DNA of 64,000 bases, taken from positions 806,001 to 870,000 of the forward strand of contig NZ_CP040812.1 of assembly GCF_006159205.1 (NCBI RefSeq), read 5' to 3'. Position 1 is the first letter of the stretch; the number at the start of each line of letters is the position of its first letter. Origin of the DNA: Antarcticibacterium flavum. GTDB lineage: Bacteria > Bacteroidota > Bacteroidia > Flavobacteriales > Flavobacteriaceae. The position numbers were made by a program, and so were the translations under genes. Positions 1 through 64,000 of the stretch are shown here, in pieces. The notes beneath the pieces are model-generated. The model had not been told where the DNA came from. It ran no database searches and saw only the letters and a program-made list of their open reading frames with translations.

Positions 1-114
1 TAGTACGATCTCAAGGAAAGAGATTTTTAACACCCACTTGATTGTGCCAGCGGCACGACCGATAAGGTAGCCCCGGAATTTATTCCGGGGAATCAACGCA
101 CACACTGTATTTAG

Positions 115-192
115 TGCCGTAGGTACGACCGATATATTTTTAAGGAGAATATATCATCAGCTACCGGTTTCAAATCGGCCATACCTACGGCA
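115..192. repeat. Long inverted repeat, unit 1
   Basis: The outer arms TGCCGTAGGTA and TACCTACGGCA are perfect reverse complements. Inner arms ACCGAT and ATCGG follow, leaving a variable AT-rich centre. It would fold as a long hairpin on either strand. Confidence 0.85.
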
Positions 193-380
193 TTTTTATC
201 CAGTCGTATTTATTATACCCGGGGTTGAAACCCCGGGCTACAAAATGGATCAGGCCTAACGGCATTTTATTACGAATTCCAAAAAGGAATCTTTTGCATT
301 CAACCCAAAGTGCCAGCGGCATGACCGATAAGGTAGCCCCGGAATTTATTCCGGGGAATCAACACACATAAAGTATTTAG

Positions 381-458
381 TGCCGTAGGTACAACCGATA
401 TATTTTTAAGGAGAATATATCATCAGCTACCGGTTTTAAATCGGCCATACCTACGGCA
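381..458. repeat. Long inverted repeat, unit 2
   Basis: Same arms as the copy at 115-192 (TGCCGTAGGTA / TACCTACGGCA). It has near-identical loop sequence, differing by a few substitutions. Confidence 0.85.
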
Positions 459-647
459 TTATTATCTGTGTGTATTCATTATACCCGGGGTTCAAACCCC
501 GGGCTACGAAATGGATCATGACTAACGGGATTTTAATACGATCTCAAGGAAAGAGATTTTTAACACCCACTTGATAGTGCCAGCGGCACGACCGATAATG
601 TAACCCCGGAATTTATTCCGGGGAATCAACGCACACACTGTATTTAG

Positions 648-725
648 TGCCGTAGGTACGACCGATATAATAAAAGATGGAATATTTCAACAGTTACCGG
701 TTTTTTAATCGGCCATACCTACGGC
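648..725. repeat. Long inverted repeat, unit 3
   Basis: The outer arms are conserved (TGCCGTAGGTA / TACCTACGGC) but the loop differs from units 1 and 2. Stem conservation with loop drift suggests that the hairpin itself is maintained. Confidence 0.8.
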
Positions 726-751
726 TAGCATCCAGATTCTTTATATGTCCT

Positions 752-786
752 GGTTCTTGTCTCTTGTCTCTTGTCTCTTGGTTCTT
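752..786 (-). repeat. Heptamer array, five units (locus A)
   Basis: Five contiguous 7-bp units. On the minus strand they read AAGAACC, three AAGAGAC, AAGAACC. The array lies about 20 bp beyond the stop codon of the minus-strand ferredoxin gene. The same AAGAGAC/AAGAACC units recur at 22373-22440, over 21 kb away. Confidence 0.85.
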
Positions 787-807
787 ACCTGTAACAGACG
801 CTTTATT

Positions 808-1038
808 CTAAATCTCCCTCACCGAAATAATATTCACAGGACAGGCCTTTGCGGCAGCTTCAGCATTTTCGGCAATAGAATGATCTGGGGATTTCAGGGT
901 GTGGAATCCTTTTTTGTTTATGGCCTTCAGCAAAACGCTTTTCCCATCTTTTTTGGACATTTGGAACTGCTCCGGGGCAAGTTCCACGCAGTAATTACAT
1001 CCAATACATTTTTCCCTTTGCAGGGTCACCACCACCAT
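808..1038 (-). CDS. 4Fe-4S ferredoxin
   Basis: A 76-residue single-cluster ferredoxin, expected to be a cytosolic one-electron carrier. Cys11, Cys14 and Cys17 form CxxCxxC, and Cys66 is followed by Pro (ACP), which completes four ligands for one [4Fe-4S] cluster. Its start codon shares a base with the stop codon of the upstream U32 peptidase family gene, so the two are almost certainly co-transcribed and translationally coupled. This suggests it serves that Fe-S enzyme in tRNA hydroxylation, which is inference from context. A heptamer repeat array follows the gene. Confidence 0.88.
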   Translation of the reverse strand: MVVVTLQREKCIGCNYCVELAPEQFQMSKKDGKSVLLKAINKKGFHTLKSPDHSIAENAEAAAKACPVNIISVREI

Positions 1039-2282
1039 TAGGCCTCCACTATTTTGTATAGTTTATCACTCATCCTAACCCTGAATGGCAGCTTAATAGT
1101 ACAGCTGTCTCCCTTAGCTGCCCTTTCTATCTCTTTATCATTAACGAGCATTTCCTGAAGTACCACTTCCTGCGCTCCTGTACTGGGACCGGTCACCAGG
1201 ATCCTATCCCCTATTTTAATATCATAGGCTTCGATCTTGAATTCGGCTATTTTAGCCTTCGGAAAGTAATGAACTCCTTTGCCCACGTACACCTTTTTTT
1301 GAGTGGCCTGCGAACCTGAAGTTTTGCTCCATTCTCCCAATTTTTGCCCCAGATAATAACCACTCCAGAATCCACGGTTGTAGACGGTGCTTAGCTGCTC
1401 CATCCATTTATCAACTTTTTCTTCTGAAAAAGTACCGTCCTCAAGAGCATCTATAGCTTCACGATAAGCTTTTGTCACCGTGGCAACATATTCGGGCGCA
1501 CGGCCGCGGCCTTCTATCTTTAACACCTGTATCCCGGCTTCCTTTACCTCATCCAGGAAGTTGATGGTGCAAAGGTCCTTAGGGGACATCATATATTCAT
1601 TATCGATCTCGATCTCAAAACCTGATTCCTGATCGATCACCGTATATTTCTTTCGGCAATTTTGTTTACAAGCTCCCCTGTTGGCTGAAGAATTGTGCGA
1701 ATGCAAACTAAGATAACATTTACCGGAAACCGCCATACATAAAGCACCATGGCCAAATATCTCGATTTCGACCAGCTTTCCGGAGGGGCCGGTGATGTTC
1801 TCTTTTTTTATCTGTTCTGTGATCTTCTTTACCTGCCGAAGACTCAGCTCTCTTGAGAGGACCATAGTTTCAGCAAAGAGGCTGTAGAATTTTACAGTTT
1901 CGATATTGGTGATATTCAACTGAGTAGAAATATGTACATCCATTCCAATTCCGCGAGCCGATGCGATCACTGCCTGGTCTGATGCTATCACTGCTGTAAT
2001 TCCTGCCTCCTTCGCTTTATTAAGAAGGGTCTTAATTAAAGATAGATCGTGATCGTAGATGATGGTATTTAAAGTTAGATATGTTCGCACATTCTTTGCT
2101 TCGCACCTCTTAACGATCTCCGGCAGGTCGTCCATAGTAAAATTGATGGATGCCCGGGCGCGCATATTAAGCTGTTCCACCCCAAAATAAACTGAATCTG
2201 CCCCGTTATCAAGGGCCGCCTGCAGGCTTTCAAAATTACCCGCAGGAGCCATAAGCTCCATTTTTCCAGCTTTAGTTGTCAT
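1038..2282 (-). CDS. trhP: U32 family tRNA uridine hydroxylation protein (TrhP-like)
   Basis: A 414-residue member of the peptidase U32 family. Its characterised E. coli relative TrhP (YegQ) makes 5-hydroxyuridine at tRNA position 34, using prephenate and an Fe-S cluster. The N-terminus carries the family hallmark ELMAPAGNFESL followed by GADSVYFG. Around residues 178-210 the sequence has the U32 cysteine signature: CMAVSGKC, a Ser/Asn-rich stretch, then NRGACKQNCR. This gives the four cluster-binding cysteines. Length fits TrhP rather than the shorter UbiU/UbiV. A ferredoxin gene follows with a one-base overlap. A divergent gene starts at 2411, and the spacer holds an FNR-like box that could affect both. 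TrhP versus a close U32 paralogue is not certain. Confidence 0.85.
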   Translation of the reverse strand: MTTKAGKMELMAPAGNFESLQAALDNGADSVYFGVEQLNMRARASINFTMDDLPEIVKRCEAKNVRTYLTLNTIIYDHDLSLIKTLLNKAKEAGITAVIASDQAVIASARGIGMDVHISTQLNITNIETVKFYSLFAETMVLSRELSLRQVKKITEQIKKENITGPSGKLVEIEIFGHGALCMAVSGKCYLSLHSHNSSANRGACKQNCRKKYTVIDQESGFEIEIDNEYMMSPKDLCTINFLDEVKEAGIQVLKIEGRGRAPEYVATVTKAYREAIDALEDGTFSEEKVDKWMEQLSTVYNRGFWSGYYLGQKLGEWSKTSGSQATQKKVYVGKGVHYFPKAKIAEFKIEAYDIKIGDRILVTGPSTGAQEVVLQEMLVNDKEIERAAKGDSCTIKLPFRVRMSDKLYKIVEA

Positions 2283-2343
2283 AAAAGTCTTCTCTTTCCA
2301 ATAAAAAACGCTGCGAAATAAGGAAATTCGTAAGAACTAAAAT

Positions 2344-2387
2344 GTGACCAGAGTCATAATTTCCCGTATTTCTACCTACTTACTTTG
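2344..2387 (+). promoter_or_regulatory. FNR/CRP-like box plus -7 element for the hemerythrin gene
   Basis: The palindrome GTGACCAGAGTCAT (2344-2357) is centred 29.5 bp before TTACTTTG (2380-2387). That octamer is one mismatch from TAnnTTTG. The same geometry occurs at five other promoters in the window. The gene starts at 2411. Confidence 0.6.
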
Positions 2388-2410
2388 TAGCCTTAATTTA
2401 AAACCCCGCT

Positions 2411-3379
2411 ATGAATTCAGCACCTGTTACTACCGACCTGGCACCGGGACATCCTGTCTCTATATATAATAAAGAAAAGGAGGTGATCCTTCAGCTATTC
2501 AACGAGATGAATGCTACAGATCCTGAAAAGGAATACCAGAAATTCTATAACATCTTTAATGAGCTTCAGAGTATAGAGCGGCGTTTTGAGCGAAAAGAAA
2601 ATCAGCTATTCCCTGTCCTTGAAAAACATGGCTGGAACGGACCCTCCAAAAATATGTGGTCTTTTCATGACACCATCCGGGAACAATTCCGCATCCTTCG
2701 TAAAAAGATCGAGGAAAGGGAATATGTAAAAATCGAGGAGGATCTTTCTTATTTAATTAGCAGCATATCAAGATTACTGCTTACAGAAGAGACTGTCCTT
2801 TTCCCTAATGCACTGGAAATCCTGAACGAAAAGGATTGGATAAATGTGCGAAAAGGAGAAGAAGAAATTGGCTGGATGTTAAAAGAGGAACCCAAAGCCT
2901 TTCCAAAGGAACCGGAATATATTCATCCATCGCAGGATCATACCAAAAGGGAATTATCCTTTTCCACAGAGAATACCAGCCATTATGAGGAAGGCTATAT
3001 GACCATAGACCAGGTGAACCTTTTACTTCGCACTATGCCGCTGGATATTACTTATGTAGATGAGAATGATAAAGTGATCTTTTATAACCGTGGGGAGGAA
3101 AGGGTATTTCCCAGAAGCGCAGGGATCATCGGCCGGGAAGTCAAATTTTGTCATCCTCCAAAAAGCGTGGGAACGGTCTTAAAGATACTGGAAGAGTTTC
3201 GTTTAGGTAATAAAAATGAAGCTTCCTTCTGGATAAATTTTAAAGGCAGGTTGATATACATACGTTACTTCGCAGTACGCGATGAGAACAAGGCCTATCG
3301 AGGGGTTATAGAAATGTCCCAGGACATAACCGATATTAAAAATATAGAGGGAGAAAAGCGCCTTCTGGATTGGGAATAA
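2411..3379 (+). CDS. Hemerythrin-like (HHE/DUF438) and PAS domain protein
   Basis: 322 residues. The N-terminal half (about 10-150) resembles the DUF438-associated hemerythrin region: a GHPVSIYNKEKE start, RKENQLFPVLEKHG, then SFHDTIREQF and a second helical pair ending in TEETVLFP. The His/Glu pattern suits a non-haem di-iron site that could bind O2 or NO. The C-terminal half (about 195-310) is a PAS domain: LDITYVDENDKVIFYN, then a conserved HPP motif and a GVIEMSQDIT tail. No output domain is present, so it may be a cytosolic sensor or carrier acting with a partner. The FNR-like promoter supports a role linked to oxygen or nitrosative stress. The exact ligand is unknown. Confidence 0.85.
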   Translation: MNSAPVTTDLAPGHPVSIYNKEKEVILQLFNEMNATDPEKEYQKFYNIFNELQSIERRFERKENQLFPVLEKHGWNGPSKNMWSFHDTIREQFRILRKKIEEREYVKIEEDLSYLISSISRLLLTEETVLFPNALEILNEKDWINVRKGEEEIGWMLKEEPKAFPKEPEYIHPSQDHTKRELSFSTENTSHYEEGYMTIDQVNLLLRTMPLDITYVDENDKVIFYNRGEERVFPRSAGIIGREVKFCHPPKSVGTVLKILEEFRLGNKNEASFWINFKGRLIYIRYFAVRDENKAYRGVIEMSQDITDIKNIEGEKRLLDWE

Positions 3380-3441
3380 AATAGGAAATCTTATCTTTAG
3401 GCTAGCCTGTATTAGGTGCCAAATTAAATAACAGCTTTACT

Positions 3442-4467
3442 ATGATCTTTATAGATAATGAAGGGATCAATGATCCACGTGTGAACCTCGCACTTGAAGA
3501 ATACGCCCTGCGCAATTTTGATTCAGGAACAGACTTTTTGTTATTCTATATCAATGAACCGTCCATCATTATTGGCCGCAACCAAAATACCCTGGAGGAG
3601 ATCAACCTGGATTATGTGGAGGAGAAAGGCTTGCACGTGGTAAGAAGAATGTCGGGCGGGGGTGCTGTGTATCACGATTTTGGGAACCTCAACTTCAGCT
3701 TTATTACAGATCACGATGTAAAGAGCCTTAACAATTTCAAAAAGTTCACCCAGCCGGTTATCAGTATTCTCAATGATATGAAGGTCCCTGCAGAGCTAAA
3801 AGGGAGGAATGATATTGTGGTAAATGACAGGAAGATCTCGGGGAACGCTCAATTTTCCACAGGAAAAAGAATGTTTAGTCACGGCACCTTATTACTGGAC
3901 AGTGAATTGGGAGAAGTTGCCAATGCACTGAATGTCAAAATGAGTAAGATCCAGTCTAAAGGACATAAATCTGTAAGAAGCAGGGTGGCCAACATTAGTG
4001 AATTCCTTGAGAAGAAACTGGATATTGAAGAATTTCGCTCACTTATACTTAAAGGGCTCTATGAACAAAGGGAAGATTTTGAAACCTACAGGTTAACTGA
4101 AGAAGAATGGAAAGGTGTACACCGGCTTAAGGAAGAAAAATACGGCACCTGGGACTGGAATTTTGGCAATTCTCCAAAATTTAATATCCAGCGTGTAAAA
4201 AGGTTTCCAATTGGGGAGATCGATCTTAGGATCTTCGTGGAAAAAGGAAAGATCACCTCTTTTAAGATTTATGGAGATTTCTTCGGAAAAGAGCCGGTTG
4301 AGACCCTGGAGAAACTATTTATTGGCGCCCGCTATGATAAACCGGAAATAGCAAGTCTGCTGGAACCTGTTATTATTGAGGACTATTTTGGCGCCCTTTC
4401 CAAGGAGGACTATCTTGAGCTGGTTTATGGCAATGACGGCGAACAGGACCTCCCCCCTATCTTTTGA
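3442..4467 (+). CDS. lplA: Lipoate-protein ligase A
   Basis: 341 residues, full length for LplA with its C-terminal accessory domain. It activates lipoate with ATP and attaches it to E2 and GcvH lipoyl domains in the cytosol. The catalytic domain shows RRMSGGGAVYHD (about 70-81) for lipoyl-AMP binding, followed by GNLNFSF. The catalytic lysine lies in GRNDIVVNDRKISGNAQ (about 122-138). The C-terminal region from about 250 matches the small accessory domain that many bacterial LplA proteins carry. It stands alone on the plus strand 62 bp after the hemerythrin/PAS gene. No terminator is visible between them, so partial co-transcription is possible. Confidence 0.95.
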   Translation: MIFIDNEGINDPRVNLALEEYALRNFDSGTDFLLFYINEPSIIIGRNQNTLEEINLDYVEEKGLHVVRRMSGGGAVYHDFGNLNFSFITDHDVKSLNNFKKFTQPVISILNDMKVPAELKGRNDIVVNDRKISGNAQFSTGKRMFSHGTLLLDSELGEVANALNVKMSKIQSKGHKSVRSRVANISEFLEKKLDIEEFRSLILKGLYEQREDFETYRLTEEEWKGVHRLKEEKYGTWDWNFGNSPKFNIQRVKRFPIGEIDLRIFVEKGKITSFKIYGDFFGKEPVETLEKLFIGARYDKPEIASLLEPVIIEDYFGALSKEDYLELVYGNDGEQDLPPIF

Positions 4468-4595
4468 AATTTATGATCATCAATAATAAGCTCCTACATC
4501 TCTCTTTTACAAGGTGTTAAACAAAAGTTAACATAAATAAAAAAATTGTTTAATAAGTATTTCTGAAATAGTTTAGTGTTCGTACCCCTGTATAC

Positions 4596-4610
4596 GGGAA
4601 AACCCCTACA
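4596..4610. promoter_or_regulatory. Candidate regulatory motif GGGAAAACCCCTACA, copy 1
   Basis: This 15-mer lies about 95 bp before the gene at 4704. Close relatives occur at 25846-25858 before MscS and at 34999-35013 before the DUF1059 gene. No binding protein is identified. Confidence 0.3.
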
Positions 4611-4703
4611 ATTCCCTTATAAAAAATGGTTCCCCCGCCATTGATTTAGTAACACCGGAAGGCCCTCCTGCAACCAGAGGAATTTCCTGATAAATAGAAA
4701 ACC

Positions 4704-4970
4704 ATGAAATACTTAATCAGATTACAAAGGGAGGGCTGGTATTTTGCCGGCTTTACAGGGGAGTCAAGATCGGCAAAAATCGGAAAGATCCAGGATGCCA
4801 GGATCTATAATTCAAAAAGAGAAGCAATGAATGACCTTACCCGTCTTGGGAATTACGGGCAGCGAATTATTGCTATCACTCAGCTTGGCAATATTAATAA
4901 CAACGGCCGGCCATCTGGGAATACAAACTTCCAGGGCAGGAAAGCAAAGGAAAGTGAAAGTCAGTATTAA
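4704..4970 (+). CDS. Hypothetical small protein, 88 aa
   Basis: I do not recognise the family. The protein is short and basic, and it starts MKYLIRLQREGWYF after a spacer with no other gene. There is no signal peptide or membrane segment. The N-terminal half looks like a small folded alpha/beta domain (IRLQREGWYFAGF...ARIYNSKREAMNDLTRLG). The C-terminal 25 residues are Asn/Gly/Ser-rich and probably disordered. A strong intrinsic terminator follows at 4994, so it forms a single-gene unit. The start is the only in-frame ATG of the N-terminal region. Confidence 0.65.
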   Translation: MKYLIRLQREGWYFAGFTGESRSAKIGKIQDARIYNSKREAMNDLTRLGNYGQRIIAITQLGNINNNGRPSGNTNFQGRKAKESESQY

Positions 4971-4993
4971 AAATCTGCATTTTCACAGTAACA

Positions 4994-5022
4994 AATCCGA
5001 AGATCTTCTTCGGATTTTTTTT
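4994..5022 (+). terminator. Rho-independent terminator
   Basis: Perfect 10-bp stem AATCCGAAGA/TCTTCGGATT with a 3-base loop and a run of T. It ends the transcript of the 88-residue gene. Confidence 0.9.
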
Positions 5023-5122
5023 ATGCATTAAAGTTCATAGTTCTCAAGGGAAAATATAGTTCCTGCAATAAGTTATGCATCTATTTTGCTATCTTTATGG
5101 AAACCAACCAATTTTAATAATC

Positions 5123-5719
5123 ATGAAACATCTATTCTTGTTTGCAGCCGTTATTCTTAGCTTTTCTGCCTGGGCACAAGATCAAAACAAAGGGATTCTA
5201 TCCTCTGAAATCCAGATAAAAACCGCCGTATTACCTTTACCTGAAGAGCAGCGGGAAACCGCTAAGGTGTATGGGTATGATCGTGACGGGAAGATGGTGG
5301 TCCTAAGGGAAGGCACAGGGAATATGGTGTGCCTGGCAGATGACCCTACCAGGGAAGGAATAAGTGTCTCCTGCTATTCCAAAAAGCTGGAACCATTTAT
5401 GGCAAGAGGAAGAGCTTTAAGTGCTGAGGGAAAAGGAGAAATGGAAAAAAGGGAGATCAGGCAGCGGGAAGCAGAGGAAGGTAAACTTGAATTACCGGAT
5501 GCTCCAAGTATGACTTACATTTTTAGCGGAACAGAAGACAATTACGATCGCGACACCGGAGAGCTCAAGGATGGAAGATTCCGCTATGTGATCTACATCC
5601 CTTATGCCACCACAGAGTCAACAGGACTGCCTGATAAACCTCACTACCCCGGGATGCCCTGGTTAATGGATCCCGGCACTCATCGTGCACATATTATGAT
5701 CACTCCTCCACAGGACTAA
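5123..5719 (+). CDS. Secreted hypothetical protein
   Basis: I take the start at 5123 because MKHLFLFAAVILSFSAWAQ is a clear Sec signal peptide with an AxA-like cleavage site. An upstream in-frame ATG at 5075 would bury it. The mature protein has about 180 residues, with a charged Glu/Arg-rich helix around 105-130 (GEMEKREIRQREAEEG). A beta-rich C-terminus includes DRDTGELKDGRFRYVIYIPYATTE and a Pro/His-rich end (MPWLMDPGTHRAHIMITPP). No catalytic motif is evident and no family is recognised. It probably acts in the periplasm or outside the cell. The heptamer array starts 3 bp after its stop codon. Confidence 0.7.
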   Translation: MKHLFLFAAVILSFSAWAQDQNKGILSSEIQIKTAVLPLPEEQRETAKVYGYDRDGKMVVLREGTGNMVCLADDPTREGISVSCYSKKLEPFMARGRALSAEGKGEMEKREIRQREAEEGKLELPDAPSMTYIFSGTEDNYDRDTGELKDGRFRYVIYIPYATTESTGLPDKPHYPGMPWLMDPGTHRAHIMITPPQD

Positions 5720-5722
5720 CGA

Positions 5723-5953
5723 GTTAGGAGTTAGACGTTAGACGTTAGACCTTAGACCTTAGACCTTAGACGTTAGACGTTAGACGTTAGACGTTAGACG
5801 TTAGACGTTAGACGTTAGACGTTAGACGTTAGACGTTAGACGTTAGACGTTAGACGTTAGACGTTAGACGTTAGACGTTAGACGTTAGACGTTAGACGTT
5901 AGACGTTAGACGTTAGACGTTAGACGTTAGACGTTAGACGTTAGACGTTAGAC
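5723..5953 (+). repeat. Array of 33 heptamers, mainly GTTAGAC
   Basis: It is exactly 33 units in one register: GTTAGGA, GTTAGAC x3, CTTAGAC x3, GTTAGAC x26. It begins 3 bp after a stop codon. Near-perfect identity implies recent expansion by slippage, so copy number is likely variable between isolates. Confidence 0.97.
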
Positions 5954-6025
5954 AAAATTAAATTTTCCCTGGCAGAAGTAACTTTTTGGTGGGGATTTTT
6001 TTGTTTTTATTTGGGATTGAGCTCT

Positions 6026-6053
6026 GTTTTCCGTTTTCCGTTTTCCGTTTACG
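6026..6053. repeat. Four heptamers GTTTTCC
   Basis: Three GTTTTCC units followed by GTTTACG. It lies between the two larger arrays and has the same 7-bp period. Confidence 0.85.
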
Positions 6054-6065
6054 GTGATTTTTTTT

Positions 6066-6191
6066 TTGGAATTTGGAATTTGGTGCTTGGAATTTAGTGC
6101 TTGGAATTTTTCTCTTTTCTCTTCTCTTGTTTCTTGTTTCTTGGCTCTTGTTTCTTGTTTCTTGTTTCTTGGCTCTTGTTTCTTGATTCTC
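6066..6191 (-). repeat. Array of 18 heptamers of several types
   Basis: 18 units are held in one register with no slip. Six are TTGGAAT-like, three are TTTTCTC-like and nine are GTTTCTT/GGCTCTT/GATTCTC. On the minus strand the last group reads AAGAAAC and AAGAGCC. The array ends on the stop codon of the minus-strand dnaE-like gene (stop 6190-6192). A short ORF through it gives a KKQET-type peptide and is not a gene. Confidence 0.93.
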
Positions 6192-9155
6192 AATATGCTT
6201 TTTCCAACCTCGGGTCTCCCGCTGTTTCCTGCCTCGCTACCCACTGCACCGTAATGGAAATATACCCAAGTTCATCTACCACCCTGCCGCTGCATAAATA
6301 AATTCCTTTGGTCCTCATAGGATATTTTTGCGCCACCTGCGGGAAATGTACGGTATCAAAAATATCCCCGTCCATATCGTAAAAAGTACTAAAGTACATA
6401 TATTCCCTTTTTACCGTAGGTGTGGTTTTGGATGTTATGAGATTCCCGTAGATACGCACTTCCTTTCCTATATATCGCTTTAAATCCTTTGCCTTTACAG
6501 AAGGTTGCAAGGGATTCTTCAGCAATTCAAAATGGCTGCAAAGGGGGAAGCCCAGCAGTTCCATCTGGTCATAGGCCTCTACCAAAAAGGAATAGGAAAA
6601 TTGCGGCAGTTCAAAATCCCGGTGTTGCGGTTTGAATAAAAGCGCCTGGTTGGCGATCGCTTTGGTCTTATTCAGCTTAAAATGGGCTTTCCAGAGCAAG
6701 TGATGCTTATCCTCGCCGGTGAACCTAAAGGCATTTATCTTCAGCAGAATACTTATTTGCTCTATAGAGATGGGGACCCTGTCAATAAAATCATCCAGCG
6801 AGGTAAATTCTCCATAGAACTGCCGGTTCTCAAGGATGCGCTGCACCACTTTTGTCTCCAGTTCCTTTATATAACCAAAGCCCAGGTAAATATCCTTACC
6901 GTAGATCACATTAGGGTGATCGCTTTTATTGAGATGCGGCGCATGTACGGTCCCGCCACATTTGCGTATTTCCTGGATATAGGTCTCCACATCATAAAAT
7001 CCGCCGCCGTTGTTGAGGGCAGCCACCATGAATTCCAGCGGGAAATAGCGTTTTAAATACAGGCTCTGGTAACTTTCTACCGCATAGGAAGCAGAGTGTC
7101 CCTTGGGAAAAGCATAGCCCGCAAAGGAGGCGATCTGGTCCCACACCTCCTTCACCAGCTGCTCCGGGTGGCCTATCTTCCTGCAGTTTTCGTGAAACTT
7201 TTGTTCAATTCGTTCCATATCCTTTTGCAGGTTCTTTTTCCCGCTCATTCCCCGGCGAAGCACATCTGCATCATCAAAATCCAGATGGGCAAACTTGTGG
7301 GCTATCTTCATCACATCTTCCTGGTAGACCATTACCCCATAAGTATCTTCCATAATTTCATACATCACCGGGTGCGCCTGTTTTCGTCTTTCGGGATCCC
7401 GATGCCTTTTGATGTACTCCTCCTTCATCCCGCCACTCGAAATTCCGGGACGAATAATAGAGCTGGCAGCGACCAGGTTAAGGTAATTATCTGTTTGCAG
7501 CTTTATGAACAGGCCACGCATTGCAGGGGATTCAATATAGAAAACCCCCATACAATCTCCGGTTTTCAATAAATAATTGATCTCCGGGTCCTCTTTAAAG
7601 ACCTTGATATTCTCAATATCTTCGATATAAGCATTGGGCTGATTTTGTTTAATGATCTCAATGGAATCTGTGATCTTGGAAAGCCCCCGCTGGGCCAGGA
7701 TATCAAATTTGTGAATGCCCACATCCTCGGCAATATGCATATCTATTTGCACCGTCCTGAACCCTTTAGGCGGCAGGAAAGTACCGGCGTAGTTATTAAC
7801 AGAATCATTGAGGATCATAATTCCGCCGGAATGTACGCTAAGGTAATTGGGAAATCCTTCAATTTTCGAGCTGTAGCGTATCACCAGCTTCTCCATTTCA
7901 TCCAGATCATTATAGCTGAAATACCCGGCTGAGAGTCGGTCGATCTGTTCTTTCGGCAATCCGAAGACCTTTCCCAGTTCCCGCGCTACCGCCCTGCGTT
8001 TAAAGGTCACATAAGTTCCCATAAGGGCGGTATTCTCATATTTATCAAAAATATATTGGGTGACATCGTTACGGTCCTTCCAGGAGAAATCGATATCAAA
8101 ATCGGGCGGAGAATTACGAAAGGCGTTGATAAACCGCTCAAAGTAAAGGTCGAGTTCTATGGGGTCTACATTGGTGATGCCAAGAATATAAGCCACAACA
8201 GAGTTGGCACCACTCCCCGTCCTATGTAAGGAAAATTCCTTGACCGGGCATACTCCACGATATCCAGGTTAATAAGAAAATAAGACACGAACCCCAGGCT
8301 AATAATAGCGTCCAGCTCCTTCTCAATCCTGTGCAGCACATTTTGTCCTGCTTCAGGATACCGCCGCGGGATCCTTTCATAGGTAAGCCGGCGCAGTTGC
8401 TGCTCATCTGCCTGTTGATCATTTCCAAAAATCTGCAGATTGCGGTTAACAGAATCTTTCCCAAAAGGGAATTCCACTTTACAATTCTGGATAATAGCTT
8501 CAGTATTTTCCAGGACAAAAGGATAATCTTCAAAAGCGGTTGCAATTGCTTCCGGAGCTATCATTTGCTGCGAGTAATCTCCCTGCTCGGTTTTCGGAAG
8601 CTGACTAAGCAGGATATTATTATCAATAGCCCTTAACAGCCGGTGCGCATTATAATCATTTTTATTGCGGAAGCTGACTGTTTGCAGCAGCACGAGCTTA
8701 TTGGTAAACCTGAGATATTTTGAAAATTTCAGCTTCCTTAGGCTCTCTACGGAAACGCCTATAAATTCATTCTCGCTGAAGGTGGTCCTCTTCTGAAGCT
8801 CCATCTGCTCCAGCGGATAAATAAAATAGCAGTCCTCCAATGGCGGGGCGGTATTTTTGAAGTTTTTTTGCTGGTGCAGGTAGGCAGATAAATGCTCATT
8901 CAGTTTCCTGAAACCATCATTATTTCGCGCCAGTCCTACATACTGCTGCTGCGCCCCATTGCGAAAATCTATGCCCACCAGCGGCTTTATCCCATATTCA
9001 GGAGCCATCTTCAACAGGTTCATACAGGCAGAAGTATTATTGATATCTGTAAGCGCCAGTGCCTTCACTTCAAACTTTTGCGCCAACCCGCACAGCGCCT
9101 CCACAGAGAAGGTCCCGTAGCGTAAGGAGTAGTATGTGTGGCAGTTGAGGAACAT
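6190..9155 (-). pseudogene. dnaE: DNA polymerase III alpha-type polymerase (DnaE/ImuC-like), single frameshift
   Basis: The two halves are in different frames: 9155-8166 (PHP domain and start of the palm) and 8196-6190 (rest of palm, fingers, OB fold). They join at GRG|SGANSVVAYILG. The run GACGGGG before AGT lacks one base at about 8215-8218; restoring it gives a continuous protein of about 988 residues. The catalytic palm motif PDFDIDF is in the second half. The PHP site is degenerate (HTYYSLRYG, LTDINN), as expected for a polymerase without proofreading. At about 1000 residues, and next to dinB, it resembles the damage-tolerance DnaE2/ImuC type rather than the replicative enzyme. The shift may be a sequencing error in a G-run, a true loss, or recoding. 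Confidence 0.85.
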
Positions 9156-9193
9156 GTTTTTGTGTTTCGTTTTGTTGTAGATTTTGTCTTCGA

Positions 9194-9508
9194 GAGTCTA
9201 GAGGCTAGAGTCTGGAATCTGGACTGGTTTATCGTAGCGAGTTTGTTTTTTCTTTAACCAGTATATTTCTCCTATAGAGTCTAGAGGCTGGAGTCTAGAA
9301 CCTGGACTTTTTTATCGTAGCGAGTATATTTTTTCTTTAACCTGTACACTTTTATATCGTAGCCTGCCAAATTCTTCTTTAACCTGACTAGAGTTAGGAT
9401 TCCAGACTGTTAATCGATACCCTGTATATTTCTTCTAAAGTGTCTAGACTCTAGATTCTAGATTCCAGACTCTCATTTTTGACTCTAGACTCTAGACTCC
9501 AGACTCTT
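9194..9508. mobile_element. Inverted heptamer arrays between dinB and dnaE (locus D)
   Basis: The left arrays at 9194-9224 and 9277-9307 read GAGTCTA/GAGGCTA/GAATCTG on the plus strand. The right array at 9442-9508 reads GAGTCTA/GAGTCTG on the minus strand. They therefore face each other. The first two arrays belong to an imperfect 83-bp tandem duplication that also repeats TTTATCGTAGCGAGT and TTTCTTTAACC. A third ATCGTAGCC...CTTTAACC fragment follows near 9355. The right array ends 4 bp from the dinB stop codon. No ORF of S23 type lies inside. It splits what looks like a dinB-dnaE operon and fills the 356-bp gap. Confidence 0.45.
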
Positions 9509-9511
9509 TTT

Positions 9512-10726
9512 TTACTGGTGTCTATGCGCCAGCACCACCGGCGGCTCGCCGTTAAAGGGGTTTGTGCCGCGGCCTACACTGGTGCCGCCGTAGGTGGACG
9601 CCCGCACCACGCTGTGTTCTCCAAACCGGTTCCTTATCCTGTCCAGGGAATTATAAAGCCCCAGCATTTTTTCAGAATCATCAAAAAGATTGATCTGATA
9701 ATGTCCGCCTACAAGACCGGAATATTTTATCCCTATGAGCCTTATAAGCAGTCGGCGGGTGTAGAGTTGTTTAAAAAGTTCCTCTACCCGGGAGATAAGA
9801 ACATGATCTGCACTGGTGTAAGGGATCTTGGCCTGCTTGGAACAGGTATGAAAATCTGAATACCGAATTTTCACGCTTACCACCGAGGTGAGCTTATCTC
9901 CCCGCCGCAGCTGGTAAGCCAGGTTCTCTGCCATTCCCACCAGGGTTGCCTGCAATTGCTGCATATTGGTGGTATCCCGGTTAAAAGTACGCTCGGCCGA
10001 TATGGATTTGCGCTCGTGAAACGGGATAATGGGAGTATCATCAATCCCGTTGGCTCTTTTCCAGATGATCCTGCCGTTCTTTCCCAGCACGGTTTCCAGC
10101 ATCTCCACCGGCATTTGCTGCAGGGTCTCAATTTTTCGGATCCCAAGGCTCAGCAATTTTTGAAAGGTCTTGTTGCCTATCATCGGGATCTTATTGGCAG
10201 AGAGCGGCGCCAGGAAAGATTTCTCCTCCCCGTTATTGATATAAAGCTCATTATTGGGCTTTGCCTCGCCCGTCGCTATTTTGGAAACGATCTTATTTTG
10301 TGATAATCCAAAGGAAATGGGCAGCCTGGTCTCCTTTATAATAGTTTGCCGCAGCTCATGGGCAAACTGTTTTATTCCAAAGAATTTATCCATCCCCGTG
10401 AGATCTGCATAAAACTCATCTATACTGGCTTTTTCAAAAGCCGGCACCCTGCTCTTGATAATTTCTGTCACCTCGTGGGAGAATTTGGTGTAGACCGAGG
10501 AATCCCCTTTTATCACCGTGGCATGCGGACATAGCTGCCGGGCGACTTTCATAGACATGCCGGAGTGTACACCAAACTTTCGGGTCTCATAACTGCAGGC
10601 AGAGACCACCCCCCGGTCTCCAATTCCGCCCACTATAAGAGGCTTATCCTGCAGGCGGGAATCCAGGCGCCGCTCTGCCGAAACAAAAAAAGTATCAAGG
10701 TCCAGATGTATGATCGATTTGTTCAT
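9512..10726 (-). CDS. dinB: Y-family DNA polymerase IV (DinB)
   Basis: 404 residues, a complete translesion polymerase acting in the cytosol on damaged templates. The N-terminus IIHLDLDTFFVSAE holds the first catalytic aspartate (Asp9), and SIDEFYAD (about 101-108) holds the second acidic pair. The little-finger domain follows from about 240. The catalytic core is full, although the extreme C-terminus has a divergent tail (STYGGTSVGRGTNPF) rather than a canonical clamp-binding motif. It lies upstream of the dnaE-like gene on the same strand, separated by repeat DNA. The pairing recalls SOS mutagenesis cassettes. No LexA box is recognised. Confidence 0.95.
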   Translation of the reverse strand: MNKSIIHLDLDTFFVSAERRLDSRLQDKPLIVGGIGDRGVVSACSYETRKFGVHSGMSMKVARQLCPHATVIKGDSSVYTKFSHEVTEIIKSRVPAFEKASIDEFYADLTGMDKFFGIKQFAHELRQTIIKETRLPISFGLSQNKIVSKIATGEAKPNNELYINNGEEKSFLAPLSANKIPMIGNKTFQKLLSLGIRKIETLQQMPVEMLETVLGKNGRIIWKRANGIDDTPIIPFHERKSISAERTFNRDTTNMQQLQATLVGMAENLAYQLRRGDKLTSVVSVKIRYSDFHTCSKQAKIPYTSADHVLISRVEELFKQLYTRRLLIRLIGIKYSGLVGGHYQINLFDDSEKMLGLYNSLDRIRNRFGEHSVVRASTYGGTSVGRGTNPFNGEPPVVLAHRHQ

Positions 10727-10849
10727 AAAATTCGGAATAAATCCTAATTATTGGATTTTTTCCAAATTTATGGAAAGATTCTAATTCAGAAAAAGAATTA
10801 ACACTAAGAATCTGCTAAAAATTTAAACCGCTCAAAATGAGCCATATAT

Positions 10850-10880
10850 AAAAAAATCCTCCTGAGATATCAAGAGGACT
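10850..10880 (-). terminator. Probable rho-independent terminator
   Basis: Minus-strand hairpin TCCTC...GAGGA with a 12-base loop, followed by an uninterrupted T run on the minus strand. It separates the DUF4136 gene from dinB. Confidence 0.6.
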
Positions 10881-10908
10881 ATAAAAAGGGAGGAAAAATA
10901 AATATCGT

Positions 10909-11502
10909 TTATTCATTAAGAGGGTATTGCTCAAAAATATCATCTACCATTTCCTGAATAGCGGCCGTATTGCCTTGTGTGTAAATATTATCTGAGGCTA
11001 TCCCCTTCCATACTGTTTCGCGGGTCTCTCTGTCAACAAAATTTATCACCAGTGTTCCTTCCTGATACTGGTAGGTATCTGTATCATATCCAACCACCCT
11101 GTTATAACTAGCAAACCCCCGGTAATAATAAGGACTATAAAAAGGACTTACTGTGGTAACACCAGATGTATAAGGATAACCCGCATAAACCGGCTGCGTC
11201 CTGGACCGGGTTTGGGTATCTACCGCCGTACTTACCAGCACCAGTAGATCTGGATTGTCACGATTTACAGTATAACCCGCTTCTCTCATATTAGAATTAA
11301 TAGTTTCTATAATTGCGGTATTCACCTGTTCATCATTATAATTTCTTCCTTCAACCTCTGGGGAAGTATTAGGTAAATAAGCAAAGCTGTTATAATTGCT
11401 TAGATCCTTATTTGTAGTTTTAGTAGTACGCACGTTGCTCCCACCGCAACCAATTAAAAAAATAAAAGAGAAATAAAAAACGAGTTTAAAATAATACTTC
11501 AT
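10909..11502 (-). CDS. DUF4136 family lipoprotein
   Basis: 197 residues with a lipoprotein signal (FSFIFLIGCGG, Cys19), so it is membrane-anchored after export. The body matches the DUF4136 pattern: an early NYNSFAYLPN segment, a helical stretch with NTAIIETINSNMREAGY, a Tyr/Pro-rich middle (PVYAGYPYTSG to YYYRGF), then EGTLVINFVDRETRETVWKG near the end. The function of the family is not established. It is probably an envelope component. It is monocistronic, with its own terminator downstream and an AT-rich promoter region upstream. Confidence 0.85.
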   Translation of the reverse strand: MKYYFKLVFYFSFIFLIGCGGSNVRTTKTTNKDLSNYNSFAYLPNTSPEVEGRNYNDEQVNTAIIETINSNMREAGYTVNRDNPDLLVLVSTAVDTQTRSRTQPVYAGYPYTSGVTTVSPFYSPYYYRGFASYNRVVGYDTDTYQYQEGTLVINFVDRETRETVWKGIASDNIYTQGNTAAIQEMVDDIFEQYPLNE

Positions 11503-11881
11503 AACAATTTGATTTTTAGTTTCTTATAAATTAAGCAAAGATTTTTTTAAAGCCATCTACGAAGCAATTTTTAAATTAGCTTTAACTAAAAGCCGACTAT
11601 TTTAAGAAATTTTGAAAAATTGTTCTGCTGAATCTGCCTGTTGTCCTCTAATATTTTCCAGGGAAATAAGATGATACAAAAGAGAGGATCTTTTTAGTTT
11701 GTGAAGAAGTTGCCCGTATTGCAGAATTAGAAAACTATTTCCTTATTGTGGGTTATAAACTATTCTAATATTCACAGCACAAATAATACTTTAGTAAAAT
11801 ACCATATCTTTTTTTAAAAATTAGATTTGAAATACCCCGTTAAATTGCTATTTTGCAAGGAATATCTTATTTAACAACCTC
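11503..11881. other. Intergenic region between divergent genes
   Basis: 379 bp of AT-rich sequence between the DUF4136 lipoprotein and the acyl-CoA ligase. I see no ORF with family resemblance, no repeat and no clear hairpin. It must contain two divergent promoters, but no exact TAnnTTTG element stands out. Confidence 0.6.
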
Positions 11882-13657
11882 ATGATCGAAATAAAAAGAC
11901 TTTTTGATTTTCCGTATTACCAACTTGAAAATCACCCCCTGGAAAAAGCGCTGGGAACAAAATATAATGGTACCTGGGAAACCCTATCTACCCGGCAATA
12001 TATAGATAAGGCCAATGCGATGAGCAGGGGCCTGTTAAGACTGGGGGTACTTCCTAATGAGAAAATAGCGGTGATCTCCTCTTCAAACAGGACAGAGTGG
12101 AATATCCTGGATATTGGGGTGTTACAACTGGGAGCCCAAAATGTACCTATCTATCCAACTATTTCTGAAGAGGATTATGAATATGTGATCAATCACAGTG
12201 AGGCTACTTACTGTTTTGTATCTGATACTGAGGTGCTGGAAAAACTTAATTCAATAAAACATAATACCAAGCTTAAGGAGGTATACTGCTTTGATGAGAT
12301 CGAAGGCTGCAAGAACTGGAAAGAAGTACTGGAGCTGGGTGAGGATAAGAGTAACCAGGATGAGGTCGAGCAATTAAAGAAAGCTGTACAACCAGATGAC
12401 CTTGCTACTCTTATATACACATCTGGAACTACCGGAAGGCCTAAAGGAGTGATGCTCACCCATGATAATATTGTGAGCAATGTATTGGGGAGTTCTACCA
12501 GGGTACCATTTGAATTTGGATCTTATACGGCACTGAGTTTCCTGCCGGTATGCCATATCTTTGAAAGAATGATCCTTTATCTATACCAGTATTACAGTGT
12601 CTCAGTTTATTTTGCAGAGTCTATAGAAAAGATAAGCGACAACCTTAAGGAAGTAAAACCACATGTGATCACGGCTGTTCCACGATTACTGGAGAAGGTA
12701 TATGACAAGATAATCGCCAAAGGATCTACCGTAGGCGGGGTAAAACAAAAACTTTTCTTCTGGGCAGTGGAATTAGGACTGGAATATGAACCCTATGGTG
12801 CAAACGGCTGGTGGTATGAAACAAGATTAAGCCTTGCCAGAAAATTGATCTTTTCAAAATGGAAAGAAGGCCTGGGTGGGAATATTGAGTTAATAGTATC
12901 TGGTAGTGCTGCCTTGCAGCCAAGACTCGCAAGGGTATTTGCCGCGGCAGACATACCGGTAATGGAAGGTTATGGCCTTACCGAAACTTCGCCTGTAATA
13001 GCTGTTAATGACCAGCGGAACCATGGTTTTAAGATTGGTACAGTAGGAAAAGTGATAGACAGGGTTGAAGTGAAGATAGCTGAAGATGGAGAGATCCTTA
13101 CCAAAGGCCCGAACCTTATGAAAGGCTATTATAAAGAGCCGGATAAAACAAAAGAAGCCATCAATGAAGATGGGTATTTCCATACCGGCGATATTGGGGA
13201 GATAGACAGTGAAGGCTTCCTGAAGATCACCGACAGGAAGAAGGAAATGTTCAAAACCTCTGGAGGGAAATATGTAGCACCACAGATCATTGAGAACACC
13301 ATGAAGCAATCCCGTTTCATTGAGCAGATCATGGTTATAGGAGAAGGAGAAAGAATGCCTGCAGCATTTATACAACCAAACTTTGAGTTTGTAGAGGAAT
13401 GGGCAAAACGAAAAAACCTTGATGTAGGATCTACTCCGGCAGAAATTAGCAAGCATCCTGAAGTGATCGCGCGTATACAGGAAGAGGTAGATTTCTATAA
13501 TGCCAAATTTGGGAACTGGGAAAAAGTCAAAAAGTTTGAACTCACTCCAGATGTGTGGAGCATAGAGGGCGAGCACCTGACTCCAACAATGAAACTAAAA
13601 CGAAGAAATATCAAGAAATTATACGAGAATCTTTATAATAATATTTATAACTCGTAA
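11882..13657 (+). CDS. Long-chain fatty acid-CoA ligase (AMP-forming)
   Basis: 591 residues, of the eukaryote-like FAA/ACSL subgroup of the ANL superfamily. It activates long-chain fatty acids to acyl-CoA at the membrane surface. The P-loop LIYTSGTTGRPKGV lies at about 177-190, GYGLTETSP at about 363-371 and the hinge motif DRKKEMFKTSGGKYVAP at about 455-471. The C-terminal lysine region LKRRNIKKLY is present. It supplies substrate to the beta-oxidation operon 6 kb downstream, although lipoprotein and sugar genes intervene. A strong terminator follows. Confidence 0.95.
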   Translation: MIEIKRLFDFPYYQLENHPLEKALGTKYNGTWETLSTRQYIDKANAMSRGLLRLGVLPNEKIAVISSSNRTEWNILDIGVLQLGAQNVPIYPTISEEDYEYVINHSEATYCFVSDTEVLEKLNSIKHNTKLKEVYCFDEIEGCKNWKEVLELGEDKSNQDEVEQLKKAVQPDDLATLIYTSGTTGRPKGVMLTHDNIVSNVLGSSTRVPFEFGSYTALSFLPVCHIFERMILYLYQYYSVSVYFAESIEKISDNLKEVKPHVITAVPRLLEKVYDKIIAKGSTVGGVKQKLFFWAVELGLEYEPYGANGWWYETRLSLARKLIFSKWKEGLGGNIELIVSGSAALQPRLARVFAAADIPVMEGYGLTETSPVIAVNDQRNHGFKIGTVGKVIDRVEVKIAEDGEILTKGPNLMKGYYKEPDKTKEAINEDGYFHTGDIGEIDSEGFLKITDRKKEMFKTSGGKYVAPQIIENTMKQSRFIEQIMVIGEGERMPAAFIQPNFEFVEEWAKRKNLDVGSTPAEISKHPEVIARIQEEVDFYNAKFGNWEKVKKFELTPDVWSIEGEHLTPTMKLKRRNIKKLYENLYNNIYNS

Positions 13658-13675
13658 AATTTCATATTTTTTAGG

Positions 13676-13704
13676 AATGCCCGGGAATTATTTCCGGGCA
13701 TTTT
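13676..13704 (+). terminator. Rho-independent terminator
   Basis: GC-rich stem AATGCCCGGGAA/TTTCCGGGCATT with a 3-base loop followed by TTTT, right after the acyl-CoA ligase gene. Confidence 0.85.
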
Positions 13705-13762
13705 CATTTATAATAGGGACCAGGGTAGAGAGAAAAAAATTATCGCTTACAAGTTCGCTCAC

Positions 13763-13788
13763 GCAACCTTTTGAATTTATAGGATCAT
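13763..13788 (+). promoter_or_regulatory. Candidate ECF-type promoter, copy 1
   Basis: GCAACCTTTT, 12 bp, then TCAT, 41 bp before the lipoprotein start at 13829. Identical 10-mer, spacing and TCAT recur at 14767-14792 before the paralogue. Confidence 0.4.
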
Positions 13789-13828
13789 AATGGTATAAGG
13801 ATCTCCCTTTTTTATTTAAGTTCCATCT

Positions 13829-14290
13829 ATGAAAAATTGCCTTTTGACATTTCTGTTCGCAATAAGTTTGATATCATGTAATTCTAATGATGATGAAATT
13901 GACTGCAGCCTCATTGATATCGCTCCGCAATTATTCTATATGGAATATATAGATGAAGACGGCAATAATCTACTTGACAATGGCACATACGATCGCGAGG
14001 AGATAGAAGTAACCCTGGGAGGTGTTGTAATGGGAGAGGTTTACACCCATCCTGAAAAATCTTTTTTAGTCATTTATGAATATGGCCAATTGCAGAATAA
14101 CGAAAATGATTATATAATAAATTTAAGTTCCACGGAAACCGATATTATGCAATTGGAATATTCTCAAAAATCAGGCATTTGCGGCACATTTATTTATACG
14201 GTGGAAAAGGCTATTTACAATGGAGAAGAAATGGAACTGGAAACATATTTGGGAAATGAAAAAATTACTGTACTTAAAACCAATCTGTAA
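13829..14290 (+). CDS. Hypothetical lipoprotein, paralogue of 14830-15279
   Basis: 153 residues with a lipoprotein signal MKNCLLTFLFAISLISCNS (Cys17), so it is likely anchored in the envelope. Downstream is a single small beta-rich domain opening with DEIDC, then LFYMEYIDEDGNNLL and later FIYTVEKAIYNGEE. The same framework appears in the gene at 14830: LFYLEIIDSDGNNLL and KIYTVQNVIYNDEE. Two paired cysteines (DEIDCS and SGICGT) could form a disulphide. Function is unknown. Both copies sit behind the same putative promoter motif. The tandem copies arose by duplication with a third unrelated lipoprotein between them. Confidence 0.75.
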   Translation: MKNCLLTFLFAISLISCNSNDDEIDCSLIDIAPQLFYMEYIDEDGNNLLDNGTYDREEIEVTLGGVVMGEVYTHPEKSFLVIYEYGQLQNNENDYIINLSSTETDIMQLEYSQKSGICGTFIYTVEKAIYNGEEMELETYLGNEKITVLKTNL

Positions 14291-14344
14291 ACTAGTAGCC
14301 GGATCTCACTCTATTTCAACCGAAATTAAATTTAAAAGAACACT

Positions 14345-14659
14345 ATGAACAAATTTAAAAACCTGCTATTTATTCTCATCCTATTGCCGTTTGCTGCAGG
14401 CTGCGAAACAGACACAGAAGTATCTAACACGGGGCTTGCTGCCAAAATATATTACACCCCAGCCTGTGCGACCATAAATGGATATTTAACCCTGGATTCT
14501 AATGTAAAAACCTATGTTTTTCAGCACGAAATTGATGAAAAATTCCAGGAGTCGGGACTTGAGGTTTTTGTGGATTTTCAATTAGAAGAACAAAGACCTT
14601 TAACAGCAGAATGCACACAGGCAGAGATCATTAAAATCACTTCTATTCGAGAGAGATAA
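14345..14659 (+). CDS. Small hypothetical lipoprotein
   Basis: 104 residues; signal MNKFKNLLFILILLPFAAGCE with a lipobox AAGC (Cys20). The mature part is about 84 residues with two further cysteines (TPACATING and TAECTQAE) that may pair. It has a central beta region around TYVFQHEIDEKFQESGLEVFVDFQLEE. No family is recognised. It lies 54 bp after the first DEIDC lipoprotein and is probably on the same transcript. Confidence 0.7.
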   Translation: MNKFKNLLFILILLPFAAGCETDTEVSNTGLAAKIYYTPACATINGYLTLDSNVKTYVFQHEIDEKFQESGLEVFVDFQLEEQRPLTAECTQAEIIKITSIRER

Positions 14660-14766
14660 AAGTAGAAGATCTATTGAACCCTCACCTTTTACTCCCTAAC
14701 CTTTCCCTGTTCTTGTACTGCAGAAAATCAATGCTGGCCATATTCGTTTCGGGATTTTTCCTTCGC

Positions 14767-14792
14767 GCAACCTTTTAAGAAGTTGGGGTCAT
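14767..14792 (+). promoter_or_regulatory. Candidate ECF-type promoter, copy 2
   Basis: GCAACCTTTT, exactly 12 bp, then TCAT. It has the same layout as 13763-13788, 38 bp before the start at 14830. Confidence 0.4.
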
Positions 14793-14829
14793 CTATTAAA
14801 AGAGCCATTTTCGCACCTAAATTAAATCT

Positions 14830-15279
14830 ATGAGATCTTATCTTTTTACTTTCTTGTTTGCTTTAAGCTTAATATCCTGTAGTTCTACAGATGAGGAAAT
14901 TGATTGTTCCGCACAATTATTTCCCGTAAACCTATTTTATTTGGAAATTATTGATAGTGATGGCAATAATTTACTTTCCAACCAAACCTATGATCCGGAA
15001 CAAATAGAAGTTACTTTTAACAATGTGGTGGTTAGTACCGTTCAACAGGTAGATGATGACACCTTCATAATAGTATTCTTCAACGGGATACAAAGTGCTT
15101 CCCCGGTGAATTTGCGGGTAACACTTGGTGAAGATGAAATTGATGAAATGCAACTGGCATTTACAGTTGAAGAATTGCCTTGCAGGAAAATTTATACAGT
15201 TCAAAATGTTATCTATAATGATGAGGAGCTGGAGGTCCAAACTGAAGGCGACGACCAAAAAGTCACTATTGTAAAATAG
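14830..15279 (+). CDS. Hypothetical lipoprotein, paralogue of 13829-14290
   Basis: 149 residues; lipoprotein signal MRSYLFTFLFALSLISCSS (Cys17). The body is colinear with the product of 13829-14290: EEIDC near the start, LFYLEIIDSDGNNLL, YDPEQIEVTFNNVVV, MQLAFTVEELPCRKIYTV and a final KVTIVK. This indicates a tandem duplication with considerable divergence. Conserved cysteines (EEIDCS and ELPCRK) may form a disulphide. Function is unknown; envelope location is inferred from the signal. Confidence 0.75.
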   Translation: MRSYLFTFLFALSLISCSSTDEEIDCSAQLFPVNLFYLEIIDSDGNNLLSNQTYDPEQIEVTFNNVVVSTVQQVDDDTFIIVFFNGIQSASPVNLRVTLGEDEIDEMQLAFTVEELPCRKIYTVQNVIYNDEELEVQTEGDDQKVTIVK

Positions 15280-15407
15280 AGAAATACCTCTTCAAAAAAA
15301 TAAGTGTAATAACACCCGCATTTGAATAAGGTATTTACACCGGGTAAATATTTTTAATAACATACATTTTTTTATGATTGCTTAGCCCCAGGCAGAAACC
15401 TTATTAG

Positions 15408-15415
15408 TATTTTTG
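15408..15415 (+). promoter_or_regulatory. Candidate -7 element TATTTTTG
   Basis: Exact match to the Bacteroidota -7 consensus TAnnTTTG, 26 bp before the aldo/keto reductase start. No matching -33 element is evident. Confidence 0.35.
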
Positions 15416-15441
15416 AAGGTCTATTTTTCAAACCAAATAAA

Positions 15442-16437
15442 ATGAACACCTATACCGCCGCTGAAGACAGATACGATAAAATGCAATACCGCCGTTGCGG
15501 AAAAAGTGGTATCCTCCTTCCACTTCTCTCCCTTGGCTTGTGGCATAACTTTGGGGATGTAGATGATTTTGAGAATTCGCGACAGTTATTGCGTACTGCT
15601 TTTGATAACGGAATAATCCATTTTGATCTCGCAAATAACTACGGACCTCCATATGGAAGTGCTGAGAAAAATTTCGGAAAGATCTTTGCTGAAGATTTTA
15701 AGCGATACCGCGATGAACTTATTATTTCCACTAAAGCCGGCTGGGATATGTGGCCGGGGCCATACGGCAATTTTGGATCCCGAAAATACCTTATTGCCAG
15801 TCTGAACCAATCTTTAAAAAGAATGGGACTGGATTATGTAGATATCTTTTACCACCACCGTCCCGATCCTGATACCCCGCTGGAAGAAACAATGGGTGCC
15901 CTGGACCAGATAGTAAGACAGGGAAAAGCTTTATATGTAGGTATCTCCCAATACTCTGCTGAAGATACAGCCAAAGCTGCTGCGATCCTTAAAGAACAAA
16001 AGACCCCTTTCCTAATTCACCAGCCCAGATATAATATGCTGGATCGCTGGGTAGAAAATGGGTTGCTTGAAACCCTGGAAAAGGAAGGAATAGGCAGTAT
16101 TGTTTTTTCTCCCCTGGAGCAGGGAATTCTTACTTCCAAATATCTCAAGGGAATCCCAGATAATTCCCGTGCAGCTATTGAAGGGGGGTATCTGGATAAA
16201 TCCCTTATTACACCCGCCCTGGTAGAGAAAGTTCAAAAATTGAATTCCATTGCTGAAAGAAGGAACCAAAGCCTCGCACAAATGGCAATCGCCTGGCTAC
16301 TTAAGGATGAAAGAGTAACCTCAGTCCTTGTAGGGGTGAGCAGAGTTTCCCAACTTGAAGATAATATAAACGGACTCCAAAACCTGAAATTTACCAGCGA
16401 AGAGCTTCAGGAAATTGAGAATATTCTAAAGGATTAG
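15442..16437 (+). CDS. Aldo/keto reductase (YghZ/L-glyceraldehyde-3-phosphate reductase type)
   Basis: 331 residues, a full (beta/alpha)8 NADPH-dependent reductase of the cytosol. The AKR tetrad is visible: Asp and Tyr in HFDLANNYGPPYGSAE (about 60-75), Lys in ISTKAGWDMWPGPYG and His in DIFYHHRPDPDTP. The GWDMWPGPYG insert and PLEETMGALDQIVRQGKALYVGIS region are typical of the YghZ/GPR subgroup, which detoxifies aldehydes such as methylglyoxal or L-glyceraldehyde 3-phosphate. Cofactor-binding residues at the C-terminus fit (SVLVGVSRVSQLEDN). It converges with manA, with a hairpin between. Confidence 0.92.
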   Translation: MNTYTAAEDRYDKMQYRRCGKSGILLPLLSLGLWHNFGDVDDFENSRQLLRTAFDNGIIHFDLANNYGPPYGSAEKNFGKIFAEDFKRYRDELIISTKAGWDMWPGPYGNFGSRKYLIASLNQSLKRMGLDYVDIFYHHRPDPDTPLEETMGALDQIVRQGKALYVGISQYSAEDTAKAAAILKEQKTPFLIHQPRYNMLDRWVENGLLETLEKEGIGSIVFSPLEQGILTSKYLKGIPDNSRAAIEGGYLDKSLITPALVEKVQKLNSIAERRNQSLAQMAIAWLLKDERVTSVLVGVSRVSQLEDNINGLQNLKFTSEELQEIENILKD

Positions 16438-16461
16438 ACTTAAAGACTTCTGTGAACTAAT

Positions 16462-16488
16462 TGGAGGTTTATGAAATATAAACCTCCA
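16462..16488. terminator. Hairpin between convergent genes
   Basis: Perfect 11-bp inverted repeat TGGAGGTTTAT/ATAAACCTCCA overlapping the last codons of manA. No T run follows on either side, so termination is only probable. Confidence 0.4.
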
Positions 16489-17440
16489 GTAATTCAGCAT
16501 CTTTTGCTTTTATGTCCACAAATTTATTTTGTGCGGGGATTAACAGGGATTGCCCCTGCTGTAAGGTTTCCTTATGATCTCCTATCCGTATTAATGCATC
16601 CCCACTCACACACATATATATCACAAACGAATCCAGGGCTGTATAATCTTTTTTTACCTCACCTTTTACCGGCAGGTAGTTTGTTGTAAAATATTCGCAG
16701 GTGGCAATAGTAGATGATCCGTTTAAAATTCTCTCATAAGAAAGCCGAAAATCATCTTTCCTTTCAAAATCAATGGCGTCCAGGGCCTGCTCCGTATGAA
16801 GCTCCCTGCTGTTGCCTTCGGCATCTACCCTGTCCCAGTCGTATATCCTGTAGGTAACATCTGATGTTTGCTGGATCTCTGCCAATAAAACCCCTGCTCC
16901 AATAGCATGCACCTTGCCTGTATTTATAAAAAAAGTATCGCCTTTCTTCACCTCTTCAAAATTCAGCAAATTTGTGATCCGGCCTTTTTCAAGATGATCT
17001 AAATATTCGTCTTTGGAAATAGTGTGGGTGAAACCAATATTGATCTTCGCTCCTTCATCTGCCTGCATAATATACCACATTTCGGTCTTTCCAAATGAAT
17101 CATGACGTTTTCTGGCCAAAGCATCATTAGGGTGAAGCTGTACAGAGAGTTCGGTCTTTGCGTCTATATATTTTATGAGTAAGGGAAATTCATTTCCAAA
17201 GGTTTTATAAACTTTTTTTCCCACCAGTGCCTCTTTATATTCTTCAAGAAGTTCTTTTAGAGTTGAGCCACTATGCACACCGTTTTCAATTATAGATATA
17301 TCCCCCTTAACTCCGGAGATTTCCCAACTTTCACCCAGTTCTCCACTACCGGATTTTTTGTTAAGTATTTCTACCAGTTTTTTACCGCCCCATATCTTTT
17401 CCTTGAGGATAGGCCTAAACTTTAATGGGTAATCAAACAT
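16469..17440 (-). CDS. manA: Mannose-6-phosphate isomerase, class I
   Basis: 323 residues, the short bacterial type. It interconverts mannose 6-phosphate and fructose 6-phosphate in the cytosol with a zinc ion. Zinc-site motifs are present: SVQLHPNDALA (about 100-110), the KTEMWYIMQA strand and, further on, GKVHAIGAGVLLAEIQQTSDVTYRIYDWDR (catalytic Arg). The C-terminal cupin strand is complete. It is monocistronic on the minus strand and convergent with the aldo/keto reductase. It feeds mannose into glycolysis or supplies precursors for surface polysaccharide. Confidence 0.95.
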   Translation of the reverse strand: MFDYPLKFRPILKEKIWGGKKLVEILNKKSGSGELGESWEISGVKGDISIIENGVHSGSTLKELLEEYKEALVGKKVYKTFGNEFPLLIKYIDAKTELSVQLHPNDALARKRHDSFGKTEMWYIMQADEGAKINIGFTHTISKDEYLDHLEKGRITNLLNFEEVKKGDTFFINTGKVHAIGAGVLLAEIQQTSDVTYRIYDWDRVDAEGNSRELHTEQALDAIDFERKDDFRLSYERILNGSSTIATCEYFTTNYLPVKGEVKKDYTALDSFVIYMCVSGDALIRIGDHKETLQQGQSLLIPAQNKFVDIKAKDAELLEVYIS

Positions 17441-17647
17441 CTCTACTTTAATTTGAACAGGAAAGGTAAAGATAATTTAGAAAATTATAAGGCACAGTTT
17501 CGGTTACACCAATCTGGCTTCTCACTTTAAAAGTTGACAGTTTTTTATCCAATATATTGTTAAACATCTGCTTATTAAACCCCAAGTATTACGAAATTCC
17601 TTTAATTTTAAAGAATACCTCCTTTAAATGAAAATTCCCCTCAATTT

Positions 17648-17680
17648 ATTATGCGTGCATAATATTTTTTCTTAACTTTG
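17648..17680 (+). promoter_or_regulatory. MarR operator and promoter of the beta-oxidation operon
   Basis: A perfect palindrome ATTATGCGTGCATAAT (17648-17663; 7-bp arms, 2-bp spacer) is followed by TAACTTTG (17673-17680). That is an exact TAnnTTTG -7 element. The operator covers the -33 region, which suits steric repression by the MarR protein encoded next to it. Confidence 0.75.
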
Positions 17681-17697
17681 GAATTCAACATTCTTTT

Positions 17698-18144
17698 ATG
17701 AAGGAAAAAACCATTGATCACGTTTTAAGAGCTACCTGGATGGCAGTTTCAAAGATGTACAATGAGGAAGCCGGCAAAGCCGGAAGCACTATGGCCACAG
17801 GCTTTGCACTATTAAGTATAGATCCTGAAAAAGGAACCCCCTCTACCTCTTTGGGCCCAAAAATGGGCATGGAGGCCACAAGCCTTTCCCGTATCCTTAA
17901 AACAATGGAGGAAAAAGGTCTTATAATTCGCAAGAAGAATCCCACAGATGGAAGGAGTGTATTGTTACACCTCACCGAATTTGGAAAAGAAATGAGAGAT
18001 TTTTCTAAAGGTGTCGTTTTACGTTTTGATGAAGCAGTTAAGGAAAACGTATCTGAAGAAGACCTGCGCACCTTTATTAAAGTTGCAAATACGATTGTGG
18101 AGCTTATTGGAAATAAGAAGATCTATAATAAAGAGATAAAATAA
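17698..18144 (+). CDS. MarR family transcriptional regulator
   Basis: 148 residues. The winged helix-turn-helix spans about 45-105: SLGPKMGMEATSLSRILKTMEEKGLI, then wing residues RKKNPTDGRSVLLHLTEFG. Flanking helices form the dimerisation part (RATWMAVSKMYNEEAGKAG and the C-terminal KVANTIVELIG). It lies at the head of the fadN-fadA-fadE cluster, and a palindromic operator overlaps its promoter. The likely role is a repressor relieved by fatty acid or acyl-CoA. That ligand is inferred from context, not visible. A weak hairpin around 18158-18190 separates it from fadN, so partial read-through is possible. Confidence 0.92.
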   Translation: MKEKTIDHVLRATWMAVSKMYNEEAGKAGSTMATGFALLSIDPEKGTPSTSLGPKMGMEATSLSRILKTMEEKGLIIRKKNPTDGRSVLLHLTEFGKEMRDFSKGVVLRFDEAVKENVSEEDLRTFIKVANTIVELIGNKKIYNKEIK

Positions 18145-18291
18145 GATATAAACATACCGGCCTGGAAGGGAATATTTCTTTCAGGTTTTATTTTTTGAAT
18201 ACCGAGCCCCTGGAATTGCGAAATCGATTTCAGTTTAAATAATTGTGAATTGCTCTTCATTTATGAAGACTAATTAAAACTATAGAAAGTA

Positions 18292-20697
18292 ATGAAAAGA
18301 AGAATTAACAAAGTTGCCGTAATTGGTTCCGGGATCATGGGAAGCGGGATTGCCTGCCATTTTGCCAATATTGGTGTGGAGGTGCTCCTGTTGGACATTG
18401 TACCCCGTGAACTCAATGAACAGGAAAAGAAGAAAGGCCTCACGCTGGAAGATAAACAGGTGCGCAACAGGCTTGTGAATCAGGCTTTACAGGATGCCTT
18501 AAAGTCCAAGCCCTCCCCTATTTATCACAAGGATTTTGCCAGCAGGATCAAAACCGGAAACCTGGAAGATGATATTTCCAAGGTATCTGAAGCAGACTGG
18601 ATCATTGAAGTGGTTGTGGAGCGTTTAGATATCAAGAAAAAGGTTTTTGATAACCTGGAGAAACATCGTAAAGAGGGGACCCTTATTACTTCCAATACTT
18701 CGGGAATTCCAATTCAGCTTATGAATGAAGGAAGAAGTGAAGATTTCAAAAAACACTTCTGCGGAACGCACTTCTTTAATCCGCCACGATACCTTCGGTT
18801 GTTCGAGATCATTCCGGGGCCGGACACTTCAGAAGAAGTTCTTGAATTCCTGAATGAATACGGTGAGAAATTCCTCGGAAAAACTTCTGTAGTTGCAAAA
18901 GACACTCCTGCCTTTATAGGAAACAGGATTGGGATCTTCAGCATAATGAGTCTCTTCCATATGGTGAAGGAGATGGATATGACGGTGGAGGAAGTGGATA
19001 AACTTACCGGTCCGGTGATTGGAAGGCCCAAGTCGGCTACTTTCCGTACTGTAGACGTTGTAGGTTTGGACACCCTTGTACACGTAGCTAACGGACTTTA
19101 TGAAGGCGTGCCTAACGATGAGCAGCACGAACTTTTCAAGTTGCCCGAATTCATCCAGACGATGATGGATAACAAATGGCTGGGAAGTAAGACCGGACAG
19201 GGTTTTTATAAGAAAGAAAAGAAAAAGGACGGTTCCAGTGAGATCTTAACCCTGGACTTGGATTCTATGGAATACCGCGAGGGGAAAAAAGCAAATTTTG
19301 CTACCCTGGAGCAAACCAAATCCATTGATAAGGTAGAAGACCGTTTTGAGGTACTTATAAATGGTAAGGATAAAGCCGGAGAATTCTACAGAAAAAATCT
19401 TGCAGCACTTTTTGCTTACGTTTCTAATAGGATCCCGGAGATCACAGATGAGCTTTACAAAATTGATGATGCCATGCGAGCCGGTTTTGGCTGGGAGCAC
19501 GGGCCATTCCAGATCTGGGATGCCGTAGGAGTGAAAAAAGGTATTGAAATGATTAAGGCCGAAGGTTATGAACCTGCAGGCTGGGTGAATGAAATGCTGG
19601 AAAGCGGCAGTGACAGTTTCTATACTGTTAAGGATGGTAATTCATATTACTACGATATCCCACAGAAGAAACAGGTAAAGGTTCCGGGTCAGGATGCCTT
19701 TATTATTCTTGACAACATTCGGGAGAGCAAAAAAGTCTTTAGTAACAGCGGGGTTGTAGTGGAAGATCTGGGCGATGGAATTCTGAATGTGGAATTCCGA
19801 AGTAAAATGAACACTATTGGCGGTGATGTCCTTGATGGCCTTAATAAAGCCATTGATATGGCTGAAAGAGATTACCAGGGGCTTGTAGTTGCCAATAATG
19901 GAGCCAACTTCTCTGTAGGTGCCAACATAGGGATGATATTTATGATGGCTGTAGAACAGGAATATGAGGAGCTTAATATGGCTATAAAATACTTCCAGGA
20001 TACAATGATGCGCATGCGTTATTCTTCCATTCCTACCGTGGCAGCACCGCATGCAATGACCCTTGGAGGTGGTTGTGAGCTTTCCCTCCACGCAGATAAA
20101 GTAGTGGCCGCGGCCGAAACTTATATAGGATTAGTAGAATTTGGAGTTGGTGTAATCCCCGGTGGTGGTGGTTCCAAGGAAATGACGGTAAGAGCATCTG
20201 ACACTTACAAAAAAGACGATGTGGAGCTAAACCGACTGAGAGAACATTTCCTCACCATCGCAATGGCGAAAGTCTCAACATCTGCCCACGAGGCTTTTGA
20301 CCTGAATATCCTTCAGAAAGGTAAAGATATTGTAGTGGTAAATAAAGACAGGCAGCTGGCAATCGCCAAGCAACACGCTTTACTCATGGCTGAGAATGGC
20401 TACACAAAACCAATTCACAGGACAGATATCAAAGTACTTGGAAAACAAGCTTTGGGAACCTTTATGGTAGGAACAGACCAGATGGTAGCAGGAAAATATA
20501 TAAGTGAGCATGATCGCAAGATCGCCAATAAACTCGCTTATGTAATGAGTGGTGGAGACCTCTCTGCCGCCACAATGGTAAGCGAACAATATCTGCTAGA
20601 CCTTGAAAGAGAAGCATTCCTATCCCTAACCGGAGAAAGAAAAACCCTAGAAAGATTGCAGCATATGTTGCAGAAGGGGAAACCGCTTAGGAATTAG
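18292..20697 (+). CDS. fadN: 3-hydroxyacyl-CoA dehydrogenase/enoyl-CoA hydratase (FadN type)
   Basis: 801 residues, two beta-oxidation enzymes in one chain. The N-terminal dehydrogenase has the Rossmann loop VIGSGIMGSGIA (about 9-20) and the active-site region GTHFFNPPRYLRLFEI. Its second helical domain follows to about 340, with another dehydrogenase C-terminal repeat near 370-440. The enoyl-CoA hydratase domain is C-terminal (about 480-700): NNGANFSVGANI and APHAMTLGGGCELSLHAD. This order (dehydrogenase first) is that of Bacillus FadN, opposite to E. coli FadB. It is followed by fadA and fadE as in the B. subtilis fadNAE operon. A heptamer array begins 2 bp past the stop. Confidence 0.93.
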   Translation: MKRRINKVAVIGSGIMGSGIACHFANIGVEVLLLDIVPRELNEQEKKKGLTLEDKQVRNRLVNQALQDALKSKPSPIYHKDFASRIKTGNLEDDISKVSEADWIIEVVVERLDIKKKVFDNLEKHRKEGTLITSNTSGIPIQLMNEGRSEDFKKHFCGTHFFNPPRYLRLFEIIPGPDTSEEVLEFLNEYGEKFLGKTSVVAKDTPAFIGNRIGIFSIMSLFHMVKEMDMTVEEVDKLTGPVIGRPKSATFRTVDVVGLDTLVHVANGLYEGVPNDEQHELFKLPEFIQTMMDNKWLGSKTGQGFYKKEKKKDGSSEILTLDLDSMEYREGKKANFATLEQTKSIDKVEDRFEVLINGKDKAGEFYRKNLAALFAYVSNRIPEITDELYKIDDAMRAGFGWEHGPFQIWDAVGVKKGIEMIKAEGYEPAGWVNEMLESGSDSFYTVKDGNSYYYDIPQKKQVKVPGQDAFIILDNIRESKKVFSNSGVVVEDLGDGILNVEFRSKMNTIGGDVLDGLNKAIDMAERDYQGLVVANNGANFSVGANIGMIFMMAVEQEYEELNMAIKYFQDTMMRMRYSSIPTVAAPHAMTLGGGCELSLHADKVVAAAETYIGLVEFGVGVIPGGGGSKEMTVRASDTYKKDDVELNRLREHFLTIAMAKVSTSAHEAFDLNILQKGKDIVVVNKDRQLAIAKQHALLMAENGYTKPIHRTDIKVLGKQALGTFMVGTDQMVAGKYISEHDRKIANKLAYVMSGGDLSAATMVSEQYLLDLEREAFLSLTGERKTLERLQHMLQKGKPLRN

Positions 20698-20699
20698 AA

Positions 20700-21175
20700 G
20701 TGAGATGTGAGACGTGAGACGTGAGACGTGAGACGTGAGATTTAAGATATGAGAGGTTAGAAAAAGAATAATTAAAAACTGGTGATATGCATAATTTTCA
20801 AGAGTTAAAGATTTGGCAGAAAGCAATGGATGTTGCAGAACAAACATATATTCTTTCGGCTGAATTTCCTAAAGAAGAAAAATTTGGTTTGACAAGTCAA
20901 ATTAGGAGAAGTGCAGTTTCCATTCCTTCAAATATAGCTGAAGGTGCAGGACGCAACACAAATGGTGAATTCAGAAATTTTCTTGGTATTGCCAGTGGTT
21001 CTTCGAACGAATTATTTACACAACTAATCTTATCTAACCGTCTCCATTTAATCTCTGAAGACAAAACACAAGCATTAATAAAAGATTTGATTGAGGTTCA
21101 AAAGATGAATTACACTTTGATAAAGAAATTTTCAAAATAAATCTCATATCTCAAATCTAATATCTAAATACTAAA
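20700..21175 (+). mobile_element. S23 gene cassette flanked by inverted heptamer arrays (locus E)
   Basis: Left array 20700-20762: nine units in one register (GTGAGAT, GTGAGAC x4, GTGAGAT, TTAAGAT, ATGAGAG, GTTAGAA). Right array 21141-21175: ATCTCAT, ATCTCAA, ATCTAAT, ATCTAAA, TACTAAA, which on the minus strand read NNNAGAT. The arms are thus inverted and enclose only the 117-residue S23 gene. The cassette sits between fadN and fadA without damaging either. The arrays are directly visible; that the unit moves as a cassette is inference supported by the second copy at 22373-22875. Confidence 0.55.
20787..21140 (+). CDS. Four-helix-bundle protein, S23/23S rRNA IVS-like family
   Basis: 117 residues, all helical. 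It matches the family first known from ORFs in 23S rRNA intervening sequences: FQELKIWQKAMDVAEQTY at the N-terminus, then the signature SQIRRSAVSIPSNIAEG (37-53) and a C-terminal helix IKDLIEVQKMNYTLIKKF. There is no rRNA here. The molecular role of the family is unresolved, with nucleic-acid interaction often proposed. Heptamer arrays border it on both sides and the right one starts at the first base after its stop codon. It is co-oriented with the host operon and would be transcribed with fadN and fadA. A distinct paralogue lies at 22475. Confidence 0.88.
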   Translation: MHNFQELKIWQKAMDVAEQTYILSAEFPKEEKFGLTSQIRRSAVSIPSNIAEGAGRNTNGEFRNFLGIASGSSNELFTQLILSNRLHLISEDKTQALIKDLIEVQKMNYTLIKKFSK

Positions 21176-21178
21176 AAA

Positions 21179-22372
21179 ATGAATCGAACAGCATACATCG
21201 TAAAAGCATACAGGACCGCAGTGGGGAAGGCTCCACGGGGAGTGTTCAGGTTTAAGAGGCCTGATGAACTTGCGGCAGAGACTATTGAACATTTAATGAA
21301 GGATCTGCCTCAACTGGATAAGACCAGGATAGATGACGTAATGGTAGGAAATGCGATGCCCGAGGCAGAGCAGGGACTCAACATGGGTAGATTAATCTCC
21401 CTTATGGGGCTAAAGATCGAGGATGTACCCGGGGTAACCGTAAACCGTTATTGTGCATCTGGTCTTGAGACCATCGCAATGGCATCTGCAAAGATCCAAA
21501 CGGGGATGGCAGATTGTATTATCGCAGGTGGTTCTGAAAGTATGAGCTACATCCCTATGGGAGGATATAAACCTGTACCCAATTATGAAGTGGCGAAAGA
21601 AGGTAATGAGGATTATTATTGGGGAATGGGCCTTACGGCAGAAGAGGTAGCGAATCGCTATAATATCTCCCGTGAGGACCAGGATGAATTTGCCTATAAC
21701 TCTCATCAAAAGGCTCTAAAAGCTCTCAAGGAAGATAAATTCAAGGAGCAGATCGTACCTATTGAAGTAGAAGAAACTTTTATCAATGAGGAAGGTAAAA
21801 AAGATACCAGAAAATATACGGTAACCCAGGATGAAGGTCCGCGGGCTGATACCTCGAGAGAAGTACTTGCCAAACTAAGGCCTGTATTTGCTGAAGGTGG
21901 AAGTGTAACCGCAGGAAACGCCTCACAAATGAGTGACGGTGCCGCCTTTGTAATGGTGATGAGCGAGGAAATGGTAAAGGAATTAAACCTGGAGCCCATT
22001 GCAAGACTTGTAAGCTACGGCGTTGCAGGAGTGGATCCAAGAGTAATGGGAATAAGCCCTGTAATAGCAATTCCGAAAGCACTAAAAAGAGCCGGTTTAA
22101 ACCTGGACAAGATTGAGCTTGTAGAATTGAACGAAGCTTTCGCATCCCAATCACTTGCTGTGATAAGGGAAACCGGACTTGATCCAAACAAAGTTAACGT
22201 AAATGGTGGAGCCATCGCAATGGGTCACCCACTAGGCTGCTCTGGAGCAAAGCTCACCGTACAGATCTTTGACGAAATGCGAAAACGCAACCACCAGAAC
22301 AAGCATTGTTTAGTTACTATGTGCGTAGGAACAGGACAGGGTGCTGCGGGGGTGTTTGAGTTTTTGAATTAG
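21179..22372 (+). CDS. fadA: Acetyl-CoA acyltransferase (thiolase)
   Basis: 397 residues, the last enzyme of each beta-oxidation round: cleavage of 3-ketoacyl-CoA by CoA in the cytosol. The nucleophilic cysteine is in NRYCASGLETIAMA (about 88-101). The His of GGAIAMGHPLGCSGAK (about 345-360) and the Cys of TMCVGTGQGAAG (about 377-388) complete the active site. Length and motifs are those of the degradative thiolase I family. It lies between fadN and fadE; S23 cassettes lie on both sides. The start has only a few bases to the preceding heptamer array, so its ribosome-binding site was probably reshaped by the insertion. Confidence 0.95.
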   Translation: MNRTAYIVKAYRTAVGKAPRGVFRFKRPDELAAETIEHLMKDLPQLDKTRIDDVMVGNAMPEAEQGLNMGRLISLMGLKIEDVPGVTVNRYCASGLETIAMASAKIQTGMADCIIAGGSESMSYIPMGGYKPVPNYEVAKEGNEDYYWGMGLTAEEVANRYNISREDQDEFAYNSHQKALKALKEDKFKEQIVPIEVEETFINEEGKKDTRKYTVTQDEGPRADTSREVLAKLRPVFAEGGSVTAGNASQMSDGAAFVMVMSEEMVKELNLEPIARLVSYGVAGVDPRVMGISPVIAIPKALKRAGLNLDKIELVELNEAFASQSLAVIRETGLDPNKVNVNGGAIAMGHPLGCSGAKLTVQIFDEMRKRNHQNKHCLVTMCVGTGQGAAGVFEFLN

Positions 22373-22875
22373 AGTCTAGACGGCTAGAATCTAGAACCAA
22401 GAGACAAGAACCAAGAGATAAGACTAAATAGGCTATAGTCTTATATCAATTCTGGACTTTAAGGGAAAGGTAAAATGAAAAGGCACAATTTTAAAAGGAT
22501 GAAGATTTGGCAGGAGGGAATTTCTGTTGTTCAGATCACTTATAAAATTGTTAAGACTTTTCCCGATTATGAGAAATACAATCTTGTCTCCCAATTAATA
22601 AGATGTGCGGTATCCATTCCTTCAAACATTGCAGAAGGAACGAGCAAAAGAACAGAACGGCATTTTATTCAGTTCCTAGAAAATAGCCTGGGTTCGGCAT
22701 TTGAGTGGGAAACGCAGATAATAGTAGCCTATAAAGAGAATTACATCACCGAGGATGAATTCAATTTATTTGAAGAGAAAATTCAGGATTTACAAAGAAT
22801 GATATCAGGATTCATAGATAACCTCGATAATAAGTCTTGATTCTTGTCTCTTGTTTCTTGAGTCCTAACTAATAA
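22373..22875 (+). mobile_element. Second S23 gene cassette with inverted heptamer arrays (locus F)
   Basis: The left array 22373-22440 starts on the base after the thiolase stop codon. It reads TCTAGAC, GCTAGAA, TCTAGAA, CCAAGAG, ACAAGAA, CCAAGAG, ATAAGAC (one base slip), then decays. The right array 22834-22875 reads TCTTGAT, TCTTGTC, TCTTGTT, TCTTGAG, TCCTAAC, the minus-strand counterpart CAAGA. It overlaps the S23 stop codon. Same organisation as 20700-21175 but with different heptamer sequences and a divergent S23 gene. This argues for two separate insertions or long divergence, not a recent duplication. Confidence 0.55.
22475..22840 (+). CDS. Four-helix-bundle protein, S23/23S rRNA IVS-like family (second copy)
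   Basis: 121 residues. It shares the family frame with the product of 20787-21140: FKRMKIWQEGISVVQITYKI, the core SQLIRCAVSIPSNIAEG (39-55), then a C-terminal helix. It diverges strongly elsewhere: TERHFIQFLENSLGSAFEWETQI replaces NGEFRNFLGIASGSSNELFTQL. Function is unknown. It lies between fadA and fadE, framed by heptamer arrays; the last codons and stop lie inside the right array. Base composition looks like its neighbours, so there is no obvious recent foreign origin. Confidence 0.88.
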   Translation: MKRHNFKRMKIWQEGISVVQITYKIVKTFPDYEKYNLVSQLIRCAVSIPSNIAEGTSKRTERHFIQFLENSLGSAFEWETQIIVAYKENYITEDEFNLFEEKIQDLQRMISGFIDNLDNKS

Positions 22876-22901
22876 CATGATATACAAAACAAATTATTAA
22901 A

Positions 22902-24722
22902 ATGAGCACACAAACAAATACAAAACAAAAAGATCTCCTAAGAGGAGGGCAATTCCTGGTGAAGGAAACAGATAGTGAAAACGTCTTTACACCGGAAGAT
23001 TTTACAGATGAGCAGAAGATGATGAAAGAATCTGTAACAGAATTCGTGGACAGGGAAATATGGCCACGCAAGGAAGAGTTTGAGCAGAAGAATTACGAGC
23101 TAACCGAGGAGTTGATGCGTAAAGCAGGCGAAATGGGATTCCTTGGAGTTTCGGTACCTGAAGAGTATGATGGCCTGGGAATGGGGTTTGTCACCACGAT
23201 GTTAGTGGTAGATTATATTTCCGGAGCTACGGGATCTTTCTCTACGGCTTTTGGAGCACATTCAGGAATAGGGACTTTACCTATCACTCTGTACGGAAAT
23301 GAAGAGCAGAAAAAGAAATATCTGCCTAAACTTGCAACCGGAGAATGGTTTGGAGCTTACGCATTAACAGAACCCGGAGCGGGAAGTGATGCCAATAGTG
23401 GTAAGACCAAAGCCGTACTTAGCGAGGACGAAAAATACTACAGCATTACCGGCCAGAAAATGTGGATCTCCAATGCGGGGTTCTGCAATATGATGATAGT
23501 TTTTGCCCGAATAGAGGATGACAAGAATATTACAGGCTTCATAGTTGAATACGATCCTGAAAATCCTAATGGAATATCCCTTGGGGAAGAAGAAAAGAAA
23601 CTGGGGATCCACTCCTCCTCTACCCGCCAGGTTTTCTTTGAAAATACCAAAGTACCGGTAGAGAATATGCTTGCAGGACGTGGGGAAGGCTTTAAGATTG
23701 CCATGAATGCCCTTAACGTAGGCCGTATAAAACTGGCCGGAGCCTGTTTGGATGCAGAACGCCGGGTTATAGATTCGTCAGTTAAATATGCAAACGACAG
23801 GGTACAGTTTAAAACACCTATCGCCCAGTTTGGCGCCATCAAATCCAAACTAGCAGAGATGGCAACATCAGCTTACGCAGGGGAATCTGCATCTTACAGG
23901 GCTGCAAAGGATATCGAAGACAGGATTGCTTTAAGGCAGGAAGCCGGGGCTTCACACCAGGAAGCAGAACTTAAAGGTGTTGAAGAATATGCTATTGAAT
24001 GTTCAATCCTAAAGGTTGCAGTATCTGAGGATCTTCAAAATGTTACAGATGAAGGCGTCCAGATCTTTGGAGGTATGGGCTTTAGTGCAGATGCCCCTAT
24101 GGAATCTGCCTGGAGAGATGCCCGTATTACGAGGATCTATGAAGGGACCAACGAGATCAACAGGATGCTTTGCGTGGGAATGCTTGTAAAGAAAGCTATG
24201 AAAGGGCATGTAGACCTGCTTGGGCCTGCAACTGCAGTTGGAAAAGAACTTACTGGAATTCCTTCTTTCGATAAGCCCGATTATACAGAGCTCTTTGCTG
24301 AAGAAAAAGAGATCATCAAAAATCTTAAGAAAGTATTTTTAATGGTAGCAGGTAGTGCAGTACAAAAATTTGGACCGGACCTGGAGCAACATCAACAGCT
24401 CTTACTAGCTTCAGCAGATATTTTGATTGAAGTTTATATGGCAGAATCTGCTATTCTTCGTACGGAAAAGAATGCAAAACGTTTTGGGGAGGATAAGCAG
24501 AAAGAGCAAATCGCAATGTCCAAATTGTATCTTTACCACGCAGTAGATATTATTAACCAGAAAGCAAAAGAGGGAATTGTTTCTTTTGCTGAAGGGGATG
24601 AGCAGCGAATGATGCTTATGGGACTTAAGAGATTCACCAAGTATCAAAATCAGCCGAACGTGGTGGAGTTGAGAAACACTATTGCAGACAGGTTAATTGC
24701 AGATAATAAATATTCGTTTTAA
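22902..24722 (+). CDS. fadE: Acyl-CoA dehydrogenase
   Basis: 606 residues, a flavoenzyme that oxidises acyl-CoA to trans-2-enoyl-CoA and passes electrons to electron-transfer flavoprotein. The FAD/substrate motif ALTEPGAGSDANS (about 155-167) and WISNAGFCNMMIVFARI are present, and the catalytic region RIYEGTNEINRM lies at about 411-422. The extra C-terminal ~180 residues (from LVKKAMKGHVDLL) are a VLCAD-like extension, which fits long-chain substrates. It ends the fadN-fadA-fadE operon with a strong terminator. The MarR operator at 17648 is the likely control point. Confidence 0.95.
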   Translation: MSTQTNTKQKDLLRGGQFLVKETDSENVFTPEDFTDEQKMMKESVTEFVDREIWPRKEEFEQKNYELTEELMRKAGEMGFLGVSVPEEYDGLGMGFVTTMLVVDYISGATGSFSTAFGAHSGIGTLPITLYGNEEQKKKYLPKLATGEWFGAYALTEPGAGSDANSGKTKAVLSEDEKYYSITGQKMWISNAGFCNMMIVFARIEDDKNITGFIVEYDPENPNGISLGEEEKKLGIHSSSTRQVFFENTKVPVENMLAGRGEGFKIAMNALNVGRIKLAGACLDAERRVIDSSVKYANDRVQFKTPIAQFGAIKSKLAEMATSAYAGESASYRAAKDIEDRIALRQEAGASHQEAELKGVEEYAIECSILKVAVSEDLQNVTDEGVQIFGGMGFSADAPMESAWRDARITRIYEGTNEINRMLCVGMLVKKAMKGHVDLLGPATAVGKELTGIPSFDKPDYTELFAEEKEIIKNLKKVFLMVAGSAVQKFGPDLEQHQQLLLASADILIEVYMAESAILRTEKNAKRFGEDKQKEQIAMSKLYLYHAVDIINQKAKEGIVSFAEGDEQRMMLMGLKRFTKYQNQPNVVELRNTIADRLIADNKYSF

Positions 24723-24746
24723 TTTTAAATTAAATTGCGTTAATGA

Positions 24747-24780
24747 GAAAAACCACCTGCTTTAGGTGGTTTTTCTTTTT
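24747..24780 (+). terminator. Rho-independent terminator of the fad operon
   Basis: Stem AAAAACCACCT/AGGTGGTTTTT with a short loop and a T-rich tail, usable from both strands. It lies between fadE and the convergent metzincin gene. Confidence 0.88.
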
Positions 24781-24793
24781 TATAATGGTCTTC

Positions 24794-25753
24794 TTAATTA
24801 TTGGGCCAGGAACTCCAGTTACTGCAATGACCGGCGTTATCTGTTTTTAATATGTCTGTTTGAACCCCACTGTAAGCGGCGTTCATCACTGCCCGCGGTG
24901 AAAAATGAAGTTTTCCATTGCTTACAGTACGAAAAGCCTTACCGAAATGCCCCTGGCTTAGGCCATGTCCGGCCTCGTGTAGGGCAATGGTTTCAACATC
25001 ATAAGTCCCACCATCATTCCATGAAAAGGCATCATTGTAATATATTTCCCGAAAGGCTGCATCTGCCTTGCCATTGTTATCTAAATCTGTTGGCACTCCT
25101 CCGGAAGTGAATACGAGGGTAAATGTTACGCCCAAAATAAATTGAGACCCATCTTGAGCAAGAAAATCAAAAAACTCTCCGGGGAGCCAACCGGCGTGCA
25201 CCACATCTGCTACGTAGGCTCCACTGCCACCAAAACCTAAAAATTGAGCATAAAGTCCGGTTGGCCTTCCGTCGTAAGGTATTTCATTAAGTCCAATTTC
25301 GGAACAGGTGATATCTTTCCATGTATTCATTGCTCTCCCTATGGCAGCAGTGGTTACAGAGACGTCAAGGTCCACCGAGGCCCTGTTAGAATCGATATAA
25401 TACGAAATATCACTAGTCCCGTCCAAAGAATACCCAGGTACAAAATCTGCCCCCAATTGTTTATTTCCGGTATCTACGAAAAAAACGGTATTTCCAACAT
25501 GTTCATCCTCGCCGGAGGTTATATATTCCGCTGAATATATTGCCAGTTCTAAATCTTCGTGTTCACTAATTTTCCCGAAATCAGAAATTTCCGCACCTGA
25601 AATTGGAAAAGAATTATTTTTTAAAGTCTTAAAAACAGGAGCCTTGGCTTCCAGCTCCATGCTGCTAAAATCCTCTGTAATTTCCGATTCTTTCTCACAA
25701 GCGGAAAGAAAACATAATAAAGCTCCCAACGAAATGTAATGTGTAATTCTCAT
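24794..25753 (-). CDS. Secreted metzincin-type zinc metalloprotease (lipoprotein)
   Basis: 319 residues with a lipoprotein signal ending in LSAC (Cys19). The zinc motif HEAGHGLSQGH (about 268-278) gives three histidines and the catalytic Glu in the metzincin spacing. The usual Gly at position 8 is Ser here. A Met-turn AVMNAAYSG follows about 25 residues later. Upstream are Asp/Asn-rich stretches (TDLDNNGKADAAFREIYYND) that resemble calcium sites of matrixin-like enzymes. It probably degrades protein at the cell surface. Convergent with fadE. Confidence 0.85.
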   Translation of the reverse strand: MRITHYISLGALLCFLSACEKESEITEDFSSMELEAKAPVFKTLKNNSFPISGAEISDFGKISEHEDLELAIYSAEYITSGEDEHVGNTVFFVDTGNKQLGADFVPGYSLDGTSDISYYIDSNRASVDLDVSVTTAAIGRAMNTWKDITCSEIGLNEIPYDGRPTGLYAQFLGFGGSGAYVADVVHAGWLPGEFFDFLAQDGSQFILGVTFTLVFTSGGVPTDLDNNGKADAAFREIYYNDAFSWNDGGTYDVETIALHEAGHGLSQGHFGKAFRTVSNGKLHFSPRAVMNAAYSGVQTDILKTDNAGHCSNWSSWPNN

Positions 25754-25845
25754 ATTAAATTTTTTAAAATTAATTTCTAATATATCATAATAAACTCTTA
25801 AACAAATTGTAATTATTTGATAATTAGTATTTTATATAAAATTAA

Positions 25846-25858
25846 GGGAAAACCCTAC
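25846..25858. promoter_or_regulatory. Candidate regulatory motif GGGAAAACCCTAC, copy 2
   Basis: Related to the 15-mers at 4596 and 34999, one base shorter. It lies about 107 bp before MscS. Confidence 0.25.
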
Positions 25859-25964
25859 CTGATTTCATTTATCCATTTTCCGATATCAAGAGTTAATTTT
25901 GAGTCCTCTGTCTTGAAAACCTTTTATTTTTTTATAGCTTTAAATAATTGGAAAAGTGATTTAA

Positions 25965-27017
25965 ATGACAGAGGTACAACAAGATGTTTTACAGTATTTT
26001 ATTGGTGGGTTTATCCTTCTGCTTGTAATCTTTGGATTAACCTATCTCGTTCTTAAAAAAATAGGCAAAGATCCCAGCAACATCCTGCCGGTTAATTTTG
26101 CAAACAGGATCATGATCCCTATGCTAATTTTCCTGGCTTCCATAATTACTAAAGCCGCGATTGTGGCAAAAGTTTTTAGGTTTGATTATACCTATGAGGT
26201 CCTGGGAAGTTTAAGCAGTATTGGAATAATCCTGAGTATTACCTGGTTCATTATAGTGATACTTAGAATTGTCAAAACCCGAATGCTTCTAAAGTATGAT
26301 GTCACAGCCCAGGATAATTTAAGCGCCCGCAAGAGATATACCCAATATACTATCCTGGAGAATATCGTCATCTTTATCATTGTCATTTTAGCCATAGGAA
26401 TCGCCCTTATGACCTTTGACAGTATACGGGCTGTAGGAGTGAGTGTGCTAACATCTGCCGGGATTGCGGGGATCATACTTGGTTTTTCTGCTCAAAAAGC
26501 CATTGGAACATTGCTTGCGGGAATCCAGATTGCCATCACCCAGCCCATTCGTATTGATGATGTTGTAATTGTTGATGGGGAATGGGGAAGAATTGAAGAG
26601 ATCAATCTAACTTATGTTGTGGTGAAAATTTGGGATAAAAGACGACTGGTTGTACCCTCCACCTATTTCATAGAAAATACTTTTCAAAACTGGACAAGGG
26701 AAAGTGCAGACATCCTGGGAACTGTATTTATTTATACAGATTATACCGTCTCCTTTGATGCTTTAAGGGAGGAACTTACAAGGTTATTGAAATCTACCCC
26801 GCATTGGGATGGGAATGTAAATGTACTACAGGTAACCGATGTTAAAGAGAGAACAATTGAGATACGTGCGCTTATGAGCGCCAAAGATTCAGGTACCGCC
26901 TGGGATCTACGGGTCTTCATCAGGGAAAAGCTGGTTGCATTTCTACAGGATAAATATCCTGATAGCCTGCCAAAGACCCGTATAACGCTACAGGGCGATC
27001 AAAAAGTTGATAACTAA
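25965..27017 (+). CDS. Mechanosensitive ion channel, MscS family
   Basis: 350 residues. Four or five predicted membrane helices occupy about 10-175 (FIGGFILLLVIFGLTYLVL, NRIMIPMLIFLASIIT, then two more). The pore-lining helix and gate are SVLTSAGIAGIILGFSAQKAIGTLLAG, with the alternating Gly/Ala packing typical of MscS TM3. The cytoplasmic beta domain follows (PIRIDDVVIVDGEWGRIEEI and VVPSTYFIENTFQNW). It releases solutes from the cytoplasm on hypo-osmotic shock. Its stop codon overlaps the stop of the convergent GH15 gene by 4 bp. The neighbouring trehalose genes fit an osmotic-stress locus. Confidence 0.93.
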   Translation: MTEVQQDVLQYFIGGFILLLVIFGLTYLVLKKIGKDPSNILPVNFANRIMIPMLIFLASIITKAAIVAKVFRFDYTYEVLGSLSSIGIILSITWFIIVILRIVKTRMLLKYDVTAQDNLSARKRYTQYTILENIVIFIIVILAIGIALMTFDSIRAVGVSVLTSAGIAGIILGFSAQKAIGTLLAGIQIAITQPIRIDDVVIVDGEWGRIEEINLTYVVVKIWDKRRLVVPSTYFIENTFQNWTRESADILGTVFIYTDYTVSFDALREELTRLLKSTPHWDGNVNVLQVTDVKERTIEIRALMSAKDSGTAWDLRVFIREKLVAFLQDKYPDSLPKTRITLQGDQKVDN

Positions 27018-28813
27018 AATTCTGTCCACATCTCTTCTTCAGAAACTGAGCTCTTAGAAAAGTTTGCCGCAGTTTCGATTAAAGCAAGATGGGAATAAGC
27101 TTGAGGGAAATTACCCAGTAAACGTTTTGTCTCGAAATCTATATCCTCACTAAAAAGTCCCAGGTGATTGCTATAGGATAACAACTTGTCAAACATTTCC
27201 TTAGCCTTTTGTTTTTCCCCAATCTTATATAAGCTGTCAATAAACCAGAAGGTACAGATTGTGAACGAAGAACTTGGCGTTCCAAAATCATCCTGATTCT
27301 TATAGCGATATAATAAGCCTTCCCTGCAAAGTTGTTTTTCTGTTGCCTTTACGGTACTTACAAACCTGGGGTCCCTGGCATCAATAAAGCCGTACTGTTC
27401 CATTAATAAGGTGGAGGCATCAAGGTCTTTAGATCCATAGGACTGGGTATAGGCTTCTACCTCATCATTCCAGCCATGATGGTAAATATCTTCGTAGATC
27501 TCTGTTCGCAGGGCCTTCCATTTTTCATCATTGATCCCTTTCCTAAGGATCTCTCCAATCTTTATGGCCCTGTCTATAGCTACCCAGCATAAGAGCTTGG
27601 AGAAAACAAAATGCCTGTCCTCAGTTCGCAGTTCCCATATTCCTTTATCCGGTTGTTGCCAGTGTTCTTCAACGATCTTTACAATACCTCTTACAATTGT
27701 CCATAATTCCTCACTGTTCTCAAGAGAAGTTTCAAATTGGATAAATTGCTGATAGATAACCTCCATGAGGATCCCATAAATATCATTTTGTTTCTGTATA
27801 TAGGCTGCATTCCCAACTCGCACCGGCTTGGACCCGGCATATCCTTCAAGATGGGTAAGAATATTCTCAGTGAGATCTTTCTCTCCATTGATTCCGTACA
27901 TGATCTGGATCTTTTCATCCTTGTGTGGAATAAGATGAATAATGAACTCCAGGAATTGCTTTGCGGACTTCGTATGTCCTAACCCTGCCATTACCTTAAT
28001 TACCATGGAGGCGTCCCTAATCCAGCAAAAACGGTAATCCCAGTTGCGCTCCTCTCCTATTGTCTCTGGCACAGAGGTAGTGGCAGCTGCAAGTACAGCG
28101 CCAGATTTTTCGTAAGTAAGGGCTTTTAATACCAGGGCACTTCTTAAAATCTCCTCTGTATAAACTTTATAGGAAGTGGTTTTCTCACTCCAGTTCATCC
28201 AATAAGTTTTGGTACGTTGAAATTTCAGGTAAGCGCGGTCAAGGCTCTGTTTGATCAATTTTTCGTGGTAACCTAATAACAGGTAAGCATTATCTTCAAG
28301 GATGATCTCTTCAGAATTTATGATGCTGTCCAGATCAAAGCTTGAGTATAGATAAAGTGAATCATATTTTCCCTCCTGGGTATAACTCTTAATATAATCG
28401 CCTTTATTCTCATTGTATGTTTTCTCCCTTGCAAAATCCAGTTTGGGATCATAGTTAATTCTCAGCACCGGAGCCCCTTTTAATAACCTTATGAACCTAA
28501 TAATATCTGGCGGGGCATAATAAGTACCATCATCACGCCTGTAGCGGGGCATAAAATCTATGAGCTGGAAGGCGTTCTCGCCATTGTCATAAACTGTACT
28601 TATTATATTGGTCTTCCATAAATATTCCTGTGTGATCGTATAATCTGCCGTTACTTCTACAGAAAAACTTCCTCCAATTTTATCATCCAACAGCTTTGCG
28701 AAGATGCCTGCCGAGTTGAAATGTGGTAAACAGCACCAGTCTATGGAGCCTGTTTTGGAAACGAGGGCAGCACTCTTGCAGTTTCCAATTATTCCGTAAT
28801 CTAAATTATCCAT
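27014..28813 (-). CDS. Glycoside hydrolase family 15 protein (glucoamylase/trehalase-like)
   Basis: 599 residues, cytosolic (no signal peptide). N-terminal beta-sandwich: LDYGIIGNCKSAALVSKTGSIDWCCLPHF. The (alpha/alpha)6 catalytic domain starts at about 220 and includes ERNWDYRFCWIRDASMV, which carries the substrate-binding Trp/Asp and Arg. The second catalytic Glu lies near the C-terminus in LGLFSEDIDFETKRLLGNFPQAYSH. GH15 members include glucoamylases, glucodextranases and trehalases. The divergent neighbour makes trehalose, so trehalose or an alpha-glucan is the likely substrate; which one cannot be told from sequence alone. The 95-bp spacer holds both promoters. Confidence 0.9.
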   Translation of the reverse strand: MDNLDYGIIGNCKSAALVSKTGSIDWCCLPHFNSAGIFAKLLDDKIGGSFSVEVTADYTITQEYLWKTNIISTVYDNGENAFQLIDFMPRYRRDDGTYYAPPDIIRFIRLLKGAPVLRINYDPKLDFAREKTYNENKGDYIKSYTQEGKYDSLYLYSSFDLDSIINSEEIILEDNAYLLLGYHEKLIKQSLDRAYLKFQRTKTYWMNWSEKTTSYKVYTEEILRSALVLKALTYEKSGAVLAAATTSVPETIGEERNWDYRFCWIRDASMVIKVMAGLGHTKSAKQFLEFIIHLIPHKDEKIQIMYGINGEKDLTENILTHLEGYAGSKPVRVGNAAYIQKQNDIYGILMEVIYQQFIQFETSLENSEELWTIVRGIVKIVEEHWQQPDKGIWELRTEDRHFVFSKLLCWVAIDRAIKIGEILRKGINDEKWKALRTEIYEDIYHHGWNDEVEAYTQSYGSKDLDASTLLMEQYGFIDARDPRFVSTVKATEKQLCREGLLYRYKNQDDFGTPSSSFTICTFWFIDSLYKIGEKQKAKEMFDKLLSYSNHLGLFSEDIDFETKRLLGNFPQAYSHLALIETAANFSKSSVSEEEMWTEF

Positions 28814-28908
28814 TAATCTTAAAGTTCTTTTAAAAGGAAGGCAAAGTAACTACAATTTCGGTAATTTAAGAAAAAACAATCTTAAGCATTTTGCAACCGA
28901 AAATTACG

Positions 28909-31155
28909 ATGAACAGAACGATAATTATCTCAAACAGACTACCCTTACAAATTACTATAGACGATCAAAAGTTAGACGTAACCCCCAGCGTTGGAGGCCT
29001 GGCAACCGGTCTAAAATCCTTTCACCGGGATGGGGACAGTGTATGGATAGGATGGAGTGGCCTCACAAAAGAAGAGATTCCCGACAATCTCCTTCCTGAA
29101 GTAGAAAAAAAAGCGAGAGAAGAAGCCTGCATTGCGGTTAATTTTACTGCTGAAGAGATCGACGGTTTTTATTACGGTTTTAGCAACAGAAGTATATGGC
29201 CGCTTTTTCATTACTTCATGGAATTTACAGAGTGGGATGCAGATAAATGGGAGATCTACAAAAGTGTAAACCAGAAATATGCAGATGTAGTTATTGAAAA
29301 TTACCGGGAAGGCGACAATATATGGGTACACGATTATCAACTCCTGCTGGTACCCCAAATGATAAGGGACAAAGAACCCAATGCTTCCATAGGTTTCTTT
29401 AATCATATTCCCTTTCCATCTTATGAAGTCTTCAGGACGGTACCCTGGAGGGAAGAGATCCTTAAAGGGATGCTGGGAGCAAATCTTATAGGTTTCCACA
29501 CTTTTGATTACGAAAGGCATTTTTTAAGTTCGGTGAGCAGGATCCTGCGACACCAGGTGCAGTTTAACGAAGTTTCCCTGCCAGACAGGATCATTAAAGT
29601 AGACTCCTTCCCCATGGGAATAGATTACGACAAATTTGAACAGGCTGCACTTAAGCACCGGGAAGTTACTGCCGGGAAAGAAAGTGAACTTCAAAGAAGG
29701 CTTAATCACCACCGGCAAAAATCTCCAGATTCCAAATTGATCTTAAGTATAGACAGGTTGGATTACACAAAAGGTATTGCAAACAGGATACGTGCATTTG
29801 AATATTTCCTGGAGAAGTATCCTGAATATATTGAGAACATACGCCTAGTTATGCTGGCGGTTCCCTCCCGCTCCAATGTCCCTCAATATCAATTGCTTAA
29901 AAGGGAAATTGACGAATTGGTGGGAAGGATCAACGGTAAATTTGCCACGGTGAACTGGATCCCCATCTGGTATTTTTACCGGTCAATGCCTTTTGAGAAT
30001 CTCATTGATCTCTATACCTCCTGTAATATTGCACTCATAACCCCAATTAGGGATGGAATGAACCTGGTAGCCAAGGAATATATCGCCACCAGGACAGATC
30101 AAACCGGGGTTTTGATCTTAAGTGAAATGGCCGGGGCATTTCATGAAATGAATGAGGCTCTAATTATTAATCCCAATGATTTTGAACAAATAGCAAATGC
30201 CATCCAGCAGGCGATTAAAATGCCAAAGGAAGAACAGGTAAGGAGAAATACCATTTTGCAAAAACGTTTAAAACGCTATAGCGTTGAAAAATGGGCAGAT
30301 GATTTCATGACTGCACTGGAAAGAACCAGGGAGATCAAACCTGCCTTTAAGGCCAAAAGAATTTCTGAAGACGTAGAAAATAAAATTCTAAAGAGATTTC
30401 AAGATACCAGGAACAGGATCTTTTTTCTTGATTATGATGGCACGCTAGTAAATTTCGTGGATAAACCTGAAAATGCCAGGCCCGACCCTGAACTATTGGA
30501 ACTAATAACAACCCTTACTAAATTAAAGAAAACAAAAGTTGTTCTTATAAGTGGCCGGGATAAGGAAACCCTGGGCACCTGGTGGCAGGACGTGCCTGTA
30601 GAATTAATAGCAGAGCATGGGGTATGGGTGAGAAAAACCGGAAAGGAATGGCAGCTTAATGAAAACGTGCATAATGACTGGATGGAGAATGTAAGGCCTG
30701 TCATAGAAACATTTTGTGACAGGACACCCGGTACTTTCATTGAAGAAAAGAATTACTCTCTTGCCTGGCATTACAGGAAAGCAGATCCAGAACTGGGCGA
30801 AATAAGGGCAAATGAACTTTCGAATGTTCTCAAAGAATTGATCTCCAACCATGGATTAAGTGTGCTGGAGGGGAACAAGGTGCTGGAAATAAAAAGCAGC
30901 GGTGTAAATAAAGGTAAGGCTGCAGGAAAATTGCTACTAAAAAGGAATTTTGAATTCATTTTTGCAATTGGTGATGACTGGACAGACGAGGTGCTTTTCA
31001 AAGAGCTTCCCAATAGTGCGATCACAGTAAAAGTGGGGCTTAAAAAGACTGTTGCCAACTTCTTTGTAAATGAAACTTCACAAGTAAGAAGCCTCCTAAA
31101 CAAGTTTATCGAAGCCGATAGAAATAAGGAAAAACCAATAGAAAAAAAGGCCTGA
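28909..31155 (+). CDS. Bifunctional trehalose-6-phosphate synthase/phosphatase
   Basis: 748 residues from ATG 28909; I reject a TTG start 18 bp upstream, since IIISNRLP is the normal N-terminus. The GT20 synthase domain occupies about 1-465: VWVHDYQLLLVPQM, IDRLDYTKGIANR and RDGMNLVAKEYIATR. The HAD phosphatase domain follows: FFLDYDGTLVNFV (about 502-514), then a C-terminal GDDWTDEVLF. It makes trehalose 6-phosphate from UDP-glucose and glucose 6-phosphate and dephosphorylates it in one chain. Divergent from a GH15 gene and next to MscS, so the locus probably sets trehalose level under osmotic or desiccation stress. The YtxH gene follows after 133 bp. Confidence 0.95.
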   Translation: MNRTIIISNRLPLQITIDDQKLDVTPSVGGLATGLKSFHRDGDSVWIGWSGLTKEEIPDNLLPEVEKKAREEACIAVNFTAEEIDGFYYGFSNRSIWPLFHYFMEFTEWDADKWEIYKSVNQKYADVVIENYREGDNIWVHDYQLLLVPQMIRDKEPNASIGFFNHIPFPSYEVFRTVPWREEILKGMLGANLIGFHTFDYERHFLSSVSRILRHQVQFNEVSLPDRIIKVDSFPMGIDYDKFEQAALKHREVTAGKESELQRRLNHHRQKSPDSKLILSIDRLDYTKGIANRIRAFEYFLEKYPEYIENIRLVMLAVPSRSNVPQYQLLKREIDELVGRINGKFATVNWIPIWYFYRSMPFENLIDLYTSCNIALITPIRDGMNLVAKEYIATRTDQTGVLILSEMAGAFHEMNEALIINPNDFEQIANAIQQAIKMPKEEQVRRNTILQKRLKRYSVEKWADDFMTALERTREIKPAFKAKRISEDVENKILKRFQDTRNRIFFLDYDGTLVNFVDKPENARPDPELLELITTLTKLKKTKVVLISGRDKETLGTWWQDVPVELIAEHGVWVRKTGKEWQLNENVHNDWMENVRPVIETFCDRTPGTFIEEKNYSLAWHYRKADPELGEIRANELSNVLKELISNHGLSVLEGNKVLEIKSSGVNKGKAAGKLLLKRNFEFIFAIGDDWTDEVLFKELPNSAITVKVGLKKTVANFFVNETSQVRSLLNKFIEADRNKEKPIEKKA

Positions 31156-31288
31156 AAAACTGTTAAAATCCTTAGGAACCCAGGTATAAAATTATATCAA
31201 ACTTAACTAGCAAAAATATGCCAGGCTTCTTTATTGGCGTAATTTTACCGTTACAAATTTTTTGTAGAACTTAAACAAAAACCAAATT

Positions 31289-31576
31289 ATGAAAGCAGGA
31301 AAATTATTAATAGGATTGGTTTCAGGAGCGGCTGCAGGAGCAGCGCTGGGACTGCTGTTTGCACCTAAAAAAGGAACTGAAACACGCAGATCTATCACTG
31401 AGACCGGTGATAATTATCTGAAAGAAGTTAAGAAAAGCTTCAACGATTTTGCTGATAATCTAAACCATAAGGTAGAAGCCATTACCAGTAAATCCAAAGC
31501 TACCCTTAGCAAGTCTAAAACAGATGAAAAGATCAACAAAGCGAAAGCTGATCTTCACGATATGAAAGCCAGCTAA
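31289..31576 (+). CDS. YtxH domain small stress protein
   Basis: 95 residues. The N-terminus is one glycine/alanine-rich hydrophobic segment (LLIGLVSGAAAGAALGLLFAP) ended by KKG, the hallmark of YtxH proteins. The rest is a Lys/Ser-rich amphipathic helix (SITETGDNYLKEVKKSFNDF and after). Members are membrane-associated and often stress-induced in other bacteria; the mechanism is not known. It lies between the trehalose and peptidase genes and has its own terminator. Confidence 0.88.
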   Translation: MKAGKLLIGLVSGAAAGAALGLLFAPKKGTETRRSITETGDNYLKEVKKSFNDFADNLNHKVEAITSKSKATLSKSKTDEKINKAKADLHDMKAS

Positions 31577-31600
31577 GAGCTTCAACAATAAAGAGATAAG

Positions 31601-31624
31601 GCCCCGGAATTCCGGGGCTTTTTT
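31601..31624 (+). terminator. Rho-independent terminator
   Basis: Perfect palindrome GCCCCGGAATTCCGGGGC followed by six T, after the YtxH gene. Confidence 0.9.
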
Positions 31625-31690
31625 ATTTTCTTTTTTCCTGAGCCAAAGTTTCCCTAAATTAGGAAACTCAATTCATACAAAAAATTTACT

Positions 31691-33049
31691 ATGACGATTA
31701 AGATTACCCTTCAGCATTTGTTGTTCTTACTTGCAGCTCCCGCTTTTATTTTTACAGCTGCTGCACAGCAAACCGATGAGCGCATTTATGAAATTATAGA
31801 AGAAGTCTCTGCAGAAAGGCTGGAAAATGATATACGAACACTCGCCGGTTTTGGCACTCGTAATACCTTTAGCGATACTATCTCTGATACCCGCGGGATA
31901 GGTGCTGCCAGAAGATGGATCAAAGCTGAATTTGATAATATTTCCCAAAATTGCAATAATTGTCTGGATGTTTTTTATCAAAAGGATTTTGTTACTACCG
32001 AGGATGGTAACAGGATCCCACATGATGCCTGGGTAGTGAATGTAGTAGCTATACAAAAAGGAACAAAATATCCCAATCGCTATGTTATCATGAGCGGTGA
32101 CATAGATTCAAGGGCAAGCGATACGATGGATTTTGAAACCGATGCCCCGGGTGCCAATGATAATGCGAGCGGTATGGCCGGAGCAATTGAAGCCGCCAGG
32201 GTGCTGTCCAATTATGAATTTGAAAATAGTATTATATATGTTGGCCTGTCTGGGGAGGAGCAGGGACTCTTCGGGGGAAAAGGACTGGCAGAATATGCCC
32301 AGAAAAATGACTGGGAGATCATCGGCATCCTTAATAATGACATGATAGGAAATATAGAAGGTGTAGACGGTGTTATTGACAATAGGAGCTTCAGGATTTT
32401 TTCTGGGCCGGTGCCTCCCACCGAGACAGAAAGAGAAAGAAATATGAGAAGATTTTACGGGGGAGAAGTTGATGGTATTTCAAGACAACTTGCACGTTAT
32501 GTGCATAAAACTACTGAAACCTATATGCCAGAGATGAACCCCATGATGATCTACAGGCTGGACAGGTTTGGAAGAGGTGGCCACCACCGTCCTTTTAACG
32601 ACCTTGGATTTCCCGGGATTCGTATTATGGAGGCCCATGAGAATTACAACAGGCAGCACCAGGATATTAGAACCGAAGATGGGATTGAGTATGGGGATGT
32701 GATCGAAGGAGTAAATTTCGATTACGCGGCAAAACTCACGGCAGTAAATGCTATTAATCTTGCCAGCCTGGCCTGGGCCCCACCTGCACCAAAAAATGTA
32801 GAAATTGGTGGGATCGTAGAACCTTCTACAAGGTTACGCTGGGAAAAAGTAAGCGGCGATGTTGCGGGATATAAGATCTACTGGAGGGATACCACAGCTC
32901 CACAATGGCAGCATTCAAGATTTGTAGGTGACGTTAATGAATTTACCCTCACCGGGATTGTTATAGATAACTTTTATTTTGGAGTATCATCAGTAGGAAC
33001 AAACGGTCACGAGAGTCCGGTGGTTTTCCCTTCTGGTACTTTTAGGTAG
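31691..33049 (+). CDS. Secreted M28 family metallopeptidase with C-terminal FN3-like domain
   Basis: 452 residues. Signal peptide FLLAAPAFIFTAAAQQ at the N-terminus. The M28 core shows GANDNASGMAGAIEAA (bridging Asp), LSGEEQGLFGG (catalytic Glu and zinc Glu), ILNNDMIGN (zinc Asp) and a final EAHENYNRQHQ (His). The position normally His in SGHxDS is Asp here (MSGDIDSRASD); this appears to be a subfamily trait, since the rest of the site is intact. The last ~90 residues (PAPKNVEIGGIVEPSTRLRW onward) look like a fibronectin-III beta sandwich. It is an exported aminopeptidase or carboxypeptidase for peptide scavenging. Confidence 0.9.
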   Translation: MTIKITLQHLLFLLAAPAFIFTAAAQQTDERIYEIIEEVSAERLENDIRTLAGFGTRNTFSDTISDTRGIGAARRWIKAEFDNISQNCNNCLDVFYQKDFVTTEDGNRIPHDAWVVNVVAIQKGTKYPNRYVIMSGDIDSRASDTMDFETDAPGANDNASGMAGAIEAARVLSNYEFENSIIYVGLSGEEQGLFGGKGLAEYAQKNDWEIIGILNNDMIGNIEGVDGVIDNRSFRIFSGPVPPTETERERNMRRFYGGEVDGISRQLARYVHKTTETYMPEMNPMMIYRLDRFGRGGHHRPFNDLGFPGIRIMEAHENYNRQHQDIRTEDGIEYGDVIEGVNFDYAAKLTAVNAINLASLAWAPPAPKNVEIGGIVEPSTRLRWEKVSGDVAGYKIYWRDTTAPQWQHSRFVGDVNEFTLTGIVIDNFYFGVSSVGTNGHESPVVFPSGTFR

Positions 33050-33148
33050 GAATATAGCTCAAAAGCAGTGAGTTTAGATTGATATTTGGATTAAATCTAT
33101 AGCCGTAAAACAAAACGTACTGCCGCCATAGATAATAAATTGATTAAT

Positions 33149-34012
33149 ATGAAAAGTACACTTAATTTTTTAAGCCTTGGCTTTCTTAGTTTGCTCCTGT
33201 CCTCTTGTGCCCTGTTCAAAGAAAAAGTGGAAATTGAGGAAACGGTAAAGGAAGACCCCACTGCGATCCAGGCAGATAGATCTATAATCGAACAGCTCTC
33301 AGAGAGCCCAAGACATCATCAATGGGTCGTTCTAAAAAATGGTAGCAGGGAGTTCCAGGCCTTTGTAGTATATCCTGAAAAAAGTGAAAAAACAAAGGCT
33401 GTTATAGTAATCCATGAAAATCGGGGCCTGGATGACTGGGCCAGATTGTTTGCAGATAAACTTGCTGCCCAGGGTTACCTGGTTATCGCACCAGATATGA
33501 TCTCCAATACACAAGGAAAGAAAAGAACTTCAGATTTTGAGAATCCAGATGCTGCAAGGGATGCGATCTATGATCTTGACCCACAACAGGTAACCGGGGA
33601 TCTTGATGCTGCATACCAGTTTCTTCAAAAGGATGCCTCTTCCAATGGGGAAATAGCAGTCCTGGGGTTTTGCTGGGGTGGTTCTCAAACTTTTAGATAT
33701 GCCACCCATAACAGAGACCTGGCTTCGGCTCACGTTTTTTATGGAACAGCTCCAGATGATGCAGAAGCTTTAGCTCAAATAAACACCCCTGTTTACGGCT
33801 ATTATGGGGGTGATGATAACCGGGTGAATGCCACGATCGAGAGAACAGAGAACCAAATGCAGGCTGCCGGGAAAAAATATGAATATAAAATCTATGAAGG
33901 TGCCGGGCATGCATTTATGAAAAGAGCTCACCTGGATCCCACCCACGAAGCGAATAAAGAAGCTCACGATGCTGCCTGGGAGCGCTTATTGGTTTTATTG
34001 ACCAGCAATTAG
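33149..34012 (+). CDS. Dienelactone hydrolase family lipoprotein
   Basis: 287 residues from ATG 33149; an in-frame ATG 9 bp upstream is possible but the signal MKSTLNFLSLGFLSLLLSSC fits the later start. Lipobox LLSSC gives an anchored product. The alpha/beta hydrolase fold has the cysteine elbow GFCWGG (about 174-179), as in dienelactone hydrolases. An acid follows in YYGGDDNRV and a His in YEGAGHAFM. The natural substrate is unknown; family members split lactones and small esters. The next gene starts 2 bp after the stop, so they are co-transcribed. Confidence 0.88.
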   Translation: MKSTLNFLSLGFLSLLLSSCALFKEKVEIEETVKEDPTAIQADRSIIEQLSESPRHHQWVVLKNGSREFQAFVVYPEKSEKTKAVIVIHENRGLDDWARLFADKLAAQGYLVIAPDMISNTQGKKRTSDFENPDAARDAIYDLDPQQVTGDLDAAYQFLQKDASSNGEIAVLGFCWGGSQTFRYATHNRDLASAHVFYGTAPDDAEALAQINTPVYGYYGGDDNRVNATIERTENQMQAAGKKYEYKIYEGAGHAFMKRAHLDPTHEANKEAHDAAWERLLVLLTSN

Positions 34013-34013
34013 A

Positions 34014-34961
34014 ATGAAATATCTTTGGCCTTCCCTCCTGGCAGTTTTGCTGTTGATCACCGGCTGTAAGAACCCGGGAAAGGAGAAGGATTCATCCAAT
34101 ATTATTTCTGAAAATAAGCTGGACAAATATGCCGTGTTACTTAATGACACTATTATATACCACCCCAATTTTTCTTCCAAATACGTAGACGACCGAAACG
34201 TGGAAATATGGCTGCCACCGGGTTATACCACCAACCCTTCTGAAGCTTATAAGGTGATCTATATGCATGATGGACAAAATATATTTGACCAATCCACTGC
34301 GTATGGAAATGTGGAATGGGGAATAGACGAAACCATGGATTCCCTGGTTCAAAACAAGCTCGTGCCTCCTGCAATTGTAATAGGTATATGGAACAATGGC
34401 CGCAAGAGATTTCCTGAATATATGCCCCAGGTACCGGAAGAACATATTAATAATCCACAGGCGCAGGCTCTGTTAAAAGAGAATTTTGGAGTTACAGAAC
34501 TGCTTTCAAATAATTATTTAAAATTTATTGTAGAAGAATTAAAACCCTTTGTTGATTCCACCTATAATACTTCTCTCAAAAGAGAAGATACCTCAATTAT
34601 GGGGTCCTCAATGGGAGGACTTATATCCCTTTACGCCCTCACCTCCTACCCGGAAACATTCGGAGCAGCAGCCTGTGTTTCCACCCACTGGCCTGTTCCC
34701 CTTATAGGGGAGGTTTTTATCAACCAACTCACCACAACCTTACCTATGGCCGGTGATCATAAAATCTATTTTGATTACGGTACACGGGGGCTTGATGAAG
34801 ATTACGAGCCATACCAATTGAGAGTAGATGAAATAATGAGATCTAAAGGGTATCAACCGCAGCAGGATTGGATATCAATGAAAATTGATGGTGCCGGCCA
34901 CAATGAAAGCAGTTGGAAAAAACGAGCCCATATCCCGCTAAAGTTTCTCCTTAAGAAGTAA
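34014..34961 (+). CDS. Esterase D/Fes-like alpha/beta hydrolase lipoprotein
   Basis: 315 residues with lipoprotein signal LLAVLLLITGC (Cys18). The fold begins RNVEIWLPPGYTTN and YKVIYMHDGQNIFD, both typical of the putative esterase (esterase D/feruloyl) family. The nucleophile elbow is MGSSMGGLIS (about 200-209). An acid near DYGTRGLDEDYE and the terminal His in IDGAGHNESSW complete a plausible triad. It is probably an envelope esterase acting on acylated carbohydrates or siderophore-like esters. Starts 2 bp after the dienelactone hydrolase stop. Confidence 0.88.
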   Translation: MKYLWPSLLAVLLLITGCKNPGKEKDSSNIISENKLDKYAVLLNDTIIYHPNFSSKYVDDRNVEIWLPPGYTTNPSEAYKVIYMHDGQNIFDQSTAYGNVEWGIDETMDSLVQNKLVPPAIVIGIWNNGRKRFPEYMPQVPEEHINNPQAQALLKENFGVTELLSNNYLKFIVEELKPFVDSTYNTSLKREDTSIMGSSMGGLISLYALTSYPETFGAAACVSTHWPVPLIGEVFINQLTTTLPMAGDHKIYFDYGTRGLDEDYEPYQLRVDEIMRSKGYQPQQDWISMKIDGAGHNESSWKKRAHIPLKFLLKK

Positions 34962-34998
34962 TAAGCTTCCTTAGAAGTTGCAAGTGTATCTATTATAG

Positions 34999-35013
34999 GT
35001 GAAAACCCTTACA
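34999..35013. promoter_or_regulatory. Candidate regulatory motif GTGAAAACCCTTACA, copy 3
   Basis: Two mismatches from the 15-mer at 4596-4610. About 108 bp before the DUF1059 gene, a distance similar to the other two copies. Confidence 0.3.
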
Positions 35014-35121
35014 TTTTTTTGTAACTGTAGTTATTATATTCATAGAAAACAAATTCAAGAATATAAGGTGCCTTATAGGAGAACACCGTAATATCTTTTT
35101 AACCAGAAAAACCCAGGAATT

Positions 35122-35292
35122 ATGAAAACGCTACATTGTCGAGATGCCGGTTTTGATTGCAACGAAGTAATACGTGGTGAAACTGAAGGGGAAGTGCTAA
35201 GCCAGGCTGCAACCCATGCGAGGGAAGTGCACGGGATCAATCCTACCCCGGAACTTTCTGAGGAACTTTCTTATATTATAAAGGAAGAATAG
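35122..35292 (+). CDS. DUF1059 domain small protein, 56 aa
   Basis: A short ORF starting MKTLHCRDAGFDCN, followed by EVIRGETEGEVLSQAATHAREVHG. This is the classic DUF1059 pattern of two early cysteines, a GETEEEVL-like helix and a terminal AREVHGI. The family is about 50-60 residues and its function is unknown. It has an independent promoter region (160 bp upstream, including a motif shared with other stress genes) and a hairpin after it. Length, motif order and start agree with the family, so I regard it as real despite its size. Confidence 0.85.
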   Translation: MKTLHCRDAGFDCNEVIRGETEGEVLSQAATHAREVHGINPTPELSEELSYIIKEE

Positions 35293-35327
35293 AACTAGCC
35301 TGCAAGGGTCTTTATTCTTTTAATTAA

Positions 35328-35372
35328 AAACCCCTCCGGTGTAGGGCCGGGAGAGGCTTAAGTTTTTTGTCT
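35328..35372 (+). terminator. Probable terminator
   Basis: Imperfect GC-rich hairpin (CCCCTCCGG ... CCGGGAGAGG) and, 8 bases later, a run of six T, after the DUF1059 gene. Two further small hairpins (CCAGG/CCTGG and AGTCAA/TTGACT) follow at 35396-35425. Confidence 0.5.
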
Positions 35373-35566
35373 TGTTAGCTTCCTGTTACCAGGTTTTTTC
35401 CTGGAGTCAATTTTTTTGACTAGTTTACTTTCAGAAATTGTAAAGGAAACTCGTGAGAAAAAATCATCCTGTAGGGCCCAAACCTCTTCTTGGAATCATT
35501 TTTTGTTATTAATAACTTTTCAAGATACATCATTTGAAATTTAAGGGTTGAAAGGTCCCCTCAATT

Positions 35567-37669
35567 TTAAAACATCACGGTCACTACATTCGAACAGGTA
35601 GTTTTACTTTCTGCCTCACAAACTTCATATGTAAGTGAACCTCCTCCTTTATATCCCGTGACATCGGTATAAGATCCTGTATTGTCAACCCGTGCAAGGA
35701 AATTACCATTTTGGTAGATATCCACTTTTGTTGATGTTCCCGCCGGCGTCCAGGTAAGATCTGTATGCCAGGTCCCCTTCATTTTATAACCCCTGGCAGA
35801 GAGTTCAATATCCCCAGGATTAGGTTCAGGATCTGTTGGTTCATTAGGGTCGGTTGGGTCTGGATCCCCGGTCTCATCCAATGTGAGGGTTATGTATTCT
35901 ATGTGATAATCTGATGCCCTGAGATCATCAGAGGCATGTAGCTCTACCCTATAAGTTTCCGGCTCAGGATAAGTGTGCAGGGGATTTTGCCTGGTAGTAT
36001 AGTAGCCATCTCCAAAATACCAGGTGCAGGCGTTAATTGTACCGTCAGGATCTGTACTGGTATCGGAAAATTGTACGGTTAAACCATCCACGACATATGG
36101 GAAACTGGCGGCAGGAGGTTGATTGGGTTCAAAACCGGAATCATCATTAAAATTGGCCGTTACAATTTCAGAACAATTATCATAATTCTCCTCACATATT
36201 TTAAAAGAATCTTTTCCACCACCATTTACGGTAAGACTATATTCACCTGTATTGTACCATCTAGAGAACAAGGAATTATTTTTATAAATAGTCACATGAG
36301 AATCTTCTGTAGGGTCCCAAACAAGATGAATAGTTGTGCTACCCTTGCCTTTAATACCTATAGCCCTAAGATTGAGATCTGGAGGTGGCGGAGCTGTAAA
36401 TTCTGCCGGAGCCCAGAGGCTGTAGGCCAAATTATTATTCCCTGCCGGTACTTCCATCACTGCTCCCCCGGTAGAATTCGCAATAATTGCATCATGAAGT
36501 GATGCCGGGGAGGTGTCTGGATTCTTTTGTAGATAAAGTGCCGCCAGGCCGGCAACATGCGGTGCAGCCATTGAAGTACCGCTACTAATTTTGGTTGATG
36601 TATCGTCTGTAATAGAAGCCGATATAATATCCATACCCGGAGCATAAATATCCACACAATCCCCAAAATTGGAAAAATGAGCCCTGTAATTATCAATTCT
36701 ACTTGCGCCAACTGTAAGAGCAGTGGCAACACGAGCAGGGCTATAACCACAGGCATCACTATTCCAGTTCCCTGCTGCAATTACATAATGAATACCGGTA
36801 GCTATAGAATTTTCTATGGCGATATCCACAGGATCTGCTGCCTCACCTCCTATACTCATATTTACCACTGCAGGTTTTAAAGCATTTTCTGTTATCCAGT
36901 CAACCGCAAGGATAAGGCGGGACCAGGAAGTTATACCAGCACAACTGAATACACGTACAGAAATAAGATTAACATCTTTGGCAACTCCATATTTTGTACC
37001 GCCTACCGTACCGGCGACATGTGTACCGTGACCATGGCAATCGTTCCCAGGTTCCAGCTCCCCATTATTTTTATCATATTCCTCATCTGGATACTCCTGG
37101 ACTAAATCTATTCCCAAGGTGGCCCGTTGCCCAAAATCCTCATGCGAATATCTTATACCTGAATCCATTATATAGGCATAAACACCATCCCCCGTTGCAT
37201 TGTAGGCATATGCCCTATCTAATAATCCATCCCTTTGGTCCAGACGATCCAACCCCCAGGGAGGAAAATTTTGGCCACTGGTTTCCTCCAGATATACTAA
37301 TTTATCCTGATAAACAGCAGTAACCCTTTTATCCTTTTTAAGCAAAGCCACTTGTTTCTGGCTCAGGTTTGCTGCGAAACCACTTAAAGACTGGCTGTAT
37401 TTCATACTTATTTTCGCACCCGGCATCTTTCTTACCTCGCCGGTAACTTCCTCCAAAATAGCAGCTGCTTTTTGGTTCTTAACTGCCGGTTCCATCGAAA
37501 CTATAACTATATACCTGCCTGGAATACCATTTGAAGATCTAGCGTCATTTTCTATTTTTGCGTCTTCTACCTGTTCCATAGCATCCTGACTACAGGATGT
37601 TAATAAGATCACTATGACCAAAACCATGAAAAGATTAAGGGCATTGAGTAATTGTGATTTTTTCATCAT
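35567..37669 (-). CDS. Secreted subtilisin-family (S8) serine protease with PKD domain
   Basis: 700 residues. Lipoprotein-like signal ends in LLTSC. An inhibitor I9 prodomain spans about 50-125 (GRYIVIVSMEP ... VTAVYQD). Peptidase S8 follows with Asp in IMDSGIRYSHEDF, His in GHGTHVAGTVGG and Ser in SGTSMAAPHVAGLAAL, a full catalytic triad. After about 420 come a beta domain, a PKD domain (DPDGTINACTWYFGDG) and a Pro/Asp linker (PDPTDPNEPTDPEP). A second copy of the beta domain ends the protein. The copies share GKGSTTIHLVWDPT versus MKGTWHTDLTWTPA and an EYSLTV / SYTDVT frame, so the domain is duplicated around PKD. It digests external protein. Confidence 0.94.
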   Translation of the reverse strand: MMKKSQLLNALNLFMVLVIVILLTSCSQDAMEQVEDAKIENDARSSNGIPGRYIVIVSMEPAVKNQKAAAILEEVTGEVRKMPGAKISMKYSQSLSGFAANLSQKQVALLKKDKRVTAVYQDKLVYLEETSGQNFPPWGLDRLDQRDGLLDRAYAYNATGDGVYAYIMDSGIRYSHEDFGQRATLGIDLVQEYPDEEYDKNNGELEPGNDCHGHGTHVAGTVGGTKYGVAKDVNLISVRVFSCAGITSWSRLILAVDWITENALKPAVVNMSIGGEAADPVDIAIENSIATGIHYVIAAGNWNSDACGYSPARVATALTVGASRIDNYRAHFSNFGDCVDIYAPGMDIISASITDDTSTKISSGTSMAAPHVAGLAALYLQKNPDTSPASLHDAIIANSTGGAVMEVPAGNNNLAYSLWAPAEFTAPPPPDLNLRAIGIKGKGSTTIHLVWDPTEDSHVTIYKNNSLFSRWYNTGEYSLTVNGGGKDSFKICEENYDNCSEIVTANFNDDSGFEPNQPPAASFPYVVDGLTVQFSDTSTDPDGTINACTWYFGDGYYTTRQNPLHTYPEPETYRVELHASDDLRASDYHIEYITLTLDETGDPDPTDPNEPTDPEPNPGDIELSARGYKMKGTWHTDLTWTPAGTSTKVDIYQNGNFLARVDNTGSYTDVTGYKGGGSLTYEVCEAESKTTCSNVVTVMF

Positions 37670-38053
37670 AAAAATTTTGGTTAGAACAAGGCTCCCAATC
37701 CCGGGATGCCATTTTTTGGAGACTCTTTTATAATAATGGTTAGGGAGGTAAAGCTGAAAATGTTATTAAAGGCCAATAACAACTGGGCCTTCAATAATTA
37801 AAACAGTCGTAAACGTCCCGGACCGGACAAATAATTATGTAGGGAGGTACGCGCTTGTAGGGATTGTAAATTGACTTGGGAGGCGATTTATCCTGTAGAG
37901 GCAGATAATCACCCTCCTAATTTAAAACAAATGAAAAACACAGAAGTTTAATTTAACCTTTTATTATGAAAATAAATTGTCATAACTTACTGATTTAAAG
38001 TCTGTTTCGAAATAACTGACATTTAATTAATGCCCAAGGGAATCAGTCTAAAC
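37670..38053. other. Intergenic region upstream of the protease and the mla operon
   Basis: About 380 bp between divergent genes with no ORF of interest. It contains GTAGGGAGGT and TTGTAGGGATTG near 37839-37870, weakly reminiscent of the CCCTACA core of the motif at 4596. The FNR-like box starts at its end. Confidence 0.5.
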
Positions 38054-38097
38054 CTGACGGCTGTCATTGTTTCCCCCTGTATTCTGGATTAAATTTG
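38054..38097 (+). promoter_or_regulatory. FNR/CRP-like box plus exact -7 element for mlaEFD
   Basis: CTGACGGCTGTCAT (38054-38067) is centred 29.5 bp before TAAATTTG (38090-38097). The latter is a perfect TAnnTTTG. Transcription would start near 38104, which rules out the upstream TTG (38095) and supports ATG 38119. Confidence 0.72.
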
Positions 38098-38118
38098 AAT
38101 CAATTAAAAGGGAAACAA

Positions 38119-38898
38119 ATGCGTGCTAATTCACCCATTTTTGCCAATACCCGATCCTTTTTCAGTGAAATTGGCGAGCTTTCTTATTTCGCCGGGAGAT
38201 TCTTTAAAGAAGCTTTTTCACTTCCATTTGAATTTCGTGAATTATTAAAGCAATGTTATAATGTTGGCAACAGGTCCCTTCTTCTAGTTGGGGTAACAGG
38301 ATTTATCCTGGGCCTTGTTTTCACATTGCAATCGCGTCCAACTTTGGAAGAATTCGGTGCGGTAGCATGGATGCCCAGTATGATTAGCATTTCAATTGTT
38401 CGGGAAATTGGACCCGTAATTATTGCGCTTATTTGTGCCGGCCGCATAGGATCTGGGATGGGCGCCGAACTGGGTTCGATGAAAGTGACAGAGCAAATTG
38501 ATGCAATGGAGGTATCTGGCACCAATCCTTTTAAATATCTTGTCGTCACAAGGATAGCTGCCACAACTATTATGATTCCTTTATTAGTAATTTTTGGAGA
38601 TTTCATAGCTCTTATAGGCTCAGCTATCATTGAAAATGCGAAAGGAAATGTTTCTTTCGTTCTTTATTTTAATCAGGTTTTTGAAGCCCTGGAATTTAGT
38701 GACCTTTTCCCTGCCACTATTAAAACCTTCTTTTTTGGTTTTGCTATAGGCCTTGTTGGGACTTTCAAAGGATATAACAGCAACAAAGGTACTGCCGGAG
38801 TGGGTAAAGCCTCTAACTCGGCCGTAGTTTTTACATCGATGCTCCTGTTTATTATTGATTTTATTGCTGTTTTCATTTCAGACATCTTTTACGGGTAA
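38119..38898 (+). CDS. mlaE: MlaE-type ABC transporter permease
   Basis: 259 residues from ATG 38119. I reject a TTG start 24 bp upstream because it lies at the -7 element. It is a permease (PF02405) with about five membrane segments, for example LLLVGVTGFILGLVFTLQS and MISISIVREIGPVIIALICAG. The family signature is REIGPVIIALICAGRIGSGMGAELGSMKVTEQIDAM, seen at about 97-132 and complete. The ABC ATPase gene starts 2 bp after its stop and an MCE protein follows, the standard MlaEFD set. It moves phospholipids between the membranes to keep outer-membrane asymmetry. Confidence 0.93.
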   Translation: MRANSPIFANTRSFFSEIGELSYFAGRFFKEAFSLPFEFRELLKQCYNVGNRSLLLVGVTGFILGLVFTLQSRPTLEEFGAVAWMPSMISISIVREIGPVIIALICAGRIGSGMGAELGSMKVTEQIDAMEVSGTNPFKYLVVTRIAATTIMIPLLVIFGDFIALIGSAIIENAKGNVSFVLYFNQVFEALEFSDLFPATIKTFFFGFAIGLVGTFKGYNSNKGTAGVGKASNSAVVFTSMLLFIIDFIAVFISDIFYG

Positions 38899-38900
38899 TC

Positions 38901-39665
38901 ATGGAAAAGGAGAAAAAAAATAAGAGACAAAGTGATAAGGAACCGGTTTTAAGGATAAAGGACCTGCATAAAGGATTTGGAGACTTAAAAATATTAAATG
39001 GCTTTAACCTTGAGCTATATGAGGGTGAAAACCTTGTGATCATGGGGAAATCTGGATCAGGGAAATCTGTAATGATAAAATGTTTGGTAGGTCTTATGGC
39101 TCCAGATAAGGGAAGCGTGGAGGTACTGGGTAAGGATATCAATTCCTTAGAACGCCCTGAAATGGATCATCTAAGAGCAAATATTGGTTTTCTTTTTCAG
39201 GGAAGTGCATTATATGATTCCATGACTGTAAGGGAAAATCTTGAATTCCCTTTAAGGCATCATACCCGTTCCCTTAAAGAAAAGGATGTGGAGGCCCTGG
39301 TAATTGAGGCTTTAAAAAATGTTGGCCTGGAACATACCCTTGAAAACAGGCCGGCTGAACTTTCTGGCGGGATGCAAAGAAGAATAGCCCTGGCAAGAGC
39401 ACTCATTCTTAAGCCAAAAATTATATTATATGATGAGCCAACGACAGGGCTTGATCCCATAACCGCAAAGGAGATCATTCACCTCATGATGGAGATCCAG
39501 ACAAAGTACCAAACTTCTTCCTTAATTATTACCCATGACGTTGATTGTGCCAGAGTAATAAGCAACAGGATGATCCTGCTACTGGAAGGTATTAACTATG
39601 CTGAAGGAACCTTCCAAGAACTTTCAACAATGGAGGATACAAAAGTTAAAGCATTTTTCAAATAA
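38901..39665 (+). CDS. mlaF: MlaF-type ABC transporter ATPase
   Basis: 254 residues. Walker A GKSGSGKSV (about 51-59), Q-loop FLFQGSALYDSM, signature LSGGMQRRIALARAL, Walker B IILYDEPTTGLDP and the switch His in IITHDVDCA are all present. It powers the lipid transporter with MlaE (38119) and the MCE protein (39676). The N-terminus has a Lys-rich leader before VLRIKDLHKGFGDL. The stop lies 10 bp before the MCE start. This compact three-gene unit lacks the periplasmic MlaC and outer-membrane MlaA genes, which must be encoded elsewhere if used. Confidence 0.95.
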   Translation: MEKEKKNKRQSDKEPVLRIKDLHKGFGDLKILNGFNLELYEGENLVIMGKSGSGKSVMIKCLVGLMAPDKGSVEVLGKDINSLERPEMDHLRANIGFLFQGSALYDSMTVRENLEFPLRHHTRSLKEKDVEALVIEALKNVGLEHTLENRPAELSGGMQRRIALARALILKPKIILYDEPTTGLDPITAKEIIHLMMEIQTKYQTSSLIITHDVDCARVISNRMILLLEGINYAEGTFQELSTMEDTKVKAFFK

Positions 39666-39675
39666 AGATAAAGCC

Positions 39676-40668
39676 ATGAAAAAATCTGCCAAACAAAATA
39701 TCAATCTTGGGATCTTTGTAATTTTCTCCCTGCTTATTTTCACCCTCGCTGTATATTATATTGGCAGCAGGCAAAGCCTCTTTGGAAATACCGCCAGAGT
39801 ATCCTCTGTATTTAAGGATGTAAATGGATTACAGCAAGGCAATAATGTACGTTTTGCAGGGGTAAATATTGGAACTGTAAGAGCTATCAATATTATAAAT
39901 GATACTGCTATTTGTGTTGATATGGTAGTTAACGAGGAATCCCTTTACCTCATCAAAAAGAATTCCCTTGCCACAATAAATTCTGATGGACTAGTGGGAA
40001 GTATGATAGTGAATATTATTCCAGGCGAAGGTAATGGTATGGAGAGCATAAGAGCTGGAGACACTATAGCATCAATAAGTAAGATTGCCACGGCTGATAT
40101 GCTTACAACTCTGAATACGACCAATGAAAATGCCGCCTTGCTAACTGCAGACCTTTTAAAGATCACAAATGCCATAAATGCAGGGGAAGGGGTATTGGGA
40201 AAATTGCTAAAGGATGACCAAATGGCCGCAAACATGCAAGAAAGTTTTAAAAACCTTCAAGCCTCCACCCAAAACGCCAATTTAACGATAGCAAGGTTAA
40301 ATAACATTTTGGGAGAGATTGATCTTAAGCATGGGGTTGCCGGAGTTCTGCTTAATGATACTGTCACAGCGGGCAGGGTTGTGAATATGGTGAACAATCT
40401 GGAAAACACTTCGAAAACCATAGACTCACTTACCGGCGGGCTTAATTCCTATTCTGAAAAGCTCGTGAATGGTAAGGGAACTCTCAATTTTATAGCGACA
40501 GACACGACCTTTGTAAAAAGCCTGGAGGCGACGGTTGAAAATGCAGAACAAGCAGCAGGAAAACTGAATGAAAATATGGAAGCCCTTAAGCATAACTTCC
40601 TGTTTAGAGGATATTTCAGAAAATTGGAAAAACTGAAGCAGCGCGAACTTAAAAATGCCGCAAATTAA
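39676..40668 (+). CDS. mlaD: MlaD/MCE family lipid-binding protein
   Basis: 330 residues from ATG 39676. An in-frame start at 39598 inside the ATPase gene would place 26 odd residues before the natural MKKSAKQNINLGIFVIFSLL. One membrane anchor (about 9-31) is followed by the MCE beta barrel (RVSSVFKDVNGLQQGNNVRFAGVNIG, to about 135). After that comes a long alpha-helical C-terminus (LLKDDQMAANMQESFKNLQ and onward) that would reach through the periplasm. It forms the periplasmic ring fed by MlaE/MlaF. Last gene of the operon; usp1 begins 82 bp downstream with its own promoter. Confidence 0.92.
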   Translation: MKKSAKQNINLGIFVIFSLLIFTLAVYYIGSRQSLFGNTARVSSVFKDVNGLQQGNNVRFAGVNIGTVRAINIINDTAICVDMVVNEESLYLIKKNSLATINSDGLVGSMIVNIIPGEGNGMESIRAGDTIASISKIATADMLTTLNTTNENAALLTADLLKITNAINAGEGVLGKLLKDDQMAANMQESFKNLQASTQNANLTIARLNNILGEIDLKHGVAGVLLNDTVTAGRVVNMVNNLENTSKTIDSLTGGLNSYSEKLVNGKGTLNFIATDTTFVKSLEATVENAEQAAGKLNENMEALKHNFLFRGYFRKLEKLKQRELKNAAN

Positions 40669-40687
40669 TGTCATAAAGGCTGGTAAC

Positions 40688-40731
40688 CTGATCTTTATCA
40701 TTTCTTATCCCCTGATAAAGGAATACTTTTA
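40688..40731 (+). promoter_or_regulatory. FNR/CRP-like box plus -7 element for the first Usp gene
   Basis: CTGATCTTTATCAT (40688-40701) is centred 29.5 bp before TACTTTTA (40724-40731), one mismatch from TAnnTTTG. Box arms match FNR consensus TTGAT-N4-ATCAA in the eight core bases. Confidence 0.75.
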
Positions 40732-40750
40732 AGAAACCTAAACCACGGTC

Positions 40751-41581
40751 ATGAAAAAGATCATATATGCTACAGATTTTTCAGAAAACTCTGTAGCAGC
40801 CCTGAGATATGCATATCAGTTTGGTAAAATTCTAAATGCAGATGTGATTGTATTACACGTGTTTGATCCAGATGATCTAAGCCCGGTACGAACTGCTGCA
40901 GAAAAACGACAGGTGCTTGACCACCATACCAGCAGGCTCCAGAAATTTTGCAGTCTTAACCTTCAACAAAATTTTGAAGAACTTAATCTCTCTCTTGCAG
41001 TGATCAAAGGGGAGAATATTTCCAGGGAGATCCTGCGGTATACAATTGATATGGATGTGCTAATGATCGTTTTAGGAACTTGTGGATCTGGTACTGTAAA
41101 AGAATTCTTTTTAGGAAGTACAACAACCAATTTGATCTCAACCTCCCCTATTCCAATCCTGGCCGTTCCCGGTAATTTTGAATTTCGGGACATAAAAGAA
41201 ATAATGTACACAACAGATTTTGAGGAGGAAGATGTGTATCACCTTTGTGAACTCATAAAGCTCATGACCGCCGTAAAATACAAAATACACATAGTTCACG
41301 TTTCTATAAACCAGAACGGCGATGCAGAAGATCTTATGGAATGGTTTAAGGAGTTGTTATTTGAAAAAACAGATTTTGATAAATTTGAATTCCACATTCT
41401 TTTTTCCGAAGACGTTATAAACGGCCTTAATGAGTTCCTGGAAGATATGGGTGCAGACCTCATTGTAATGATGGAACGCAAAACTAAACTGGCAGTAAAA
41501 TCTGTCTTGCACAGGGATGTGGTAAAAAGAATGGAATCATCTACACGTATTCCCCTGCTTAGCTTTAAAGAACAATGGTAA
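40751..41581 (+). CDS. Universal stress protein, tandem Usp domains (1)
   Basis: 276 residues; two UspA-type domains in one cytosolic chain. The first starts IIYATDFSENSVAALRYAYQF and ends with the nucleotide motif GTCGSGTVKEFFLGSTT (G-2x-G-9x-GS), so ATP binding is likely. The second (from IKEIMYTTDFEEEDVYHL) lacks that motif and is degenerate. Such proteins promote survival under starvation or oxygen limitation in other bacteria. It is transcribed alone from an FNR-like promoter; the next two genes are on the other strand. Confidence 0.9.
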   Translation: MKKIIYATDFSENSVAALRYAYQFGKILNADVIVLHVFDPDDLSPVRTAAEKRQVLDHHTSRLQKFCSLNLQQNFEELNLSLAVIKGENISREILRYTIDMDVLMIVLGTCGSGTVKEFFLGSTTTNLISTSPIPILAVPGNFEFRDIKEIMYTTDFEEEDVYHLCELIKLMTAVKYKIHIVHVSINQNGDAEDLMEWFKELLFEKTDFDKFEFHILFSEDVINGLNEFLEDMGADLIVMMERKTKLAVKSVLHRDVVKRMESSTRIPLLSFKEQW

Positions 41582-41626
41582 TAAAATGGTATAGACTATG
41601 GCTTCCTGCTATTGTTTTTGCGGGGT

Positions 41627-41893
41627 TTAGATATTACTCATTTGCCATCTTTTAAGGTCTGGTAATTTCCTAATGATCTCATTGGCTTCTTCCAGGGAGA
41701 TCTCGTTATGAACCTCTGCCATCTCCATTAATCTCACTTCCAGTTGATGCAGGGTTAGGGAGTGATCTGTAAATTCCCCATCTACATAACAGGCCCTGCA
41801 ATAATCTTCATTCAAGCTCCCATTACGATTTGTCCCCCTGTTTTCATTTCCAAGGGGAGCGGCACAACACTGGCAAATAGGATATTTTGTCAT
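41627..41893 (-). CDS. Putative zinc-ribbon protein
   Basis: 88 residues. The N-terminus MTKYPICQCCAAPLGN and YCRACYVDGEF supply two CxxC knuckles (Cys7/9/10 and Cys33/36). This is the pattern of the putative zinc ribbon domain family (PF12674 type). The C-terminal half is helical (LTLHQLEVRLMEMAEVHNEISLEEANEIIRKL). Its start overlaps the stop of the TerB-like gene by 4 bp, so the two form an operon read from the FNR-like promoter at 42365. Function is unknown; zinc binding is inferred from the cysteines. Confidence 0.85.
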   Translation of the reverse strand: MTKYPICQCCAAPLGNENRGTNRNGSLNEDYCRACYVDGEFTDHSLTLHQLEVRLMEMAEVHNEISLEEANEIIRKLPDLKRWQMSNI

Positions 41894-42297
41894 TGCAAAA
41901 GTGCTTTAAGCTTTGATAGCATTATTACCTCTGCCTTATTTTTACCCGCAAAAGAAGCCGCAATAGTATCGGCTGTTTTCCATATCAACTTATCAATATC
42001 TGGATCAAAGAAATTTTGGTGATCCCTGCGGTATTCTTTGAAATCGTTGAAAGCCTCCTCTGCATCTGGTTGATTCTCATCAAGCCAGTCAAATATGATC
42101 TCAATTTGGTAAGCGGTGTCTGTTCCAAATTCATCATTGATCTCATCTATCTTAAGCCATTCCTTCTCTACAATTTCCTTTAAGGCAGCTACTTCCTCTG
42201 CCCTCACAACCTTATCTGCAGCAGCAATGGCATAAAATAATTTACCTAAATTTTGATAGAAGGTTTCGGCAGTTTGAAGGTTTACAGAATTTTTCAT
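41890..42297 (-). CDS. TerB-like helical protein
   Basis: 135 residues, all alpha. It has the feel of the TerB/tellurite-resistance fold: FYQNLGKLFYAIAAADKVVRAEEVAALKEIVEKEW, a helix pair in which AAADKVVRAEE is the typical acidic turn. Then comes DTAYQIEIIFDWLDE and a C-terminal ADTIAASFAGKNKAEVIMLSKL. No enzymatic motif is seen. TerB-like proteins bind metal at acidic turns and occur in stress loci, but a specific role here is unknown. The start at 42297 is 25 bp past a -7 element, and the zinc-ribbon gene is coupled after it. Confidence 0.7.
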   Translation of the reverse strand: MKNSVNLQTAETFYQNLGKLFYAIAAADKVVRAEEVAALKEIVEKEWLKIDEINDEFGTDTAYQIEIIFDWLDENQPDAEEAFNDFKEYRRDHQNFFDPDIDKLIWKTADTIAASFAGKNKAEVIMLSKLKALLQ

Positions 42298-42321
42298 GTT
42301 TCTGGATTATATTTTCTGGTT

Positions 42322-42365
42322 CTAATGTATGGAAATTGGTCTTTTAAATTTATGACAATTATCAG
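42322..42365 (-). promoter_or_regulatory. FNR/CRP-like box plus -7 element for the TerB-like gene
   Basis: On the minus strand CTGATAATTGTCAT (42365-42352) is centred 29.5 bp before TACATTAG (42329-42322), one mismatch from TAnnTTTG. This reproduces the geometry of the divergent usp promoter 100 bp away. Confidence 0.7.
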
Positions 42366-42459
42366 ATTAAAAGAAGAGGCCCGGCCAATTATTTTTTAGA
42401 AAAACAATCCATATAATTTTGGTTTACAGTTAAATAAAGCGAAAGCCGTTATAAATAAA

Positions 42460-42503
42460 CTGATAATAATCATAAAATAACCTGCAAAAATCAATTAACT
42501 TTA
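42460..42503 (+). promoter_or_regulatory. FNR/CRP-like box plus -7 element for the second Usp operon
   Basis: CTGATAATAATCAT (42460-42473) is centred 29.5 bp before TAACTTTA (42496-42503), one mismatch from TAnnTTTG. Start codon at 42524. Confidence 0.78.
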
Positions 42504-42523
42504 TTCAGCAAATTATAAGGATC

Positions 42524-43378
42524 ATGAGAAAGATTGTTATTCCGGTAGATTTTTCAGAAAATGCATTAAATGCAATCAAGTACGCTGTTGAATTATTCAA
42601 ATATGAACAATGTGAAATTTTTCTTCTACACACTTATGCAGAAGAGATCTACAAGTTGGAAGAGGAAAAGCAGAGTGATGACCTGGAGAACTTAAAAAAG
42701 GAAACCCACTCTACGGCTGTGGACAAATTGGAGGACCTGGAAGAAAAGATCAAAGAGTTCTCACCCAATCCAAAACACAGGGTTAAATCTATTGCCTCTT
42801 ATGGATTATTGATAGATGAGGTGAATGATTTAGTAAACCAGGAAAATGCAGACCTTGTAGTTATGGGAACCAGGGGGAGAAGCAATGACCGCTCTCTCAC
42901 CTTTGGAAGCAACACATTGCAGGTAGTAAAATATATACAATGCCCGGTTCTTAGCATTCCTGAGAATTTTAAATTCAATGGTCTTTTAAATTTGCTTTTT
43001 CCTACAGATTTCATGATACCCTACAAGAGAAGGGAATTAAAACTGGTTGCAGAGACTGCAAAATCCTACTGCGCTTCTGTTCATATGCTATATATTTCAA
43101 AATTCCCGCTGGAATCGATGAGGCAAAGAGATAATCAGTCATTTTTTAAAGAGCAGCTCAGGGACGCACAAACCCTCTATCACAGGGTCGAGGAGGAAGA
43201 CAGGATTACAGCTATTCTTAAAGAGATCGATGCTTTAAAAATAGATATGTTGGTTATGGTAAATTCCCGCTATACCTATCTGGAAAGCATTTTATATGAG
43301 TCTACCATTAATAAAATAAGCCTTAATCCCAGGATACCATTCCTGGTATTGCAGAACTACCATAGGGAATCCTATTGA
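42524..43378 (+). CDS. Universal stress protein, tandem Usp domains (2)
   Basis: 284 residues, two Usp domains. Domain 1 begins IVIPVDFSENALNAIKYAVELF and contains GTRGRSNDRSLTFGSNT, the full G-2x-G-9x-GS ATP-binding loop. Between them a charged helix (YKLEEEKQSDDLENLKKE) forms an insertion. Domain 2 begins NLLFPTDFMIPYKRRELKL and ends near VLQNYHRESY; it lacks the ATP loop. First gene of a run of four Usp genes, a nuclease fusion and a beta-CASP enzyme. Its stop overlaps the next ORF's upstream in-frame start, but the better start there is 43408. Confidence 0.92.
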   Translation: MRKIVIPVDFSENALNAIKYAVELFKYEQCEIFLLHTYAEEIYKLEEEKQSDDLENLKKETHSTAVDKLEDLEEKIKEFSPNPKHRVKSIASYGLLIDEVNDLVNQENADLVVMGTRGRSNDRSLTFGSNTLQVVKYIQCPVLSIPENFKFNGLLNLLFPTDFMIPYKRRELKLVAETAKSYCASVHMLYISKFPLESMRQRDNQSFFKEQLRDAQTLYHRVEEEDRITAILKEIDALKIDMLVMVNSRYTYLESILYESTINKISLNPRIPFLVLQNYHRESY

Positions 43379-43407
43379 AATCAATAATAACAGGTAAATC
43401 CAATCTC

Positions 43408-44259
43408 ATGAAAAAAATTCTACTGCCAACAGATTTTTCTGAAAACGCATATAATGCAATAAGATATGCCGTGCAATTATTTCAAAAAGAAGAATGTACC
43501 TTTTACCTTTTGAATACCTATACCCCTGTTTTATATGATTCTGAATACATTCTTTATAGCCCATCCAATTTAAGCCTGGACGAGATCTATCAAAAGAACT
43601 CCCAAAAAGGACTGGAAAAAGTTGAAAAAAAAGTCAAAAAGGAATTCTCCAACCCAAACCATCACTTCGAAAGAATATCAGCCTTTAGCCTTCTGAATGA
43701 GGAGATAAAAGAACAGGTAAGGCAAAAGAATATAGACCTGGTGGTTATGGGTACACAAGGGGCAACAGGAGCAGAGCAAATTCTCTTTGGCACCCACACT
43801 GTTCACGCAATAAAAAGAGTGAAATGTCCTTTACTGGCAATTCCATCAGGCTTTGCCTACAAGTCTCCCCAAAATATTCTTTTCCCAACAGATTTTGATG
43901 TGAATTACACAAAGCACCATCTGGAAGTCCTATTAGACCTGGCCTCAAAGCACCAGGCTAAGGTTCTGGTCTTACATATAAGTTTTGGTTTTGAACTGGG
44001 ACCAAAGCAATTAAAATCAAAAGAACTGCTTGCAGATTATCTTGAAGGGACCAAACACAATTTTAACAGCATTGAGAAAGATACAGTGACAAGCGGGATT
44101 TATCATTTTCAAAAGGAAAATGATGTAGATATGCTGGTGATGATAAGCAATAAGCATTCATTCTTTGAGAACCTCCTGTTCAGGCCTGTCATTAATGAAA
44201 TAGGATTTCAGTTGAAAACACCTTTCCTTGTAATCCCCTCAGGAAAATATAATACTTAG
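43408..44259 (+). CDS. Universal stress protein, tandem Usp domains (3)
   Basis: 283 residues from ATG 43408, which gives the standard opening MKKILLPTDFSENAYNAIRY; an in-frame start 33 bp earlier overlaps the preceding gene and adds an atypical tail. ATP loop GTQGATGAEQILFGTHT (G-2x-G-9x-GT) closes domain 1. Domain 2 starts NILFPTDFDVNYTKHHLEV. It is a close paralogue of its neighbours, which suggests expansion by tandem duplication. Expected cytosolic. It lies 4 bp before the next Usp gene. Confidence 0.92.
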   Translation: MKKILLPTDFSENAYNAIRYAVQLFQKEECTFYLLNTYTPVLYDSEYILYSPSNLSLDEIYQKNSQKGLEKVEKKVKKEFSNPNHHFERISAFSLLNEEIKEQVRQKNIDLVVMGTQGATGAEQILFGTHTVHAIKRVKCPLLAIPSGFAYKSPQNILFPTDFDVNYTKHHLEVLLDLASKHQAKVLVLHISFGFELGPKQLKSKELLADYLEGTKHNFNSIEKDTVTSGIYHFQKENDVDMLVMISNKHSFFENLLFRPVINEIGFQLKTPFLVIPSGKYNT

Positions 44260-44263
44260 GATT

Positions 44264-45118
44264 ATGAAAACCATTCTATTACCTACAGATTTTTCCCTGA
44301 ACTCGCATAATGCAATTTCCTATGCTTTAAATTTCTATAAAGATGAGGAATGCCGGTTTATTCTTCTCAATTCCTATAAGGTTAATGGCTATATGCAAAA
44401 TAGCAGGTTCATTCCCATACCCGGAGAATCTGAAAGAGATAAGGTAAGACAGGAATCCCGGGAAAAGATCCATCAATTACTTAAAGAAATTGAACAAAGG
44501 TATCCTAATCCCAAGCATAGCTTTTCTACCGTCACTAAAAATCAACAACTCGTTGCTGCAATTGCTGAAGAAATAAATAAACAACCTATAGCAGTAGTGA
44601 TAATTGGTACGCAGGGTAATACCGCGGCTCATGATGTATCCTATGGCAGTAATACAATTTCTATTATGGAAGAGATCCATAATTGTCCCATTTTGGCAAT
44701 CCCCTCCCACGTAAGGTTTTCAAAAATCAAGGAAGTTGTTCTCGCCAGCGGCTTCAAGGTGCCCCCACTTGAAGAAGAGTATATATTTATCAAAGAACTA
44801 TTAAATAAAACCGGAGCGGCCATAAGGGTGCTTCATGTGATGGAAAATGGTTTGAGTAAATCCCAACAGGAGAATAAAGAGGATCTTAAAACAATTCTTA
44901 AGGAGGTGCCGCATTCCTTTCATAGCCTGGCACATGTGAGTGTTGCTATAGGTATTTATTGTTTTACTGAAAGCAGAGGCAGTGATATGGTAGCTTTTGT
45001 GAACAAACGCCATAGTTTTTTTCAGAATGTACTTTTTAATCCGCTGTATAAGAATTTGGGAAATTACTCTCAGATACCGGTCCTGATCATGCAAACCCGT
45101 GAAGTCTTTAAGAATTAA
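44264..45118 (+). CDS. Universal stress protein, tandem Usp domains (4)
   Basis: 284 residues. Domain 1 opens ILLPTDFSLNSHNAISYALNF and carries GTQGNTAAHDVSYGSNT, an intact ATP loop. A basic insert (SERDKVRQESREKIHQLLKE) follows the first strand-helix unit as in the other copies. Domain 2 (KEVVLASGFKVPPLEEEYI onward) is degenerate. The gene starts 4 bp after the stop of the previous Usp gene, so it is on the same mRNA. The next copy follows after 42 bp without a visible promoter. Confidence 0.92.
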   Translation: MKTILLPTDFSLNSHNAISYALNFYKDEECRFILLNSYKVNGYMQNSRFIPIPGESERDKVRQESREKIHQLLKEIEQRYPNPKHSFSTVTKNQQLVAAIAEEINKQPIAVVIIGTQGNTAAHDVSYGSNTISIMEEIHNCPILAIPSHVRFSKIKEVVLASGFKVPPLEEEYIFIKELLNKTGAAIRVLHVMENGLSKSQQENKEDLKTILKEVPHSFHSLAHVSVAIGIYCFTESRGSDMVAFVNKRHSFFQNVLFNPLYKNLGNYSQIPVLIMQTREVFKN

Positions 45119-45160
45119 AATACAATAAAAAACGCCTGTCACAATTAAAATATTAAGATC

Positions 45161-46015
45161 ATGGAGAAACATATTCTTATTCCAACAGATTTTTCACGGA
45201 ATGCCTGGAATGCCTTAACGTATGCGATAGATCTTTATAAGGAAGCACAGGTCACCTTTTATTTTCTTAACGCCTACCAGTTATTTCATTTTACAACCGA
45301 TAGTGTGATCGAGCCGGAGCCTGGAGAAAAAGCTTACGAAGAGGCCAAACAGGTATCTGAACTTGGCCTGGAGCGCCTGGTTGAGGGGCTGCAATCCAGG
45401 ACCGGAAACTCACGAGTCAAGATCAAAACATTCTCATTGTATAATACAGTCATAGGGGCTGTAAAGGAGGTGTTGAAAAAAAATGATATTGATCTTATTA
45501 TAATGGGTACCAAAGGAGAAAATAATCCTGTAAACGCAATCTATGGAAGTAACGCTGTAAACGTAATGGAAAAAGTACTGGAATGTCCTGTACTGGTGGT
45601 ACCAGATAAAGATTCTCAAAAAGATACACCAGTTAATGAAATTGTCTTTGCCACAAATTTTAAATATTACTATAAACGCAAAGAACTCGCCATCCTGGCA
45701 GACCTCGCAAAGAATCATAAAGCTCCAATACGTGTACTGCATATCAAGGAAAATGAGGAAATAACCACAGACCAGAAGACAAATAAAGCTGTACTGGAGG
45801 ATTATTTTGAGGATCTTGTTTGCACCTTCCACACCCTTACCAGGGTCAAAGTCGCGAAAGGTATCCACAGTTTTATTGAAAGCAGGAATAGTAGTATGCT
45901 AGCTCTCTTTAGCAGGAAACATGGTCTTTTCACTCATCTATTTGCAAGATCCCTCGTGAGTGAAATTGGTTTTCACCCACAGGTGCCGGTACTGGTACTT
46001 AGGGAACATAAATAA
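45161..46015 (+). CDS. Universal stress protein, tandem Usp domains (5)
   Basis: 284 residues. Domain 1 begins ILIPTDFSRNAWNALTYAIDLY and includes GTKGENNPVNAIYGSNA (G-2x-G-9x-GS). Domain 2 begins EIVFATNFKYYYKRKELAILADL. The N-terminal insert here is GEKAYEEAKQVSELGLERLVEGL. Of the Usp set this is the last copy, after which nuclease-type genes follow at 37 bp. Shared layout of all five supports one ancestral fusion and repeated duplication. Confidence 0.92.
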   Translation: MEKHILIPTDFSRNAWNALTYAIDLYKEAQVTFYFLNAYQLFHFTTDSVIEPEPGEKAYEEAKQVSELGLERLVEGLQSRTGNSRVKIKTFSLYNTVIGAVKEVLKKNDIDLIIMGTKGENNPVNAIYGSNAVNVMEKVLECPVLVVPDKDSQKDTPVNEIVFATNFKYYYKRKELAILADLAKNHKAPIRVLHIKENEEITTDQKTNKAVLEDYFEDLVCTFHTLTRVKVAKGIHSFIESRNSSMLALFSRKHGLFTHLFARSLVSEIGFHPQVPVLVLREHK

Positions 46016-46051
46016 AGCTCGCCTTTGAGTATTAAATCCAAGTTTAAAAAA

Positions 46052-46912
46052 ATGGACAAAAAAGATTTCTATATTATAAAAGCATCTGGAGAAAGAGATC
46101 TTTTTTCAATGGAGAAGGTTGCGTCATCCTTACGTAAAGCAGGAACAGACGAGGAGTTGATCCCTTCTATTCTTTCCAGGGTTGAAGAGCAACTCCATGA
46201 GGGTATGACAACCAAAGAAGTTTATCGGCTGGCTTTTTCACTTTTAAAAAACAAGAACAGGTTATCTGCTTCCAGGTACAAATTGAAAAAAGCAATCTTT
46301 GAATTAGGACCCACGGGGTTTCCTTTTGAAAAATTTATAGCCGCTATTTTTAGAAACAGCGGATATAAGGTAAAAACAGGAGAAGTATTCAAAGGAAAAT
46401 GTGTTTCACATGAAGTTGATGTGGTTGCAGAAGGAAAACGGGAAACTCTTTTAATGGAATGTAAATTTCATGGCGAACCGGGACGCAATTGTGATGTAAA
46501 GGTTCCATTGTATATTAATTCCAGGTACCAGGATATTACAGCTTTACAACAGGAGCAGGACCTGGAGCAGGTAACTACTTCACAGGCCTTGGTAGTGACT
46601 AATACCCGTTTCACAAAGGATGCAGCTGCGTACGCTACATGTGTTGGTTTAAAAATGCTAAGCTGGGATTATCCCCCGGGTAAGGGTATTAAAGATCGCA
46701 TCGATCAACTTGGCCTTTTTCCTGTTACTGTTTCCACTTTGCTAACAGCAAGGGAGAAACAATTTCTTTTAAGTCGGGACCTGGTGTTATGCCGTGATTT
46801 AATAGATGACAAGCTTTACCTTGATCAACTGGAAATTGGCCAGGCAAGAAAACAACGGATATTAAAGGAGATGGAATCATTATGTAAGGAGAAAATCGCC
46901 CCCACTTCATGA
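46052..46912 (+). CDS. ATP-cone domain fused to PD-(D/E)XK nuclease domain
   Basis: 286 residues from ATG 46052 (a TTG 27 bp upstream is less likely). The N-terminal ~90 residues match an ATP-cone: FYIIKASGERDLFSMEKVASSLRKAG and a second helix MTTKEVYRLAFSLLK. That nucleotide-sensing fold is best known from ribonucleotide reductase and NrdR. The C-terminal part is a restriction-endonuclease-like (Mrr-type) core: GYKVKTGEVFKGKCVSHEVDVV, then ETLLMECKFHG. This gives the D...ExK catalytic set, followed by INSRYQDI. The pair suggests a nucleotide-gated DNA or RNA nuclease. The next gene overlaps it by 4 bp (ATGA), a tight coupling. The substrate is unknown. Confidence 0.85.
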   Translation: MDKKDFYIIKASGERDLFSMEKVASSLRKAGTDEELIPSILSRVEEQLHEGMTTKEVYRLAFSLLKNKNRLSASRYKLKKAIFELGPTGFPFEKFIAAIFRNSGYKVKTGEVFKGKCVSHEVDVVAEGKRETLLMECKFHGEPGRNCDVKVPLYINSRYQDITALQQEQDLEQVTTSQALVVTNTRFTKDAAAYATCVGLKMLSWDYPPGKGIKDRIDQLGLFPVTVSTLLTAREKQFLLSRDLVLCRDLIDDKLYLDQLEIGQARKQRILKEMESLCKEKIAPTS

Positions 46913-48306
46913 AAACACAACAGGTTAAGATCCATTTTTTAGGTGCGGCAGGAACTGTCACAGGATCAAAATTTCTTCTTGAGACCGGCGCAGGCAATAT
47001 ATTAATTGACTGCGGAATGTTCCAGGGATTAAAAGAACTTCGATTACTTAACTGGAAACCATTTCCTTTCCCGCCAAAGGAAATTGACCTAATAGTGCTC
47101 ACTCATGGCCATCTTGATCATACAGGATTTCTGCCCAGGCTTAGCAGAGAAGGTTATAAAGGAAAAATCACTGGTACAGCCCCAACCCTTGCCATTGCGA
47201 AAGTCATCCTTCAGGATAGTGCACAAATCCAGGAGGAAGAAGCAAAACAGGCAAATGAAGATGATACAGGAACACATCATCCTTCCCTGCCCCTATATAC
47301 CGTAAGGGATGCTGAGGCTACAATAAAAAATTTCCAGCCAGTTGAGCCAGGTCAATGGCATATCTTCAATGAATCTATAAAATACAGGTTCCAGACGAAT
47401 GGCCATATTATAGGATCTTCCTTTATAGAACTGGAAATTTTTGGAAAGATATTCTTATTCTCCGGCGATGTTGGAAGAGAGAATGACACCCTCCTGGAAC
47501 CTCCCAAAAAACCTGAGTGGGCAGACTACTTATTTTTGGAAAGCACATATGGTAATAGGCTACACCCTCCTGAGGAGACAGATTCTATTCTTATAAAAAC
47601 CATACAGGAAATACTCGAGAAAAAAGGAAATTTAATTATCCCCAGCTTTGCCGTAGAAAGAATGCAAACACTCATGGTAAGGCTATGGAAACTTTACAAA
47701 GCAGGAAAAATTCCGCCCATTCCTGTTTTTGTTGACAGTCCTATGGGGAATAATGTACTGGCAGTCTTTCAGAATTTCTCCTCATGGCATAAACTGTCAC
47801 TACAGGAATTCATTGAGATGCAAAAACACTTCAGGATAATTACCTCCTATAAAGATACATGGAATACTATTGATGACCCCAGGTCCAAAGTGGTCATTGC
47901 AGGAAGTGGGATGGTTACCGGTGGGAGGATCTTAACTTATTTAAGGTATCTCATAGAAGATGATAAAAATATTATAATGCTGGCTGGGTTCCAGGCAGAA
48001 GGTACCAGAGGACGGCAACTCCTCGAAGGTGCCCACGAAATAAAGATCTTTGGAAAATTTTGTGCAGTTAAGGCAAAGATTCTCCATATCCAAAACCTCT
48101 CTGCACACGCCGACCAGGGCGAATTGCTGGAGTGGATATCTCAATTGAAGAATATTCCAGAACAGGTATTTCTTATTCACGGGGAAGAAACCGCCAGGGA
48201 TGCCCTGAGGGTCAAGATCAAGGACCTCTATAAATGGAAAGTGCAGCTTCCAGCATTAAATGAGGTGGTTACAATCCAGCTGACTACAAGTGAGCAGGAG
48301 AATTAA
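46909..48306 (+). CDS. MBL-fold beta-CASP nuclease (Cft2/CPSF-like RNA-processing family)
   Basis: 465 residues. The metallo-beta-lactamase core shows LTHGHLDHTGFLPRL (HxHxDH, about 64-78), NGHIIGSSFIEL and FSGDVGRENDTL. The beta-CASP cap has PSFAVERMQTLM. The C-terminal RMMBL part follows (LSAHADQGELLEWI and FLIHGEE). These make up the two-metal site of RNA- or DNA-cutting enzymes such as KH-less archaeal CPSF and bacterial relatives of RNase J. It overlaps the ATP-cone nuclease gene by 4 bp, so the two probably work together in nucleic-acid turnover under stress. No terminator is visible after it. Confidence 0.93.
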   Translation: MKTQQVKIHFLGAAGTVTGSKFLLETGAGNILIDCGMFQGLKELRLLNWKPFPFPPKEIDLIVLTHGHLDHTGFLPRLSREGYKGKITGTAPTLAIAKVILQDSAQIQEEEAKQANEDDTGTHHPSLPLYTVRDAEATIKNFQPVEPGQWHIFNESIKYRFQTNGHIIGSSFIELEIFGKIFLFSGDVGRENDTLLEPPKKPEWADYLFLESTYGNRLHPPEETDSILIKTIQEILEKKGNLIIPSFAVERMQTLMVRLWKLYKAGKIPPIPVFVDSPMGNNVLAVFQNFSSWHKLSLQEFIEMQKHFRIITSYKDTWNTIDDPRSKVVIAGSGMVTGGRILTYLRYLIEDDKNIIMLAGFQAEGTRGRQLLEGAHEIKIFGKFCAVKAKILHIQNLSAHADQGELLEWISQLKNIPEQVFLIHGEETARDALRVKIKDLYKWKVQLPALNEVVTIQLTTSEQEN

Positions 48307-48395
48307 GAAGATCATTACAACACTCATAATATACCAACTAAATTCCCAATAAAAACCGGCTGTAGCACATAATAATTGTTGTATTTGTTCAAATC

Positions 48396-48439
48396 CTGAT
48401 ATTGCTCATAATTTTTTCCGCTTATTCTTCTCAAATTTG
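48396..48439 (+). promoter_or_regulatory. FNR/CRP-like box plus -7 element for the HMA-like gene
   Basis: CTGATATTGCTCAT (48396-48409; one mismatch in the right arm) is centred 29.5 bp before CAAATTTG (48432-48439), one mismatch from TAnnTTTG. Gene start at 48502. Confidence 0.55.
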
Positions 48440-48501
48440 TAGTGTTCTCTTCAAACGCATAGAGAGATAGAAAAATGGTTTAATGCAAAAAATTGGAAAT
48501 T

Positions 48502-48690
48502 ATGAGAGCTAAAGTAATTTTACAGGAATTTAATTTGGAAGACGGTTTAAGGTGTATTGTTCAAAAACTGTCGGAAATAAGTGGTTTAAGAAATATACGA
48601 ATCAATCAAAATGAAGGAAGTATTTCCTTTGAATATTTAACAGATGACGCTGCGTTAAAGGTTATGGAAAGCGTACAGCAAAAGTGTTGA
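48502..48690 (+). CDS. Small HMA-fold-like protein without metal-binding cysteines
   Basis: 62 residues from ATG 48502. The predicted strand-helix-strand-strand-helix order (AKVILQEFNLEDGLRCIVQKLSEISGLRNIRINQNEGSISFEYLTDD, read in parts) resembles a heavy-metal-associated domain. The loop that normally holds CxxC has no cysteine pair (only Cys in GLRCIV and at the end). Metal transport is therefore unlikely, and a protein-protein or regulatory role is possible. It is the last gene of the FNR-like block and is preceded by its own box. No family name is assigned with certainty. Confidence 0.6.
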   Translation: MRAKVILQEFNLEDGLRCIVQKLSEISGLRNIRINQNEGSISFEYLTDDAALKVMESVQQKC

Positions 48691-48958
48691 ATTCTAAACT
48701 AATATTCTTATTATCCGATACAGATTGTAGATCGTTTTCGCTGCTGAAAGCAAGAACATAGATCCTAAGTTTAGGCCCTAATCATATAAGTTTTGCCTGA
48801 AAAATGCCTTAATTTCTGTTATGGAAATGAAGCCTTTTAAAATAATCCAGACCCAAAACCACAAACTGAAAAGGTGTTGGCCTATATTTTTATATAGAGA
48901 AATTTCACCTGTTCATATCCTGCAGCCATAAGTATACTGCTCCAGATGTTTCCATTTC

Positions 48959-50851
48959 CTAATAAAGTACTCTAAACCTTATAGTCCCTTTTAATTTTTT
49001 AAGGTCACTTATCACAGCTTTATCATATTCCTTATCAATATCTGTTATCACATAACCTATGGTTTCATTGGTTTTAAGATATTGTCCAACAATATTGATA
49101 TCGTGATTGGCAAGGATTCGGTTAATTTCAGCCAGCACCCCGGGTGTGTTACGGTGAATATGGATAAGCCTGTGTGCATCCTTTAAAACCGGAAGCTGCA
49201 GGTTTGGAAAATTCACACTGTTGGTAGTGCTTCCGGTATTAATATACTCCATAATCTTGCCCGGTACAAAATTGCCAATATTCTCCTGTGCCTCCTGGGT
49301 ACTCCCCCCTATATGAGGGGTAAGGATCACATTTGGCAATCCTATAAGTTCTGAGGTGAACTCTTCATTATTTGTTTTAGGTTCTTGTGGAAAAACATCA
49401 ATCCCGGCTCCAATTACCTTCCCTGATTCGATATTTCGTTTAAGCGCAGGTATATCTACCACATGGCCACGGCTAAGGTTTAAAAATATAACCCCATCTT
49501 TCATCTGGCTGAATTTTTCCTCATTGATGAGATCTTTATTCTCGCGCCTTCCATCAACGTGAAGGCTTATAATATCTACCTTATTAAGCAGCTCTTTTAG
49601 GGAATTACATTTAGTTACATTCCCCAAAGGCAACTTTTCCTCTACATCATAATAATAGACATCAAAACCAATAGACTCTGCCACTACAGAAAGTTGCGCC
49701 CCTATATTTCCATATCCTACTATCCCCAATTTTTTACCCCTGGTCTCGAAACTGTTACTGGCAGATTTATCCCACTTTCCCTGGTGCATTAAGGCCATTT
49801 TATCTGGGATATTGCGCATAAGCAAAATAATTTCTCCTATAGCCATTTCTACTACAGAGCGGGTATTGCTATAAGGCGCATTAAAAACTGCCACCCCTTT
49901 TTCCAGGCATTCCTGCAAATCAATTTGATTGGTTCCTATACAAAATGCCCCCACTGCAATGAGACGATTGGCATTATCAAGTACCTTTTTAGTGAGCTGT
50001 GTTTTGGATCTTATCCCCAATACAGAGACATCCTTGATTTGCTCGGCAAGTTCGTCCTCATCCATGGCACCGGTATGTATATTTACCTGGTAACCTTCCT
50101 CCTTCATTTTCTTTACAGCATCGGGGTGCACATTTTCAAGAAGTAACACATTGATCCTGTTCTTTGGGTATGATATAGCTTTGTTCATTTTGTGTAGGAA
50201 TAAAAATTCATCGAGACTGGGAGTAATATGGTCTGCCTTGGCAAGTACTTTTTCCCTCTCCACATTTTCAGTAAAAGCATAAAATTTATTTGCAAGGCCA
50301 GAGGCTTTGATCTCATAATCTGTATATCCATCCCCTATCACATATACGTCCCCCTGGAGTTTGAGTTCTTTAAGTTTTTCAACCTTACCGTTATTTGAGG
50401 AAAGTACGTTTGAAGCATCAAAACCTGTAATCTTACCTTCTTCATTGAATTCAAAGCTATTGGCAAAAACATTCTCTCCCCTCACACCGTATTCCTCTAC
50501 AATTGGAACAATAAATTCCCTGAACCCATTGGATACAATATAAATATTTTCACTGTGCTCCCTAAAGAATTCACGGTTGCGAACAAATGAAATAGATACT
50601 TTTTCTTTTAGACTTTCTATAAGAGGTTCGAGATGATGCTTTCTGGCTTCCAGAAGTGCAAGCCGTTTCTCCAATGATTCCCTAAAGGAGATCTCCCCTT
50701 TCATTCCCAGATCTGTAAGGTCTTCGATCTCCTTTAACTTTCTCTTTTTCTCAACATCGTTTTGAAGGGAGATCTCCCCTAGCACATCCAGTGCTTCCAC
50801 TTTTGTGAAAGTGCTGTCAAAATCTATTACAAAATGTCTTTTAACTTCCAT
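48959..50851 (-). CDS. serA: Fusion of HAD (SerB-like) phosphatase and D-3-phosphoglycerate dehydrogenase
   Basis: 630 residues with three parts. Residues 1-225 form a HAD phosphatase of the phosphoserine phosphatase type: VIDFDSTFTKVEALD (catalytic DxD), IVSNGFREF, SSNNGKVEKL and VIGDGYTDYEIK. Residues about 235-545 are the SerA dehydrogenase: GIVGYGNIGAQLSVVAES (NAD loop), NLSRGHVVDIPAL and LTPHIGGSTQEAQENIG (catalytic His). The C-terminal ACT domain (HRLIHIHRNTPGVLAEINRIL) would bind serine for feedback control. The chain joins steps 1 and 3 of serine biosynthesis and lacks step 2 (SerC). Activity of the HAD part on phosphoserine is inferred. Confidence 0.92.
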   Translation of the reverse strand: MEVKRHFVIDFDSTFTKVEALDVLGEISLQNDVEKKRKLKEIEDLTDLGMKGEISFRESLEKRLALLEARKHHLEPLIESLKEKVSISFVRNREFFREHSENIYIVSNGFREFIVPIVEEYGVRGENVFANSFEFNEEGKITGFDASNVLSSNNGKVEKLKELKLQGDVYVIGDGYTDYEIKASGLANKFYAFTENVEREKVLAKADHITPSLDEFLFLHKMNKAISYPKNRINVLLLENVHPDAVKKMKEEGYQVNIHTGAMDEDELAEQIKDVSVLGIRSKTQLTKKVLDNANRLIAVGAFCIGTNQIDLQECLEKGVAVFNAPYSNTRSVVEMAIGEIILLMRNIPDKMALMHQGKWDKSASNSFETRGKKLGIVGYGNIGAQLSVVAESIGFDVYYYDVEEKLPLGNVTKCNSLKELLNKVDIISLHVDGRRENKDLINEEKFSQMKDGVIFLNLSRGHVVDIPALKRNIESGKVIGAGIDVFPQEPKTNNEEFTSELIGLPNVILTPHIGGSTQEAQENIGNFVPGKIMEYINTGSTTNSVNFPNLQLPVLKDAHRLIHIHRNTPGVLAEINRILANHDINIVGQYLKTNETIGYVITDIDKEYDKAVISDLKKLKGTIRFRVLY

Positions 50852-50927
50852 AGGTCAAGCTCTCAATAAGCCTTAAAACTAAGATTTTTAAAAACGTCAA
50901 AGGCATACTTTCAGGAAAAATTGAGAC

Positions 50928-50950
50928 AGGTGAATTAAAAAATTTCACCT
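50928..50950. promoter_or_regulatory. Palindrome AGGTGAA-N9-TTCACCT upstream of serA
   Basis: Perfect 7-bp arms with an A/T-rich 9-bp centre, about 80 bp before the serA start. Could be an operator or a leader hairpin. A related AATTTCACCTG occurs downstream of serA near 48900. Confidence 0.35.
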
Positions 50951-51070
50951 CTTATGAAATCCTGAATAATCGGGGTTTATATTATGATTAATTCAATTTT
51001 GGAGCAGCAGCAGTGATTTTTTTTCATTCATTTTTGTTGCCAAAAATAATCTCTAATCCAACTGAAATAA

Positions 51071-51102
51071 AAAATGCCTGTTCCGCGATTGGAACAGGCA
51101 TT
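51071..51102 (-). terminator. Rho-independent terminator of azurin
   Basis: Perfect 12-bp stem AATGCCTGTTCC/GGAACAGGCATT with a 6-base loop; T run on the minus strand. Confidence 0.9.
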
Positions 51103-51121
51103 GGTAGTAGATCTAATTCTA

Positions 51122-51664
51122 TTATTCCACGATGAATTTACCCTGCATAATTGCATAATGCCCCGGGAAGCTACAAATATAATCATAGGTACCTGCTTCA
51201 GGCGCCTCAAATTCGATAGTGGTAGTTTCTCCCCCTCCAAGCATTTTGGTATGTGCAATTACATTGCTTTTGTCTTCAGGGATATAATCATTGTCTGGGA
51301 ACTTTACAGCAGCCTGTCCAAATTCATTAATATTAGTACCCTGGGTTAGCAGCACGAAGTTGTGCCCCATAACATTTTTTGCCATTTGGCCGGTGTGCCT
51401 AAAGGTAAGCCGTACGGTTTGTCCTGCTTTAACACGTATTTCCTTTTTATCGAACTGCATTTGGTCGTTCCCGCCAAGGGTGACCTCTGCTACATCTCCC
51501 TCTGTAGTAGTTGCTTCCTGGGATCTGGTGGAGGATGTAGTAGAAGATTCTGTTCTATTTTGGTTACCAATGGTTACCTTCTCTTCTTCTTCTTCCTTTT
51601 TTTCACCACAGCTTATTAATACAGTGGCAGCTAATAAAAAGAGTATTTTACTAATTGTGTTCAT
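51122..51664 (-). CDS. azu: Azurin (type I copper protein), lipoprotein
   Basis: 180 residues. Lipoprotein signal KILFLLAATVLISC (Cys19), then a Glu-rich and Ser/Thr-rich linker of about 45 residues. The cupredoxin domain follows: MQFDKKEIRVKAGQTVRLTF, NVMGHNFVLL (first copper His), and a C-terminal loop YDYICSFPGHYAIMQGKF (Cys, His and axial Met). All four copper ligands are present. It carries electrons outside the cytoplasmic membrane, for example to a terminal oxidase or denitrification enzyme. Single-gene transcript with its own terminator; the long linker suggests a tethered protein reaching away from the membrane. Confidence 0.95.
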   Translation of the reverse strand: MNTISKILFLLAATVLISCGEKKEEEEEKVTIGNQNRTESSTTSSTRSQEATTTEGDVAEVTLGGNDQMQFDKKEIRVKAGQTVRLTFRHTGQMAKNVMGHNFVLLTQGTNINEFGQAAVKFPDNDYIPEDKSNVIAHTKMLGGGETTTIEFEAPEAGTYDYICSFPGHYAIMQGKFIVE

Positions 51665-51828
51665 AGTTTAAACAATTTTGGTTTATGAATAAAAACTTTT
51701 AATTATTGAATTAAATGCTCTATCAAAGATAATTCAATTTATAGGATTAACCTTATTTTTACCGCTCAAACCCTTTAATTTTTGGGTTCTTCCAGGGAGT
51801 TCCAAATTTTATTAATGCTCAAGCTTTT

Positions 51829-52404
51829 ATGGCCTATCAACACTTTAAGATCTTTAAACCTTATGGTTATTTAAGCCAGTTTACCAATAATCAAAACACC
51901 AGGAGAAACAAGAAACTTTTAGGCGAACTTCACGATTTCCCCCCTGGAACAATGGCCATAGGTAGGCTTGATGAAACTTCTGAAGGCCTTTTACTTCTCA
52001 CAACTAACGGAATAATAAGTGAACAGGTAAGAAGTAAAAAAGTTGAAAAGGAGTATTACGTGCAGGTGGATGGCCTTATAACAGCCAAGGCAGTAAAGAA
52101 ACTTCAAAGCGGCATTGAAATAAGCATAAACGGTAGGAACTATACAACTTTGCCATGTAAGGTTGGAGTTTTACCCTATCCCCCTTCCTTCCCTGAAAGA
52201 GGTAAAAAAATTAGAGATGAAAGGCATGGTCCTACTTCGTGGATTAGTATCACTCTTGTCGAGGGAAAATACAGGCAGGTGAGAAAAATGACTGCTGCTG
52301 TAGGTTTTCCTACCCTACGGCTGGTAAGGGTTCGAATAGGGGAAGAAACCCTGGAGAAGCTTTTACCCGGGGAGATGAAAAACGTTAAAAATTTCCTGCT
52401 TTAG
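51829..52404 (+). CDS. rRNA large-subunit pseudouridine synthase (RluE/RsuA family)
   Basis: 191 residues, near the length of RluE and without an N-terminal S4 domain. The catalytic motif is GRLDETSEGLLLLT (about 45-58; catalytic Asp), with an early FKPYGYLSQFT segment. The signature KEYYVQVDG and the C-terminal LVEGKYRQVRKMTAAVGFPTLRLVRVRIG complete the RsuA-type fold. It isomerises one uridine of ribosomal RNA in the cytosol. RluE targets 23S rRNA U2457 in E. coli; the same target here is inferred from similarity. Stands alone on the plus strand. Confidence 0.92.
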   Translation: MAYQHFKIFKPYGYLSQFTNNQNTRRNKKLLGELHDFPPGTMAIGRLDETSEGLLLLTTNGIISEQVRSKKVEKEYYVQVDGLITAKAVKKLQSGIEISINGRNYTTLPCKVGVLPYPPSFPERGKKIRDERHGPTSWISITLVEGKYRQVRKMTAAVGFPTLRLVRVRIGEETLEKLLPGEMKNVKNFLL

Positions 52405-52539
52405 GATTCAACCAGATGAAAGTTTAAGATTTATTAACAATTTTTAATTATAAATTAACTTTTTTAAATTTTTTTAGCTAAATTAATTGAGAAATTCCCC
52501 CACCCTATATTTCGCTAATTTTCCTAATTACCAGTCCCA

Positions 52540-54888
52540 TTGAAACAAAAATTACATCAAAAACAGGTAGAGCAACAGGTTAATAAAGGCAAGGGCGTCG
52601 AAGAAGTGCTCCTCGTCATTGACCTGGAAAATAATCGTATATCCTATGTGAGTGAAATCGTAGAGGAACTCCTTGGGGTAAAGGCAGAGAAAGTACTAAC
52701 ACCTCCCAATCTTTTTTTAAGTGAGCTAATTCACCCTGCAGATAAACAAAAATATTTGGATCATCTTGAAATCTTATATAAGGAACCTAATACGGAAAAG
52801 GAGATTGTGGTAAGGATAAAATCCAGGGAAGATTCCTGGATGAAGTTTTGTTTCAGGGACAGGCAATATCTCTGGAGCCCAAATAATGAGACAAAAGCAC
52901 TTTTATCACGAATAAAATATGTGCACCCTGACTTGAATTCTCAAAAAACAGCATCCACTATTTGTAAAGAGGTGGAGCAATTAAACGCGCCCTCTTATCA
53001 TTATCAGTATTTAGTCGACTCCATAGATGAAGCCTACTGCATAATTGAACTTATCTTTAATAAGAAGGGAGAACCAGTAGATTATCTATTCCTGGAAACA
53101 AATTCAGCCTTTGAATATCATGTGAACCTCAAGAATGTGGAGGGTAAAACAATTCGTGAATTAATACCGCAGCATGACAGCCATTGGTTTGAGGTTTATG
53201 GGGAAATAGCTTTAACAGGTAAATCCCGGCGGTTCCAGGAGCAGGCAAAAGAACTTGATGATGTGTGGTATGATTGCTATGCATTTCGTATCGGTGGGGA
53301 AAAGAGCCGCCAAATTGCAGTACTTTTTAAAAATGTGACAGAGCGTAAGCTTGCAGAAGAAAATTTAATCAATACTAAGAAAGAGCTTGAGGAAAAGGCC
53401 CAACAACGCCAGTTAGAACTTGAACAAAATGCCAGGCTATTGGAGGCTGTTTTTGATACAACTAACCTGGCTATTGCTGTTTATAAACCAATTTATGACC
53501 AGGATGGTAAAATTGCAGATTTTGAGTTTCTTAGGGTTAATAAGGTCCTCCAGGAATTATATTTAAAAGATGATCGTCATCTTCCCGGGAAAACGTACCT
53601 GGAAACTACCACGCACGGCGTAAAACTGGGAATTTTTGATCATTTTAAGGAAGTCATGTCCACGGGAGTGGTGATGGATAAGGAAATATATTACGGTAAG
53701 GATGGGTATAACAACTGGTTTAGGATCACTGCGAGAAAGCAGGGGGAGTTGCTAATCACCTCAATTGAAGACGTTACCCAAAGAAAACGGCAAACCCAAA
53801 GAATGGAGGAAGCCGTCAAATTCAATAAACAGCTGGTACAAACCTCACCAGATACTATATTCATAATAAATCTTGATAAATATATTGTGAGATATATAAA
53901 CCAGGATATGTTGCCTAATGTGGGGATGACAAAGGAAAGGATTGAAGGAATGTCCCTGCCAGATGTATTAGCATATCTTCATCCCCGGGACAGGGAAAAA
54001 CTGGTAGACTTCCACAAAAAAATATTAAAATCTGGCGATGATGAAATTCACGATGCAGAGTTTAGAGTGAAAACCTCGGGTAGTAATTGGGAATGGTTTA
54101 ATGCCCGTGGTAAGATCTTTAGCAGAAAAGAGGCTGATTGGGTCGAAGAATATGTGCTGCTGGTAAGAAATATCACAGAACAAAAAAACACCCAACTGGC
54201 TCTTATTAATGCTGAAAAACTTTCTATACAGGGGGAAGTGGCGCGAACCTTTGCCCATGAACTGCGAAACCCCCTGGCGAGTATTAGAATGGCAACAGAT
54301 GTTATAAAACATAAGCTGGAAAGATCCCAGCAGGAGGAAATGAATAATTATCTTGATATTCTTTCAAGAAGCACAAACGTTCTTAACGATCTTGTATCAA
54401 ATCTTTTAAACGCTTCAAATTATACTGCCTTAAAGTTGGAAAAAACAGATCTTGCCCTTTGTGTTGAGCATTCTCTCGAACAAGCTGCAGACAGGATCTA
54501 CCTTACAGGGATCAATGTTATTAAAAACTATGATGACGGGCCTTATTATATATTGGCCGATAAAGAAAAACTGAAAATTGCACTGCTTAATATTATAGTA
54601 AATGCCAGTGAAGCAACCACACCCCAGGAGGGAGTCATTGAGCTGAAAATAGAAAAACATAAAACAGATTTCCTTCTTAGCATAAAAGATAACGGTCATG
54701 GATTGGAGCAGGACCAAATAGATCGCCTTTTTGATGCATTTTATACCAACAAAAGTACAGGGACAGGAATTGGTCTTACCTCGGTTAAAAATATTCTAAA
54801 AGAACATGATGCCCAGATAGCAGTAAAAAGTGCACCAAAACAGGGAACAACCTTTGAGATTCTATTTCATAATCTTGAAATAGAGTAG
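52540..54888 (+). CDS. Multi-PAS sensor histidine kinase
   Basis: 782 residues, probably from TTG 52540, because no ATG occurs in frame until about residue 97, inside the first PAS domain. There are four PAS-like segments: VLLVIDLENNRISYVSEIVEELLG (about 22-45), then DEAYCIIELIFN (about 165), LAIAVYKPIYDQDGKIADFEF (about 310) and TSPDTIFIINLDKYIVRYINQD (about 430). The dimerisation H-box is EVARTFAHELRNPLAS. ATPase motifs are NIIVNASEAT, IKDNGHGLEQDQIDRLFDAFYTNK and TGIGLTSVKNIL. It lacks membrane helices, so it senses a cytosolic signal. No response regulator is adjacent; an orphan kinase. Confidence 0.9.
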   Translation: MKQKLHQKQVEQQVNKGKGVEEVLLVIDLENNRISYVSEIVEELLGVKAEKVLTPPNLFLSELIHPADKQKYLDHLEILYKEPNTEKEIVVRIKSREDSWMKFCFRDRQYLWSPNNETKALLSRIKYVHPDLNSQKTASTICKEVEQLNAPSYHYQYLVDSIDEAYCIIELIFNKKGEPVDYLFLETNSAFEYHVNLKNVEGKTIRELIPQHDSHWFEVYGEIALTGKSRRFQEQAKELDDVWYDCYAFRIGGEKSRQIAVLFKNVTERKLAEENLINTKKELEEKAQQRQLELEQNARLLEAVFDTTNLAIAVYKPIYDQDGKIADFEFLRVNKVLQELYLKDDRHLPGKTYLETTTHGVKLGIFDHFKEVMSTGVVMDKEIYYGKDGYNNWFRITARKQGELLITSIEDVTQRKRQTQRMEEAVKFNKQLVQTSPDTIFIINLDKYIVRYINQDMLPNVGMTKERIEGMSLPDVLAYLHPRDREKLVDFHKKILKSGDDEIHDAEFRVKTSGSNWEWFNARGKIFSRKEADWVEEYVLLVRNITEQKNTQLALINAEKLSIQGEVARTFAHELRNPLASIRMATDVIKHKLERSQQEEMNNYLDILSRSTNVLNDLVSNLLNASNYTALKLEKTDLALCVEHSLEQAADRIYLTGINVIKNYDDGPYYILADKEKLKIALLNIIVNASEATTPQEGVIELKIEKHKTDFLLSIKDNGHGLEQDQIDRLFDAFYTNKSTGTGIGLTSVKNILKEHDAQIAVKSAPKQGTTFEILFHNLEIE

Positions 54889-54923
54889 CCCGGGAAGAAA
54901 TTAGACAAGAAAACCCAAAGGTC

Positions 54924-56441
54924 TCATCTCGAAAGGACTTTTCCGTTTCGAATTTTTGTAAAATTCCCATTTTCCATAACCAACCTCCCGTTTACAATAA
55001 TAAATTTCATGCCCTCAGCGAGTTGATGTGGTTTTTCGTAAGTGGCATGTGCCTTAATTTCTTCAGGTTTAAATATTAGAACGTCTGCCTTATATCCTTT
55101 TTTTAATAAGCTCCTGTCTTTTAGCTGAAGGATTTGTGCCGGTAAACCTGTCATTTTATATACAGCTTCTTCCAGGTCAAGGATCTTCTCCTGCAGGACA
55201 TATTTTTGTATAACCTTTGAAAAGCTACCATACCCCCGGGGATGATACATGGTGGGGCTACCATCTGATGATATACAGATTTGGTCATCCAGCAAAAAAG
55301 TTGTTTGAAGTTCCTCTTCCATTATAAAATGTGCAGCACCTGCCCCATAAGGACCAATCTCATCTATTAGGACCTGCTCAAAGGGTTTCTTCAGTTGTTG
55401 GGAAACATCGGCAAGAGTCTTTCCTTTAAAACTTCCTGACCCCAGTAATATAGCTTCAGGCCCATTCCGTTGGGCGACTTTTTTCCGTAGAAAATCTTCT
55501 AACTCCACTCTCCTGCCAGATACTATCTCTGGATAATTATTTGGCTTTTTTGCCCAGGCAGGAAATAAAATAGCAATTCCAGTATGGCTGGCGGTGTATG
55601 GATAAAGGTCTCCCGTTACTTTGATGCCGGCATTCCTCGCGCTATCAAGTATTTTGATAATCTCCAGTGCCCGGTTCCTGCCTTTGCCGTATACCACTTT
55701 TATATGCGACACGTGAACCGGGGCATACCTGCCTTGTATGAGAAGCTCCTCAAGAGCATTTTCTAATTCCTTATCATCCTCATTACGCATATGGCTCATA
55801 ATAATACCCTGCTCCTCTCCTACTGTCTTAGCCAATGCATTCAATTCTTCCTGCCGGGAAAAATTCCCGGGAGTATACTCCAGGCCGGTGGACATTCCAA
55901 AGGCACCGGCAGAAAAGCCGTTTTTGAGAAGCCGTTGCATCGTATTTAAACCTTCATTGGATGGGATGCTGTCAAAATTAACCCCTGCCAGAGTGCGAAG
56001 GGTATTATGACCTACAAACATCGCGATATTTACAGCCGGCTTCTTATCATTTACCTTTTGCATCCAGGAAGAAAGATCTGCCTCTGCGGGGCTGTGGCCA
56101 TCCTGTCCCAGGGTTATAGTGGTTACCCCCATGGCAAGGAAATTTTTAAATTCAGGCGTTTCTAAAGGGTCTCCATGAGAATGGGAATCTATAAAACCGG
56201 GAGTGACTGTGAATCCTGTGGCATCAATTTCCTGCTTCGTTTTATAATGATGAGGTATTTTATCACCTATAGAAATGATCTCTCCATCTTTAATTCCAAG
56301 ATAGCCGTTATATGCACCTGCTCCCGTCCCATCAATGACCGTGGCGTTTTTAATGAGCAAATCATAATTTTCCACTCCATCTTCCTGCGCATAAGTTTGT
56401 AAGGTGAAAAACAAAAAAATAATTACCGTAAGAAATCTCAT
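54924..56441 (-). CDS. Secreted N-acyl-D-amino-acid deacylase (amidohydrolase)
   Basis: 505 residues with signal peptide FLTVIIFLFFTLQTYAQ. The amidohydrolase pattern is clear: TPGFIDSHSHGD (HxH metal pair, about 85-96), LGQDGHSPAE, SHMRNED, VHVSHIKVVYGKG and SDGSPTMYHPRGYGSF (catalytic Asp and substrate loop). The C-terminal part (GYKADVLIFKPEEIKAHATYEKPHQLAEGMKFIIVNGRLV) closes the small beta domain typical of D-aminoacylases. It releases D-amino acids from acylated forms, in the periplasm or outside. The downstream gene on the same strand order is not linked; the ggt gene lies upstream with a 450-bp gap. Confidence 0.92.
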   Translation of the reverse strand: MRFLTVIIFLFFTLQTYAQEDGVENYDLLIKNATVIDGTGAGAYNGYLGIKDGEIISIGDKIPHHYKTKQEIDATGFTVTPGFIDSHSHGDPLETPEFKNFLAMGVTTITLGQDGHSPAEADLSSWMQKVNDKKPAVNIAMFVGHNTLRTLAGVNFDSIPSNEGLNTMQRLLKNGFSAGAFGMSTGLEYTPGNFSRQEELNALAKTVGEEQGIIMSHMRNEDDKELENALEELLIQGRYAPVHVSHIKVVYGKGRNRALEIIKILDSARNAGIKVTGDLYPYTASHTGIAILFPAWAKKPNNYPEIVSGRRVELEDFLRKKVAQRNGPEAILLGSGSFKGKTLADVSQQLKKPFEQVLIDEIGPYGAGAAHFIMEEELQTTFLLDDQICISSDGSPTMYHPRGYGSFSKVIQKYVLQEKILDLEEAVYKMTGLPAQILQLKDRSLLKKGYKADVLIFKPEEIKAHATYEKPHQLAEGMKFIIVNGRLVMENGNFTKIRNGKVLSR

Positions 56442-56898
56442 AAGAATCTATGTTTAGTAAATTATGTATTTCAAATCATTGTTGTCTGGTTCAAGAGTCT
56501 AGACCGCTTATGCTGCTAGAATATAGAACCTAGACTAAAATCTATATCTATGGTAAAAAGCGTTTCACCCAATTTTAAAAAGCATAAATTTTCTTAAACT
56601 ATTTTAGATTCAAAACCACCCCTAGGTTGAGGTTGACATGACCACAGACAATATATAGCAAAGCTAAACGAATTTTCACTTAATATTAATTGGACACCAA
56701 TGATTCAAAATCTCTGTCTTCCAATAAATTTGTCTGGATTGCTTTCGCTGATCGAACCAGAACTGCATTAATATAAGTTTCTGGCAAATACCAATATTCA
56801 TTGTCCTGCAAAAGATCAATTTTCTATTTTTTTTTAGATCCACCTCCACCTATGTCGAGATCGATTTGCTGGTTTAAAAAAACAGATTTATTAGCTAA
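56442..56898. other. Long intergenic region between amidohydrolase and ggt
   Basis: 457 bp. At 56493-56545 there is a degenerate heptamer tract with GTCTAGA, ATATAGA, ACCTAGA and CTAAAAT. It resembles the left arm at 22373 and looks like a decayed solo repeat. On the minus strand an open stretch (about 56880-56686) encodes a possible small peptide broken by a TAG. I see no family resemblance and do not call it a gene. Confidence 0.5.
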
Positions 56899-58611
56899 CT
56901 AAAACCCGATAGCCCTGCCGTCATAGCTGCGGGAATCAGCAGCTCCAAAATAGATCCCGCTTTCCTCCTCAAGAAAAATTCCCATGGCCTGTCCCTGGTT
57001 ATTGATCCAGCGTATGCTATGCCCCATCTCTTCATAGAGCTTTACAGTATCTGGTGAAAAACCCCAACGTTCAAAGGATGTCCTGTCTGGCAGCCACTGG
57101 TGGTGAATACGCGGAGATTCTATCGCTTTTGCAATATCCAGTTCGTGATCCACTACATTAAGAATTACCTGTAATACAGTATTTATTATTGTACGTCCTC
57201 CGGGTGAACCTATCACCATTACGGGCTTTCCGTTTCTGGCAACTATAGTGGGGGTCATACTTGATAACATCCTTTTTTCCGGAGCCACCAGGTTAGCTTC
57301 TGTTCCAATTAAACCCCGGGAATCTGTATACCCGGGGATTGGATTAAAATCTCCCATCTCATTATTAAGCAGGAACCCTGCTCCCTCAACCACAATACGC
57401 GAGCCGTAACTTGCCTCCAGGGTATAAGTCATTGAAACCGCATTGCCATCCCTATCCACTACAGAGATATGAGTAGTTTGAGGGCTTTCGGGTAAAAAAT
57501 GTGCTGCTGAAAATTGGGAGGAATCACTCACAGATGCGCTCGATTTCTTAATAGAATTCCTTAAACCGGTTGCGTAATCCTTGGATATAAGTTTATCAAT
57601 TGGCATATTTTCATTAAAATTTGGATCTCCCAGGTGCAGTGCCCTGTCTGCATATGCACGTCGCATTGCCTCGGTGAGGGTATGCAAATATTTGGCAGAG
57701 TTATGGCCCATACCCCTTAGATCAAAACCTTCAAGGATATTGAGCATTTCTATAAGCGCAACCCCGCCTGAGCTTGGAGGCGGCATTGAGATAATCTCAT
57801 AATCCCTGTAGGTACCTGTTATAGGCTTCACCTCTTCTGCCTCATATTTTTCGAGATCTTCCCGAGTTATTAACCCACCATTCGCCTTCATATATTCTTC
57901 GATGAGACGGGCGGTTTCCCCTTTATAAAACCCATCTGCACCCCCGTCTCTAATTCTTTTTAAGGTCTCTGCGAGTTCTGGTTGTCTCCAGGTTTCCCCG
58001 GGATTATATATTTCCTCTCCTTTCTTTAAAAAAGCCCTGGCCGTAGACGCGTACTCCTCTTTATTATTCTTTACCCACTCCAGGAACCACGTCATATAAT
58101 ATGTGGAGGGAAAACCTCCTTCTGCCAGTTCAATTGCAGGGTTTAGAAGTCCCTCCCAGGGCAATGATCCCATTTTTTGATGAGCTTTATAAAGACCAGC
58201 TACTGTACCCGGTACTCCAACAGAAAGAAGTCCTTCATGATTCGAATTATCTTTGATTTTACCCTGTTCATTCAAGAACATTTTGGAATGGGCTGCCAGG
58301 GGTGCCTTTTCCCTGAAATTGAAAGCTGTTTGCTCACCGTCACTTCTCTTATATACTATAAAACCCCCACCTCCAATATTACCTGCAGATGGTAGGGTGA
58401 CTGCCAAAGCAAAGGCAGTCGCAACCGTGGCGTCTATAGCATTTCCTCCCTGTGCCAGAATATCATTTCCCACCTGGGAGGCCAGGTAATGGCTTGTGAC
58501 CACCATTCCAGAATCTGCCCTCGCAGGGATCCTACCTTGTTGGGCAAAAATGCTGTGGTTTGAAGTATAAATAAAAACCAGAAACGTAAAAAGAACTGAA
58601 GTAAATTTCAT
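56899..58611 (-). CDS. ggt: Gamma-glutamyltransferase
   Basis: 570 residues from ATG 58611; an upstream in-frame start (58689) would put 26 residues before a clean signal peptide MKFTSVLFTFLVFIYTSNHSIFAQ. Hallmarks: GMVVTSHYLASQVGNDILAQGGNAIDA, the substrate loop SAGNIGGGGF, and the autoprocessing site with nucleophilic Thr in PQTTHISVVDRDGNAVS. SSMTPTIV and GSPGGRTI follow near the C-terminus. The precursor cleaves before that Thr into large and small subunits. It hydrolyses glutathione and gamma-glutamyl compounds in the periplasm, likely for amino-acid recovery. Confidence 0.94.
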   Translation of the reverse strand: MKFTSVLFTFLVFIYTSNHSIFAQQGRIPARADSGMVVTSHYLASQVGNDILAQGGNAIDATVATAFALAVTLPSAGNIGGGGFIVYKRSDGEQTAFNFREKAPLAAHSKMFLNEQGKIKDNSNHEGLLSVGVPGTVAGLYKAHQKMGSLPWEGLLNPAIELAEGGFPSTYYMTWFLEWVKNNKEEYASTARAFLKKGEEIYNPGETWRQPELAETLKRIRDGGADGFYKGETARLIEEYMKANGGLITREDLEKYEAEEVKPITGTYRDYEIISMPPPSSGGVALIEMLNILEGFDLRGMGHNSAKYLHTLTEAMRRAYADRALHLGDPNFNENMPIDKLISKDYATGLRNSIKKSSASVSDSSQFSAAHFLPESPQTTHISVVDRDGNAVSMTYTLEASYGSRIVVEGAGFLLNNEMGDFNPIPGYTDSRGLIGTEANLVAPEKRMLSSMTPTIVARNGKPVMVIGSPGGRTIINTVLQVILNVVDHELDIAKAIESPRIHHQWLPDRTSFERWGFSPDTVKLYEEMGHSIRWINNQGQAMGIFLEEESGIYFGAADSRSYDGRAIGF

Positions 58612-59075
58612 GGAGACGAGGATTGATGTTGTAGTATGTAAACCTAAATAAAAATTGAAAAGCAAGCAATTATAACGAAAGTAAAGCAACCAAATTAAGG
58701 GAAAAATCGGTCTAAAATGAAAAATCGCCCTGAGGCGATTTTTCTGCGAACTAAAACTAACATTAATTAAAACTCCAAATAATTAACCCCGTGAAACAGT
58801 ACTCGATTTCAAAACGAAACTATTTTATTATTAAAAAGGATATATTGTAACCAATAGCTACCGGTTATTCTTAATAGTCCTGACTATATTTTTAATTAGA
58901 ACTCAGTAGGGGGAAGTGTAAGAATCGGGTAGGGTTGCGAATTCTTATTAGATTAATATAAAATTAGAGGATCCTGGTGACCTATTATATGGGGGATTAC
59001 CCCCAAAATTAAAATTTTGTTAAGGGACCAGGGAAAGAAAGAGGTGAAAAGTGAAATTTTCCTTAAGAACAGCCT
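58612..59075. other. Intergenic region with strong hairpins
   Basis: 464 bp without a credible ORF. It holds the terminator-like hairpin at 58720-58743. A structured stretch lies at about 58974-59032, with CCTGGT and ACCAGG enclosing a GGGGGATTACCCCC hairpin. It may contain a small RNA or a 3' processing signal of the phytochrome operon. Confidence 0.45.
58720..58743. terminator. Bidirectional-type terminator hairpin
   Basis: Perfect 10-bp stem AAAAATCGCC/GGCGATTTTT with loop CTGA. T-rich on both strands. It lies more than 300 bp past the heme oxygenase stop, so the operon may have a long 3' tail, or it ends a small RNA. Confidence 0.7.
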
Positions 59076-59648
59076 TTAAACCTGTAAGTCTAATTTCACC
59101 TGATTAAATATTTCAGAAAAGAACAGGAAGGTTTCCCTGGCCTTTTGAACAGCCATTTCTTCTTCAGCAGAAGAAAATTTTCTGTTCTTAATATTTTTAC
59201 AAAATTCCTTCCAACCGTTTATATTTTGCCTGTTACCATTAAAAAATGAATGTTTTTCAATTGCGGCCAGAGATGGGCAATTTGGCAACTCCTTTGCAAT
59301 TAACATTCCGCCTAAGGCACTACCTTCCACAACATAAGCTGCTCCATAAGCCTCAGCTTCATTTTTTACAGTAAATTTTTCCTTAAAGCCATCAAGGGGT
59401 GGTATTATTACATTTAGGAGGATAAGATCTTTCTCCAGTTGAGGGAATTTAACAGCATCATAAGAAGGAAGACGTAAGGCTATTTCCTGCTCTGTAACAG
59501 CATAAGCAATATAATTTTGAAGCAATAGCAACTTATATTCCTCCAGGGTTATTTTATTTGAAATGATCAACCCTGCAAGGTTATCCTTTTCTATTTCCTT
59601 GTGTAAAACCTCTGTCGCTTCCCGTAGTTTATTTAGCATCGTCATCAA
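59076..59648 (-). CDS. bphO: Biliverdin-producing heme oxygenase (BphO-like)
   Basis: 190 residues, helical. The proximal heme-ligand His lies in REATEVLHKEIEKD (His16), as in heme oxygenases. A glycine-rich distal helix appears as GAAYVVEGSALGGMLIAKEL (about 102-121). Heme oxygenase opens heme to biliverdin, CO and iron. Its gene overlaps the response regulator by 20 bp and lies two genes after a bacteriophytochrome that uses biliverdin. This is strong context for chromophore supply. Start at 59648 (MMTM); Met4 is an alternative. Confidence 0.9.
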   Translation of the reverse strand: MMTMLNKLREATEVLHKEIEKDNLAGLIISNKITLEEYKLLLLQNYIAYAVTEQEIALRLPSYDAVKFPQLEKDLILLNVIIPPLDGFKEKFTVKNEAEAYGAAYVVEGSALGGMLIAKELPNCPSLAAIEKHSFFNGNRQNINGWKEFCKNIKNRKFSSAEEEMAVQKARETFLFFSEIFNQVKLDLQV

Positions 59649-60186
59649 AGTTTAATCCCTCAATATTTTGCCTTATCTTATTGATGTTTTGCTTTTGTTC
59701 CTCATTATCCATTTTTATATTATCCAGGTAATTATGGATCTGGTTCACAGCAATTTTATTCCGTCTTATCCGCTCCCTAAGCTCCTCCCGGGAATCCATA
59801 TTAAATACGATCTTTTTAAGGATTGGACGTAATTTTTCATCCAGGTTATTCATATCTTTTTTAAGTACAAACCCTGAAGCCCCTGCAAGAATTGTATTGG
59901 CTGCCATTTCCTCATCTTCAATGGCACCTGTTAAAAATATGAATGGCACAGAGTTATCTGTTGCCTGTGTGATCTCGAGTACCTCAAGGCCGTTACATGT
60001 GGGAAGATTATAATCTGAGATCACAACATCTGGCACAAAATTAATGAGCTCCTTTCTGCAATCATCCAGATTACTTACTACCTTAATGTGAGGTGATTCA
60101 ATAATTTTATTAAGGTGCCTTATGGTGAGCAGCACATCTGTCTCCACATCTTCAACCAGTAATATTCGCAAAGGTAGTGTGATCAT
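59629..60186 (-). CDS. Response regulator with receiver domain and coiled C-terminus
   Basis: 185 residues. The REC domain has acidic Glu12/Asp13, phospho-acceptor Asp58 (VVISDYNLP), Thr86 (IFLTGA) and Lys109 (FVLKKD), all in place. After about residue 130 there is a predicted charged helix (REELRERIRRNKIAVNQIHNYLDNI) with no DNA-binding domain. It probably acts by protein contact. It lies between the phytochrome kinase (16 bp upstream) and the heme oxygenase (20-bp overlap), so it is the expected phosphoacceptor of the phytochrome. Confidence 0.92.
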   Translation of the reverse strand: MITLPLRILLVEDVETDVLLTIRHLNKIIESPHIKVVSNLDDCRKELINFVPDVVISDYNLPTCNGLEVLEITQATDNSVPFIFLTGAIEDEEMAANTILAGASGFVLKKDMNNLDEKLRPILKKIVFNMDSREELRERIRRNKIAVNQIHNYLDNIKMDNEEQKQNINKIRQNIEGLNFDDDAK

Positions 60187-60202
60187 ACTTCGATACTTTC
60201 TT

Positions 60203-62422
60203 TTAGTTTTTATTACTCAGGGTGAAAAAGAAATTTGCACCTTCCCCGGGAGAACTCTCCACCCACAGGGAACCACCATGCTTTAGCACCACCTTGCGGG
60301 CAATTGCCAAACCTATACCTGTACCGGGATATTCTTTGCCTGAGAGGCGGGTAAAGACCTTAAATATCTTTTCCCGGAACTTGAGATCAAAACCTATTCC
60401 ATTATCTTTTATAAAAAATACTGTGTCACCCGTAGGTCCTTTTTGTGTTCCAATTTCTACCAAAGGTCTTTCTTTTTTACCTGAGTATTTAAGAGCATTG
60501 TTAAGAAGATTTGAAAAAAGCTGGGTAATTAAACGCTTATTCCCATAAACTTCGGGTAAGTTTTCCTCAATATGTACAGTAGTATTAGGATAATCGTCTT
60601 TTAAATTAAAAGAGGAAAGCAGTGAAGTAAGTATTTTATTGATATCTACAGGAGTTTGGGGTACAGGTTCCTCTCCAAGCTTAGCATACAATAAGAGATC
60701 ATCTATCAAAGAATTCATCTCAGTTGCAGATTCAATGATGATCTCTATTGCCCTGTTACCTTCTTCATCAAGGTTACCTGCATAGTCTTCCTTAAGTATA
60801 TTGGCAAATCCCCGTATTCCTCTTAAAGGTGCTCTTAGGTCGTGGGAAACGCTGTAACTAAAAGCTTCAAGTTCTTTATTTACAACCTGAAGTCTTTCAT
60901 TAAGCTTTTTGATCTCTTCCTGTTGCTGCTCCAGGATCACGTGGGTAAGACTGTCTCTAAAAGCTATAGCTGCGTCTATTTCATAATCCTTCCATGGTAA
61001 AGCTATTCCCGAAACTTTTTGGGTCCATTTTTCAAAGGATTTCCTGGGATGGAGTACAGAGACCCCCTCCTCTATCTTTTGGGATTTTTGAGGTTTTCCT
61101 CCCCAATCTACAGTTTGCGCAGACTCCTTTCTAAACCAAAGCAAATAATTTCCCTGCTCCTCCCCAATTTCAACAGATAAAACACCAGATGCTTTTTCCT
61201 TAAAATTTTCTGCCGGTGCATATTGTGATACCAAATTCCTTGTTTGGTACACATTTTCCTGTTTTGAAATAAATGACTTGATAAGCTCCTCTGTCTCTTC
61301 AGGAGAGGGAGTTGTTCCTGTTAAACTCAATTGGCCATTATAGTAAAATGCTGCACCGGTAGATTCCAGGACTCCTATGAGCCCAGGAGTGCCTGTGTTA
61401 AGTGCCTCTGCAATATTCCCTGTTTTCAGGCTATATATGATAGCTTCCCTAATTTCCCTGGCCTCAAGGGATCTTTTCTTGTAAGTTTCAGAAGAGATCA
61501 TGGCAAGCCTGTTCGTATATACCTGAGTAAGGAGCTTTACAGATTGTCTTTGGTGATAATTTATAAATCTGGATTCATAGTGATGGCAGGCGATCAACCC
61601 CCATAACTTTCCATTAAGCACTATCGCCGCAGTTAGGGAGGCGCCCACTTTCATATTTTTAAGATATTCAATATGAATGGGTGAAACACCTCTAAGTTCA
61701 GACCGGGATAGGTCCAGCGGTTCTTCATTAATTGGTGACAATTGCGGTTCCAGGGGAGAAGGAGTATAATTGACATCCTGGATAATACGTACCCCCTGTT
61801 TAAGAAAAAGTTCACGGGATGGCTTTGGAATATCTGTAGCAGGATAGTGTAAACCAAGCCAGCTTTCCAGGTGTTCTTCTTTTACCTCTGCCACTACTTC
61901 TCCATTCCATTCTTCATCAAAACGGTAGAGCATCACCCTGTCATAACCATAGAGGTATTTTATAAGGTCAACAGCCCGACTATTTATTTGATCAATGGTT
62001 TGGGCAGCGTTAAGTTCATTCAGGATCTTACTTAACTGTTCCTGGAATTGCACCGGGCTAAGGTTGTCTCCCGCAGGTTCGATGTCAAGGACAATACTTT
62101 CATTGGAAATATGAGCAATTACAAGGAAAGTTTGATCATTAAATGGCAGCTCCGGCATTAAGATCTTTTCTTCCTGCCCCGCATAAAGACGATCGAGTTC
62201 ATTTGCAGGCAAAAGTATTGACAGGGGCTTCCCTAAAAGATCTCCGGTTTCAATACCAAGAATCCTTCCCGCATTTTTACTGCACTGGGTGATTTCCAAA
62301 GTATCTTTATTACAAGCCAGGATAACTCCGTGGGCTTGTGCCTTTCCTATGATATGGATAGGCTCTTTATCACAATTGGTTAAGTTAACATTATCAGGAT
62401 AAAATCCCGGGGTGGAACTCAT
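60203..62422 (-). CDS. bphP: Bacteriophytochrome sensor histidine kinase
   Basis: 739 residues: PAS (about 15-115), GAF (130-315), PHY (325-500), kinase (520-739). Cys17 in NLTNCDKEPIHIIGKAQAHG is the bacteriophytochrome biliverdin attachment site. GAF has HYPATDIPKPSRELFL (DIP motif) and GVSPIHIEYLKNMKVGASL (chromophore His). PHY has LWFRKESAQTVDWGG and the tongue HPRKSFEKW. The H-box is FSYSVSHDLRAPLRG, with ATP motifs IKDNGIGFD and GTGIGLAIARKVV. It is a red/far-red light sensor. The start overlaps the preceding gene by 4 bp, and the operon supplies receiver and chromophore enzyme. Confidence 0.95.
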   Translation of the reverse strand: MSSTPGFYPDNVNLTNCDKEPIHIIGKAQAHGVILACNKDTLEITQCSKNAGRILGIETGDLLGKPLSILLPANELDRLYAGQEEKILMPELPFNDQTFLVIAHISNESIVLDIEPAGDNLSPVQFQEQLSKILNELNAAQTIDQINSRAVDLIKYLYGYDRVMLYRFDEEWNGEVVAEVKEEHLESWLGLHYPATDIPKPSRELFLKQGVRIIQDVNYTPSPLEPQLSPINEEPLDLSRSELRGVSPIHIEYLKNMKVGASLTAAIVLNGKLWGLIACHHYESRFINYHQRQSVKLLTQVYTNRLAMISSETYKKRSLEAREIREAIIYSLKTGNIAEALNTGTPGLIGVLESTGAAFYYNGQLSLTGTTPSPEETEELIKSFISKQENVYQTRNLVSQYAPAENFKEKASGVLSVEIGEEQGNYLLWFRKESAQTVDWGGKPQKSQKIEEGVSVLHPRKSFEKWTQKVSGIALPWKDYEIDAAIAFRDSLTHVILEQQQEEIKKLNERLQVVNKELEAFSYSVSHDLRAPLRGIRGFANILKEDYAGNLDEEGNRAIEIIIESATEMNSLIDDLLLYAKLGEEPVPQTPVDINKILTSLLSSFNLKDDYPNTTVHIEENLPEVYGNKRLITQLFSNLLNNALKYSGKKERPLVEIGTQKGPTGDTVFFIKDNGIGFDLKFREKIFKVFTRLSGKEYPGTGIGLAIARKVVLKHGGSLWVESSPGEGANFFFTLSNKN

Positions 62423-64000
62423 TCTTCTGTTTTAAGTTTGAAATAAAAGGTACTTCCTACACCGGGTTGCGAATCTACCCAAATACTTCCTTCATGGAGT
62501 ATGACGATCTTTTCAGCATGCGCCAGTCCTACCCCTGTACCCTCATACTTATTTTTTGTACGGGCCCGGTTAAATATTGTGAAGATATTCTTTTGGTCTT
62601 CTTCAGTAATACCTATTCCATTATCCATAATTGAGAAAACCCAATATTTATCTTCTGGGTACGCAGATATTCTTATCTCAGGGTCCCTTTCATCAGACTT
62701 ATATTTTAATGCATTACTTATAAGGTTTTGGAACAGTAATCTTAGTTCTACCTCGTAAGCCATTATCTTGGGCAGGTTACCCACATGTATTTTGGCATTG
62801 GTATCCTTTACCCTTTTCCCCAGGTCATATTTGACGACCTCTACCATCTCCTTTGTATTAACCAGGCTTCTTTCAGAATTTTGTCCAATTCTGGAATGGT
62901 CCAGTAAAGCTTTGATCTGGTTTGAAAGCCTGTCTGAAGCCTTATCAATATATGTTATATACTCCCGTGCCTTTTCATCCAGCTTTTTACCGTAGATCTT
63001 CCCAAGGATATCACTACCAAACTTTATGGTTGAAAGAGGTTCCTGCAAGTCGTGAGAGCAAATGGAAACAAATTGTTCCAGGTCCTTATTAGCTCGTTCC
63101 AGGGCAACTTTCTTTTTCTTCAACCGTTCCTGTGCCTCCTTAAGTTCAGATATATCCACGCAGGTGTAGCGGTTATTTACAACCTGGTCCTCCTCATCCA
63201 GTTCCACAGTCGAGTTGAGGATAACCGGCACCTTTTTTCCGGTTTTTGTAAGCATTTCCTGCTCCACATTATTTAATTCCCCATTCTCAAGGAAGATCTT
63301 ATTAAGCCGAACTGCTTTTAACTGGGCTTCATCTTCATACAATTCAAAAATTGGTCTTCCTATAAGTTCATCCTTCGAAGAATATTCAAGCTTCTCTACA
63401 GCCTTTTCATTTACCTCTTTTATAATTGAAGTATTTGGATCTACCGTAAAATGCATTACGGGATCTTTTTCATAGAAGGTCTTGAACCTCTTTTCACTGG
63501 CTATAAGTTTTTCCTGTGCTTTATGCAGGGTTTCCACATCTACAAAAGTGATCACAATACCTTCGATATCCTGCTGGGAATTAATAAAAGGTGAAATTCG
63601 TTGCAGATAATGCCGGCCTTCTTTCGAGATAATATGCCTTTCCAGCTTTTTTCCTGTTTCTATGACTTTTTTACACCTGTCTACCAAACCTTTTCTTCCC
63701 CTGTTGGTTCCAAAGTTGGTTGTAAAATTGTCAATAGGCCTTCCAATATCTGAATTTATGAGGCTAAAATGCTTCTTAATTGCCGGTGTAAACTTCCTTA
63801 TCCTAAGGCTACTGTCAAGGAAGATGGTTCCAATATCAATACTTTCCAGCAGGTTATTCATATCTGCATTTAAGGCGGCAAGATCATCCATCTTCTGGAC
63901 ATTCTCTGCATTTACCGTATTGATCTCCTCGTTAACACTTTGTAGCTCCTCATTAGTGCTTTGCAGTTCTTCATTACTGGCCAGCAATTCTTCATTGGCT
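62419..64000 (-). CDS. CheB/CheR-associated PAS histidine kinase, 5' part beyond window
   Basis: At least 522 residues; the gene runs off the end of the window, so its N-terminus is missing. The first visible residues form the coiled coil SNEELQSTNEELQSVNEEINTV. This is the hallmark that follows CheB methylesterase and CheR methyltransferase domains in fused sensory proteins. Then come two PAS domains (LRIRKFTPAIKKHFSL; VMHFTVDPNTSIIKEVNEKAVEKLEYS). A kinase core follows with SICSHDLQEPLSTIKFG (H-box), LLFQNLISNALKYK (N-box), IMDNGIGI and GTGVGLAHAEKIV. It overlaps bphP by 4 bp, so it belongs to the light-sensing operon. CheB/CheR presence upstream is inferred. Confidence 0.88.
   Translation of the reverse strand, partial: ANEELLASNEELQSTNEELQSVNEEINTVNAENVQKMDDLAALNADMNNLLESIDIGTIFLDSSLRIRKFTPAIKKHFSLINSDIGRPIDNFTTNFGTNRGRKGLVDRCKKVIETGKKLERHIISKEGRHYLQRISPFINSQQDIEGIVITFVDVETLHKAQEKLIASEKRFKTFYEKDPVMHFTVDPNTSIIKEVNEKAVEKLEYSSKDELIGRPIFELYEDEAQLKAVRLNKIFLENGELNNVEQEMLTKTGKKVPVILNSTVELDEEDQVVNNRYTCVDISELKEAQERLKKKKVALERANKDLEQFVSICSHDLQEPLSTIKFGSDILGKIYGKKLDEKAREYITYIDKASDRLSNQIKALLDHSRIGQNSERSLVNTKEMVEVVKYDLGKRVKDTNAKIHVGNLPKIMAYEVELRLLFQNLISNALKYKSDERDPEIRISAYPEDKYWVFSIMDNGIGITEEDQKNIFTIFNRARTKNKYEGTGVGLAHAEKIVILHEGSIWVDSQPGVGSTFYFKLKTEE

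Follow-up and report, generated by a model that had tools for sequence, protein, structure and literature searches.

The window analysed here, a stretch of 64,000 nucleotides of the Antarcticibacterium flavum genome, comprises two small S23 genes, each framed by heptamer arrays in inverted orientation and located between protein-coding cistrons. Both cassettes are probably intercistronic relatives of the intervening sequences (IVS) of 23S rRNA, with the S23 gene in the loop of a heptamer-armed stem. The anatomy of such elements, their generality, their presence in one 23S rRNA gene, their presence or absence and their replacement as whole units were established by the comparisons described below, which suggests that a little-understood class of rRNA insertions also lives between ordinary genes.

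Two S23 cassettes in a beta-oxidation operon

The cassettes and their host genes comprise the following parts, given in positions of the window:

18292..20697, plus strand: host gene 5' of cassette 1, 3-hydroxyacyl-CoA dehydrogenase/crotonase
20696..20754, plus strand: left arm of cassette 1, GTGAGAC-type heptamers of period 7, beginning within the upstream stop codon
20787..21140, plus strand: S23 gene 1, PF05635/TIGR02436, 117 aa
21138..21175, minus strand: right arm of cassette 1, inverted heptamers from the S23 stop to just 5' of the thiolase ATG
21179..22372, plus strand: host gene separating the two cassettes, acetyl-CoA C-acyltransferase, passing the TIGR01930 cut-off
22371..22428, plus strand: left arm of cassette 2, TCTAGAC then CAAGAGA-type heptamers, outer limits by eye
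22475..22840, plus strand: S23 gene 2, PF05635/TIGR02436, 121 aa
22835..22864, minus strand: right arm of cassette 2, inverted CAAGAGA-type heptamers, beginning inside the S23 C-terminal codons
22902..24722, plus strand: host gene 3' of cassette 2, acyl-CoA dehydrogenase FadE, passing the NF058590 cut-off

Both S23 proteins pass TIGR02436 and reach 135 bits (gene 1) and 118 bits (gene 2) with PF05635 at a cut-off of 33.8. Based on NCBIfam matches, both genes sit in a beta-oxidation operon, the best match for 18292..20697 lying below the model's own cut-off; 'fadN' for this gene and 'fadA' for the thiolase are the names given in the original prediction. The predicted arrangement, an S23 gene between a left array on the plus strand and a right array on the minus strand, was confirmed for both cassettes, with the left arrays starting within the upstream stop codon and the right arrays at or inside the S23 stop. 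The left array of cassette 1 overlaps the host stop TAG (20695-20697), and that of cassette 2 begins, as judged by eye, in the thiolase stop TAG at 22370-22372; Tandem Repeats Finder calls the part 22393-22423. The arms match as inverted repeats over 28 nt (75%) and 24 nt (83%) in cassette 1, and over 30 nt (87%) and 24 nt (83%) in cassette 2. The RNA folds of the two cassettes are modest, with z of -2.6 and -3.5. Among ORFs of at least 60 aa, the S23 gene is the sole one wholly inside each cassette, and no transposase gene was found within either.

The two cassettes are different units, as had been proposed from their heptamers (GTGAGAC in cassette 1, TCTAGAC and then CAAGAGA in cassette 2) and from their proteins. 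Since the two S23 proteins are only 38% identical, a recent duplication of one cassette is ruled out. Four S23 genes were found in this genome, and all of them have inverted heptamer arrays within about 0.5 kb (by eye); for the other two, the arrays lie mostly beyond the 100-nt windows used for scoring below.

Complementary flanks at S23 loci and control genes

The complementarity of the flanks was scored by an ungapped comparison of the upstream 100 nt with the reverse complement of the downstream 100 nt, applying thresholds of at least 12 and at least 14, so that arrays lying further out, as at loci L003 and L004, are missed. All counts are given per locus, and loci at the same site share ancestry and are not independent.

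Within the genus, 15 of 16 genomes carry S23 genes with a total of 94 matches, of which 87 were used after seven short fragments, some below the family cut-off, had been dropped. A score of at least 12 was reached by 46 of the 87 loci compared to 6 of 701 control genes from six genus members, and a score of at least 14 by 29 compared to none. In direct orientation the corresponding amounts were 10/87 and 7/87, and for swapped flank pairs 3.0% and 1.5%. The same tendency was observed for periodicity, as a period-7 score of at least 9 was found in 33/87 upstream and 30/87 downstream flanks of S23 genes, and in 8/701 and 27/701 of those of control genes.

For a broader set, GTDB contigs were scanned with a 12-sequence alignment, resulting in 80 loci, one of which was dropped due to a too short flank. 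Here 53/79 loci showed at least 12 and 44/79 at least 14, with 14/79 and 12/79 in direct orientation. Other genes of these loci gave 14/409 and 8/409, and after removal of genes near any S23 motif 11/394 and 6/394. Judged by eye, most high-scoring controls are further S23 genes, genes adjoining one cassette or enclosed by two, or RAYT-like genes; ordinary genes also occur among them. One of the six remaining controls with at least 14 (L239) looks S23-like by eye and was missed by the motif filter. In both sets, inverted framing is thus far more common at S23 genes than at other genes, as the original prediction had expected. A third set, obtained with a different query from 395 genomes of the phylum, comprised 30 loci, two of which were dropped because the motif was not found. 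It showed at least 12 in 15/28 and at least 14 in 11/28 loci (direct orientation 4/28 and 2/28), and period 7 was less dominant, the threshold being reached by 5/28 upstream and 8/28 downstream flanks. A score below 12 was determined for 41/87 genus, 26/79 GTDB and 13/28 third-set loci.

By record label, at least 12 was reached by 40/62 Bacteroidota and by 13/17 other loci of the GTDB set, although many of these records are metagenome bins and individual labels may be wrong. These 13 include Cyanobacteria, Thiohalocapsa, Beta- and Deltaproteobacteria, Clostridia (including one Oscillospiraceae), Patescibacteria (including one Nomurabacteria), Omnitrophica, Gemmataceae and Ignavibacteriae; neither of the two Alphaproteobacteria of this set reached it. 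The proposed repeat unit of 7 bp holds for most arrays, but a strict 7-bp rule is ruled out by arrays of 8 and 9 bp in the genus and GTDB sets. The constant feature is the complementarity of the arms, with a unit that is most often, not always, 7 bp.

Heptamer arrays across the genome and the genus

A sample of 464 kb, consisting of the window and 20 evenly spaced 20-kb stretches of the genome, contained 51 segments of period 7 and 42 of period 14, compared to 0-1 for every other period from 4 to 15. Heptamer periodicity is not a product of chance here. The period-7 segments lie predominantly outside called ORFs (47/51), 15/51 have an inverted partner within 700 bp, and most sampled arrays of this genome have no adjoining S23 gene. 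Such S23-less arrays also occur in the window:

5721..5953, plus strand: heptamer array (GTTAGAC) without an S23 gene, following a stop codon between convergent genes and facing 6023..6190
6023..6190, minus strand: heptamer arrays of other types, likewise without an S23 gene and facing the array at 5721..5953

A four-fold NNNAGAN pattern gave 881 matches in this genome, 339 in G010 and 353 in G011, and 0-45 in the remaining genus members. In G004, the only genome of the genus lacking S23 matches, this pattern is absent genome-wide. For five genus members other than A. flavum, period-7 segments of score 14 were absent from the 80 kb examined of each. The arrays near S23 genes, which occur throughout the genus, are accordingly a genus trait, whereas high numbers across the genome were observed in A. 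flavum, G010 and G011. For the same reason, a general heptamer background does not suffice as a cause of the S23-flanking arrays. The background of heptamer arrays in this particular genome is nonetheless high.

Gain, loss and exchange of cassettes

Between fadN and fadA, an S23 gene was found in 12/15 genus loci and in 11/28 loci of other genera (one of the 28 undetermined), the latter being the best FadA scores among 149 genomes and not a random draw. The filled gaps have a length of 376-511 nt, apart from one with a reading of 1,132, and in four genera of the family the gap amounts to just 3-5 nt. Inverted arrays without an S23 gene were observed between fadN and fadA in L279 and, by eye, between fadA and fadE in G005, G006, G008 and G013, whose genomes carry S23 genes elsewhere. 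The expectation that S23-free fad gaps contain no arrays is in agreement with the lack of four-fold NNNAGAN arrays in G004, but has to be qualified by the S23-less arrays of these four genomes and by an array-like remnant, recognised by eye, at the end of the fadN-fadA gap of G004.

At fadN-fadA, the identity of the S23 proteins is decoupled from that of FadA. G008 and G002 share 96% in FadA and 37% in S23, G003 and G001 92% and 45%, and G012 and G000 92% and 55%, while for G012 and G003 80% in FadA and 86% in S23 were determined. The swapped cassettes carry different heptamers in species with 96% identical FadA. For G008 and G002, identity over the 150 nt on each side of the gap amounts to 87% and 89%, and neither in this pair nor in G003 and G001 do the flanks show a clear change at the junction, so that homologous recombination over long tracts is not favoured as the cause of these two swaps. 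In G012, recombination through the flanks may have been involved, since the last 150 nt of fadN are slightly closer to the donor-like G003 (78%) than to G000 (71%); the start of fadA is closer to G000. One site on Nostoc plasmids, represented by five records, is filled in two; two plasmids of strain C057 have it empty, and in ATCC 53789 it is occupied by S23-less inverted arrays. The claim that cassettes are gained, lost and swapped holds for the fad site as well as for the Nostoc and Azospirillum comparisons, and the units exchanged consist of arms plus gene.

Much of the S23 history at the fad site is vertical, since the S23 proteins of G002, G005 and G006 stay together with 91-96% identity across species. 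Such identities, together with the occupation of one site in several genera and a left array that frequently begins in the host stop codon beyond the window as well (by eye), would be compatible with resident, immobile genes: S23 would be inherited vertically at operon gaps, the arrays would arise by slippage near stop codons, and the likeness of left and right by template switching (quasi-palindrome correction). We consider this improbable, as unrelated S23 types occupy one site in species with 92-96% identical FadA, cassettes are present or absent between the rRNA copies of one strain and among Nostoc plasmids, and TGTATAG-type arrays remain with the type A S23 in each of four species (by eye).

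The recurrence in core operons, namely beta-oxidation and, by eye, the gaps sufA-sufB, hisH-hisA and ffh-folD (names given without a search), and the position between co-directional genes could also point to domesticated regulators, in which the hairpin and S23 are kept because they tune the flanking cistrons in their stability or translation. With four genera managing with gaps of 3-5 nt, and with heptamers and S23 type being exchangeable, this role appears highly improbable.

An S23 gene inside a 23S rRNA gene

On plasmid AZO_p2 of Azospirillum lipoferum 4B, an S23 gene lies within a 23S rRNA gene and is flanked by AGAGGAC/GGATGAC-type heptamers and their inverse (score 23.5). The strand of this element folds with a z of -10, which is the strongest fold among those computed. 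A further plasmid of this strain, AZO_p3, carries an rRNA copy that is free of differences over the 537 nt preceding and the 591 nt following the element, and that comprises a 19-nt hairpin where AZO_p2 has 473 nt, corresponding to a net difference of 454 nt. This fits the description of IVS as an extended stem-loop in place of a small tetraloop helix, as given in the excerpted text of PMC4990558. No target-site duplication was seen in this one filled/empty pair.

Azospirillum was the one case of an rRNA-resident S23 gene found, and blastn with the Azospirillum rRNA gave no matches in the 80 GTDB loci and the 30 third-set loci. The operon copies and the rRNA copy have the protein family, the arms and the replacement of a short stretch in common. 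Since an S23 unit with heptamer arms of this kind is found within 23S rRNA, the S23 cassettes are regarded as kin of rRNA IVS; since the copies of the window lie between protein-coding cistrons and outside rRNA, they are classified as IVS-like and not as 23S IVS. Regarding the predicted mobility, presence/absence and replacement were verified. The term 'mobile' refers to these two observations and not to a transposition mechanism, because neither a target-site duplication nor a transposase was seen.

Orientation and pairing of the arms

Both neighbours are co-directional in 82/87 genus loci and 67/80 GTDB loci, compared to 114/181 other genes and 30/42 size-matched genes of the GTDB loci. As the size-matched controls already show 30/42, the sense bias is moderate. 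Co-direction fits an element which needs transcription together with its host, or one which was purged from other places.

The calculated duplex energy was -40.0 kcal/mol for own arms and -24.6 kcal/mol for swapped arms in the GTDB set, and -28.8 and -21.9 kcal/mol in the genus. The own pair was among the best 5% of swapped pairs in 37/79 GTDB and 25/87 genus loci. A predicted pairing of the arms is supported by these duplex energies and swapped-pair tests, but not by the wobble test, in which mismatches between the arms were less often transitions compatible with G-U than other transitions (56 vs 93 at 73 genus loci, 45 vs 84 at 68 GTDB loci). G-U wobble thus failed as support for sense-RNA pairing, the bias running the opposite way. 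In regions upstream of start codons, A is preferred over G in this phylum. Both arms lie just 5' of start codons, and A-rich translation leaders may cause this skew.

The wobble test, which gave no sign of selection at the RNA level, would agree with a cassette that moves as DNA, its arrays serving as terminal inverted repeats for a recombinase encoded elsewhere or for S23 itself and RNA pairing being incidental. The same holds true for presence/absence and the replacement of whole gaps, and the S23-less inverted arrays look like non-autonomous copies. Such a cassette is nevertheless unlikely, as the unit contains no transposase, the Azospirillum comparison shows no target-site duplication, the heptamers vary between elements and therefore provide no fixed end sequence, and a DNA element would not need co-direction with its neighbours.

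Proposed element and wider reading

According to the preferred reading as relatives of rRNA IVS, the S23 gene would be carried in the loop of a long stem, the arms of which are complementary short tandem arrays, mostly of 7 bp. The element would replace a short spacer between cistrons or a helix tip in 23S rRNA, would insert mostly in the sense of transcription, and its arms and gene would be gained, lost and exchanged together, with S23-less versions also existing. In the transcript the arms would pair and then be cut by RNase III, by analogy to rRNA IVS, for which excision without ligation is typical, while S23 would bind the arm hairpin. Arrays of repeat units would let the arms change in length and sequence and yet stay complementary. 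RNase III excision as well as the route of movement of S23 elements are what we infer here.

S23 forms a pentamer in the solved Xanthomonas case, and the solved structures related by sequence are 2gsc and 2rld. A wider reading, which is conceivable although rather doubtful, assumes selfish S23 stem-loops across bacteria in transcribed gaps (mRNA operons, rRNA, perhaps introns), the pentamer working on the heptamer hairpin, where it would build or homogenise the arrays and move the element via an RNA/cDNA intermediate. If this were true, the 'four helix bundle protein' genes in core and cas operons would be parasites and not partners of their neighbours.

If the elements are common between ordinary genes, they become open to study at places where they are not essential and where a direct comparison of filled, empty and swapped sites is possible. 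They would furthermore provide a shared explanation for scattered 'four helix bundle protein' genes and for some intergenic heptamer arrays, perhaps also for heptamer-built stems such as the P6b stem of Nostoc trnL. The neighbourhood of S23 genes would then have to be considered a poor guide to their function.

Comparison with known systems

S23 genes between inverted heptamer arrays are apparently undescribed so far: in keyword searches of open-licence PMC articles, nothing was recognised that links S23 genes with heptamer arrays, which is no proof of novelty. The framing of the 'new mobile cassette family' originally proposed is real and apparently new, but the family is kin of the known rRNA IVS, as seen from the Azospirillum copy.

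REP/RAYT elements consist of a small gene with inverted repeats between genes, RAYT being a Y1 transposase. The S23 cassettes resemble them in layout, but S23 is not a Y1 transposase. For Avd of diversity-generating retroelements, homology to PF05635 has been suggested (PMC10053308). With the DivGenRetAVD model, the S23 proteins of the window showed a weak similarity of 26.9 and 21.2 bits, below the cut-off of 80. Contrary to these retroelements, which have Avd and a reverse transcriptase, the window cassettes have no adjoining reverse transcriptase, and none of the six RVT_1 matches in this genome lies near its four S23 loci.

Intergenic direct repeats of 7 bp are known as STRR from cyanobacteria. 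TAACTGA heptamers were described as intergenic repeats of Beggiatoaceae, Cyanobacteria and Bacteroidetes (PMC4679880). They share the unit length and overlapping phyla with the arrays described here, but are direct in the excerpted text, bar one inverted case; PMC4679880 contains none of the terms 'S23', 'intervening' and 'four helix'. Closer in structure is the P6b region of the tRNA-Leu group I intron in Nostoc and Calothrix, a stem based on 7-nt repeats (TDNGATT or NNTGAGT) with varying copy number, the whole region being replaced between lineages (PMC4476775). Both systems build their stem arms from one 7-nt motif, with TGAGT-type units in either; P6b lies within an intron and the excerpt of PMC4476775 mentions no S23, whereas the window copies lie between protein genes.

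The IVS of 23S rRNA, as described for Coxiella, are bordered by complementary sequences forming a stem-loop, occur sporadically and replace a small helix tip (PMC4990558). According to the same text, the function of the S23 protein is not known and the role of IVS elements is barely understood. Those with an S23 ORF and the window cassettes are alike in the PF05635 protein and in complementary borders able to form a stem, but IVS lie within an rRNA helix and the window copies between beta-oxidation genes. Arms of tandem heptamers are not mentioned in the excerpt of PMC4990558, and are present in the window and Azospirillum copies. Related genes have been found in further places: IVP ORFs in rRNA insertions of CPR bacteria (PMC11270868), and in Flavobacterium columnare a four helix bundle gene flanked by those for guanylate kinase and a nicotinate-nucleotide adenylyltransferase (PMC5524665). 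The cas loci also contain IVP genes, with one example situated between cmr3 and cmr2 (PMC3936711), a position which would be explained by intercistronic S23 elements.

Heptamer arrays elsewhere in the genome

NNNAGAN heptamer arrays were found in great excess in A. flavum and in two other members of the genus set (G010 and G011). In A. flavum, several unit types often follow one another consecutively, and the majority of the sampled arrays are without an S23 gene. An identical heptamer junction of 70 nt was observed in two stretches lying far apart in this genome (L037, 18696-18765; L043, 7539-7608). In both, a minus-strand array is joined tail-to-tail to a plus-strand array, an arrangement that looks like the S23 framing in reverse.

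Two further observations concern the window itself, namely a tandem repeat adjoining a heptamer array and two overlapping frames, which share several model matches and apparently represent a split of one DNA polymerase III alpha-like protein.

4-725: tandem repeat, unit of 266 bp, 2.7 copies
6190-8196, minus strand: DNA polymerase III alpha-like, one part
8166-9155, minus strand: DNA polymerase III alpha-like, the other part

This split may be a frameshift, an assembly error or a true split.

Inverted flanks and elements without S23

Among the control genes of S23 loci, inverted flanks were also seen at RAYT-like transposase ORFs (L187, 11191-11766; L198, 11665-12180; RAYT identity assigned by eye) and at thiolase genes (L199, L204 and L187). 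The latter would be expected if other Bacteroidota families also carry cassettes on both sides of fadA.

A plasmid of Nostoc ATCC 53789 (L292) comprises an element without S23, with arms of the GGGAAC/CTTAAC type; the same site is filled with S23 in two other Nostoc plasmids.
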